Source: Erysipelotrichaceae bacterium
GTDB lineage: Bacteria > Bacillota_I > Bacilli_A > RFN20 > CAG-449
Assembly: GCA_015059095.1 (NCBI GenBank)
Contig: SVBA01000016.1
Coordinates: 1,204-39,842, forward strand
Length of the DNA: 38,639 nucleotides
Reading direction: 5' to 3'
The position numbers were made by a program, and so were the translations under genes. How positions within the stretch are numbered: position 1 is the stretch's first letter; the number at the start of each line of letters is the position of its first letter. A model generated the notes under the pieces. It was not told the DNA's origin. It saw only the letters and a program-made list of their open reading frames with translations, and searched no databases. Shown here one piece after another: positions 1 to 38,639 of the stretch.

Positions 1-1951
<1,951 letters not shown>

Positions 1952-2242
1952 TTCGTAAATTTTATAAGTTGCGTTTGTTTTTAAAGATCTAATTTTGATT
2001 TTTTGATTTATTCGCAGTCTCAATTAACTCTTGAAACCACGACTAATTCAGAAAGAACATGTTATTAATATTATCTAGTTTTCAAAGAACAATTTGAGGA
2101 TAGCCTCTCGGCTGATCTCTCAAAACTAAACAGAAACTCGCATTCACGCACTTTTCTCACACCACTTAATTTCATTCAATATGCTAAATTTAGGTTTTAA
2201 ATGTACTGCCGACTAAATATAGTCGAATAATTCTTTCTCCAT
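1952..2242 (-). other. 16S-23S internal spacer without tRNA
   Basis: About 290 bases between the two rRNAs. On the minus strand it holds GTTTAGTTTTGAGAGA near 2110-2130 and TTCTTTGAAAACTAGATAA near 2075-2095, the usual boxA/processing-type elements of Bacillota rRNA operons. A related TCTTTGAAAACTAAGC lies before the 16S near 3835-3852. No tRNA-Ile or tRNA-Ala is present in this copy. Confidence 0.8.
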
Positions 2243-3766
<1,524 letters not shown>

Positions 3767-3891
3767 TTATATCTTAGCTTAAAATTAATCTGGTTTTGTT
3801 ATTGTGAAAAAAATTGACGTTGTATGTTTATTTCTGCTTAGTTTTCAAAGATCAGTTTCAACTTTTGGTTCTCACCGCAAGTTGCCTATTA

Positions 3892-3920
3892 ATAATACCA
3901 TTCTATATTTATGTTGTCAA
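3892..3920 (-). promoter_or_regulatory. rRNA operon promoter
   Basis: On the minus strand TTGACA (3915-3920) is followed after exactly 17 bases by TATTAT (3892-3897). A transcript would start near 3885, giving a leader of about 120 nt before the 16S. The AT-rich stretch 3921-4104 upstream carries A/T runs that could act as an UP element. No gene was found there. Confidence 0.8.
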
Positions 3921-4104
3921 CTAGTTTTTTAAACTTTTTTTCAACTTTTTTTTGAATGTTATTTTTTACTGTTTTTTGAGGTGTCCTCAAGCAACAGCCT
4001 TATTATTAAACCACATTAAAAATAATATTGCAACAATTTTTTTGAAAAATTTTTATATTTTTTTATGTTTTTTTATTTAATCCGATTTATCGAATTTTAA
4101 TACG

Positions 4105-4144
4105 AAAAAAGGAGAAAATATTTTATAAAAAATCTTTTTTCTCC
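4105..4144 (-). terminator. Terminator after the BI-1 family gene
   Basis: Minus-strand GGAGAAAA (4137-4144) pairs with TTTTCTCC (4111-4118), followed by a T run (4105-4110). It sits just after the stop of the gene ending at 4154 and separates it from the rRNA promoter. Confidence 0.75.
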
Positions 4145-4153
4145 ATTATTTTA

Positions 4154-4828
4154 TTAATTTCTACTTCTTCCTATAATTCTAACTAGTCTCAAAAATATAT
4201 AAATAAAATCTGTATATAATTGCAAAGCCATATAAATTGCTAATCCTTCAGACATATATCCTGAGTTTGCTAATTGTTTTGCTTTATTTACATCATAAGC
4301 AGTTAAAGCCAACATTGCCGCTAAACTAATATAAGATATCAAATAATATATTGGTGCACTTTGAAGGAAAATATTAATTATGGTTAATGTTATAACTCCA
4401 AATAAGGCTCCGACTCCAAACATTCCTAAAGATGTTGTATTTGTTTTAGTAAATATTCCATATAAAGCCATTACACCAAATACTAAACTAGTACATAAAA
4501 AGACAAAACCTAAAAATCTAATGCTATAAGTAAACATTAAACTAGACAATAATACTCCCATACATAAAGAATATAATCCATAGGTAATTAGTCCACCTTT
4601 TTTATTTCTTAAACAATATAACTGACTTACAAAAACTAAAATAATTAAACCAATTGAGGAAGCAATAGTAACCCCCAAATAAGAAATAGGTCCAAGAACA
4701 CCACTACCAAATAAATAAAATAATCCTACTGCACTTAAAGCACTTATCAATAAACCTAAGAACATATATCCAAATACTTTAACAATTGAAGGATTTCTAA
4801 CTTGATCATAAGAATAATAATTTTCCAT
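4154..4828 (-). CDS. Bax inhibitor-1 / YccA family membrane protein
   Basis: A 224-residue, very hydrophobic protein with about seven membrane-spanning segments. The C-terminal part has the family pattern: a late TAYDVNKAK stretch with the conserved Asp, then an ALQLYTDFIYIFLRLVRIIG helix. BI-1/YccA proteins are membrane proteins tied to calcium or proton leak and, in E. coli, to FtsH control; the role here is not established. I chose ATG at 4828 rather than the GTG at 4840 because GGGGAG lies 4-5 bases upstream of it. It is monocistronic between its own terminator and the pgk-tpiA terminator. Confidence 0.85.
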   Translation of the reverse strand: MENYYSYDQVRNPSIVKVFGYMFLGLLISALSAVGLFYLFGSGVLGPISYLGVTIASSIGLIILVFVSQLYCLRNKKGGLITYGLYSLCMGVLLSSLMFTYSIRFLGFVFLCTSLVFGVMALYGIFTKTNTTSLGMFGVGALFGVITLTIINIFLQSAPIYYLISYISLAAMLALTAYDVNKAKQLANSGYMSEGLAIYMALQLYTDFIYIFLRLVRIIGRSRN

Positions 4829-4881
4829 TTTTCTCCCCACCTTATTATATATAATATATTATACCCACAAAAATATGCAAT

Positions 4882-4913
4882 AAAAAAACTTGGTAGTAAT
4901 TATACAACCAAGT
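4882..4913 (-). terminator. Terminator of pgk-tpiA
   Basis: Minus-strand ACTTGGT (4907-4913) pairs with ACCAAGT (4888-4894) and is followed by six T (4882-4887). It lies directly after the tpiA stop codon. Confidence 0.85.
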
Positions 4914-4922
4914 CATAAATGT

Positions 4923-5678
4923 TTATTTAACTAAATTGTGTAACATTGCTTCGTAAGAATCAACTTTTAACGAAGCTCCGCCAACTAATGCACCATCAAC
5001 ATTTTCTTGTGATAAGTAGGCTTGAATATTATCTGGTTTTACAGATCCACCATATAAAATTAATACTTGGTCACAAGCATCACCATACATATCTCTTAAA
5101 ATATCTCTGATGAATTTACAAATATCTTCTGCAATTTCTTTAGAAGCATTTTTACCAGTACCAATTGACCAAACTGGTTCATAAGCTACTACAACTTTAG
5201 AAATACATTTTTCACATAAATTTGCTAAACCAACTCTAATTTGTTCTTCAACAACTTTTTTAGTTTCTCCGTTTTCAAATTGAGCTAATGTTTCACCACA
5301 GCAATAAACAGGAACCATATCATTATGAATTAATTTAACAATTTTCTTATTACATTTTTCATTTGTTTCATTATCATATGTTCTTCTTTCAGAGTGACCA
5401 ATAATACACCAAGTTACTCCTAAATCCTTTAACATAGGAATTGAAACTTCTCCAGTATAAGCTCCACTATCTTCAAAATGACAGTTTTGAGCAGCAACAA
5501 TCATGCCTTCAGTATTTTCTAATACTGTATTTAAGCATAAGTAAGTTGGAGCAACACCAACTAATACATCATGTTCATTAGCAAATTTTACTAATTCAGC
5601 TGTTTGTAAAGCAAAATCTTTTGCTTCAGAAACAGTTTTATTCATTTTCCAGTTACCTAATAATAATTTTTTTCTCAT
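4923..5678 (-). CDS. tpiA: Triosephosphate isomerase
   Basis: Interconverts dihydroxyacetone phosphate and glyceraldehyde 3-phosphate in glycolysis. The 251-residue protein has N9/K11 in GNWKMNK, catalytic His95 in IIGHSERR, catalytic Glu167 in AYEPVWSIGTGK, and the phosphate-binding LYGGSV loop near the end. The length is normal. The start is the ATG at 5678, one base after the pgk stop (5680-5682). A TTG twelve bases upstream is in frame but would overlap pgk and adds four non-family residues. Co-transcribed and probably translationally coupled with pgk. Gap is not in the window. Confidence 0.97.
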   Translation of the reverse strand: MRKKLLLGNWKMNKTVSEAKDFALQTAELVKFANEHDVLVGVAPTYLCLNTVLENTEGMIVAAQNCHFEDSGAYTGEVSIPMLKDLGVTWCIIGHSERRTYDNETNEKCNKKIVKLIHNDMVPVYCCGETLAQFENGETKKVVEEQIRVGLANLCEKCISKVVVAYEPVWSIGTGKNASKEIAEDICKFIRDILRDMYGDACDQVLILYGGSVKPDNIQAYLSQENVDGALVGGASLKVDSYEAMLHNLVK

Positions 5679-5679
5679 A

Positions 5680-6888
5680 CTATTCACCAATTACATCAAT
5701 GCCAGGTAAGTGACCATTATTTTCAATCATTTCTAACGAAGCACCGCCACCTGTAGAAACATGTGAGAATTCATCTTTGAAACCAAATTGTTTACATGCT
5801 GCAGCAGAGTCTCCGCCACCAATTACTGTAAATGCTTGGCCTTTTAAATCAGCACATGCTTTACAAACTGCGATTGTACCAGCTTGATAAGCTTCTTTTT
5901 CAAATACACCCATTGGGCCATTCCAGAATACTGTTTTTGCTTTAGCAATTTCAGCAACATAGATTTCTCTAGTTTTTGGACCGATATCTAATCCTTCAAA
6001 ACCAGCAGGAATTGCATTTGAAGGAACTTCTCTAACTTCTGTAGGATTATCAAAGTCATTAGCACAAACTGTATCAACTGGTAATAAAATCTTACCTGAT
6101 TCATACATTCTCTTAGCATAATCTAATTGATCAACTTCACATGGAGATTCACCAATTTCACCACCTAAAGCTTTCATAAATGTATATGCCATAGCACCAC
6201 CGATAATAATCTTGTCACATTTTTCAACTAAAGCGTTAATAACTTTAATTTTATCAGAAACTTTGAAGCCGCCTAAAATTGCAACGAAAGGTCTTTCTTC
6301 AACATTAACAACTTTACTTAAAGAAACAACTTCTTTTTCAACTAAGTAACCTAATGCAACTTGTTTACCTTCTTCTTTTAAAATTGAAGGAATACCATAA
6401 GTTGAAGCATGAGCTCTATGAGCAGAGCCGAAAGCATCCATAACAAATGCATCAGCTAATGAAGCCCATTCTTTTGATAATTCAGGATCATTCTTTGATT
6501 CACCTTTTTCATAACGTGTGTTTTGAACAACTAATACTTCGCCATTATTTAAACTAGCAACTGCTGCTTTTAATTCTTCTCCACGAGTAGCTGGGCAGAA
6601 AGAAACTTTAACGCCTTCTAATAATTCAGCTAATCTAGCAGCAACTGGTTCCATATTGTTTTTTGCTTTTTGTTCAGCAACTACTTCTGGTGCTTCTTTA
6701 TGTTTAATTTTACCTAAGTGTGACATTAAAACTAATTTTGCACCTTTAGAAATTAATTCTTTAATTGTTGGTAATGCGGCAACAATACGGTTATCATCAC
6801 GGATAACTCCCCCTTTAATAGGGACATTGAAGTCGCAACGGCAAAGTACTACTTTACCTTCTACTTGTAATTCTTTAACATTTTTCAT
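5680..6888 (-). CDS. pgk: Phosphoglycerate kinase
   Basis: Transfers phosphate from 1,3-bisphosphoglycerate to ADP, the first ATP-yielding step of glycolysis. The 402 residues cover both domains: the N-terminal substrate domain with RCDFNVP and a basic patch near the DDNR loop, and the C-terminal nucleotide domain with FWNGPMGVFE and GGGDSAAA. The start is uncertain. ATG at 6888 gives the usual MKNVKEL beginning, while ATG at 6897 (three residues longer) is closer to the GGAG site, about 4 bases away. The stop is TAG at 5680-5682, and tpiA follows after one base. Confidence 0.96.
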   Translation of the reverse strand: MKNVKELQVEGKVVLCRCDFNVPIKGGVIRDDNRIVAALPTIKELISKGAKLVLMSHLGKIKHKEAPEVVAEQKAKNNMEPVAARLAELLEGVKVSFCPATRGEELKAAVASLNNGEVLVVQNTRYEKGESKNDPELSKEWASLADAFVMDAFGSAHRAHASTYGIPSILKEEGKQVALGYLVEKEVVSLSKVVNVEERPFVAILGGFKVSDKIKVINALVEKCDKIIIGGAMAYTFMKALGGEIGESPCEVDQLDYAKRMYESGKILLPVDTVCANDFDNPTEVREVPSNAIPAGFEGLDIGPKTREIYVAEIAKAKTVFWNGPMGVFEKEAYQAGTIAVCKACADLKGQAFTVIGGGDSAAACKQFGFKDEFSHVSTGGGASLEMIENNGHLPGIDVIGE

Positions 6889-6923
6889 AAAAATCATCTA
6901 TCTCCTTTTTTACGAACACTTCT

Positions 6924-6953
6924 ATTATACTGAATTTTCTTTACTATCGTAAA
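6924..6953 (-). promoter_or_regulatory. pgk-tpiA promoter
   Basis: Minus strand: TTTACG (6948-6953), 18-base spacer, TATAAT (6924-6929). It lies about 30 bases before the pgk start, and the transcript leader would contain GGAG at 6901-6905. Confidence 0.65.
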
Positions 6954-6968
6954 GAGTTTTGAGATTTT

Positions 6969-6992
6969 AAATCGATTTTTTTATATCGATTT
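6969..6992. promoter_or_regulatory. Perfect inverted repeat between divergent pgk and clpP
   Basis: AAATCGAT (6969-6976), eight T/A bases, ATCGATTT (6985-6992). It is a perfect 8-bp dyad located upstream of the pgk -35 and about 60 bases before clpP. It does not match CIRCE or the CtsR heptad repeat, so the cognate regulator is unknown. It could be an operator for either gene. Confidence 0.4.
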
Positions 6993-7054
6993 CATATTTA
7001 CAAGTATAAAAGCAATATATTTTCCCTAAACTAGATTAGAAAGGAAATAAAACT

Positions 7055-7654
7055 ATGACTTTTATACCTGCGGTTAGTTTAAAAAATAAAGATGGAATTA
7101 AAAACTACGATATATATTCTATGTTATTAAGTGAAAGAATTGTTTTTATCACTGGGGAAATAAACGATGAATTAGCTAGTGTCGTCGTATCTGAATTACT
7201 TTACTTACAAGCGATTAATCAAAAAGAACAAATAACTATATATATAAATTCACCTGGAGGAGAAGTTAATGCCGGACTTGCAATATATGATGTTATAAAA
7301 TCTTCCCCTTGTCCAATTTCAACAATAGGAATTGGGTTATGCGCATCGATGGGAGCTGTCCTTCTTTCAAGTGGAACAAAAGGAAAAAGATTTGCATATG
7401 AAAACTGTGAAATTATGATTCATCAACCTTTAGGAGGAACAAATGGACAAGTATCAGATCTAGAAATTATGACAAAAAGATTCTTAATAATAAAAGATAA
7501 TTTAAATAAGATTTTATCTTTAAATTGTTCTACACCAATAGAAAAGGTCGCAAGAGACTGCGACCGTAATTTCTTTATGAGTGCTAAAGAAGCTTTAGAA
7601 TATCATCTCATAGATGACATTTTTAAAACTATGTCCTCTAATGAAAAATCTTGA
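7055..7654 (+). CDS. clpP: ATP-dependent Clp protease proteolytic subunit
   Basis: Barrel-forming serine peptidase that works with ClpX/ClpC-type unfoldases. The 199 residues carry the catalytic triad: Ser98 in GLCASMG, His123 in MIHQPLGG and the Asp in DCDRN (168-172), with the NSPGG oxyanion loop at 65-69. CAS in place of the common AAS next to the nucleophile is a mild oddity. The start ATG has AGAAAGGA upstream. The gene stops with TGA at 7652-7654, evidence that TGA is a true stop here. Its last 52 bases overlap the convergent XRE gene. No clpX or ctsR lies nearby. Confidence 0.95.
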   Translation: MTFIPAVSLKNKDGIKNYDIYSMLLSERIVFITGEINDELASVVVSELLYLQAINQKEQITIYINSPGGEVNAGLAIYDVIKSSPCPISTIGIGLCASMGAVLLSSGTKGKRFAYENCEIMIHQPLGGTNGQVSDLEIMTKRFLIIKDNLNKILSLNCSTPIEKVARDCDRNFFMSAKEALEYHLIDDIFKTMSSNEKS

Positions 7655-7860
7655 ATTCCTTTGAGTAATTCTGACATATCAATTTTTAAAGCAATAGCAA
7701 TTCTATTTAAGATCATTAAAGAAGGATTTCTTTTACCTCTCTCTAAATCAGAAATATAATTCTTATTTATCTCTGATTCTAAAGCGAGTTGTAATTGACT
7801 CATCTTTCTTTTTTTGCGTAAGTAAATAATTCTTTTACCTAATTGAGTGTAAATATCCAT
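7603..7860 (-). CDS. Small XRE-family regulator downstream of whiA
   Basis: An 85-residue single-domain helix-turn-helix protein. Residues 8-62 form an XRE fold with recognition helix around NKNYISDLERGKRNPS and the usual LNRIAIAL helix. The short tail shows no effector domain. Its ATG overlaps the whiA stop by one base (TAATG), so it is the last gene of the whiA transcript and probably translationally coupled. In B. subtilis the gene after whiA is crh. Here that slot holds this regulator, and a Crh-like gene lies elsewhere (23205). The 3' end overlaps clpP on the opposite strand. Confidence 0.85.
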   Translation of the reverse strand: MDIYTQLGKRIIYLRKKRKMSQLQLALESEINKNYISDLERGKRNPSLMILNRIAIALKIDMSELLKGIQDFSLEDIVLKMSSMR

Positions 7861-8807
7861 TATTTTTTACCCTCCAATCTTTCTGCTAATTCATGAAGAG
7901 AAATAAATACCCTATTAACGCTAGATTTAGACATTTTAATTTGATATTCATCTAATAAAATATCTGCTATTTGAGAAAGAGGAATATCAACGTTATCTAG
8001 TCTAATTTTAGCGATTATTTGTTCTTTTTCATTAAGTAATTTTAACCCTAATTTTTCTTCAATAATTTTAATATCTTCTATCTGTTTTGTAGCCTTTTCT
8101 AAGGTTTTTTGATAATTTGCATTATAACAAATTTGATATCTATTATCAGAATTAATAAAGTCTTTTTCAATTCTTACATTTTCAAATTGAAGCATAGAAG
8201 TAGACGCATTAACTACTGCTAAAAAGTTCGCAATTTGATCTGCTTTTTTAATGTAAACAACATATTTTTTTCTTCTAGCAATCATTTTAGAATCCATGTT
8301 TTTTTCATTTCTAAATCTATTTAATAATTTTATTAAAAACTTACCATCTTGTTCTGTATCAACTACCATTTGAAGATGATAATTGTCTCCACTTGGTGAA
8401 TTAACACTACCAGAAGCTAAAAATACGCCTGCAATAAAACTTCTTAGTCCATTATTTAAAATTAAATCATGAGGTACTATTTCTTCTCTATCTCTATACA
8501 ATTCCAATTCTTCTAAAATTTCTTCAATGCATGTAACTATTTTTATATTATATACAACACATTTATCTAATTTCATCTTTTTTGAATAAGTAAAAATCGG
8601 AGAAATATTAAATAAATGGTTAATAGATTTATATATCAATTTTGCTATTTTAGAACTTTCTGTAGAAAGAGAAATGACATCATTATCAAAATCTACTCTA
8701 CCATTAGTCATAATAAAACCAGAAAGTAAGCCTAATAATTGTGCATCAGTATATTCTAAAGAACATATTTCATCTTTAACAGTTTGTGTAAATGAACCTC
8801 TTTTCAT
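7860..8807 (-). CDS. whiA: WhiA-type DNA-binding protein
   Basis: A 315-residue WhiA, matching the usual Bacillota length of about 316. The N-terminal half is the degenerate LAGLIDADG-like fold beginning after FTQTVKDEIC, with the LSGFIMTNGRV and LASGSVN stretches. The C-terminal part is a helix-turn-helix ending SKSSVNRVFISLHELAERL. WhiA affects cell division and chromosome segregation in Bacilli. The start codon sits directly behind a hairpin and T run that also contains its ribosome site (see 8808-8837). It is in an operon with the XRE gene and follows trxB by 64 bases. Confidence 0.95.
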   Translation of the reverse strand: MKRGSFTQTVKDEICSLEYTDAQLLGLLSGFIMTNGRVDFDNDVISLSTESSKIAKLIYKSINHLFNISPIFTYSKKMKLDKCVVYNIKIVTCIEEILEELELYRDREEIVPHDLILNNGLRSFIAGVFLASGSVNSPSGDNYHLQMVVDTEQDGKFLIKLLNRFRNEKNMDSKMIARRKKYVVYIKKADQIANFLAVVNASTSMLQFENVRIEKDFINSDNRYQICYNANYQKTLEKATKQIEDIKIIEEKLGLKLLNEKEQIIAKIRLDNVDIPLSQIADILLDEYQIKMSKSSVNRVFISLHELAERLEGKK

Positions 8808-8837
8808 AAAAAAACTCCGCTCCTTTCTAGCGAAGTT
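8808..8837 (-). terminator. Hairpin with T run that includes the whiA ribosome site
   Basis: Minus strand: AACTTCGCT (8829-8837) pairs over 9 bp, including one G-T, with AGCGGAGTT (8813-8821). The loop is AGAAAGG, and seven T (8808-8814, partly overlapping the stem end) run straight into the whiA ATG. It has the form of an intrinsic terminator for the uvrA-hprK-lgt-trxB transcript, yet GGAG of the 3' arm is the whiA Shine-Dalgarno at a 7-base spacing. Confidence 0.7.
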
Positions 8838-8838
8838 T

Positions 8839-8868
8839 ATTATACTATTATAAGTGTACTTTTTGCAA
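8839..8868 (-). promoter_or_regulatory. whiA promoter
   Basis: Minus strand TTGCAA (8863-8868), 18-base spacer, TATAAT (8839-8844). A start about 7 bases further on (around 8832) falls inside the 5' arm of the hairpin at 8813-8837. Transcripts from this promoter therefore would not form the full stem and would leave the whiA ribosome site open. Confidence 0.65.
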
Positions 8869-8871
8869 GTG

Positions 8872-9777
8872 TTATTTATTTAAATAATGAACTGCTGACA
8901 TAGCAGCAACTGCACCATCTCCACAAGCAGTAATCACTTGTCTTAAATTTTTAGCGATACAATCCCCACACGCAAATAGTCCTGGAATACTTGTTTCCAT
9001 TTCAGAATTAACTTTAATATATCCTCTTTCGTCTAACACTTCTTTATTAGAGATAAAAGATGTATTTGCATCTGCTCCAATGTAAGCAAACATCGCTTTA
9101 ATTTCTACTTCTTTAATTTCATTAGTTTCTACATTTTTTAAAATGATTGAAGAAACCATATTATCTCCTTTAACTTCTAGAGGAATATATGGAGTTAAAA
9201 TTTCAATATGTGAATCTACTTTTATTTTATCTACTAAAATTTGATCTGCTCTAAACTGATTTCTTCTATGAACAATGTATACTTTTTCAGTAATGCTAGA
9301 TAAATATAAAGCTTCTTCTAAAGCAGAATTTCCTCCGCCGATAATCGCCATTGGTTGACCTTTAAAGAATCCACCATCACAAACAGCACAAGTAGAAACT
9401 CCTTTAGCAAAGAATTCTTTTTCTCCTGGAATTCCAAGTTTCTTTTCTAATGTACCCGTAGCAATAATTACAGCATCAGATTCATATTCTCCATAGCTTG
9501 TTTTTACCAAAAAACTACCTTCTTTTTTAGAAATATCAACAACTTCATCATAAACAACATCGATATTATTTTCCATCAATTGATTCATCATTTGGTTAGC
9601 CAAATCACTTCCACCAATCGAAGTAAAACCTGGGTAATTATCGATTTTATGAGTCAATGATACCTTTCCTCCTGGCATCATTTTTTCGATTAATATCGGC
9701 TCAATCCCGCCTCTTTTTAGATATATTGCAGCAGTAATACCAGCTGGGCCTGCTCCTACAATTATAACTTTACTCAT
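8872..9777 (-). CDS. trxB: Thioredoxin reductase (NADPH)
   Basis: FAD- and NADPH-dependent reductase of thioredoxin. The 301 residues hold an N-terminal FAD site GAGPAG (8-13), redox-active Cys130 and Cys133 in CAVC, an NADPH site GGGNSALEEA with the HRRNQFRA basic patch that selects NADPH, and a final GLFACGDC FAD motif. I start at ATG 9777 (MSKVIIVGAG), which has GGAG nine bases upstream. The in-frame ATG at 9795 adds six residues not seen in the family. The start overlaps the end of lgt by 8 bases. Thioredoxin itself is not in the window. Confidence 0.94.
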   Translation of the reverse strand: MSKVIIVGAGPAGITAAIYLKRGGIEPILIEKMMPGGKVSLTHKIDNYPGFTSIGGSDLANQMMNQLMENNIDVVYDEVVDISKKEGSFLVKTSYGEYESDAVIIATGTLEKKLGIPGEKEFFAKGVSTCAVCDGGFFKGQPMAIIGGGNSALEEALYLSSITEKVYIVHRRNQFRADQILVDKIKVDSHIEILTPYIPLEVKGDNMVSSIILKNVETNEIKEVEIKAMFAYIGADANTSFISNKEVLDERGYIKVNSEMETSIPGLFACGDCIAKNLRQVITACGDGAVAAMSAVHYLNK

Positions 9778-10948
9778 CCTTAGATTCTCCTTCATTTATA
9801 GATTCAGAAATAATAGTTTTATCCTTAATTGTTTCTTCAGTTGACCAAACTCCTAAAGTTCCTTTAGTTAAGTAATAAACTAAATCCATAATCCAAAAAA
9901 TTGGACCAAGGATTAATGAAATAATACCAGCATTAAAATTTCCTTTTGAGAAACGATATAAAGAAGCATTAATCCAACCTGTTACAGGAACTACCAATAA
10001 TATAACTTTTGTTTTATGTGATAAATTATCAAACCAAGAAGAATAAGAATTTACTAATGTAATCATATCTTTTTTCTTTGGTTTTAATACATAATGATTA
10101 ACATACAATAATACAACACCTAAAACACCAACAATAATAAATAATAATGCAGTAAATTGAGAAGTTGAGAATTCTCCATTAGGAGTCATAATGAAATCTT
10201 GGTTTCTTAATGGTTCCATAATAAATCTTACAATTCCATACCAAATGAAATAAGAAAAAGTAATAACACCTGGAACAATATATTTCTTTAATAAAATTCC
10301 CATAACAATGAATAATAAAATGAAACCTAAAGAGTTAATCATACCTTCAATTAAGAATAGTGGATTTGCAATTTCTCCTGGACCAATACCTGATCCTGGA
10401 ATAGTCATTTGATCAATAAACCATTGACCTAACCAAGACCAATTTGATGCAGGAACTGGTTTACCATATACTTCTTGATTAAAGAAGTTTCCCCATCTAC
10501 CAACTGCTTGAGCAACTAAAATAGTAGGAACTGCAGTATCTGCAATATCAACTAATTTCATATTTTTACGATATTTTTTAACAAACATAACTCCTGATAA
10601 TACACCAAGAATTACACCACCTTGAATTGCTAGACCACTTAATCCTTGGAATTGAAAACTATCTCCGACTTTTTCTACGCCAATACACGCTAATAAAGAA
10701 AGCCAGATATTTTCTCTAACAAATTCGTGAGCTTGCCAAATACAATACCAAAGTCTAGCGCCAACTAAGCCCAAAGGAAATGCTACTAAAAACAAATTTT
10801 CTAATTCTTTAGGATCATAGCCAATTCTTTTCATTTTCCACATAGATAACACTAAGGATAAAAGCGCACCTAATAAAATACAACAAGCATAAAAAGTAAT
10901 ATTTAATGGACCAATACTAATCGATGTTGGTAAAGCTAAAATATTCAT
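9770..10948 (-). CDS. lgt: Prolipoprotein diacylglyceryl transferase with C-terminal extension
   Basis: Membrane enzyme that adds diacylglycerol to the lipobox cysteine of prolipoproteins. The core (about residues 1-290) has the signature GRWGNFFNQEVYG with Arg151 and the later RFIMEPLR with Arg241. Two points are odd. The position that is often His in the SGLAI(H)GG loop is Gln109. The protein also has about 100 extra residues (291-392) with two hydrophobic stretches near 314-330 and 340-362 and an acidic tail, which the usual 270-290-residue enzyme lacks. It starts two bases after the hprK stop and overlaps trxB. The lipoprotein at 35521-36447 is a plausible substrate. Confidence 0.92.
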   Translation of the reverse strand: MNILALPTSISIGPLNITFYACCILLGALLSLVLSMWKMKRIGYDPKELENLFLVAFPLGLVGARLWYCIWQAHEFVRENIWLSLLACIGVEKVGDSFQFQGLSGLAIQGGVILGVLSGVMFVKKYRKNMKLVDIADTAVPTILVAQAVGRWGNFFNQEVYGKPVPASNWSWLGQWFIDQMTIPGSGIGPGEIANPLFLIEGMINSLGFILLFIVMGILLKKYIVPGVITFSYFIWYGIVRFIMEPLRNQDFIMTPNGEFSTSQFTALLFIIVGVLGVVLLYVNHYVLKPKKKDMITLVNSYSSWFDNLSHKTKVILLVVPVTGWINASLYRFSKGNFNAGIISLILGPIFWIMDLVYYLTKGTLGVWSTEETIKDKTIISESINEGESKDE

Positions 10949-10950
10949 AC

Positions 10951-11880
10951 TTATCTCCCCCTTCTTAACAATTCATTTAATCTTTCTTCAAATTCATAAG
11001 TAGAGTCATAACCAGTCTTCTTTAATTTATAGTTAGTAACAGCTACTTCAATAATGTCACAAATAGAACGTGCTCCGCTTACTGGAATAGTAATCATTGT
11101 AACTTTTTGACCCAAGATATCAAAAGTACTAGCAGTAGTACCTAATCTTTCCAAATCTTCAACAGAATTCATTTTAACTAATTTAATAACTAAATCAATT
11201 TCCATTTGGTCGGCAATCGCATTAATACCAAACATCTTACTACAATCGATAATACCAATACCTCTTACTTCAATCATGTTGTGAAGTAATTCTGGAGCTC
11301 TACCAATTAATCTATTTCTAGTGAAAGAAATATCAACACGATCATCTGAAACTAAATGATGACCTTTTTTAACTAATTCAAGAGCAGTTTCTGATTTACC
11401 AATACCAGATTCACCAGTAATAATAACACCAGTTGAATAAATATCTAATAAAGTACCATGAATAGAAGTTTGAGGTGCTAATTCATCAGATAAATAATTC
11501 ATTAAATCTACCATCATATCATTTGTTCTTCTTGTCGATTTAAAAATTGGAAAGTTTTTCTTCTTTGCAATTTTTAAAACTTCCGGATTACAATCATTAT
11601 TACCGCAAATAATACAGCCAGGACATTGTTCAACAAATAAAAAATCAAAAGCTAAATTCAATTCTTCAAGAGTCATTTGTTTAATGTATGCTGTCTCTTT
11701 ATTTCCAATTAAAATCAATCTTTTAGAACGAGGATAACCAAAGAAACATGCTAGTTCTAGACCTGGTCTATTACAAGCGATTTCAGTGATTTGTTTCTTC
11801 ATCGCACTCCTATCCCCATTTAGCCAAATTAAACCAAAGTGATTAGCTATATTTTGAATAGTTACTTCTTTTTTTCTCAT
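10951..11880 (-). CDS. hprK: HPr kinase/phosphorylase
   Basis: Bifunctional enzyme that phosphorylates, and dephosphorylates, the regulatory serine of HPr/Crh, driving CcpA-type catabolite control. The 309-residue protein has conserved His141 in TSIHG, a Walker A loop GESGIGKS (156-163), the following SDDRV acidic pair (179-180), and the second signature EVRGIGIID (about 204-212). The N-terminal domain contains four cysteines in a tight cluster, C86-x2-C89-x2-C92-x4-C97, where relatives I know usually have a simple PCIIV-like strand. Its likely partner is the HPr-like protein at 23205. It is followed directly by lgt, the common Bacillota order. Confidence 0.95.
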   Translation of the reverse strand: MRKKEVTIQNIANHFGLIWLNGDRSAMKKQITEIACNRPGLELACFFGYPRSKRLILIGNKETAYIKQMTLEELNLAFDFLFVEQCPGCIICGNNDCNPEVLKIAKKKNFPIFKSTRRTNDMMVDLMNYLSDELAPQTSIHGTLLDIYSTGVIITGESGIGKSETALELVKKGHHLVSDDRVDISFTRNRLIGRAPELLHNMIEVRGIGIIDCSKMFGINAIADQMEIDLVIKLVKMNSVEDLERLGTTASTFDILGQKVTMITIPVSGARSICDIIEVAVTNYKLKKTGYDSTYEFEERLNELLRRGR

Positions 11881-11942
11881 ATATATTCACCTTCTTTTTT
11901 TAAAGTTTATCATTAACAAGGCATAATAGTAAAGAAGATATA

Positions 11943-14792
11943 TTATCTTCCCATTCTATTTTTATCACGAATCAATATTTTCTTTAAATATTGACCAGTA
12001 TAAGAGTTTTCAATTTGAGATATTTCTTCAGGAGTACCTACTCCTACAATAGTTCCACCATTATCTCCACCTTCTGGGCCTAGATCAATTAAATAATCTG
12101 CACATTTAATAACATCTAAATTATGTTCAATAACCAATACAGTGTTTCCAGTAGAAACTAATTTTTCTAATACACCCAATAACTTCTTAACATCATCTAC
12201 ATGTAAGCCAGTAGTTGGTTCATCTAAAATATATAAAGTTTGACCAGTAGATCTTCTTTGAAGTTCATATGCAAGTTTAACTCTTTGAGCCTCTCCGCCT
12301 GAAAGAGTAGTAGAACTTTGCCCTAATTTCACATATCCAAGACCAACATCAACTAATGTTTTAATTTTACGATAAATCCCTGGCAAATTTTCAAAGAAGT
12401 ACATTGCCTCTTCACTAGTCATATCTAATACATCTGCAATAGTTTTTCCCTTATATGTTACTTGTAAAGTTTCATGATTATATCTTTTACCTAAACATTC
12501 ATCACAAATAACATAAACATCAGGCATAAAATTCATACTAATTCTTTTTACGCCATCACCTTCACATTTTTCACATCTACCGCCCCTAACATTAAATGAG
12601 AATCTAGACTTTTCAAACCCTCTTGATTTAGCCTCAATAGTAGATGCAAATAACTCTCTAATATCATCAAATACACCAATATAAGTTGCAGGATTACTTC
12701 TAGGAGTTCTACCAATTGGTTCTTGAGAAACATTAATAACTTTATCTATATTTCCTAATCCTAAAATTTCTTTGACTTCTCCTGGTTTAACTTTTGTACC
12801 ATTTAATTGTACTTGAATAGTTTTATATAAAGTTTCAGTAACTAAAGATGATTTACCACTTCCAGAAACGCCAGTAACACAAGTAAAACATCCTAAAGGA
12901 ATATCAACATCTACATTCTTTAAGTTATTACATTTAGCACCTCTAATTTTAATAAATTTACCATTACCTTTAGAACGTTCTAAAGAATAAGGAATAAATA
13001 ATTCACCCTTTAAATATTTGCCTGTAATTGAATTTGGATTATTAATTACTTCACTTGGTAAACCTTGAGCAACTATTTCCCCACCATGCACTCCTGCCCC
13101 TGGACCAATATCCACTAAATGATCAGCAGCAAGCATAGTATCTTCATCATGTTCAACAACAATCAATGTGTTACCTAAATCTCTCATGGTTTTTAATGTA
13201 GAAATTAATCGATCATTATCTCTTTGATGTAAGCCGATTGAAGGTTCATCTAAAACATAAAGAACACCAGTTAATCTAGAACCAATTTGTGTTGCTAGTC
13301 TAATTCTTTGAGCCTCTCCTCCTGAAAGAGTCATCGCCATTCTAGATAATGATAGATAATCTAATCCAACATCAACTAAAAATGAAACACGATTGTGAAT
13401 TTCTTTAATAACTAAATTACCAATATTATTTTGTTCTTCATTCAAAGAAGAAGGTAACTCTTTAATAAAAGTTAATAAGTTCTTTAAAGACAAATTACAT
13501 AATTCATGAATATTTAATCCATTAACTCGAACACTCAATACTTTTTCATTAAGTCTAGCTCCTTTACAAGCTGTACATGTAGTATCTTCCATAAAATTAG
13601 CATAATAACCTCTCATAAATTCCGAAGTCGTTGTCATATACATTCTATCAACATGATTTTTGACTCCTTCAAAACCAGTACGATTATTTACATTACCAGA
13701 AGAAGACTTAATTTGGAATTTAATTGGCTCAGGAGAACCATACATTACAATATCCTTTTGTTCTTTAGTTAATTTACGATATGGCATATCCATTGGAATT
13801 TTATAATGATTACAAATATAAACAAATTCTTGCCACTCTAAATTTAGTGATCCAACTATATTTTTATAATAGACAATCGCTCCTTGATTAATAGACAGAT
13901 TTTCGTTTTGAATTAATAAATCTGGATTACATTCTCTTTTAATTCCTAAACCGTTACATTCTGGACATGCACCTAAAGGAGCATTAAACGAAAAAAGTCT
14001 AGGTTCTAATGGAGGAACAGAAAATCCACAATGCTTACATGCTTGTTTATCGCTAAAAAGTTCCTCTTTTTCTCCCATTTTAACCATTACATAACCATTG
14101 CCAACATCTAAAGCTGTTTCTAAAGATTCATATAATCTAGAATCGCTATCTTCTTTTAAAACAAGACGATCAACAACTATATCAATCCAGTGTCTAGCAT
14201 TCTTTTCTAGTGGTTGTAATTCAGAAAAACGGACAATATCTCCTCTATCAATTCTTACTCTTTCAAAACCTCTATTTTGGAATTTTAATAATGTTTCTTT
14301 ATGAGTTCCTTTTTCATTTATAACAATAGGGGCAAATATAAAAATTCTTGTTCCTAATTCATTCTTTTTAATAATATCAACCATTTGTTTAGGAGTAAAT
14401 TTAACAATAGGTTCATGATGAGTTGGACAATATGGAATACCAATTCTAGCATATAATAATCTTAAATAATCATAAATTTCAGTCACTGTTCCAACTGTTG
14501 ATCTAGGGTTATGTGATGTTGTTTTTTGATCAATTGCAATCGCAGGAGAAAGGCCTTCAATTGAATCAACATCAGGTTTATCTGCATTACCTAAAAATTG
14601 TCTAGCATAACTAGATAAACTCTCAATATATCTTCTTTGTCCTTCATTAAAAATCGTATCAAAAGCAAGAGTAGATTTACCACTTCCAGAAACACCAGTA
14701 AATACTATTAATTTATCTTTAGGTATTTCTAAATTAATATTTTTTAAATTATTTTCTCTCGCTCCTTTAATAATAATTTTATCTTTTGTCAT
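11943..14792 (-). CDS. uvrA: Excinuclease ABC subunit A
   Basis: Damage-recognition ATPase of nucleotide excision repair. Full length at 949 residues. It has two ABC modules, with Walker A loops GVSGSGKSTLAF near the N-terminus and GVSGSGKSSLVTE near residue 640, two LSGGEAQR signatures, and two zinc modules with CxxC pairs (CKHC/CPEC and CEKC/CDEC). The start has AGGTGAT upstream. uvrB and uvrC are not in the window. It heads the block uvrA-hprK-lgt-trxB; a 62-base gap before hprK leaves room for an extra promoter, but none is clear. Confidence 0.97.
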   Translation of the reverse strand: MTKDKIIIKGARENNLKNINLEIPKDKLIVFTGVSGSGKSTLAFDTIFNEGQRRYIESLSSYARQFLGNADKPDVDSIEGLSPAIAIDQKTTSHNPRSTVGTVTEIYDYLRLLYARIGIPYCPTHHEPIVKFTPKQMVDIIKKNELGTRIFIFAPIVINEKGTHKETLLKFQNRGFERVRIDRGDIVRFSELQPLEKNARHWIDIVVDRLVLKEDSDSRLYESLETALDVGNGYVMVKMGEKEELFSDKQACKHCGFSVPPLEPRLFSFNAPLGACPECNGLGIKRECNPDLLIQNENLSINQGAIVYYKNIVGSLNLEWQEFVYICNHYKIPMDMPYRKLTKEQKDIVMYGSPEPIKFQIKSSSGNVNNRTGFEGVKNHVDRMYMTTTSEFMRGYYANFMEDTTCTACKGARLNEKVLSVRVNGLNIHELCNLSLKNLLTFIKELPSSLNEEQNNIGNLVIKEIHNRVSFLVDVGLDYLSLSRMAMTLSGGEAQRIRLATQIGSRLTGVLYVLDEPSIGLHQRDNDRLISTLKTMRDLGNTLIVVEHDEDTMLAADHLVDIGPGAGVHGGEIVAQGLPSEVINNPNSITGKYLKGELFIPYSLERSKGNGKFIKIRGAKCNNLKNVDVDIPLGCFTCVTGVSGSGKSSLVTETLYKTIQVQLNGTKVKPGEVKEILGLGNIDKVINVSQEPIGRTPRSNPATYIGVFDDIRELFASTIEAKSRGFEKSRFSFNVRGGRCEKCEGDGVKRISMNFMPDVYVICDECLGKRYNHETLQVTYKGKTIADVLDMTSEEAMYFFENLPGIYRKIKTLVDVGLGYVKLGQSSTTLSGGEAQRVKLAYELQRRSTGQTLYILDEPTTGLHVDDVKKLLGVLEKLVSTGNTVLVIEHNLDVIKCADYLIDLGPEGGDNGGTIVGVGTPEEISQIENSYTGQYLKKILIRDKNRMGR

Positions 14793-14825
14793 AATACATC
14801 ACCTTTAATAATTTATTTTACCATA

Positions 14826-14848
14826 TTTTGTTATCTAATATAACAAAA
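14826..14848. promoter_or_regulatory. Inverted repeat upstream of uvrA
   Basis: TTTTGTTAT (14826-14834), five bases, ATAACAAAA (14840-14848) form a perfect 9-bp dyad about 35 bases before the uvrA start. It does not match the B. subtilis LexA box (CGAAC-N4-GTTCG). It may be an operator, or a different damage-response box of this lineage. Confidence 0.4.
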
Positions 14849-14861
14849 CATTAAAAAACAG

Positions 14862-14891
14862 AAAAAAATCTCCTAAGCGACACCTAGGAGA
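14862..14891 (-). terminator. Terminator of the aldehyde dehydrogenase gene
   Basis: Minus strand TCTCCTA (14885-14891) pairs with TAGGAGA (14869-14875), followed by seven T (14862-14868), directly after the stop at 14898. Confidence 0.85.
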
Positions 14892-14897
14892 CAATTA

Positions 14898-16280
14898 TTA
14901 TTTTAATATTGATTTAAGAATTTTTAAGTTTTTCTTTTTATTATATGGCTGATAACGTAAAGGTAAATCCAACCATGTTTTTCTATCCATAATATTTTTT
15001 TCATAGGAGAAAGCATTAAATCCGTCTTTCCCATGATATACTCCCATACCACTTTCTCCAACTCCACCAAATCCTAATTCACTGCTAGAAAGATGAACTA
15101 CTACATCATTAATACATCCTCCACCATAATTAGTTCTTGATGTAATCTTATTAATTTCTTCTTTAGATTCACTAAATAAATAAAGTGCTAATGGACGTGG
15201 TTTACTTCCTAAATTATGAATAACTTCATCTAAAGAGTTATAAGTTAATATTGGTAAGATAGGACCAAATATTTCATCTTCCATTACTTTATCTTCATAA
15301 GTAACATTATCCATTACAGTAGGAACAATTTGTAAAGTATCTTTATTAACCTTACCACCTACAACAACTTTATCTTCTAATATTAAATCCTTTAGTCTTT
15401 CAAAATGTTTTTCATTAATAATTTTTCCATAATCTTTATTTTCTAAAGGATTAATTCCAAATTGTCTATTTACTTCATTTACAATTTCTTTTACTAATTC
15501 ATCTTTAATCGATTCATGAGCAAGTATATAATCAGGAGCAACACAAGTTTGACCACAATTTAAAAATTTACCAAATACAATTCTTCTTGCTGCTAATTTA
15601 ATTTTAGCGTGATTAGTAACAATACAAGGACTTTTACCTCCTAATTCTAGTATCGAAGGCGTTAAATTTTCAGCAGCTTTTCTTAATACTTCTTTTCCAA
15701 CGCCTTGACTACCTGTAAAGAAAATTAGATCAAACTTCTTTTCTAGTAATGCAGCATTTTCTTTTCTTCCACCAGTAATAATTCCTACATATTCACTAGA
15801 AAAAGTAGATACAATTAATTCTTCAATCACTTCACTAGTTTTAGGAGAATATGCACTTGGTTTTACAATACAAGTGTTACCTGCTGCAATAGCATCAACT
15901 AAAGGATCAATAGTTAGTAAAAATGGATAATTCCATGGACTCATTATTAATACATTTCCGTAAGGAGAAGGCTTTTTATAACTCTTAGATGGAATCTGTA
16001 CTAAAGGTGAAGATACTCTTTTTATTCTAGAAAGCTTTCTAACATTTTTTATCATATATGTAATTTCAGACAATACCAATCCTACTTCACACATATATCC
16101 TTCATATTCGCTCTTGCCTAAATCAATAGTTAATGCATTCAAGATTTTTTCTTCATTATTTTTTATCGCGTTATAAAGTTTTTTTAACATATTAATTCTA
16201 AATGTAACATCTAAAGTAATACCTGAATTAAAATATTCTTTTTGTTTTACTAATACTTCATCTAATTCATGAATTTTCAT
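14898..16280 (-). CDS. NAD(P)-dependent aldehyde dehydrogenase, class-3-like
   Basis: Oxidises aldehydes to carboxylic acids. The 460-residue protein has the full catalytic set: Asn117 in SPWNYP, Glu212 in LELGGKSP, and Cys246 in NCGQTCVAPD, plus FTGSQGVG (188-195) of the cofactor site. Its short length and C-terminal arm resemble the class 3 / YwdH group rather than the 480-500-residue classes. The substrate cannot be read from the sequence. ATG 16280 has GGAG 7 bases upstream. It is a single gene with its own terminator; the neighbouring regulator at 17123 is separated by another terminator. Confidence 0.9.
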   Translation of the reverse strand: MKIHELDEVLVKQKEYFNSGITLDVTFRINMLKKLYNAIKNNEEKILNALTIDLGKSEYEGYMCEVGLVLSEITYMIKNVRKLSRIKRVSSPLVQIPSKSYKKPSPYGNVLIMSPWNYPFLLTIDPLVDAIAAGNTCIVKPSAYSPKTSEVIEELIVSTFSSEYVGIITGGRKENAALLEKKFDLIFFTGSQGVGKEVLRKAAENLTPSILELGGKSPCIVTNHAKIKLAARRIVFGKFLNCGQTCVAPDYILAHESIKDELVKEIVNEVNRQFGINPLENKDYGKIINEKHFERLKDLILEDKVVVGGKVNKDTLQIVPTVMDNVTYEDKVMEDEIFGPILPILTYNSLDEVIHNLGSKPRPLALYLFSESKEEINKITSRTNYGGGCINDVVVHLSSSELGFGGVGESGMGVYHGKDGFNAFSYEKNIMDRKTWLDLPLRYQPYNKKKNLKILKSILK

Positions 16281-16342
16281 AATATTTCTCCTTCTTTAGT
16301 AAAAAAATATTAACATATATTTTTAAAAAATAAAACTACAAG

Positions 16343-16367
16343 AAAAAAGGAGAATGTCTAATTCTCC
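16343..16367 (-). terminator. Terminator after the XRE membrane protein gene
   Basis: Minus strand GGAGAAT (16361-16367) pairs with ATTCTCC (16349-16355) around a five-base loop, followed by six T (16343-16348). Confidence 0.85.
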
Positions 16368-16376
16368 TATTAATAA

Positions 16377-17123
16377 CTAATCATCTTCTTCAATATCTTG
16401 ATAATATGCATCGATAACATCTTGTTTTGGATTAGTCTTATGCTTCATTATTAATCCTGCGATTAATCTAAATAAAGGTACACTTAAGAATATCACCCAT
16501 AATGGATGCCATAAATTAAAAAACATACCTAAAGCACAATAAATAGATGCGGCTAACACTTCATATTGAAAAAGATTAATATTCTTTCTAGCAATCATAT
16601 TAACAATACTAGAAGGAACAGGAATTAAAATAAATAAGAACCAAAAATGAGACCATCCGTTATTTAAAGTAAATCCTAACACTAGATAAATAGCAGTAAA
16701 TAATATCGCAGATATAGACATAACCATATTATCTATTACTTTAATCTTTTCGTTCCATTTCAATACATCCTTAATAGTTAAATCGATTTTATTATTTTCA
16801 TCATAAATAACGCTAGCCTCATCACCACCCAAAATCACTTTAGTAGAAGAATTAAGAATAATTTCTTTTTTTAAATCCTCTTCCTTAACGACTTTATTTT
16901 CTTCAATTAATGATATTGCTTCACTACCATTTAATAACTCATCCAATGAAATATTATAAAGGGCTGCTAATTGAATAAGATTATCAGTATCTGGAGAAGA
17001 TTCGCTTCTTTCCCATTTAGACACAGCTTGTCTTGATACTCCTAATTTATATGCTAATTCTTCTTGTGATAAATTGTGTGCCTTTCTTAATTCACATAAT
17101 CTGTTTGCAGTTTTTATATTCAT
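16377..17123 (-). CDS. XRE regulator with C-terminal membrane domain
   Basis: A 248-residue protein. Residues 6-62 form an XRE helix-turn-helix with recognition helix SRQAVSKWERSES, followed by a linker of about 60 residues and then about four hydrophobic segments (roughly 130-225). It is therefore a DNA-binding protein tethered to the membrane. The signal it senses is unknown. The start is fixed by AGGAGG before ATG 17123. Two dyads upstream (17167-17189 and 17196-17210) are candidate operators, the second shared with the other XRE gene at 18433. It is a single-gene unit closed by the terminator at 16343-16367. Confidence 0.8.
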   Translation of the reverse strand: MNIKTANRLCELRKAHNLSQEELAYKLGVSRQAVSKWERSESSPDTDNLIQLAALYNISLDELLNGSEAISLIEENKVVKEEDLKKEIILNSSTKVILGGDEASVIYDENNKIDLTIKDVLKWNEKIKVIDNMVMSISAILFTAIYLVLGFTLNNGWSHFWFLFILIPVPSSIVNMIARKNINLFQYEVLAASIYCALGMFFNLWHPLWVIFLSVPLFRLIAGLIMKHKTNPKQDVIDAYYQDIEEDD

Positions 17124-17166
17124 ACTTGTTTCCTCCTACACCATCATTAAATCAAAAACAAAGTAA

Positions 17167-17189
17167 TCAAACTACCAATTCTAGTTTGA
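17167..17189. promoter_or_regulatory. Inverted repeat upstream of the XRE membrane protein gene
   Basis: TCAAACTA (17167-17174), seven bases, TAGTTTGA (17182-17189): a perfect 8-bp dyad about 45 bases before the ATG at 17123. It is a likely operator for autoregulation, by position only. Confidence 0.45.
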
Positions 17190-17195
17190 AATAAG

Positions 17196-17210
17196 GCAAC
17201 TTTAGGTTGC
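17196..17210. promoter_or_regulatory. GCAACTT dyad, first copy (candidate XRE operator)
   Basis: GCAAC-TTTAG-GTTGC is an exact 5-bp dyad. A closely similar 15-mer (11 of 15 bases identical) lies at 18485-18499 before the other XRE gene, whose recognition helix (SRQLVSKWENG) is nearly the same as that of the gene downstream here. Confidence 0.45.
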
Positions 17211-17295
17211 ATTTATATTTTATTACTGCAATCAAAATAAAACAATATTTTTTAAAAAAGTATTAGTTTTTCGCTAAAAACTCAACAATTATATT

Positions 17296-17329
17296 ATAAA
17301 AGGTGAGCCTAGGGGATAAGACTCACCTT
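17296..17329 (-). terminator. Terminator after the repeat protein gene
   Basis: Minus strand AAGGTGAG (17322-17329) pairs with CTCACCTT (17300-17307), followed by TTATAAT. The T run is short but the stem is 8 bp and lies just after the stop at 17334. Confidence 0.7.
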
Positions 17330-17333
17330 AGTT

Positions 17334-17984
17334 TTAGTTTTCTTCTTTTTTAGAAATAATATACTTAAATACTCTTTTTACATCTTGACTATCCATAAAT
17401 GGATAAAGATGATCTATTTGTACTTCTTGATAATTTCCTTTAATATATTCATCCACCAAAGAAGATAAACATTCTTTAGAAATAAAAGGGGCTAAACAAA
17501 TAATACTTTGTTTTGATTTATTATTGTCTTCTAAAATAAATTTATTAAATAGCTTATCGCAATCTTTCTTTTCTAAAAATGGAAAGACACTAACTAAACT
17601 AACATATTTATATTCTTCTTTATTATTTAATATTTCTTCCACAATTTCATATGTATCTTCTTTATTCATAAACGGTAAAGCACCTATTAATTTATTTGAT
17701 TTTGATCCACTTTTCATCGAAAATAAATTCCCAAAATCAAAATTAAATCCTTTACCATTAAAGTTTAAATGGATGTTTTTATTTTTTAAGTCTTTAAGTT
17801 CTTCTTCTAATTCTTCAATTTCTTCTTTTGCTTCTTCTAACTCTTCTAGAGCATCTTCAAATTCATCTTGTTCATCTTCATCAGTAAAGACTAATTCTTC
17901 TTTATTTTCATATTTCAATGCGTCTTCAAAACTAATTTCTTCAAACACTACTTTATTATCTATCATTACTTTCTTTAAAATCAT
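17334..17984 (-). CDS. Coiled-coil protein with four PF repeats, partner of an XRE regulator
   Basis: A 216-residue soluble protein whose family I do not recognise. Residues 30-68 are an acidic, Glu/Leu-rich coiled coil. A short Phe/Gly patch (about 72-85) follows, then four repeats of about 32 residues, each beginning with a PFM/PFL/PFI signature: ALPFMNKEDTYEIV, VFPFLEKKDCDKLF, LAPFISKECLSSLV and LYPFMDSQDVKRVF. Each repeat has an acidic or Cys position then a hydrophobic helix, suggesting a small helical solenoid. It starts two bases after the stop of the XRE gene at 17987, so the pair is co-translated. It may be the regulator's sensor or partner; that is inference. Confidence 0.7.
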   Translation of the reverse strand: MILKKVMIDNKVVFEEISFEDALKYENKEELVFTDEDEQDEFEDALEELEEAKEEIEELEEELKDLKNKNIHLNFNGKGFNFDFGNLFSMKSGSKSNKLIGALPFMNKEDTYEIVEEILNNKEEYKYVSLVSVFPFLEKKDCDKLFNKFILEDNNKSKQSIICLAPFISKECLSSLVDEYIKGNYQEVQIDHLYPFMDSQDVKRVFKYIISKKEEN

Positions 17985-17986
17985 AT

Positions 17987-18433
17987 CTATTTATCCTTTC
18001 TTAAATAATTTTGTTCTCCTATAGTAAGTTTAGGTATTAACTCAGTTAAATCGCATTTAATTTTTCTATCTTTAATTTCTCTTAATATCATCATTCTTTC
18101 TACAGGAGATAATTGATAGAAAACACTAGGTATATCTACAACTAAATTACCATTTATTATTTCATTAATAACAAACAATCGTTCATGACCATGAAAAATA
18201 TCATCCGGATTAATATCTATTTCATCATTCAAACATAATAACTCATCAAAGGTAACATGAAACATTTTACATAAATCCAACAAGACGTCTATTGAAGGAA
18301 CGCCTGTTCCATTTTCCCATTTAGATACTAGCTGTCTAGATACAAACAAAGCTTCTGCTAGATCATCTTGAGTTAAATTTTGTTCTTTACGATATTTAGT
18401 AATCTTCATACCTACTTTAACAAAATCTATCAT
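17987..18433 (-). CDS. XRE regulator heading a two-gene operon
   Basis: A 148-residue protein. Residues 9-66 are an XRE helix-turn-helix with recognition helix SRQLVSKWENGTGVPS. The C-terminal 80 residues include PSVFYQLSPVERMMIL and TELIPKLTIGEQNYL, whose P-x-hydrophobic plus acidic pattern loosely resembles the repeats of the protein encoded downstream, hinting at a shared fold. ATG 18433 is preceded by AGGAGG at 8 bases. The GCAACTT dyad at 18485-18499 lies about 52 bases upstream and is a candidate operator. The ligand is unknown. Confidence 0.8.
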   Translation of the reverse strand: MIDFVKVGMKITKYRKEQNLTQDDLAEALFVSRQLVSKWENGTGVPSIDVLLDLCKMFHVTFDELLCLNDEIDINPDDIFHGHERLFVINEIINGNLVVDIPSVFYQLSPVERMMILREIKDRKIKCDLTELIPKLTIGEQNYLRKDK

Positions 18434-18484
18434 TCTTACTTCCTCCTATATCTTCATTATAAAAGAGTAGATAATAGAAATCAC

Positions 18485-18499
18485 GCAACTTATAGTAGC
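18485..18499. promoter_or_regulatory. GCAACTT dyad, second copy (candidate XRE operator)
   Basis: GCAAC-TTATA-GTAGC, an imperfect dyad matching the 15-mer at 17196-17210. On the minus strand its AAGTTGC overlaps a possible -35 (TTGCGT) of the XRE operon. It also sits within 25 bases of the nifJ terminator. Confidence 0.45.
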
Positions 18500-18503
18500 A
18501 AAT

Positions 18504-18526
18504 AAAAAGGCCCACCGAAGTGAGCC
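18504..18526 (-). terminator. nifJ terminator with TTCG loop
   Basis: Minus strand GGCTCAC-TTCG-GTGGGCC (18509-18526), seven pairs with one G-T, followed by five T (18504-18508). It is a classic strong intrinsic terminator. Confidence 0.92.
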
Positions 18527-18544
18527 TTATATTAATTACTTAAA

Positions 18545-21500
18545 CTATTTATTTAAGAATTTTTTTAATTTATTCCATCTGTCAATAGCACATTTTTCAG
18601 ATTTAGTTAATAATTCTTCACAATGTTCTGGATTAACTTTTGGAAGTTGAGAATATCTTGTTTCTTGCATTAAGAATTCTCTGAATTTGCTGAAGTCTGG
18701 TTCTTGGCAATCTAATTGAAGAGCGTCATCACCTTTTCTTGGGTCGAATCTGAAGATTGGGAAGTAACCACATTCAACAGCTCTCTTTTCAGTTAATTGA
18801 GAGTTAGCTAAGCCACCTTTAATACCATGGTTAACACATGGAGAGTAAGCAATAATTAATGAAGGACCATTATATGATTCAGCTTCTTTTAATGCTTTAA
18901 TAGCTTGCATTTTGTTAGCACCCATTGAGATTTGAGCAACATATACATTACCATAAGTCATAGCGATTAATGCTAAGAACTTCTTAGCTGTCTTTTTACC
19001 TGATGCAGTAAATTTAGCGATAGAACCTGTTTGAGAAGATTTAGAAGATTGACCACCAGTATTTGAGTAAACTTCTGTATCTAATACTAAGACGTTAACG
19101 TCTTCTTCGTTAGCAAGAACGTGATCTAAGCCGCCGTAACCAATATCGTAAGCCCAACCGTCACCACCAACGATCCATACAGATTTATCTAATAAGTCTC
19201 TTGATAATTCATTTAATTCAGATAAGTTATTATCAGCGATTGCTTTTCTTAAGCCTGGTAATAATTTTCTTACGTATTCTTTATCTTTAATATGAGACAT
19301 ATAGTCTTCAAATAATGCTTTTTCTTCTTCAGAAACTTTACCTTCAGAAATTGCTTCATTCATTAATCTACAAATTTCATCTAATTTATAGTCAGTAGCA
19401 ATTCTCATACCGAAACCGTATTCAGCATTATCTTCGAATAATGAGTTAGCCCAAGCAATACCTTCACCATTCTTATCAGTACAGAATGGAGTTAATGGAG
19501 TTGAACCTGAGTAGATTGAAGAACAACCTGTTGCGTTAGCAACTAACATATCTTTACCGAATAATTGAGAAACTAATCTATAGTAAGGCGTTTCACCACA
19601 GCCTGCACATGATCCTGGAACTTCCATGTATGGATATAAGAATGCTGCACCTTTAACTGTAGTTACTGGGAATTTATCTGTCTTATATTCAACGTGTTTG
19701 AATAAGTAATCTGCTAATGGTTCTTGAACATCAAATTGAGATTTAGCTTCAACCATTTGAAGAGCTTTAACTTTCTTCATTTCGCCTGTTACTGGATCTT
19801 TAACTGGTTTACCTGGACATTCGTTAACACATAATCCACAACCAACACAGTTTTTAGGAGTAACTTGGATACGGAATTTTAAGTCTTTTACATTTGGGCC
19901 CATTGCTTGTAATACTTCATCTTGAGAAGATGGCATACCTTTAACTTCTTCTTCAGTTAATAAGAATGGTCTAATTGTAGCATGAGGACATACGAATGCA
20001 CATTGGTTACATTGGATACAATTTTCCTTAATCCACATTGGAACTCTATCAGCGATACTACGTTTTTCATTGAATGTAATATCATTTCTCATAGTACCAT
20101 CTAATAATTCATGTTCTATGAATTTAGAAACTGGTAAATCATAACCTTCTAAGTCGCCAATTGGAGCAACATAAGTATCCCAGTATTCATCACCTGTAGT
20201 AGCAACTTCTCTATGAGATGGTAATTCTGCCCATGAAGGATCAACTGCTACTTCTACTAAGCCAGAAGCACCTGCATCGATTGCATCGTAGTTCATCTTA
20301 ACAATTTCTTCACCCTTCTTAGAGTAAGATTTTTTAGCGAATTTCTTCATCCAATCTTGAGCTTCTGCATAAGGCATAATTTGTTGATTTAAATAGAAGA
20401 ATGCTGATTGTAAGATAGTATTTGTTCTTCTACCTAAACCAATTTTTGCTGCTAATGAGTTAGCATCAATGATGTAGAATTTAGCTTCTTTTCTAGCTAA
20501 ACCACGTTTCATTCTATTTGGCATTCTTGCTACTAATTCTTCAGCTGACATATCAGTATTTAATAAGAAAGTACCACCTTTCTTTAAACATTTGATCATA
20601 TCAAATTTGAAGATATATGAGTCTAATGAACATGATAAGAAGTTAGCATGTTCAACATAATATGTAGATTTGATTGGTTCTTTACCGAATCTTAAGTGTG
20701 AACGAGTAACACCACCAGCTTTTCTTGAGTCATATGCAAAATATGCTTGAGCATATTGATGAGTTGCATCACCAATAATCTTAATTGAAGATTTATTAGC
20801 TGAAACTGTACCATCTGAACCTAAACCATAGAATAAGCAAGATGTGTAGTTGTGATGAATTGAGAATTCTTCATCAACTGGAATTGATAAGTGAGTAACA
20901 TCATCGATGATACCTACTGTGAAGCTATGCCATACTTTTTCTGCGTTTAAGAAATCATAAACTGATTTAACATGTTTTGGTTGAGTATCTCTTGATGATA
21001 AACCATATCTACCACCAACTAATACTTCTACTTCTCTACCTTGTTGTTCTAAAGCTGCAACAACATCTAAGTATAATGGTTCGCCTAAAGCACCCATTTC
21101 TTTAGTTCTATCTAATACAGCAATTTTCTTAACTGAAGATGGAATTACATCAACTAAGTGTTTTGCTGAGAATGGTCTATATAAATGAACTTTAACTAAA
21201 CCAACTTTTTCACCGTTTGCATTTAATGCATCAACAACTTCTTGACCACATTCTGTGATTGAACCCATTGCAACGATAACTCTATCTGCATCTGGAGCAC
21301 CATAATAAGTAAATGGAGCATATGTTCTACCTGTTAATCTAGTTGCTTCAGCAAAATATTTTTCTGCGATTTCAACAACTTTAGCAAAGTGAACATTTTG
21401 AGCTTCTCTACCTTGGAAGTAGATGTCATCATTTTCAGCACCACCTCTAGTTACTGCATGAGTATGAGGATTTAATGCACCTGCTTTGAATGCATCTAAT

Positions 21501-22105
21501 GATTCATGATTAATTAATTTGTTCCATTCGTTCGAATCAACAAATTCAACGTTTTGAATTTCATGAGATGTTCTGAAACCATCAAAGAAGTGAACAACTG
21601 GAGTTCTTGAATCAATTGCCACTAAGTGAGCAACGTTTGCTAAATCAGCACATTCTTGAACTGAGTGAGAACAAATCATTGTTGCGCCTGTTTGTCTAAC
21701 AGCGTAAATATCTTGATGATCACCAAAGATTGATAATGAACGAGTAGCTAATGCACGAGCTGAAACGTGAAGTACAGCTGGTAAACATTCACCAACCCAT
21801 TTATAAATGTTTGGAATCATTAATAATAAGCCTTGTGAAGCTGTGTAAGTAGAAGCTAATGCACCACCTTGTAAAGCACCGTGTACTGTACCTGAAGCAC
21901 CTGCTTCTGATTGCATTTCTACAACTTTAACAGTTGAACCGAATGCATTTAATTTGCCTTCAGCAGCATATTGGTCAACCAATTCTGCCATATTTGAAGA
22001 CGGAGTAATTGGGAAAATACTAGCAACTTCTGTAAAATTGTAAGAAGCTAATGCAGTTGCAGTATTACCGTCTACTGATAAAAATGTTTTTTTAATTTCT
22101 GCCAT
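18545..22105 (-). CDS. nifJ: Pyruvate:ferredoxin (flavodoxin) oxidoreductase, single chain
   Basis: Oxidatively decarboxylates pyruvate to acetyl-CoA and CO2, passing electrons to ferredoxin or flavodoxin; it is the key anaerobic pyruvate enzyme. The 1186-residue chain has all fused domains: an N-terminal domain with IFPITPSSNMAE, the CoA/transketolase-type domains, two [4Fe-4S] clusters (CIQCNQCAFVCP near 695 and CVGCGLCVNECP near 753), CAGCGETP near 833, and the thiamine diphosphate motif GDGWAYDIGYGG near 981 with VYSNTGGQSS. The start has GGAG upstream, and TATAAT lies about 25 bases before the ATG. It has its own terminator. GC-richer codon choice than its neighbours suggests high expression. 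Confidence 0.97.
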   Translation of the reverse strand: MAEIKKTFLSVDGNTATALASYNFTEVASIFPITPSSNMAELVDQYAAEGKLNAFGSTVKVVEMQSEAGASGTVHGALQGGALASTYTASQGLLLMIPNIYKWVGECLPAVLHVSARALATRSLSIFGDHQDIYAVRQTGATMICSHSVQECADLANVAHLVAIDSRTPVVHFFDGFRTSHEIQNVEFVDSNEWNKLINHESLDAFKAGALNPHTHAVTRGGAENDDIYFQGREAQNVHFAKVVEIAEKYFAEATRLTGRTYAPFTYYGAPDADRVIVAMGSITECGQEVVDALNANGEKVGLVKVHLYRPFSAKHLVDVIPSSVKKIAVLDRTKEMGALGEPLYLDVVAALEQQGREVEVLVGGRYGLSSRDTQPKHVKSVYDFLNAEKVWHSFTVGIIDDVTHLSIPVDEEFSIHHNYTSCLFYGLGSDGTVSANKSSIKIIGDATHQYAQAYFAYDSRKAGGVTRSHLRFGKEPIKSTYYVEHANFLSCSLDSYIFKFDMIKCLKKGGTFLLNTDMSAEELVARMPNRMKRGLARKEAKFYIIDANSLAAKIGLGRRTNTILQSAFFYLNQQIMPYAEAQDWMKKFAKKSYSKKGEEIVKMNYDAIDAGASGLVEVAVDPSWAELPSHREVATTGDEYWDTYVAPIGDLEGYDLPVSKFIEHELLDGTMRNDITFNEKRSIADRVPMWIKENCIQCNQCAFVCPHATIRPFLLTEEEVKGMPSSQDEVLQAMGPNVKDLKFRIQVTPKNCVGCGLCVNECPGKPVKDPVTGEMKKVKALQMVEAKSQFDVQEPLADYLFKHVEYKTDKFPVTTVKGAAFLYPYMEVPGSCAGCGETPYYRLVSQLFGKDMLVANATGCSSIYSGSTPLTPFCTDKNGEGIAWANSLFEDNAEYGFGMRIATDYKLDEICRLMNEAISEGKVSEEEKALFEDYMSHIKDKEYVRKLLPGLRKAIADNNLSELNELSRDLLDKSVWIVGGDGWAYDIGYGGLDHVLANEEDVNVLVLDTEVYSNTGGQSSKSSQTGSIAKFTASGKKTAKKFLALIAMTYGNVYVAQISMGANKMQAIKALKEAESYNGPSLIIAYSPCVNHGIKGGLANSQLTEKRAVECGYFPIFRFDPRKGDDALQLDCQEPDFSKFREFLMQETRYSQLPKVNPEHCEELLTKSEKCAIDRWNKLKKFLNK

Positions 22106-22163
22106 ATTTCTTTCTCCTATACCGTTTTATTATACATCAATAAAAAACATAATGATATAAATT

Positions 22164-22184
22164 AATTGTAAATTATTTACAATT
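22164..22184 (-). terminator. Stem-loop over the galU stop codon
   Basis: Minus strand AATTGTAAA and TTTACAATT form a 9-bp stem whose three-base loop is exactly the galU stop codon TAA (22173-22175). There is no T run, so termination would be weak. It could instead protect the 3' end. Confidence 0.4.
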
Positions 22185-23057
22185 TAATTTCTTTTTTAGG
22201 TGTTCTAACACCTTTTCTCTGAGGTCATCTCTTTCTAATGCAAAGTCGATAACTGCCGATACATAACCGAACTTATCACCAGCATCATATCTAACACCTT
22301 CAAAGTTATAAGCATATACTTTTTCTTCCTTCATCAATCTTCTAATTGAATCAGTTAATTGAATTTCTCCACCTGCTCCTGGAGTTTGTGTCTTTAAATA
22401 TTCAAATATTTTTGGACTTAAGACATATCTTCCTAAAGTAGCATAATTACTTGGAGCATCTTCTGTCTTTGGCTTTTCAACTACATCAGAAATTTGAATT
22501 AATCTACCATCCATAATTATTGGAGTAATAACTCCATATTTATGAACATTTTCTCTTAAAATTTCTTGAACCCCCAATATTGAACTATTAGTTCTTTCGT
22601 AAGCGTCAATTAATTGTTTAGTAACTGGTAATCCATTTTTATTAACCATAATATCATCACCACAAAGAACAACTACTGGTTCATTATTCGCCCATTCTTC
22701 ACCTAAAGATACAGCATGGCCTAATCCTCTAGGATTATTTTGTTGAACATAACTAATCTTAATTCTAGTTGCAATATCATGAACTAATTTAAGTTCATGA
22801 ATTTTATTAGTTTCATACAATTTCTTTTCAAGTCTTTCATCAATTGAAAAATGTCTCCTAATTTCTTGTTTACTATCATTATCAATAATTAGTATTTCTT
22901 CAATTCCTGAATCAATACATTCTTCAACTATATATTGAATAGTTGGAATATCAATAATTGGTAACATTTCTTTAGGAATAGCCTTTGTCGCAGGTAAGAA
23001 TCTAGTTCCAAATCCTGCTGCTGGAATAATCGCCTTTTTAACTTTTAAATTCCCCAT
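22173..23057 (-). CDS. galU: UTP-glucose-1-phosphate uridylyltransferase
   Basis: Makes UDP-glucose from UTP and glucose 1-phosphate for glycolipid and envelope polysaccharide synthesis. The 294-residue protein has the nucleotide-binding start AAGFGTRFLPATKAIPKEMLP (about 10-30), the CGDDI metal site near 134, VVEKP and GEIQLTDS near 230-236. The length is typical. ATG 23057 follows GAGGTGA. It is divergent from the HPr-like gene, separated by 147 bases, and upstream of nifJ on the same strand. Confidence 0.95.
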   Translation of the reverse strand: MGNLKVKKAIIPAAGFGTRFLPATKAIPKEMLPIIDIPTIQYIVEECIDSGIEEILIIDNDSKQEIRRHFSIDERLEKKLYETNKIHELKLVHDIATRIKISYVQQNNPRGLGHAVSLGEEWANNEPVVVLCGDDIMVNKNGLPVTKQLIDAYERTNSSILGVQEILRENVHKYGVITPIIMDGRLIQISDVVEKPKTEDAPSNYATLGRYVLSPKIFEYLKTQTPGAGGEIQLTDSIRRLMKEEKVYAYNFEGVRYDAGDKFGYVSAVIDFALERDDLREKVLEHLKKKLNCK

Positions 23058-23204
23058 AAGATTTCACCTCTATATTAATAATATAGCAACTAAAATAAAT
23101 TTGCCATATGTAATTTCTTCCTATCAGTAATATTTTATCATTAAAAAGTAGTTGATAATATTTTAATATTATTTTAAACTATAAATAAGAGAGGTGTTTT
23201 TACT

Positions 23205-23483
23205 ATGAGAAAGATTGATTGTAAAGTTTATAACCCATTAGGTCTAACTTCTAGAGTTTGCGCAGAATTAGTTGCTGAAGCTAATAGAGCTTTAAATTGT
23301 ACTGTAACTCTTTACTTTGAAGATGATATTGCAGATTTAAAATCAATTATGAATATGATGTCTTTAATTATTAGAACTGAACAAGAGTTCTATATTACAA
23401 TTAATGGATCTAATGAAGAACAAGTAGAACAAAAATTCCTTAGTTTATTAACTCAACTAAAATTATTAAAACAAGAAGCTTAG
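23205..23483 (+). CDS. Crh-like HPr protein without the phosphotransfer histidine
   Basis: A 92-residue HPr-fold protein. The stretch that should read G-(I/L)-H-A-R-P reads G13-L14-T15-S16-R17-V18, so the catalytic His15 is Thr15 and the protein cannot take phosphate from enzyme I. The regulatory serine is kept: LKSIMNMMSL with Ser47 in the place of Ser46. This is the pattern of Crh, where B. subtilis has Gln15. HprK is encoded at 10951-11880, so phosphorylation on Ser47 and binding to a CcpA-like regulator is a reasonable inference. GAGAGGTG precedes ATG 23205. The stop codon lies in the terminator loop. Confidence 0.88.
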   Translation: MRKIDCKVYNPLGLTSRVCAELVAEANRALNCTVTLYFEDDIADLKSIMNMMSLIIRTEQEFYITINGSNEEQVEQKFLSLLTQLKLLKQEA

Positions 23484-23495
23484 GCTTCTTTTTTT
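23474..23495 (+). terminator. Terminator of the Crh-like gene, overlapping the stop
   Basis: AGAAGC (23474-23479), loop TTAG containing the TAG stop (23481-23483), GCTTCT (23484-23489), then a T run to 23495. Confidence 0.88.
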
Positions 23496-23539
23496 GTTCT
23501 TAAAAAATAAAAAAAATAATATACTCTACTGGTGATAAA

Positions 23540-24535
23540 ATGCGTAGTTATATTAATGTCAATTTAAGTAGAATTAAAACAAATATAAAAGAAATTAGAA
23601 AAACAAATAACAAGCAAATACTTGCAGTAATTAAATCAAACGCTTATGGTTTAGGTTTAATAGAAATAGCAAAATTTTTAGAAAAAGAAAATATCTCTTT
23701 TTTTGTTGTTTCTACATTATTAGAAGCAATAACATTAAGAAAAAATAATATTAGGTCCTCAATACTTGTTCTAGAAAAAAGTGATAATTATCAAACATAT
23801 TTAAGATATAACTTAATATATTCTTTATACGATTTAACTTCACTAAAAGAAATAATTATTAAAAAAATACCTCTTAGAATGCATATAAAATTTAATACTG
23901 GTTTAAATAGATTAGGTATAGAAGAAAATGAACTAGACGAACTAATAAATTTAATCAAAAATAATAAAGTAAACATAGAAGGAATCTTTACTCATATCGC
24001 AGATGAAAATACATATAATAAACAACTAGAAAAATTTGAGTTTTTCGCAAAAAACCTCTCTTTTATCAATAAATTATTAATCCATATTGATTCATCTAGA
24101 TTTATAGATAAAAATAATTTTTCTAATGCTATAAGAATTGGGTTATCTTTATTCACAGATAAAGAAAATGCATTATCTTTATATTCTCCAATTATTAAAA
24201 TAAAAGAAGTAAAGAAAGATGAATTAATTGGTTATCATGAGCAAGAAAAGACTCCTTCCAAAGGATTCATATTAACTATTCCTTTAGGATATGCTGATGG
24301 ATGGAATTATCAAAGAAGAACTATAGGATATATTGATAATCATAAGGTCCAACAAATAGGAGAGACTTGTATGGATCATATGATGTTTTTCTCAAAAGAC
24401 AAAATAAAATCTCCAACTATTGAATTAATTGGAGATAATATAACTATTGATTATCTTTCTACTATTTATGAAGAATCTAAATATAATATCTTATCTACTC
24501 TATCTTCTAGATTAGATAGATTTTACTTTAAATGA
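23540..24535 (+). CDS. alr: Alanine racemase
   Basis: PLP enzyme that supplies D-alanine for peptidoglycan. The pyridoxal lysine is Lys32 in AVIKSNAYGLG, and the second catalytic residue is Tyr232 in IGYHEQ. Conserved LGYADGW and GETCMDHMM (usually GRxCMDQ) follow. At 331 residues it is about 40 shorter than most Alr proteins but has all key parts, so it is a compact version rather than a fragment. GGTGAT precedes ATG 23540. It ends with TGA and overlaps the convergent DUF3021 gene by 13 bases. A D-Ala supply argues that the cell makes a wall. Confidence 0.9.
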   Translation: MRSYINVNLSRIKTNIKEIRKTNNKQILAVIKSNAYGLGLIEIAKFLEKENISFFVVSTLLEAITLRKNNIRSSILVLEKSDNYQTYLRYNLIYSLYDLTSLKEIIIKKIPLRMHIKFNTGLNRLGIEENELDELINLIKNNKVNIEGIFTHIADENTYNKQLEKFEFFAKNLSFINKLLIHIDSSRFIDKNNFSNAIRIGLSLFTDKENALSLYSPIIKIKEVKKDELIGYHEQEKTPSKGFILTIPLGYADGWNYQRRTIGYIDNHKVQQIGETCMDHMMFFSKDKIKSPTIELIGDNITIDYLSTIYEESKYNILSTLSSRLDRFYFK

Positions 24536-24939
24536 TTATTCAATTTTTTTGCTCTGTTTTTTTCTGTTAAGTAAATAATTAACCAAATAATTAAATAAGT
24601 TAAAATAAATACTACACTGAATATTAATACACTAATTGGATTTTTAGGAATCCAATTATTTACTAAATACATCATTAAATAAGATAAATATAATATACTT
24701 CCATGAATTAAAATAGCAAAACCTATTCCCAACTTTTCTTCTTCCCAAACAATTGAAGTACCTGCACAAATAAAACCAATTAAATAGGTTGATAAAATAC
24801 CTTTAAAAATCATTAATCCATTAGAAAGAGTATCTACATTACAAAAATAAAGAATGAGCATAACTATTCCATAAATTAATGGACCAATTCCACCAAATAA
24901 TAACCCTCTTAAACAAAACTTTTTAATTCTTTTTTTCAT
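24523..24939 (-). CDS. DUF3021 family membrane protein
   Basis: A 138-residue protein with four hydrophobic segments (about 10-30, 42-62, 70-92, 100-125) and basic ends, the typical size and layout of DUF3021 proteins. Its ATG overlaps the stop of the LytTR gene by one base (TAATG). LytTR-DUF3021 pairs are common in Bacillota; the membrane protein is usually thought to control its LytTR partner, but the signal is unknown. It overlaps the 3' end of alr on the opposite strand by 13 bases. Confidence 0.82.
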   Translation of the reverse strand: MKKRIKKFCLRGLLFGGIGPLIYGIVMLILYFCNVDTLSNGLMIFKGILSTYLIGFICAGTSIVWEEEKLGIGFAILIHGSILYLSYLMMYLVNNWIPKNPISVLIFSVVFILTYLIIWLIIYLTEKNRAKKLNNHLK

Positions 24940-25370
24940 TATTTAACACCAATCCTTTCTTTCACATTTTTAATTTGTCTTCTAGATACATAATCTTGAT
25001 ATCCAGATTTAAATACAACTAATAAATTACCACCTAGACTAGCCTTAAAATAATCTATTAAATTTAAATTTGCTAAACAACCTTGATTAATATAAATAAA
25101 TGAATCTTTAAACATTTCATTAAGTTCATATAATCTTTTTTTAACTAGATATTCTTCTTTATTAACTAATGCATACACTTTTTCATTTTGCGTAAAAAAA
25201 CATTCTACTTCTAAAGCATTAAGTTCTTTAATAATGTCATCTTTATAACCAATTAAAGGATGTTCGTCTTGATAGCAAAGATTTTCAATTAAAGAAATTA
25301 ATTCGTTTTTATTTTTCGCATACGCTACTATTTCTTTTTTATTTATACTTTTTTCAAATCTGAATTTCAT
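24939..25370 (-). CDS. LytTR-domain DNA-binding regulator
   Basis: A 143-residue protein. The C-terminal part (about 50-140) is a LytTR DNA-binding domain with FIYINQGCLANLNLIDYFKA and the last-strand pattern SRRQIKNVKERIG. The N-terminal 45 residues are not a receiver domain, so this is the stand-alone class that pairs with DUF3021. I start at ATG 25370 because AAGGAGG lies six bases upstream; an upstream GTG-type start would put that site inside the gene. A long inverted repeat at 25387-25417 lies directly before the ribosome site. Confidence 0.85.
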   Translation of the reverse strand: MKFRFEKSINKKEIVAYAKNKNELISLIENLCYQDEHPLIGYKDDIIKELNALEVECFFTQNEKVYALVNKEEYLVKKRLYELNEMFKDSFIYINQGCLANLNLIDYFKASLGGNLLVVFKSGYQDYVSRRQIKNVKERIGVK

Positions 25371-25386
25371 ACATTTCCTCCTTGCC

Positions 25387-25417
25387 ATTTTAATTTTACA
25401 TAAATCAAAATTAAAAT
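25387..25417. promoter_or_regulatory. Inverted repeat before the LytTR gene
   Basis: ATTTTAATTTT (25387-25397), nine bases, AAAATTAAAAT (25407-25417): a perfect 11-bp dyad overlapping the leader of the LytTR-DUF3021 operon. It is a possible autoregulatory site, though its all-A/T content makes a chance match more likely than usual. Confidence 0.4.
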
Positions 25418-25463
25418 AAATATCTAAAACTCATTCGGTATTTAATTAAAAATATTTGGTAAC

Positions 25464-25484
25464 AAAAAGACCTATTTCTAGGTC
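25464..25484 (-). terminator. Terminator of the mntA-hepT operon, overlapping the stop
   Basis: Minus strand GACCTA-GAAA-TAGGTC (25469-25484) then five T (25464-25468). The hepT stop TAG (25478-25480) is inside the hairpin. Confidence 0.85.
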
Positions 25485-25837
25485 AAATCATTTAAAATTT
25501 CAATAATCATATTTTTTAAAATAGGTAAATCAATCTCAATTATTTCTGTAAAAAAAGTATAGGACACATTTTCATAATCATGCGTCAATCTATTTCTAAA
25601 TCCACTTAATTCTTTTAAATTATCATTAAACATCGGATATTTAATTAAAAGTTCATCACTAATCGCCGACGCTTCTTCTTTAAGTTGCAAAAACTTATAA
25701 ATTACACCATCAGAATTTTGATCGTTTGCTTTTAATACGCCTCTATTATCTTTAATATGTTTAACATAGGCGTTAATATAATCAATGTATTTAAGCATTT
25801 TATTTAAATGATAAGAATCATTTTTCACTTTAACCAT
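25478..25837 (-). CDS. hepT: HepT-like HEPN toxin
   Basis: A 119-residue all-helical protein of the HepT (DUF86) family. The HEPN nuclease signature R-x4-H-x-Y is present as R81-NRLT-H86-D-Y88. HepT toxins are RNases that are silenced when the partner MntA adds AMP units to the tyrosine of this motif. The ATG at 25837 overlaps the end of the upstream MntA-type gene by 8 bases, so the two are coupled with the antitoxin first. The toxin appears intact. Confidence 0.9.
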   Translation of the reverse strand: MVKVKNDSYHLNKMLKYIDYINAYVKHIKDNRGVLKANDQNSDGVIYKFLQLKEEASAISDELLIKYPMFNDNLKELSGFRNRLTHDYENVSYTFFTEIIEIDLPILKNMIIEILNDLT

Positions 25838-26300
25838 ATATTTTTTCTCCTGTTTTTAAAATTTCACTAATAAAATCAATATTATCTTTTATATCATCAA
25901 TTCTTAATAAATCAACTTTTTTATGAAGTTTTTGACATAATTCATCATATAGACCAACGAATTGAAGTCCTTTGATATTTCCATCAATCAATAAGTCGAT
26001 ATCCGAATTCTCTTTAGCTTCTCCTCTAGCATATGATCCAAATAAATAAACATATTTAATATCATGCTTGTTACAAATCTCACTAACAATATCACGAATT
26101 TCTTCTTTTTTTAAAATTCCCTTATCTTCACTAATCCTTTCATATTCTGTTAATATTCTAATAATGTTATTGTATTTAAACAAATCTCTTTTAGATTTAC
26201 CATATTCATAATTTTGAAACGTTCTTAAACTTAATCCTGTAATTTCAGCAGCTTCTTTTTGTGTTAGTTTTTTAAGTTCTCTTACTTTCTTTATTTCCAT
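25830..26300 (-). CDS. mntA: MntA-like nucleotidyltransferase antitoxin with N-terminal XRE domain
   Basis: A 156-residue fusion. Residues 1-40 form an XRE helix-turn-helix (RELKKLTQKEAAEITGLS then RTFQNYEYGKSK). Residues 60-156 form a minimal nucleotidyltransferase with GSYARG (88-93), the metal-binding D100-x-D102 and a third acidic residue at D130. It should AMPylate and neutralise HepT, while the HTH gives the pair its own repressor. I choose ATG 26300 because GAGGG lies seven bases upstream; the longer reading from 26348 would read through the palindromic operator. Promoter and operator candidates follow at 26327-26391. Confidence 0.87.
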   Translation of the reverse strand: MEIKKVRELKKLTQKEAAEITGLSLRTFQNYEYGKSKRDLFKYNNIIRILTEYERISEDKGILKKEEIRDIVSEICNKHDIKYVYLFGSYARGEAKENSDIDLLIDGNIKGLQFVGLYDELCQKLHKKVDLLRIDDIKDNIDFISEILKTGEKIYG

Positions 26301-26326
26301 TTTTTCATCCCTCATTTTTAGTATAA

Positions 26327-26391
26327 ACGAAAACTTTTCGTATTTCAATATTATTATATATGCAAAGTTTTCATGTTAACAATTAACACAA
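26327..26391 (-). promoter_or_regulatory. mntA-hepT promoter with two candidate operator sites
   Basis: The minus strand has TTGTTA, an 18-base spacer, and TATAAT before mntA. A 15-base palindrome ACGAAAA-G-TTTTCGT lies downstream of the -10 (26327-26341). A half-matching GAAAACTTT lies in the spacer between -35 and -10 (about 26362-26372). Two similar sites, one in the promoter and one just after it, fit autorepression by the XRE domain of MntA. Confidence 0.6.
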
Positions 26392-26394
26392 CAC

Positions 26395-26431
26395 GAAAAT
26401 AGGATTGTTGAGTGATATCACAATCCTATTA
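26395..26431 (-). terminator. Terminator after the decarboxylase gamma gene
   Basis: AATAGGATTGT and ACAATCCTATT form a perfect 11-bp stem around an 11-base loop, a few bases after the stop at 26438. The following T run on the minus strand is short (TTTT), so efficiency is uncertain. Confidence 0.65.
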
Positions 26432-26437
26432 AAAATT

Positions 26438-26608
26438 TTATTTTTTATCTTTAAATACATTTACAAGTAAAATGGTAACTCCTGCAATAATAGCAACTAC
26501 AATAAAGATACCTAACATTCCAAGACCTAAATATTTTAAGCCTTCTATAAAATTACCTGGTTCAAAGAATAAATCTATTTTTTGTTGTTCACTTAATAAT
26601 CTAAACAT
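26438..26608 (-). CDS. Miniature gamma subunit of a sodium-pumping decarboxylase
   Basis: A 56-residue ORF too short for routine gene calling. It begins MFRLLSEQQKIDLFFEPG and has one transmembrane helix (LGLGMLGIFIVVAIIAGVTI, about 28-47) and a basic end VFKDKK. The GMxxxFxxxAxxA pattern is that of OadG-type gamma chains, which anchor the alpha subunit to the membrane beta subunit. The ATG is one base after the beta-subunit stop (26610-26612), which supports it being real and coupled. It lacks the longer Pro/His-rich tail that gamma chains often use to bind zinc and alpha, so the attachment may differ. Confidence 0.75.
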   Translation of the reverse strand: MFRLLSEQQKIDLFFEPGNFIEGLKYLGLGMLGIFIVVAIIAGVTILLVNVFKDKK

Positions 26609-26609
26609 A

Positions 26610-27722
26610 TTAAATTACCCCCATCATTGCTGCAATTGCTAAGATTAAACCACCTGCAACTACTGAAGCAATTTGTCCAAATACATTAACACCAATTGAG
26701 TTCATCAATAAGAAGTTAGAAGGATCTTCATCTTGTCCCATTTTATGAACAACTCTACCTGACATTGGGAATGCAGAAATTCCTGCCGCCCCAATCATTG
26801 GGTTAACTTTCTTTTTCAAGAATAAATTCAAGAACTTAGCAAATAATACACCACCAGCTGTATCAAAGATAAATGCAAATAATCCTAAACCTAAAATTAA
26901 TAATGTAGCAGGTTGTAAGAATTGTTCTGCTTTCATTTGAGAAGCAATTGAAATACCTAAGAAGATTGTAACAATATTTGCTAATGAGTTTTGTGCTGTT
27001 TCGCTTAATCCATTTAATACACCACATTCTTTAATTAAATTACCAAACATTAAGAAACCAATTAAAGCAATTGATTCTGGAGCAATTAAACCTGTAATTA
27101 AAGTTACAACAATTGGGAAGACAATAACTGCAAATTTAGAAACTGGTTTATTAGATTCATCCATTTTAATTTGTCTTTCTTTTTTAGTTGTTAATAATTT
27201 AATTATTGGAGGTTGAATAATAGGTACTAAAGCCATGTAAGAATATGCTGCTACCATGATAGCGCCTAAAAAATTAGAATCGAGTTTTTGGGCAACAACA
27301 ATAGATGTAGGACCATCAGCAGCACCAATAATTGCAATACTTAATGCATCTTTTGGTTCAAAGAACATTAATGCGATACACATAGTAAAGAAAATACCAA
27401 ATTGAGCAGCAGCACCAAATACCATTAACTTAGGATTACGTAATACTGGTCTAAAATCAATCATCGCACCAATACCAATAAATAGAATTAATGGGAATAA
27501 TTCATTACTAATACCCATATTAAACAAAGTTTGTAAAGCACCATGTTCACCAATTGCTCCACTAAAAGGAACGTTGACCATAATAGTACCAAAACCTAAT
27601 GGAACTAATAGAGTAGGTTCCATCTTTTTCTTAATCCCCAAAAAGATTAATACTGCACCGATAAGCCACATGACCATATGTTGCCAAGTAACTTGTCCAA
27701 AATTCTCAATTAAGAATTCCAT
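26610..27722 (-). CDS. Sodium ion-translocating decarboxylase, beta subunit
   Basis: A 370-residue membrane protein with about nine to eleven helices. Family hallmarks are GIGAMIDFRP, the IGAADGPTSIV loop with the conserved Asp, GNLIKECGV, FDTAGG and NPMIGAAGISAFPMSGR. The beta subunit decarboxylates carboxybiotin and exports Na+. Which acid is used (oxaloacetate, methylmalonyl-CoA or glutaconyl-CoA) depends on the alpha subunit, which is not here, nor is a biotin carrier. ATG 27722 has GGAGAG five bases upstream; the upstream start at 27740 would place that site inside the gene. Confidence 0.93.
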   Translation of the reverse strand: MEFLIENFGQVTWQHMVMWLIGAVLIFLGIKKKMEPTLLVPLGFGTIMVNVPFSGAIGEHGALQTLFNMGISNELFPLILFIGIGAMIDFRPVLRNPKLMVFGAAAQFGIFFTMCIALMFFEPKDALSIAIIGAADGPTSIVVAQKLDSNFLGAIMVAAYSYMALVPIIQPPIIKLLTTKKERQIKMDESNKPVSKFAVIVFPIVVTLITGLIAPESIALIGFLMFGNLIKECGVLNGLSETAQNSLANIVTIFLGISIASQMKAEQFLQPATLLILGLGLFAFIFDTAGGVLFAKFLNLFLKKKVNPMIGAAGISAFPMSGRVVHKMGQDEDPSNFLLMNSIGVNVFGQIASVVAGGLILAIAAMMGVI

Positions 27723-27889
27723 ACTATCTCTCCTATCCAATCAATATTTTTTTATTGATTTTCGTACGTTTCTTATTTTACTACATTATTTATTATAAAT
27801 AAATAAAAATTAAAACTATTTATTAATTTTAAAGATTGAATAAAGATATAAAACAAATTAAACTAAATATAGATATTAGAGGTAAACTT

Positions 27890-28984
27890 ATGGATAGATT
27901 ATACTATTATAAAAGAAAATTTAACCAAGCATTAATAATCCACGGAATTTGTTGGTTAGTAGGATTTATAATTCTTGGAATCTTTTTATTTCCAAAACAA
28001 ATCGAAGAAGGAGTTATTGAACCACATGAACCATTCACAATTTCTTTAGTCTTCTTAGGAGTATTAACTTTGATCAATTTATTATATAAACTACTTGGTG
28101 TATTGTCATTTAAATCAGAAAGTATTCTAAGTGTTGCAATGATTTTATGTTTTCCTTTAGGAGTAGTTGGTATATTAGTATTTATTCCAATTTATAGATA
28201 TTATCATGTTAGAGAATTCGTCCAAGAAAAACTTTCTCCACTTAAAGAAAGTTTACTAGAAAGAAAAATACTTAATAAGACCATTAGTGCATATCAATCA
28301 GTATGGAAAAAGCAAAACTTCTTAAAAATGATTCTTTTATCTCTTATTTTATTATTACCTGTAGTCGCAATCATAGGTGGACTAGTCTATTTATACTTCT
28401 TTAGTTATGATATCTTTAATTATGTATTAATCGGATTAATTATTATCTTCTATATATTTGTAAGTTTAAAACTAGGAGGACTTCAAGATTTTGAAGTAAC
28501 TACTAAAAAATATGGAGTTTCAATTGGTGATACTTTCTTTGATTATGGTGAAGTATACCTCCATGAATATGAATCTAAAACTAAAACTGAAACTAGTCTA
28601 GACATTACAGCTTTCTTACTTGCAATTCCTGCTACTATAATTCTATTAATCGCATTTGCCATTTGTTTAGTAATATTCACTGTTTCTGCCCTATTAAGAC
28701 TTATTCTTCCTTTCCTACCATTTGGAGGAAGAAGTACAATCTTCTTGAAAAGAAAAACATTCGTAGATTATGAGTATACAATGGGTGTTGGATTTTTAAA
28801 GAAACCTTTTTTTGTACTAAATAGATTATTATATAAAATATTTAGAATTAATTTAGTATCTAGAGATTTCTGGAGAGAAGGTATTGGACAAAACTATATT
28901 GAAACTCAATTAAAAGATAGAAACTTAAGAATTTTAAATAAAAAATTAGATAGAATCGAAAGAAAATACGGAGAACATTATTAA
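27890..28984 (+). CDS. Polytopic membrane protein of unknown function
   Basis: A 364-residue protein with about six to seven hydrophobic segments: near 14-35, 51-70, 81-102, 142-170, 175-195 and 245-280. Basic loops lie between the segments and at the C-terminus (last 40 residues rich in Lys/Arg and without membrane character). I do not recognise a family. ATG 27890 has AGAGG seven bases upstream; a TTG start at 27836 is in frame but has no ribosome site. It is divergent from the decarboxylase beta gene. It ends at a bidirectional terminator. Confidence 0.7.
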   Translation: MDRLYYYKRKFNQALIIHGICWLVGFIILGIFLFPKQIEEGVIEPHEPFTISLVFLGVLTLINLLYKLLGVLSFKSESILSVAMILCFPLGVVGILVFIPIYRYYHVREFVQEKLSPLKESLLERKILNKTISAYQSVWKKQNFLKMILLSLILLLPVVAIIGGLVYLYFFSYDIFNYVLIGLIIIFYIFVSLKLGGLQDFEVTTKKYGVSIGDTFFDYGEVYLHEYESKTKTETSLDITAFLLAIPATIILLIAFAICLVIFTVSALLRLILPFLPFGGRSTIFLKRKTFVDYEYTMGVGFLKKPFFVLNRLLYKIFRINLVSRDFWREGIGQNYIETQLKDRNLRILNKKLDRIERKYGEHY

Positions 28985-28995
28985 TTAAGTAACAT

Positions 28996-29027
28996 AAAAA
29001 CCTGTAAATTTAATTACAGGTTTTTTT
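28996..29027. terminator. Bidirectional terminator
   Basis: AACCTGTAA (28999-29007) pairs with TTACAGGTT (29014-29022). A T run to 29027 serves the plus-strand gene, and the A run at 28996-29000 serves the minus-strand gene that ends at 29032. Confidence 0.88.
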
Positions 29028-29031
29028 ACGC

Positions 29032-29880
29032 TTATATATTTAAAAAGAAACTAGCCCATAAAGTATATACGCCATAAGAAAGAGTGTCAGGATCTTCTTC
29101 TGAAGTAACAACTTCATATCCCATTTTTCCTTCACGCCACGATTTCATTCTTTCATCACTAATTCCATATATTTCTTTTAATTTAATCCCCAAAGAAGTT
29201 CCTCTCATCATTTCAAAAGTTAAAATATGTCCTAATTCATGATAAATTACTTCAATAACTCTTTCTAAATCTTCAAAGATTTCTTTACGCAAAGTAATTT
29301 TATTATCCCATCCTGCTAACCCATCGACAATTCTTCCTTCAAAAGATAAATTAGGAATAATTTCTAAATTAACTTCAGGAATACTTAAAACTTGACATAC
29401 TATATTCCATAATTCTCTTAATCTTTTTTCTTTTATAGAAAAAGAAAGAGTATTCCATTCACCTTCCCACACTCTATGAAGCATAAATTCAGTTAGTAAA
29501 GCACATTTCATTTCAATTTCTTTATAAGGGCTATTATCAAAAGAATGATAAGATAAAATTCTATTAACAATAGGTGCATTATTTAAATCATATTTGGCCC
29601 CATCATCGTTTCTTATCGCAGCTTTTATCCAATAACGAAGTGCCATAGGTAAAAATGTGTCTCCACAATAAGTAAAATACATTCTTGCAAGTTCACACAT
29701 TGACCAAACATCCTCTTTTTCTGCTCCTCTTTGTAAAAGCACAATTTCACTAGACACTTGATGTTGTAGTCCATTTTCATCTTGCATCATTCTTGCTACA
29801 TTCCATAAATCTCTACCATTACCACCTTTTAAAGTAGGTTTTAAATATGGAAGATGAGATTTTTTAAATATTACTTTCAT
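29032..29880 (-). CDS. Putative zinc metallopeptidase-like protein (HExxH)
   Basis: A 282-residue protein without signal peptide or membrane segment. Residues 20-110 look helical with a Sel1/TPR-like pattern (RGAEKEDVWSMCELARMYF, then ALRYWIKAAIRNDDGAKYDL). A zincin motif H214-E-L-G-H218 sits in a hydrophobic helix, with Glu, Asp and Tyr residues further on (EEDPDTLSYG) that could supply the third ligand. The cytoplasmic location suggests a role in processing or toxin/regulator cleavage, like other small intracellular zincins, but no family is recognised. GGAGAG precedes ATG 29880. Confidence 0.65.
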   Translation of the reverse strand: MKVIFKKSHLPYLKPTLKGGNGRDLWNVARMMQDENGLQHQVSSEIVLLQRGAEKEDVWSMCELARMYFTYCGDTFLPMALRYWIKAAIRNDDGAKYDLNNAPIVNRILSYHSFDNSPYKEIEMKCALLTEFMLHRVWEGEWNTLSFSIKEKRLRELWNIVCQVLSIPEVNLEIIPNLSFEGRIVDGLAGWDNKITLRKEIFEDLERVIEVIYHELGHILTFEMMRGTSLGIKLKEIYGISDERMKSWREGKMGYEVVTSEEDPDTLSYGVYTLWASFFLNI

Positions 29881-29947
29881 AAATTACTCTCCTTACAATT
29901 AACAATTACAAATAATTCGTATTTTCAAATTTTTCCTTACCATAATA

Positions 29948-31006
29948 TTATTTAGCTTTTATTCTGTCTGGTTTAAAACACATTTGTTCCCACATTGCTT
30001 TTGACTCTAATCTTTCCACAATTATATCATTTTCTATTTTTTCTAAAATAACTTTTCCACCCATTCGATGATATGATCCTCTAAATCCTAAAATGTAAAA
30101 CATACATGCAAGCGGCATACCAACTATATCCCTCATAACTTGTCTTTCAATATTTTCATCACCCTTTTTATAAGTAATACGATAATGGATATTTCCATCA
30201 TCATAGTCATAAACTAAAGTTTTGGCTACAAATCTTTTTGTATACGAATCTCTTTCATGATCTTTTTCTTCGTAGGTAAGATACTTAGCAGCATCTTTTG
30301 TTAATATCTCCCCATTTTTAGCCAACATAAAAATAGGAATAGGTTTATACTTATCTTTTTTCTTCGCATAAATGTAAGAAGAAACAACTACATAATCATT
30401 TATTTTAGCTCTTCCCCAATACCAATCATTCATAAGTAAAATCATTAACTTATTTCCCCAGTTATGATCATGATAACCCGTTCCAAGTAAATTAATAACT
30501 TCATCTTTTAATTGCAACTTACCTTCTACAATACCTTCAGGAACTGAAGGTAACCAGCAAAAATAATCTTTCTCATCAAAACAAATATGTCCAGAATCCG
30601 GACGCCATGCAGGAACACTAGCGTTTAAATATATCTTACATTCTACTTCTTCGTTTTTAAAATAAACCTCATATTTATTTAAATCACCTTTAACATAACA
30701 ATCCCCTATTTTAATATCGCATCTTTCCTTTGAAAAATAATAGTCTTTAGATTTTACTTCTACTCGAATTTCTTTTCCGTTAGGATTTATATAGTTTAAT
30801 GAAACAAATGGTTCAAATTTACTCTTAAATGATGTCACAGGCTTAGTATAAAAAATAATAACTAAACTCGATCCATCACTATATTTAGAATCAAAATACC
30901 ACCATTCATAATTACCTGATTTTTTAATAGTTCTTAAGCCAGCTTCTTCTATTTGTACTTTATCAGTTAATCCAATTTCATTTGATTTTAATAGTTTTAC
31001 ACTCAT
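29948..31006 (-). CDS. CrtC/AttH-like lipocalin-fold protein
   Basis: A 352-residue protein with the family marks of hydroxyneurosporene synthase (CrtC) and AttH: EWWYFDS at 34-40, a central GYHDHNWG at 177-184, and DWYWGRA at 194-200. These lie at matching positions of two tandem lipocalin-like barrels. Members hydrate carotenoids or act on other lipidic molecules; the rest are uncharacterised. No signal peptide or other carotenoid gene is present here, so carotenoid hydration is unlikely. GGAGAAAAG precedes ATG 31006. It lies downstream of a kinase-like and a methyltransferase gene on the same strand. Confidence 0.78.
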   Translation of the reverse strand: MSVKLLKSNEIGLTDKVQIEEAGLRTIKKSGNYEWWYFDSKYSDGSSLVIIFYTKPVTSFKSKFEPFVSLNYINPNGKEIRVEVKSKDYYFSKERCDIKIGDCYVKGDLNKYEVYFKNEEVECKIYLNASVPAWRPDSGHICFDEKDYFCWLPSVPEGIVEGKLQLKDEVINLLGTGYHDHNWGNKLMILLMNDWYWGRAKINDYVVVSSYIYAKKKDKYKPIPIFMLAKNGEILTKDAAKYLTYEEKDHERDSYTKRFVAKTLVYDYDDGNIHYRITYKKGDENIERQVMRDIVGMPLACMFYILGFRGSYHRMGGKVILEKIENDIIVERLESKAMWEQMCFKPDRIKAK

Positions 31007-31055
31007 ATCTTTTCTCCATACTTACAATCTTCTATCTAATAAATTTTTAAACATT

Positions 31056-31071
31056 AGATTTTTAAAAATCT
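31056..31071. repeat. 16-bp perfect palindrome
   Basis: AGATTTTT immediately followed by AAAAATCT, in the 94-base gap between the kinase-like gene and the CrtC-like gene. It may be an operator or a weak terminator; nothing else was found in the gap. Confidence 0.35.
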
Positions 31072-31100
31072 TGTATAAATTAATAAAAATAAATTACATA

Positions 31101-31637
31101 CTAAAGATTAAATGTATCTTTTATCATTTTAGCTACATCTTTAGCTTCTAAATTTTCATTATTTATTCTTAAATAATTTTTAAAAGGAATTTCACCTTCA
31201 TTACTAACCAAGCGATGTAAATCGTGATTTATTAAACGTTTATTAGATGCTTCTATATCACGTTTTGAAGCCTTATTAGTTAATCTATTTTCTGTTTTAT
31301 TTCTTTGTAAACGGACTTGTTGAGACGCTATTAATTCCACACAATAAACTTCATCAAATTTACTAACAAGATTATTTACATATTCCCAATCAGATTCTTC
31401 ATCAAAAGCCCACATTATAGTATGAATCATTCCATAATTATCACTTTCAATAAAATCATCAAATATAATCTCGCGTAATTTAAGAATAGTATCCTCTTTA
31501 AAATATCCAAAAATATCTATAACAGGTTCTATTGTCATATGATTATGAAACAATCTTAAATTTGTTATCTTCATTAATTCTTGACCCACAGTCATTTTAC
31601 CAACTGCACCTGCACCTATTATTAATACTAACTTCAT
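31101..31637 (-). CDS. P-loop kinase-like ATPase
   Basis: A 178-residue small P-loop protein. The Walker A loop is GAGAVGKMT (8-16), with Met-Thr where Ser/Thr usually follows Lys. NHMTIE (about 32-37) is a further conserved stretch of this group. The layout resembles shikimate/chloramphenicol-phosphotransferase-type kinases, with a basic lid around LQRNKTENRLTNK. A phosphorylated small-molecule product is likely but the substrate is unknown. AGGAGG precedes ATG 31637. It is 24 bases downstream of the methyltransferase gene, so the two are likely co-transcribed. Confidence 0.75.
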   Translation of the reverse strand: MKLVLIIGAGAVGKMTVGQELMKITNLRLFHNHMTIEPVIDIFGYFKEDTILKLREIIFDDFIESDNYGMIHTIMWAFDEESDWEYVNNLVSKFDEVYCVELIASQQVRLQRNKTENRLTNKASKRDIEASNKRLINHDLHRLVSNEGEIPFKNYLRINNENLEAKDVAKMIKDTFNL

Positions 31638-31661
31638 TTAATCCTCCTTATTTTATAAATT

Positions 31662-32453
31662 CTATTTTAGTGTTTTCTCAAATTCATATAATTTATATAA
31701 TTTTTTCGATAAATTTCCAGCATATAATTTCCTAAAAATTAATTTTTCTAAACCTTCCAATTCTTCTATATATTTAGATGGTGTCATTTCATGTTCTTTT
31801 TTAAATAAAACATTACTATCACCTACTAATTCTGGATTATCAAGTCCAAAAACTTGTGTAACTCCAACATCATTTATTGGATTTTTATATTTCGACATTT
31901 TTGCAGCAAACAAAGAATAACAATCCATTAACAAATTTACAGTTTCAAAATGATTACCTATATTTGATATCAGATTTTTTAACTCTAAATTAGTTAAATA
32001 CATACTTACACCTTCTAATACAACAATAGCATGTTTAGTATATGGAATTTTAGTTAACCAATCAGATTCTCTAACATCTCCATTAATCATTTTGTAATAT
32101 TCATCTTCATTATAATATTTTCTTCTTTCAGTAATCACTTCAGGAAAATCAACATCATACCAATTATGATTATTTGTTCCTACTCTTAAAACTCTACTAT
32201 CCATTCCACAACCAATATGGATTACAACAGCTCCTGAATTTTTAATCATTTGTTCTTTTAACCATTCATCAAAAACTGCTGCACGAATTCCCATATAGTA
32301 AGATAACCACTTAGACTTTGATTTGCCTTTTAATTTAAACTGTTCTTTATCCCATATTTCTTCAGCTTTTTCATCTTTTAAAATAATTCCTTTTTTACTA
32401 ACATAAGATTTACCACACAAAGGAATATATAACGTTTTATTAACACTATCCAT
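31662..32453 (-). CDS. LCM/TcmP-type SAM-dependent methyltransferase
   Basis: A 263-residue class I methyltransferase. The SAM-binding loop is VVIHIGCGMDSRVLR (about 76-90), followed by the acidic YDVDFPEV that ends strand 2 and an ERRKYY helix. This is the pattern of the leucine carboxyl methyltransferase / TcmP group of O-methyltransferases. VLEGVSMYL (about 145) is the usual strand 4 motif. The substrate is unknown. It is the first gene of a likely three-gene unit with the P-loop kinase and perhaps the CrtC-like protein. Confidence 0.85.
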   Translation of the reverse strand: MDSVNKTLYIPLCGKSYVSKKGIILKDEKAEEIWDKEQFKLKGKSKSKWLSYYMGIRAAVFDEWLKEQMIKNSGAVVIHIGCGMDSRVLRVGTNNHNWYDVDFPEVITERRKYYNEDEYYKMINGDVRESDWLTKIPYTKHAIVVLEGVSMYLTNLELKNLISNIGNHFETVNLLMDCYSLFAAKMSKYKNPINDVGVTQVFGLDNPELVGDSNVLFKKEHEMTPSKYIEELEGLEKLIFRKLYAGNLSKKLYKLYEFEKTLK

Positions 32454-32482
32454 ATAAAATAAACACCTCTACAAAATCTAAT

Positions 32483-32822
32483 TTATTCAATTATTTTCCA
32501 AAATCCTGTCTTTTTAGAACCTATTCTTTCAATAATCTTATTTTCACGTAATATTCTAATGTTATTTTCAATTGCGGTTTCTGAAATACCTATAATAATA
32601 GATAGTTGCTTATTTGTAACATTAGGATTATTTCTTATTTCTTCAATAATTTTATCTCTATTTGTTTTTTTCTTTTTCCCAACTTTATTCCCAACTTTAT
32701 TCCCAATCACATTAATCCAATTAAATGGTATTTTTATAACAATTGAATTTTCTCCTATTCAATTGCCTCTTTATCATACTTTTGACATATCTTTTGGTAA
32801 TTTACTGAAGTAAAAACACAAA
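32483..32822 (-). pseudogene. Decayed C-terminus of an AlbA_2/ATP-binding regulator
   Basis: Reading back from the stop at 32483, the frame encodes a winged-helix ending in GFWKIIE that closely resembles the end of the intact regulator at 33891 (GYWKIIK), including a similar NKVGNKVG linker (NVGANVG in the intact gene). Upstream the homology continues (ENSIVIKIPFN against HIIVTIPFN) until an in-frame TGA at 32759-32761. It resumes in another frame as QKYDKEAIEI (against EKYGKEAFEI). A single-base frameshift and loss of everything N-terminal therefore make it a relic. A 75-residue reading from a GTG at 32710 would be the only product. Confidence 0.8.
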
Positions 32823-32873
32823 AAATGATGCAAATTCTTAAAGGTGATGGGGTTCGATTATCATGGTAAATAT

Positions 32874-33857
32874 CTATTTGATTAATGCTTCTAAAATATT
32901 CTTTTCTATGTATTCTACTCTATCAAAAACCATTGGTTTAAAATAACCTGTTACAGTTACTACGATATTATACTTTTTATTAATATAAATTACATTACCA
33001 CCATCGCCAATCGCACCAATTACATCACTACTTCTATGCGGTATCCACCATAAATAACCATAATCTTGATTGCCAAATTTATAATCTAAGGAAATGTATG
33101 ATTGAGTCATTTCATTTAAATATTTTTCACTAATAACTCTTATACCATTATAAACACCATTATTAAGAACTAATAAACCAACTTGCGCCATTTCATAAGC
33201 TGACATAGATAAGCCCCATCCTGCTGTAGGCATATCAGTAGGATCCATAAACCATACTTTTCCATGGTTTCCTTTGTTCATTAAATATGTAAATTGATCT
33301 TCTTTAGACCTACAGTTTGCATTTACTCTAGGTTCAATTCCTAATGGTTTAAATAAATATTCATTAGCAAATTTTAATACATTCATTCCACTTGCTTGTC
33401 TGATTATTCCTAATAAAATTTGAGTTCCTAAGGTATGATATCTAAATTCATTAGTAATACCATTTCTACCGCCTAAAAAATCTAAAATTGATAAAGTCCA
33501 GTCATTAGATGTACAAACCTTTTTCCATGGTTCACTTTTCCCTTTATATGGTGCCGTCATACTAAGAATGTGTTGAATTGTTATATCATAAATAGTTTTT
33601 TCTCCTCTTTTTGGAGTATAAACATCTTTATAATAATTCATCACTTTATCATCAACACTTTTTATAAATCCTTTATCAATTGCAATACCTACTAACAAAG
33701 AAGTAATTGATTTAGTAACACTCATCACATTCATTGTATCTTCTTTACTAAATCCTTCTCTATATTCTTCTATTTCTAGTATATTATCTTTATAAGCAAC
33801 TATTTGTCTAATATTAATGTCATTTTTACTTGAATAATTATTTAAAACTTTCTTCAT
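32874..33857 (-). CDS. Beta-lactamase-fold serine hydrolase (class C-like)
   Basis: A 327-residue member of the beta-lactamase/penicillin-binding-protein-like family. The nucleophile motif is S46-V-T-K49, with a Tyr140 in RYHTLGTQ and a late GDGGN stretch in place of KTG. There is no signal peptide, so it is probably a cytoplasmic esterase or peptidase and not a resistance enzyme. AGGTGA precedes ATG 33857. It lies between the relic regulator and the intact AlbA_2 regulator on the same strand. Confidence 0.8.
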   Translation of the reverse strand: MKKVLNNYSSKNDINIRQIVAYKDNILEIEEYREGFSKEDTMNVMSVTKSITSLLVGIAIDKGFIKSVDDKVMNYYKDVYTPKRGEKTIYDITIQHILSMTAPYKGKSEPWKKVCTSNDWTLSILDFLGGRNGITNEFRYHTLGTQILLGIIRQASGMNVLKFANEYLFKPLGIEPRVNANCRSKEDQFTYLMNKGNHGKVWFMDPTDMPTAGWGLSMSAYEMAQVGLLVLNNGVYNGIRVISEKYLNEMTQSYISLDYKFGNQDYGYLWWIPHRSSDVIGAIGDGGNVIYINKKYNIVVTVTGYFKPMVFDRVEYIEKNILEALIK

Positions 33858-33890
33858 AATTAAGTCACCTACTAATCAATTAATTCTAAT

Positions 33891-35213
33891 TTATTTAATT
33901 ATTTTCCAATATCCTTTTTTATCTGATCCAGTTCTTAAGATAATTCCTTTTTCTTGTAATGCTTTTAAATATCTCTCTGCTGTTCTTTTTGATTTTTCAA
34001 TCTTCATGGATATTTTTTCGGCAGTTAATGTAGGATCATTGATTAACATTTCAATAATTTTTCTTTCCGTATCATTAATATTTACATCGACATTTTGGCC
34101 GACGTTTGCACCGACATTTATTGATTCCATAACTTGTTTATTAAAAGGAATCGTAACAATAATATGTTTATCGTTAATTTCAAAAGCTTCCTTTCCATAT
34201 TTTTCAATAATAATTGGAACTCCATGTCCCGTATGATCAACTATATCTAAATCAGAAAAAATTTTCATCAATCTTGTATTCCTTGGTTTACTTATTCCTC
34301 GGTAGAATTCTTCAATTGATAAGTTGTGAGGCAATCCTCCATGTGATAAGATTTCGATTCTATCTCTAAAAAAAGATACTTGCGGTTCGGTTATACTCCA
34401 ATCATTATGAACAATTGCATTAACAATAGCTTCATTTACACTATCATAATCAAATAAATAAGTATCAATTCTTGGTCTAACAGTAGTGTTAGATAAACAG
34501 ATATTTTCGGCAGCTATTCGATTCATTAATTGCCTATATCCAAAAATAATTGATTTGTCACCATAATCACTTCTTTGTGAAATGCTTGCTTTATTTAACC
34601 CGTTAAATTTTACAAAAATTAGCGAGAACCTATTATTATCAGATAGCAATTCCGCCATAATATTATATTTACCTCTTGAATTTATTAGTTTTAAGTTAGT
34701 TTCGAAAGTGTCATCATTCAATCTTAATCCCACTTCCAAATATGAGTTTTTTAAAGTAAAAAATGATAAGGATTCAAGATTAGTTGGAGAAGACACAATA
34801 ATATCATCATCAAAAAAACGAAGTTTATATCTTTCATTTATCTGAGTTTCACTCATCGATCTACAGCTTGAACCAATGCGAATCAAGCATCCATTAGATG
34901 AAAAACCATACTTTTTAATGCAATATATCGGCAAAATGCCTTTTTTAACATTAATTACAACGACTGGTAAACCTTCAAGGAATTCCAATTCTGGTTTAAC
35001 ATCTTCAATTGCACTAGGTTCTATTTGCATTGTTACAACATCAGAAATATTTCTTAATATCTCATCGATTTTTTGAGCCCCGCAAACACTTCCGTCATCA
35101 TTAACTCCAATATATATTTTTCCGCCATCTGCATTTAAAAAAGAAACAATTTCCTTAATAATTTGATCAGTATATTTAGATTTGAATTCTATTTTATTTG
35201 ATTCTATCATCAT
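33891..35213 (-). CDS. AlbA_2 (Schlafen-like) ATP-binding regulator
   Basis: A 440-residue protein with three parts. The N-terminal AlbA_2/divergent AAA_4 domain begins ESNKIEFKSKYTDQI and has FLNADGGKIYIGVNDDG. A GHKL-type ATPase region follows with NEAIVNAIVHNDW and HTGHGVPII (HATPase_c_4 type). A C-terminal winged helix ends in GYWKIIK. These regulators are widespread in mobile and stress loci. I chose ATG 35213 because GGAGGT lies seven bases upstream. A decayed second copy of its 3' end is at 32483-32822. Confidence 0.85.
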   Translation of the reverse strand: MMIESNKIEFKSKYTDQIIKEIVSFLNADGGKIYIGVNDDGSVCGAQKIDEILRNISDVVTMQIEPSAIEDVKPELEFLEGLPVVVINVKKGILPIYCIKKYGFSSNGCLIRIGSSCRSMSETQINERYKLRFFDDDIIVSSPTNLESLSFFTLKNSYLEVGLRLNDDTFETNLKLINSRGKYNIMAELLSDNNRFSLIFVKFNGLNKASISQRSDYGDKSIIFGYRQLMNRIAAENICLSNTTVRPRIDTYLFDYDSVNEAIVNAIVHNDWSITEPQVSFFRDRIEILSHGGLPHNLSIEEFYRGISKPRNTRLMKIFSDLDIVDHTGHGVPIIIEKYGKEAFEINDKHIIVTIPFNKQVMESINVGANVGQNVDVNINDTERKIIEMLINDPTLTAEKISMKIEKSKRTAERYLKALQEKGIILRTGSDKKGYWKIIK

Positions 35214-35339
35214 AACGAACACCTCCACTAACTATATTATACATCATAGAGCGACATTTTCCAATAATAATGCGACACTTACACCGTCATTTTATATAAA
35301 AACTAAGTTGATAATGGCGTTTATACATAATTAGTTCAA

Positions 35340-35509
35340 GGGACTTGTACCTTCTTAAAAAAGAAAAAAGTTTGACACTAATGTATCAAACTTGCTTGTC
35401 TTAAATGGCAAACACTACCTATTTTAATACAATTCCGTACCCTTTAATGAGTAATCGTTAAAAGGTTTGCTATTTCCGTACCCTTGTAGGTAGTTTTTGT
35501 ACCTTTATT
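35340..35509 (-). repeat. Cassette-boundary unit A
   Basis: In plus-strand order it holds: a degenerate tRNA-tail trace (GGGACTTGTACC, 35340-35351); a terminator-like hairpin (AAGTTTGACAC 35369-35379 with GTATCAAACTT 35384-35394, T run 35363-35368 on the minus strand); the 70-bp repeat 35398-35467, identical to 36819-36888; and the outer inverted repeat ACTACCTA (35414-35421) / TAGGTAGT (35487-35494). CCGTACCCTT occurs at 35435 and 35476, and TAATCGTTAAAA at 35452. It lies directly 3' of the lipoprotein gene. The rest of the gap 35229-35339 shows no gene. Confidence 0.75.
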
Positions 35510-35520
35510 CATATTGCCAG

Positions 35521-36447
35521 TTAATTAATTTTATTATATGTTCCAAACACCCAAGTTGAATCTTCAATTTCACTTGGACTTTCTGTGTGATGATATAAAT
35601 CATTAATTACAATTTTATTTGGATTGCTAAAATCACCTCTAAGATAGAAATCAGGTGGATAATAAATACCAAATGTCGTATCGTAACGTTCTTTATCAGC
35701 ATCAGTAACTTTATTATAAGGGTCATTTTCTATATAAAGATAAATTGTCTTTTTATCTTCCGCTATTGTAATAGTTCCTTCAATAATTGTTTCACCATTT
35801 ACATATTGGAACAATTCATTCGTTACAGGTTTAGTATATAAGAAAGTAAAACTTTCTCCAGTTTCTAACGTATAAGTACCACTTGGAATGCAGAATTTAT
35901 TAGAGTATTTATAATTATCAGATTCTACTTTGTAATCATTACCTTCTAAAATATAACTTCCCATTTTATAAGGTAATTCACTAATTCGATAAATATAAGT
36001 ATGAATAGAACCATCAATCATTCCAAGATCTTCTTCTTCACTCATAATTGTAAACTGAGTAAAATCACTATTAAAATCTTCGACATAACATCCAACCCAA
36101 TCTTCTTTTTCTTTATCACTTCTTGTAAAAATAAAAGTTAGAGGTGTTATGACATCTTTACTAGTTCCCTTAGAAACAACTCTATAAGTTCCATTATATT
36201 TTTTAATACCATCTTCGACATAACTGTATGTCATAATATTTTTGCTACCATCAAATGTAAAATAGGTATCTTCATCATCTTTCAATAACCATTTGCCTGT
36301 AGATGATTCTAGTTCATTATCAAAGTTTTCAACTTTTCCATTTGATCCACTACCACCTAATAAGTTATCTAAAAAATCACAACCAGTTAACATACAAGAA
36401 ATTGTAATCAATAGAAAAAAAGAAAACAAATTAATAATTTTTTTCAT
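35521..36447 (-). CDS. Predicted lipoprotein of unknown function
   Basis: A 308-residue protein with a type II signal peptide: basic start MKKI, hydrophobic 8-19, lipobox LTGC with Cys23 as the modified residue (substrate for Lgt). A Gly/Ser/Asn linker (about 30-40) follows, then a mostly beta-strand mature part rich in Tyr, Thr and Asp, with repeated short patterns such as GKWLLKDDEDTYFTFDG, SGTYTLETGESFTF and GTITIAEDKKTIYL that suggest lipocalin-like or beta-sandwich repeats. I recognise no family. It sits as a single gene between boundary units A and B. The ribosome site is GAGAGGCG before ATG 36447. Confidence 0.75.
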   Translation of the reverse strand: MKKIINLFSFFLLITISCMLTGCDFLDNLLGGSGSNGKVENFDNELESSTGKWLLKDDEDTYFTFDGSKNIMTYSYVEDGIKKYNGTYRVVSKGTSKDVITPLTFIFTRSDKEKEDWVGCYVEDFNSDFTQFTIMSEEEDLGMIDGSIHTYIYRISELPYKMGSYILEGNDYKVESDNYKYSNKFCIPSGTYTLETGESFTFLYTKPVTNELFQYVNGETIIEGTITIAEDKKTIYLYIENDPYNKVTDADKERYDTTFGIYYPPDFYLRGDFSNPNKIVINDLYHHTESPSEIEDSTWVFGTYNKIN

Positions 36448-36624
36448 CTTTATCGCCTCTCTTTAATTGAGTTAGTTTTTAGTATAATTATTATATAAAA
36501 TTTATATCATTTTGTCTATGAAACGACACAAAAAAAGAGCGCTCTTCTTATTCTCTAAAAAATTATCCATTATGTCACCTTCTAATCTAGTGCCTATAGT
36601 ATACCATAAAAATAGCTTTATTTT

Positions 36625-36947
36625 AAGTAATCGTTAAAAGGTTAGTAATCGTTAAAAAGTTAAAACTTCAAACGTGTTCGCTTATTATTTTTAGCTTGAA
36701 AAACAATGCCTTTAAAAGAAAAAAAAGCCAACACAGGGCAAATAAAAGGCGTAACGGTGGGACTTGAACCCCTAAAAAAGAAAAAATCTCGACACATTTA
36801 ATTGTATCAAGATTAGTAGTCTTAAATGGCAAACACTACCTATTTTAATACAATTCCGTACCCTTTAATGAGTAATCGTTAAAAGGTTCATTTTTTCCGT
36901 ACCCTTGTATTAAAAGTCCGTACCCTTTTAGGTAGTTTTTGTACCCT
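36625..36947 (-). repeat. Cassette-boundary unit B (most complete copy)
   Basis: Contains TAATCGTTAAAA at 36628, 36646 and 36873. A 37-nt stretch 36737-36773 is identical to 38328-38364 and includes the tRNA-like tail. A terminator-like hairpin occupies about 36779-36814. The 70-bp repeat is 36819-36888. Nested inverted repeats are ACTACCTA+TTTTAATAC (36835-36851) against GTATTAAAA (36907-36915) and TAGGTAGT (36929-36936). CCGTACCCTT occurs at 36856, 36897 and 36918. The segment 36625-36828 is about as similar to 38234-38420 as two diverged copies. Between 36448 and 36624 there is only a 12-bp palindrome AAGAGCGCTCTT (36535-36546) and no gene. Confidence 0.75.
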
Positions 36948-36970
36948 ATTTCTAATCGATAAATAGTAAT

Positions 36971-37639
36971 TTATCTTTCTCTTTCTAAACACAATTCTAT
37001 ATATTTAATCATATCATCGTTTAATTTATTATGTTCATAATCAAATTCTGATAAATAATCATTAATATTAATTTCTTTTAATTTTTTTTCATTAACTTCA
37101 TCTGTTATTTGATCAAGAATATTTCCAATTTTTTTATGAATAGTCATTGATGCTAATTTACCACCAAAATTCATAATTGTTACATATCGATGAAATAATC
37201 TTAATAATATAAGAGCAAATCCAATTATATTAATTTCTATTACATCATTATAATAATTATTTAAAAAGTATTTAATATTATTTTTTAATTCATCATCAAC
37301 ATTAAATTTTGCATCACTAAGAATTTTTAATATTTTATTATACTTAAATTCGATAATGTTGCTATTCTCTTTTTCTAATTCATTATTTAAATATTCATAT
37401 CCTAATTTTTCAAAAGGTAGATAAGTTAACATATCTAAATATAGATAAAATTTTAATTCGGCATCTAAACTAAAATCATGAAATAAATAATATATTATAC
37501 AATTTCCTTTTGCAAAAAGACTATGATATTCAGTTTCAAGATAGTCTTTAGTATTATAAATATCTGTCATCATTATTCTTCTTAAGTTCATGTCATATAA
37601 TACATGAGTTGAAAAACCACTATAATCTTTTCTTTCCAT
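36971..37639 (-). CDS. Unknown protein, 222 residues (cassette gene)
   Basis: A mostly helical, charged protein with many Asn, Tyr and Ile, no signal peptide, and one moderately hydrophobic stretch (about 134-150, EINIIGFALILLRLFHRYV). No family recognised. ATG 37639 is preceded by AGGAGG, so it is a real gene. It begins 11 bases after the stop of the 83-residue ORF at 37651, so the two are co-transcribed. It ends 24 bases before the inverted-repeat end of boundary unit B. Confidence 0.65.
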   Translation of the reverse strand: MERKDYSGFSTHVLYDMNLRRIMMTDIYNTKDYLETEYHSLFAKGNCIIYYLFHDFSLDAELKFYLYLDMLTYLPFEKLGYEYLNNELEKENSNIIEFKYNKILKILSDAKFNVDDELKNNIKYFLNNYYNDVIEINIIGFALILLRLFHRYVTIMNFGGKLASMTIHKKIGNILDQITDEVNEKKLKEININDYLSEFDYEHNKLNDDMIKYIELCLERER

Positions 37640-37650
37640 AATTTTACCTC

Positions 37651-37902
37651 CTAATCTAGCATACCGAAATATCTTGAATGTTTAACATCTAGTTCTCTTT
37701 CTAAATCTTTTCTAATTTCACGTTGATATTCTTCAAATAAAGCATCCCACGAAACTTCATATTCTTCATCGCTCATAAAACTTGTAGTATATGTTGCTGA
37801 TACATTCATTGGATAAATTGCGTAAACTATATCATTATATATGAATTCTATATGTGCAAGTTTTACTGGATATTGCTCAATAAATGTTTTTTTATACTCC
37901 AA
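37651..37902 (-). CDS. Unknown small protein, 83 residues (cassette gene)
   Basis: A Tyr- and Glu-rich protein. The first half is beta-like (VKLAHIEFIYNDIVYAIY), the second half an acidic helix (SWDALFEEYQREIRKDLERELDV). There is no signal peptide and no family recognised. The size, acidity and position before a larger partner fit an antitoxin or immunity protein, but nothing specific supports that. The ribosome site upstream of ATG 37902 is weak (an A-rich stretch with AAAGATATTGGAG). Confidence 0.55.
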   Translation of the reverse strand: MEYKKTFIEQYPVKLAHIEFIYNDIVYAIYPMNVSATYTTSFMSDEEYEVSWDALFEEYQREIRKDLERELDVKHSRYFGMLD

Positions 37903-37932
37903 TATCTTTTTATTCCATTTATCTAAAAATAG

Positions 37933-38076
37933 TTAAAGTTCATTAGGTATATCTAAGTATTGATAATCATATAAACTTACTACATCTTTATACCAAATAT
38001 CAAATGTACCATTATTATCAAACCAACGTTTATATTCAAAATTATCATCTTTGGGTTTGGTATATATAACCTTCAT
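37933..38076 (-). CDS. Small ORF, 47 residues (first cassette gene)
   Basis: A short frame beginning MKVIYTKPKDDNFEYKR and ending YDYQYLDIPNEL, rich in Tyr, Asp and Trp, 30 bases before the 83-residue ORF on the same strand. The ribosome site (GGAAAG, about 8 bases away) is weak. It could be a real micro-protein or the remnant of a longer gene. Confidence 0.4.
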   Translation of the reverse strand: MKVIYTKPKDDNFEYKRWFDNNGTFDIWYKDVVSLYDYQYLDIPNEL

Positions 38077-38339
38077 AAAAACACTTTCCAATCTATAAAT
38101 TCTAATTTATCTATAAGTCAATTATACCATAAAAACCTAATTTATACCATTAATATGTAAATCGTTAAAAGGTTAGTAATCGTTAAAAAGTAAGGGTAAT
38201 CGTTAAATTGTTAAAAAAGTCCGTACCCCTAACCTACTAATCGTTAAAAAGTTTAAACTTCAAACATGTTCGCTTATTATTTTTCACTTGAAAAAGTGTC
38301 CCTTAAAAAGAAAAAAAGCTCACACATGGCAAATAAAAG

Positions 38340-38364
38340 GCGTAACGGTGGGACTTGAACCCCT
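38340..38364 (-). pseudogene. tRNA 3'-end-like fragment
   Basis: On the minus strand it reads GGGGTTCAAGTCCCACCGTTACGC: a TTCAAGT T-loop with three intact G-C stem pairs, then a seven-base acceptor-like strand. No D-arm, anticodon arm or 5' acceptor precedes it, and no CCA follows. The identical fragment is at 36748-36773. Confidence 0.6.
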
Positions 38365-38372
38365 ATAAAAAG

Positions 38373-38405
38373 AAAAAATCTCGATACTTTTTATTGTATC
38401 AAGAT
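38373..38405 (-). terminator. tRNA-Lys terminator
   Basis: Minus strand ATCTTGATAC (38396-38405) pairs with GTATCGAGAT (38378-38387) with one mismatch, followed by a T run (38373-38378), 14 bases after the tRNA end. Related hairpins at 36779-36814 and 35363-35394 keep pairing with different bases. Confidence 0.8.
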
Positions 38406-38418
38406 TGGTAGTCTTATA

Positions 38419-38494
38419 TGGTGCACCTCCGGAGACTCGAACTCCGGACCCACTGATTAAGAGTCAGTTGCTCTGCCAACTGAGCTAGAGGTGC
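38419..38494 (-). tRNA. tRNA-Lys (CUU)
   Basis: A 76-nt cloverleaf on the minus strand. The acceptor GCACCTC pairs with GAGGTGC and CCA is encoded. D-loop AGTTGGCA, anticodon loop CTCTTAA with anticodon CTT at 38459-38461, and T-arm CCGGAGTTCGAGTCTCCGG are all present. It is the anchor of the repeat array that follows it. Confidence 0.96.
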
Positions 38495-38506
38495 AATTGC
38501 TTTAAA

Positions 38507-38535
38507 ATAATATAATAAATATACTATTTTTGCAA
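38507..38535 (-). promoter_or_regulatory. tRNA-Lys promoter
   Basis: Minus strand TTGCAA (38530-38535), 17-base spacer, TATTAT (38507-38512), about 12 bases before the mature tRNA 5' end. Beyond 38535 there is only an AT-rich stretch with CTATTTT/AAAATAG near 38546-38563 and no gene. Confidence 0.7.
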
Positions 38536-38639
38536 TATATTAAGGCTATTTTTTTAAAATAGTGTTAATTACACAACTAAATGCAACAAATAAAAGTTTG
38601 AAAAGAAAGAAATGTTTCAATTAATTATTAAATCACATT

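Follow-up and report, generated by a model that had tools for sequence, protein, structure and literature searches.

A cassette array behind tRNA-Lys in an Erysipelotrichaceae genome is bounded by probable attachment sites of large serine recombinases

The window analysed here, a 38,639-nt stretch of DNA, carries a tRNA-Lys(ctt) gene on the minus strand (38419..38494; ARAGORN and sequence) that anchors a series of small genes separated by related non-coding units. Read down the minus strand, tRNA-Lys is followed by unit C and two genes, then by unit B and a lipoprotein gene, and lastly by unit A; upstream of the tRNA the contig comes to an end. The copies of the units agree at 92% over 107 nt, 88% over 83 nt, 88% over 78 nt and 91% over 55 nt, and the repeat spacings of 1,592 and 1,421 bp are the distances between successive crossover points (38419, 36827 and 35406). 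The word CCGTACCCTT is restricted to this locus in the 1.76-Mb genome, with five forward matches and none for the reversed-pattern control. An earlier note on this DNA had described a cassette array that starts from a tRNA end, each cassette with a boundary element of its own, and three related boundary units; the array is borne out by genuine repeats, the ARAGORN tRNA-Lys and the att-site structure described below, and the relatedness of the units by their 88-92% identity and their spacing. Their role as boundary elements also stands, but each is composite, joining the right end of one cassette to the left end of the next, and unit C consists of a left end alone, attached directly to the tRNA, whose CCA takes the place of a right end. 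The window holds two cassettes, of 1,592 and 1,421 bp, and the left end of a third element.

The CCA end of tRNA-Lys lies at 38421-38419, with the crossover CA at 38420-38419. Unit C (38160..38418, minus strand; sequence and repeat comparison) is the left end of cassette 1 and contains N16, TTGATACAA (38402-38394), a terminator hairpin (38406-38377), a T-arm-like GGTTCAAGTCC (38361-38351) and distal TTTTTAACGATTA repeats. Unit B, likewise on the minus strand, opens with the right end of cassette 1 and its repeats of the GGGTACGG words (36854..36950), passes through a 52-bp attP-like palindrome, TTGTATTAA-N16-CA-N16-TTGATACAA (36802..36853; no mismatches to the consensus, crossover CA at 36828-36827), and continues as the left end of cassette 2 with its T-arm-like motif and TTTTTAACGATTA repeats (36620..36801) and a terminator (36814-36785) that overlaps the junction. 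Unit A repeats this arrangement on the same strand: the right end of cassette 2 with its GGGTACGG repeats (35433..35510), a 52-bp junction with one mismatch to the consensus (35381..35432; crossover CA at 35407-35406), and the left end of the third element (35340..35393), with a terminator at 35393-35368 and a diverged T-arm-like GGTACAAGTCC. We found no right end of this third element; it is probably older than its neighbours, and the greater divergence of its left end hints faintly that the array grew outward from the tRNA.

The cargo is modest. Cassette 1 carries an intact gene of 222 aa (36971..37639, minus strand) and, closer to the tRNA, a broken frame of about 146 codons (37651..38091, minus strand) interrupted by a TAA at 37933. 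Of the three separate ORFs listed in the earlier note, two, a 52-aa ORF (37933-38091) and an 83-aa ORF (37651-37902), are parts of this one broken frame, and only the 222-aa gene stands as described. Neither cassette 1 gene has a match in Pfam or PADLOC. Cassette 2 carries a single gene for a predicted lipoprotein of 308 aa (35521..36447, minus strand), also without a Pfam match; relatives at 72-93% identity are found in seven MAGs, where they adjoin right ends of different types and have different neighbours. AAA kinase genes likewise turn up in several genomes with varied end types and neighbours next to them. No recombinase gene and no recognised phage gene is present in the window's cassettes.

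Across elements, a right end consists of element-specific word repeats, TTGTATTAA, 16 nt and CA, and a left end of CA, 16 nt, TTGATACAA, the T-arm-like GGTTCAAGTCC and TTTTTAACGATTA repeats. At the left end, TTGATACAA forms a hairpin with a T-tract that scores as a terminator; the region has only three. When joined, the two ends give a 52-bp imperfect palindrome, TTGTATYAA-N16-CA-N16-TTRATACAA, whose dyad is centred on CA, the last two letters of the tRNA's CCA; by sequence, the outer limits of an element lie 16 nt ahead of TTRATACAA on the left and 16 nt past TTGTATYAA on the right. Among all loci fetched, the 16-CA-16 spacing occurs in 22 distinct junctions and other spacings tried in 0-2, so that the structure of the units is far beyond chance; a pattern search with a wrong gap, in effect a negative control, returned chance matches only. 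Of 279 genomes from the order, 146 contain junctions with at most two mismatches, and the reversed pattern is rare. An attC-like hairpin of the right end was seen in units A and B and in the viral contig L294, and is not general.

Large serine recombinases (LSRs) act on attP and attB through a 2-bp core; they bind attP half-sites of 25 bp in which the zinc-domain motif occupies bp 16-24, and on attB the zinc domain is placed 5 bp inward (PMC3783163). Judged from its letters, the layout of the 52-bp site is that of an LSR attP. On the tRNA side the arrangement is equally fixed: in a sample of 60 distinct tRNAs and tmRNAs, the left-end motif (counted when at least 8 of its 9 positions matched) lies exactly 16 nt after the CCA in 19, and at none of 21 other offsets between 8 and 29 in any of the 60. 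This sample was chosen around elements and hence is enriched, so 19/60 is a statement of position and not a genome-wide rate. The occupied genes comprise tmRNA and more than ten kinds of tRNA, including Lys, Ser, Glu, His, Val, Leu, Thr, Arg, Ile and Met. The features shared on the attB side are the CA and the T-loop only; the T-loop TTCRANTC starts at -21 from the crossover. In the 52-bp site, TTGTATYAA spans -25 to -17. We identified no conserved right half on the attB side, which is odd for an LSR.

The recombinase was located outside the window, on temperate phages. The right-end pattern matched an IMG/VR contig carrying two LSRs, and close relatives of the larger one occur as pairs of ~440 and 528 aa in siphophage-like prophages. 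Both LSRs of L209, which belongs to the helper-phage side and not to the window's cassettes, have Resolvase, Recombinase and zinc-ribbon domains; the pair is distantly CcrA/B-like (140.4 and 151.9 bits, against a cut-off of 900 for CcrB). Seven of 19 close-clade LSR loci are followed by a right end no more than 1.5 kb away, against a background of 4.4% (P = 1e-5; 21 loci were fetched, and two with almost no downstream sequence were left out); it was not seen within that distance in the other 12, nor in any of nine LSR loci from distant clades. A scan of IMG/VR with the exact attP alone, blind to genes, returned 12 contigs, 10 of which carry LSR genes in the stretch examined, usually as a pair just upstream. 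In L294 the stop codon of an LSR is ~150 bp from the attP, and the attP region matches unit B at 85% identity over 257 bp, including the terminator and the T-arm-like motif; unit C matches the same contig at 93% across 124 bp. Complete prophages have the same construction: at tRNA-Arg in genome G241 (~48 kb) and at tRNA-Thr in genome G250 (~45 kb), left end, phage genes, LSR and right end follow in order, and an Anaeroplasmataceae phage (NatCom_34063) has a left end at one extremity and a right end at the other. Within the window's own genome we found no close LSR pair (best match 26% identity), and no genome was found that has both such a pair and the window's cassettes. XerC/D were also considered, as some array genomes have just those two tyrosine recombinases; no supporting site was found.

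The window's locus is one of several in its genome. Behind tRNA-Ser stands a cassette that carries a glutathione peroxidase gene; tRNA-Glu is followed by an array of several junctions, and tmRNA by a further cassette. At tRNA-His, genomes G012 and G009 have in common a left end and the genes preceding the tRNA; the cargo is a lone regulator gene in G012 and a transporter gene block in G009, each with its own right end, and in G009 a plain host-type terminator stands past the last right end. Right ends are also common to phage and cassettes across families, as between a phage in G143 and cassettes in G005, G039 and G045. These loci answer several points raised earlier. The expectation that the same boundary units would be found with different genes behind the same tRNA is realised at tRNA-His, that of cargo in changing context by the lipoprotein gene, and the units are not intergenic repeats dispersed at random, since they sit at the 3' ends of tRNAs and tmRNA or at cassette junctions. 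The comparison with integrons and a linked tyrosine recombinase had the mechanism wrong: the site is of the LSR att type and the enzyme is on related phages.

Together, these results lead us to read the units as att sites of an LSR family that integrates at the CA of the tRNA/tmRNA CCA end, a reading to which we assign a probability of roughly 0.86. LSRs would integrate DNA at this CA. By sequence, the left end of the element supplies a terminator, so that the tRNA keeps one, and the host terminator is displaced beyond the last right end. The tRNA would stay intact after insertion and gain a new terminator. Cassettes that carry only cargo between such ends may be excised and inserted in trans by phage LSRs, and new cassettes would enter at the tRNA CA, pushing older ones outward. 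We further propose that the recombinase may read the T-loop TTCRANTC at its fixed position of -21 from the crossover, which would explain the targeting of many kinds of tRNA; as that position is near the one expected for the shifted attB motif, T-loop and CCA together would form a near-universal landing site. Since the window's genome has no close LSR pair, its arrays would at present be stranded unless a phage arrives.

The alternative that survives best shares the LSR reading of the units and differs only on the movement of the cassettes: these would be worn-down ("grounded") prophages of the same LSR family, in which internal deletion left att ends and one or two passenger genes. Full prophages with identical end types do occur at tRNAs, with accessory genes close to their left ends, the window's genome has no close LSR pair, and one cassette gene is broken, and we regard this account as possible, though doubtful. 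It sits less well with cassettes that retain intact 9/9 att motifs yet no recognised phage gene, with single genes of ~1 kb in series, each flanked by both ends, and with the lipoprotein and AAA kinase genes, which reappear in several genomes next to other end types and other neighbours. The cassettes are best taken for putative satellites mobilised in trans, with remnants of prophages as the second choice; the intact ends, the lack of phage genes and the single genes that recur beside different end types lead us to favour moving cassettes over shrunken prophages.

The remaining alternatives would replace the enzyme itself. Units that were attL or attC sites of a tyrosine integrase, in tRNA islands or an integron-like array, would fit the tRNA 3' end as that class's classic target (PMC4383910), and one tyrosine integrase (L159) does adjoin a right end. 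Homologues of the L159 enzyme, however, are not found beside right ends, and we rejected it as cargo; the three tyrosine recombinases of the window's genome lie on contigs C26 and C31, away from the arrays. We looked at the far ends for a displaced piece of the tRNA 3' end and found none, as right ends repeat CA or CCA only; the dinucleotide dyad centre and constant 16-nt arms fit an LSR attP, and it is LSR pairs that repeatedly adjoin the site. We consider a tyrosine integrase very unlikely. Even less credible is a DDE transposon of the IS21 type, with inverted terminal repeats and CCA as a 3-bp target duplication. Element ends are indeed inverted repeats, and at L011 a right end has an IstA/IstB pair upstream of it; that pair is beside the L011 end only, the third gene there is cargo, and IS21 ends were rejected as candidates. 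The letters before the crossover, moreover, vary among elements (GCCA, GACA and GGCA), so that only CA is constant, which fits the 2-bp core of an LSR and not a 3-bp duplication. Ordinary intergenic repeats or look-alike tRNA terminators can practically be dismissed: the left end does hold a good match to an intrinsic terminator, but the fixed spacings, the differing cargo between the same ends and the 257-bp match to a viral contig speak against them.

tRNA genes are among the commonest bacterial integration sites. A reference work names tyrosine integrases as the one class known to use them (PMC4383910). In the literature searched, which took in a minority of the subscription journals, we found no report of LSRs acting at tRNA CCA ends; priority is not established by that search. 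Because the crossover dinucleotide is common to all tRNAs with an encoded CCA, one enzyme pair could reach many sites and leave the tRNA unharmed. If active, the system, whose junctions occur in roughly every second genome of the order, would be a route of gene exchange across uncultured gut bacteria and would offer new LSRs with a near-universal landing site.

Among known systems, serine-integrase prophages have an attP of ~50 bp, pseudo-palindromic about a central dinucleotide and located beside the integrase gene (PMC3783163). The phage form described here resembles those of the A118, Bxb1 and phiC31 type in both respects, and differs in its LSR pair and pan-tRNA target. With the tRNA islands of tyrosine integrases it shares general location, tandem accretion and cargo islands; the enzyme class differs, and only CA or CCA is shared between the ends. 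The cassettes have att sites in common with phages; they may depend on a helper phage in trans, and in this would resemble phage satellites (PICI, P4-like), whereas they lack an integrase gene, and no genes for phage interference were recognised in them. SCC/ECC elements use a CcrA/CcrB LSR pair and att sites of ~50 bp with inverted repeats, insert at a gene 3' end and build composite multi-att islands with variable cargo (PMC6222049). The present system has all of these features, with an LSR pair of similar sizes, but it targets tmRNA and many tRNAs at their CCA ends instead of rlmH, its LSRs fall far below the CcrA/B/C cut-offs, its drivers are temperate phages, and the window's junctions lack the SCC/ECC core motif TATCATAA. 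Integron arrays and CALIN similarly line up small gene cassettes, each with a recombination site of its own, and draw on a recombinase supplied from elsewhere, whereas site, enzyme class and anchor are unrelated, with no IntI or attC here. The array works like both SCC/ECC and integron arrays and is a member of neither. We hold it an even bet that it is a serine-recombinase counterpart of the integron, in which an LSR pair supplied by temperate phages of a widespread group would read the universally conserved T-loop and recombine at the CA of CCA, and cargo-only cassettes would accrete behind any tRNA or tmRNA and move between families of gut Bacilli.

A tRNA T-arm-like motif (GGTTCAAGTCC) is evident directly past the terminator of the left end, the terminator-bearing half of each element boundary, at window positions 38351-38361 and about 36757-36770. 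The motif is matched at 10-11 of its 11 positions in 12 of the 41 left ends, vs 1 of 600 random stretches, and it is likewise contained in the phage attP of L294, a viral contig with a pair of large serine recombinases. At the right end, which adjoins a pair of such recombinases in temperate phages, the neighboring short repeated word differs by phage type, with GGGTATGCA, GTGGTTGGA, GTGGCTAAT, and ACGGTTCC among the examples (loci L253, L209, L241, L243, L246, and L247); these type-specific repeats are possibly a specificity or directionality-factor site.

The source genome has a longer array behind tRNA-Glu(ctc) (L049:3763-12400, contig C1), whose genes include an AAA kinase that is found again in loci L006 and L056, a GNAT gene, a glyoxalase-like gene, and further small genes. 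In the window, the 52- and 83-aa ORFs at 37651-38091 form a single reading frame split by one TAA, and are a broken cassette gene. The island on contig C31 of the source genome, with a 361-aa tyrosine integrase directed toward tRNA-Leu(gag) (L107:1943-3222), its far end lying beyond the contig, is separate from and unrelated to the cassette arrays.

One type of AAA ATPase gene (ITGIRRxGKS...) is common close to right ends in several genera (L161, L163, L165, L167, L168, L171, and L175). Several cassettes and prophages (L162, L254, and L256) have restriction-modification or DNA-methyltransferase-like genes shortly after their left end, which suggests defence cargo.
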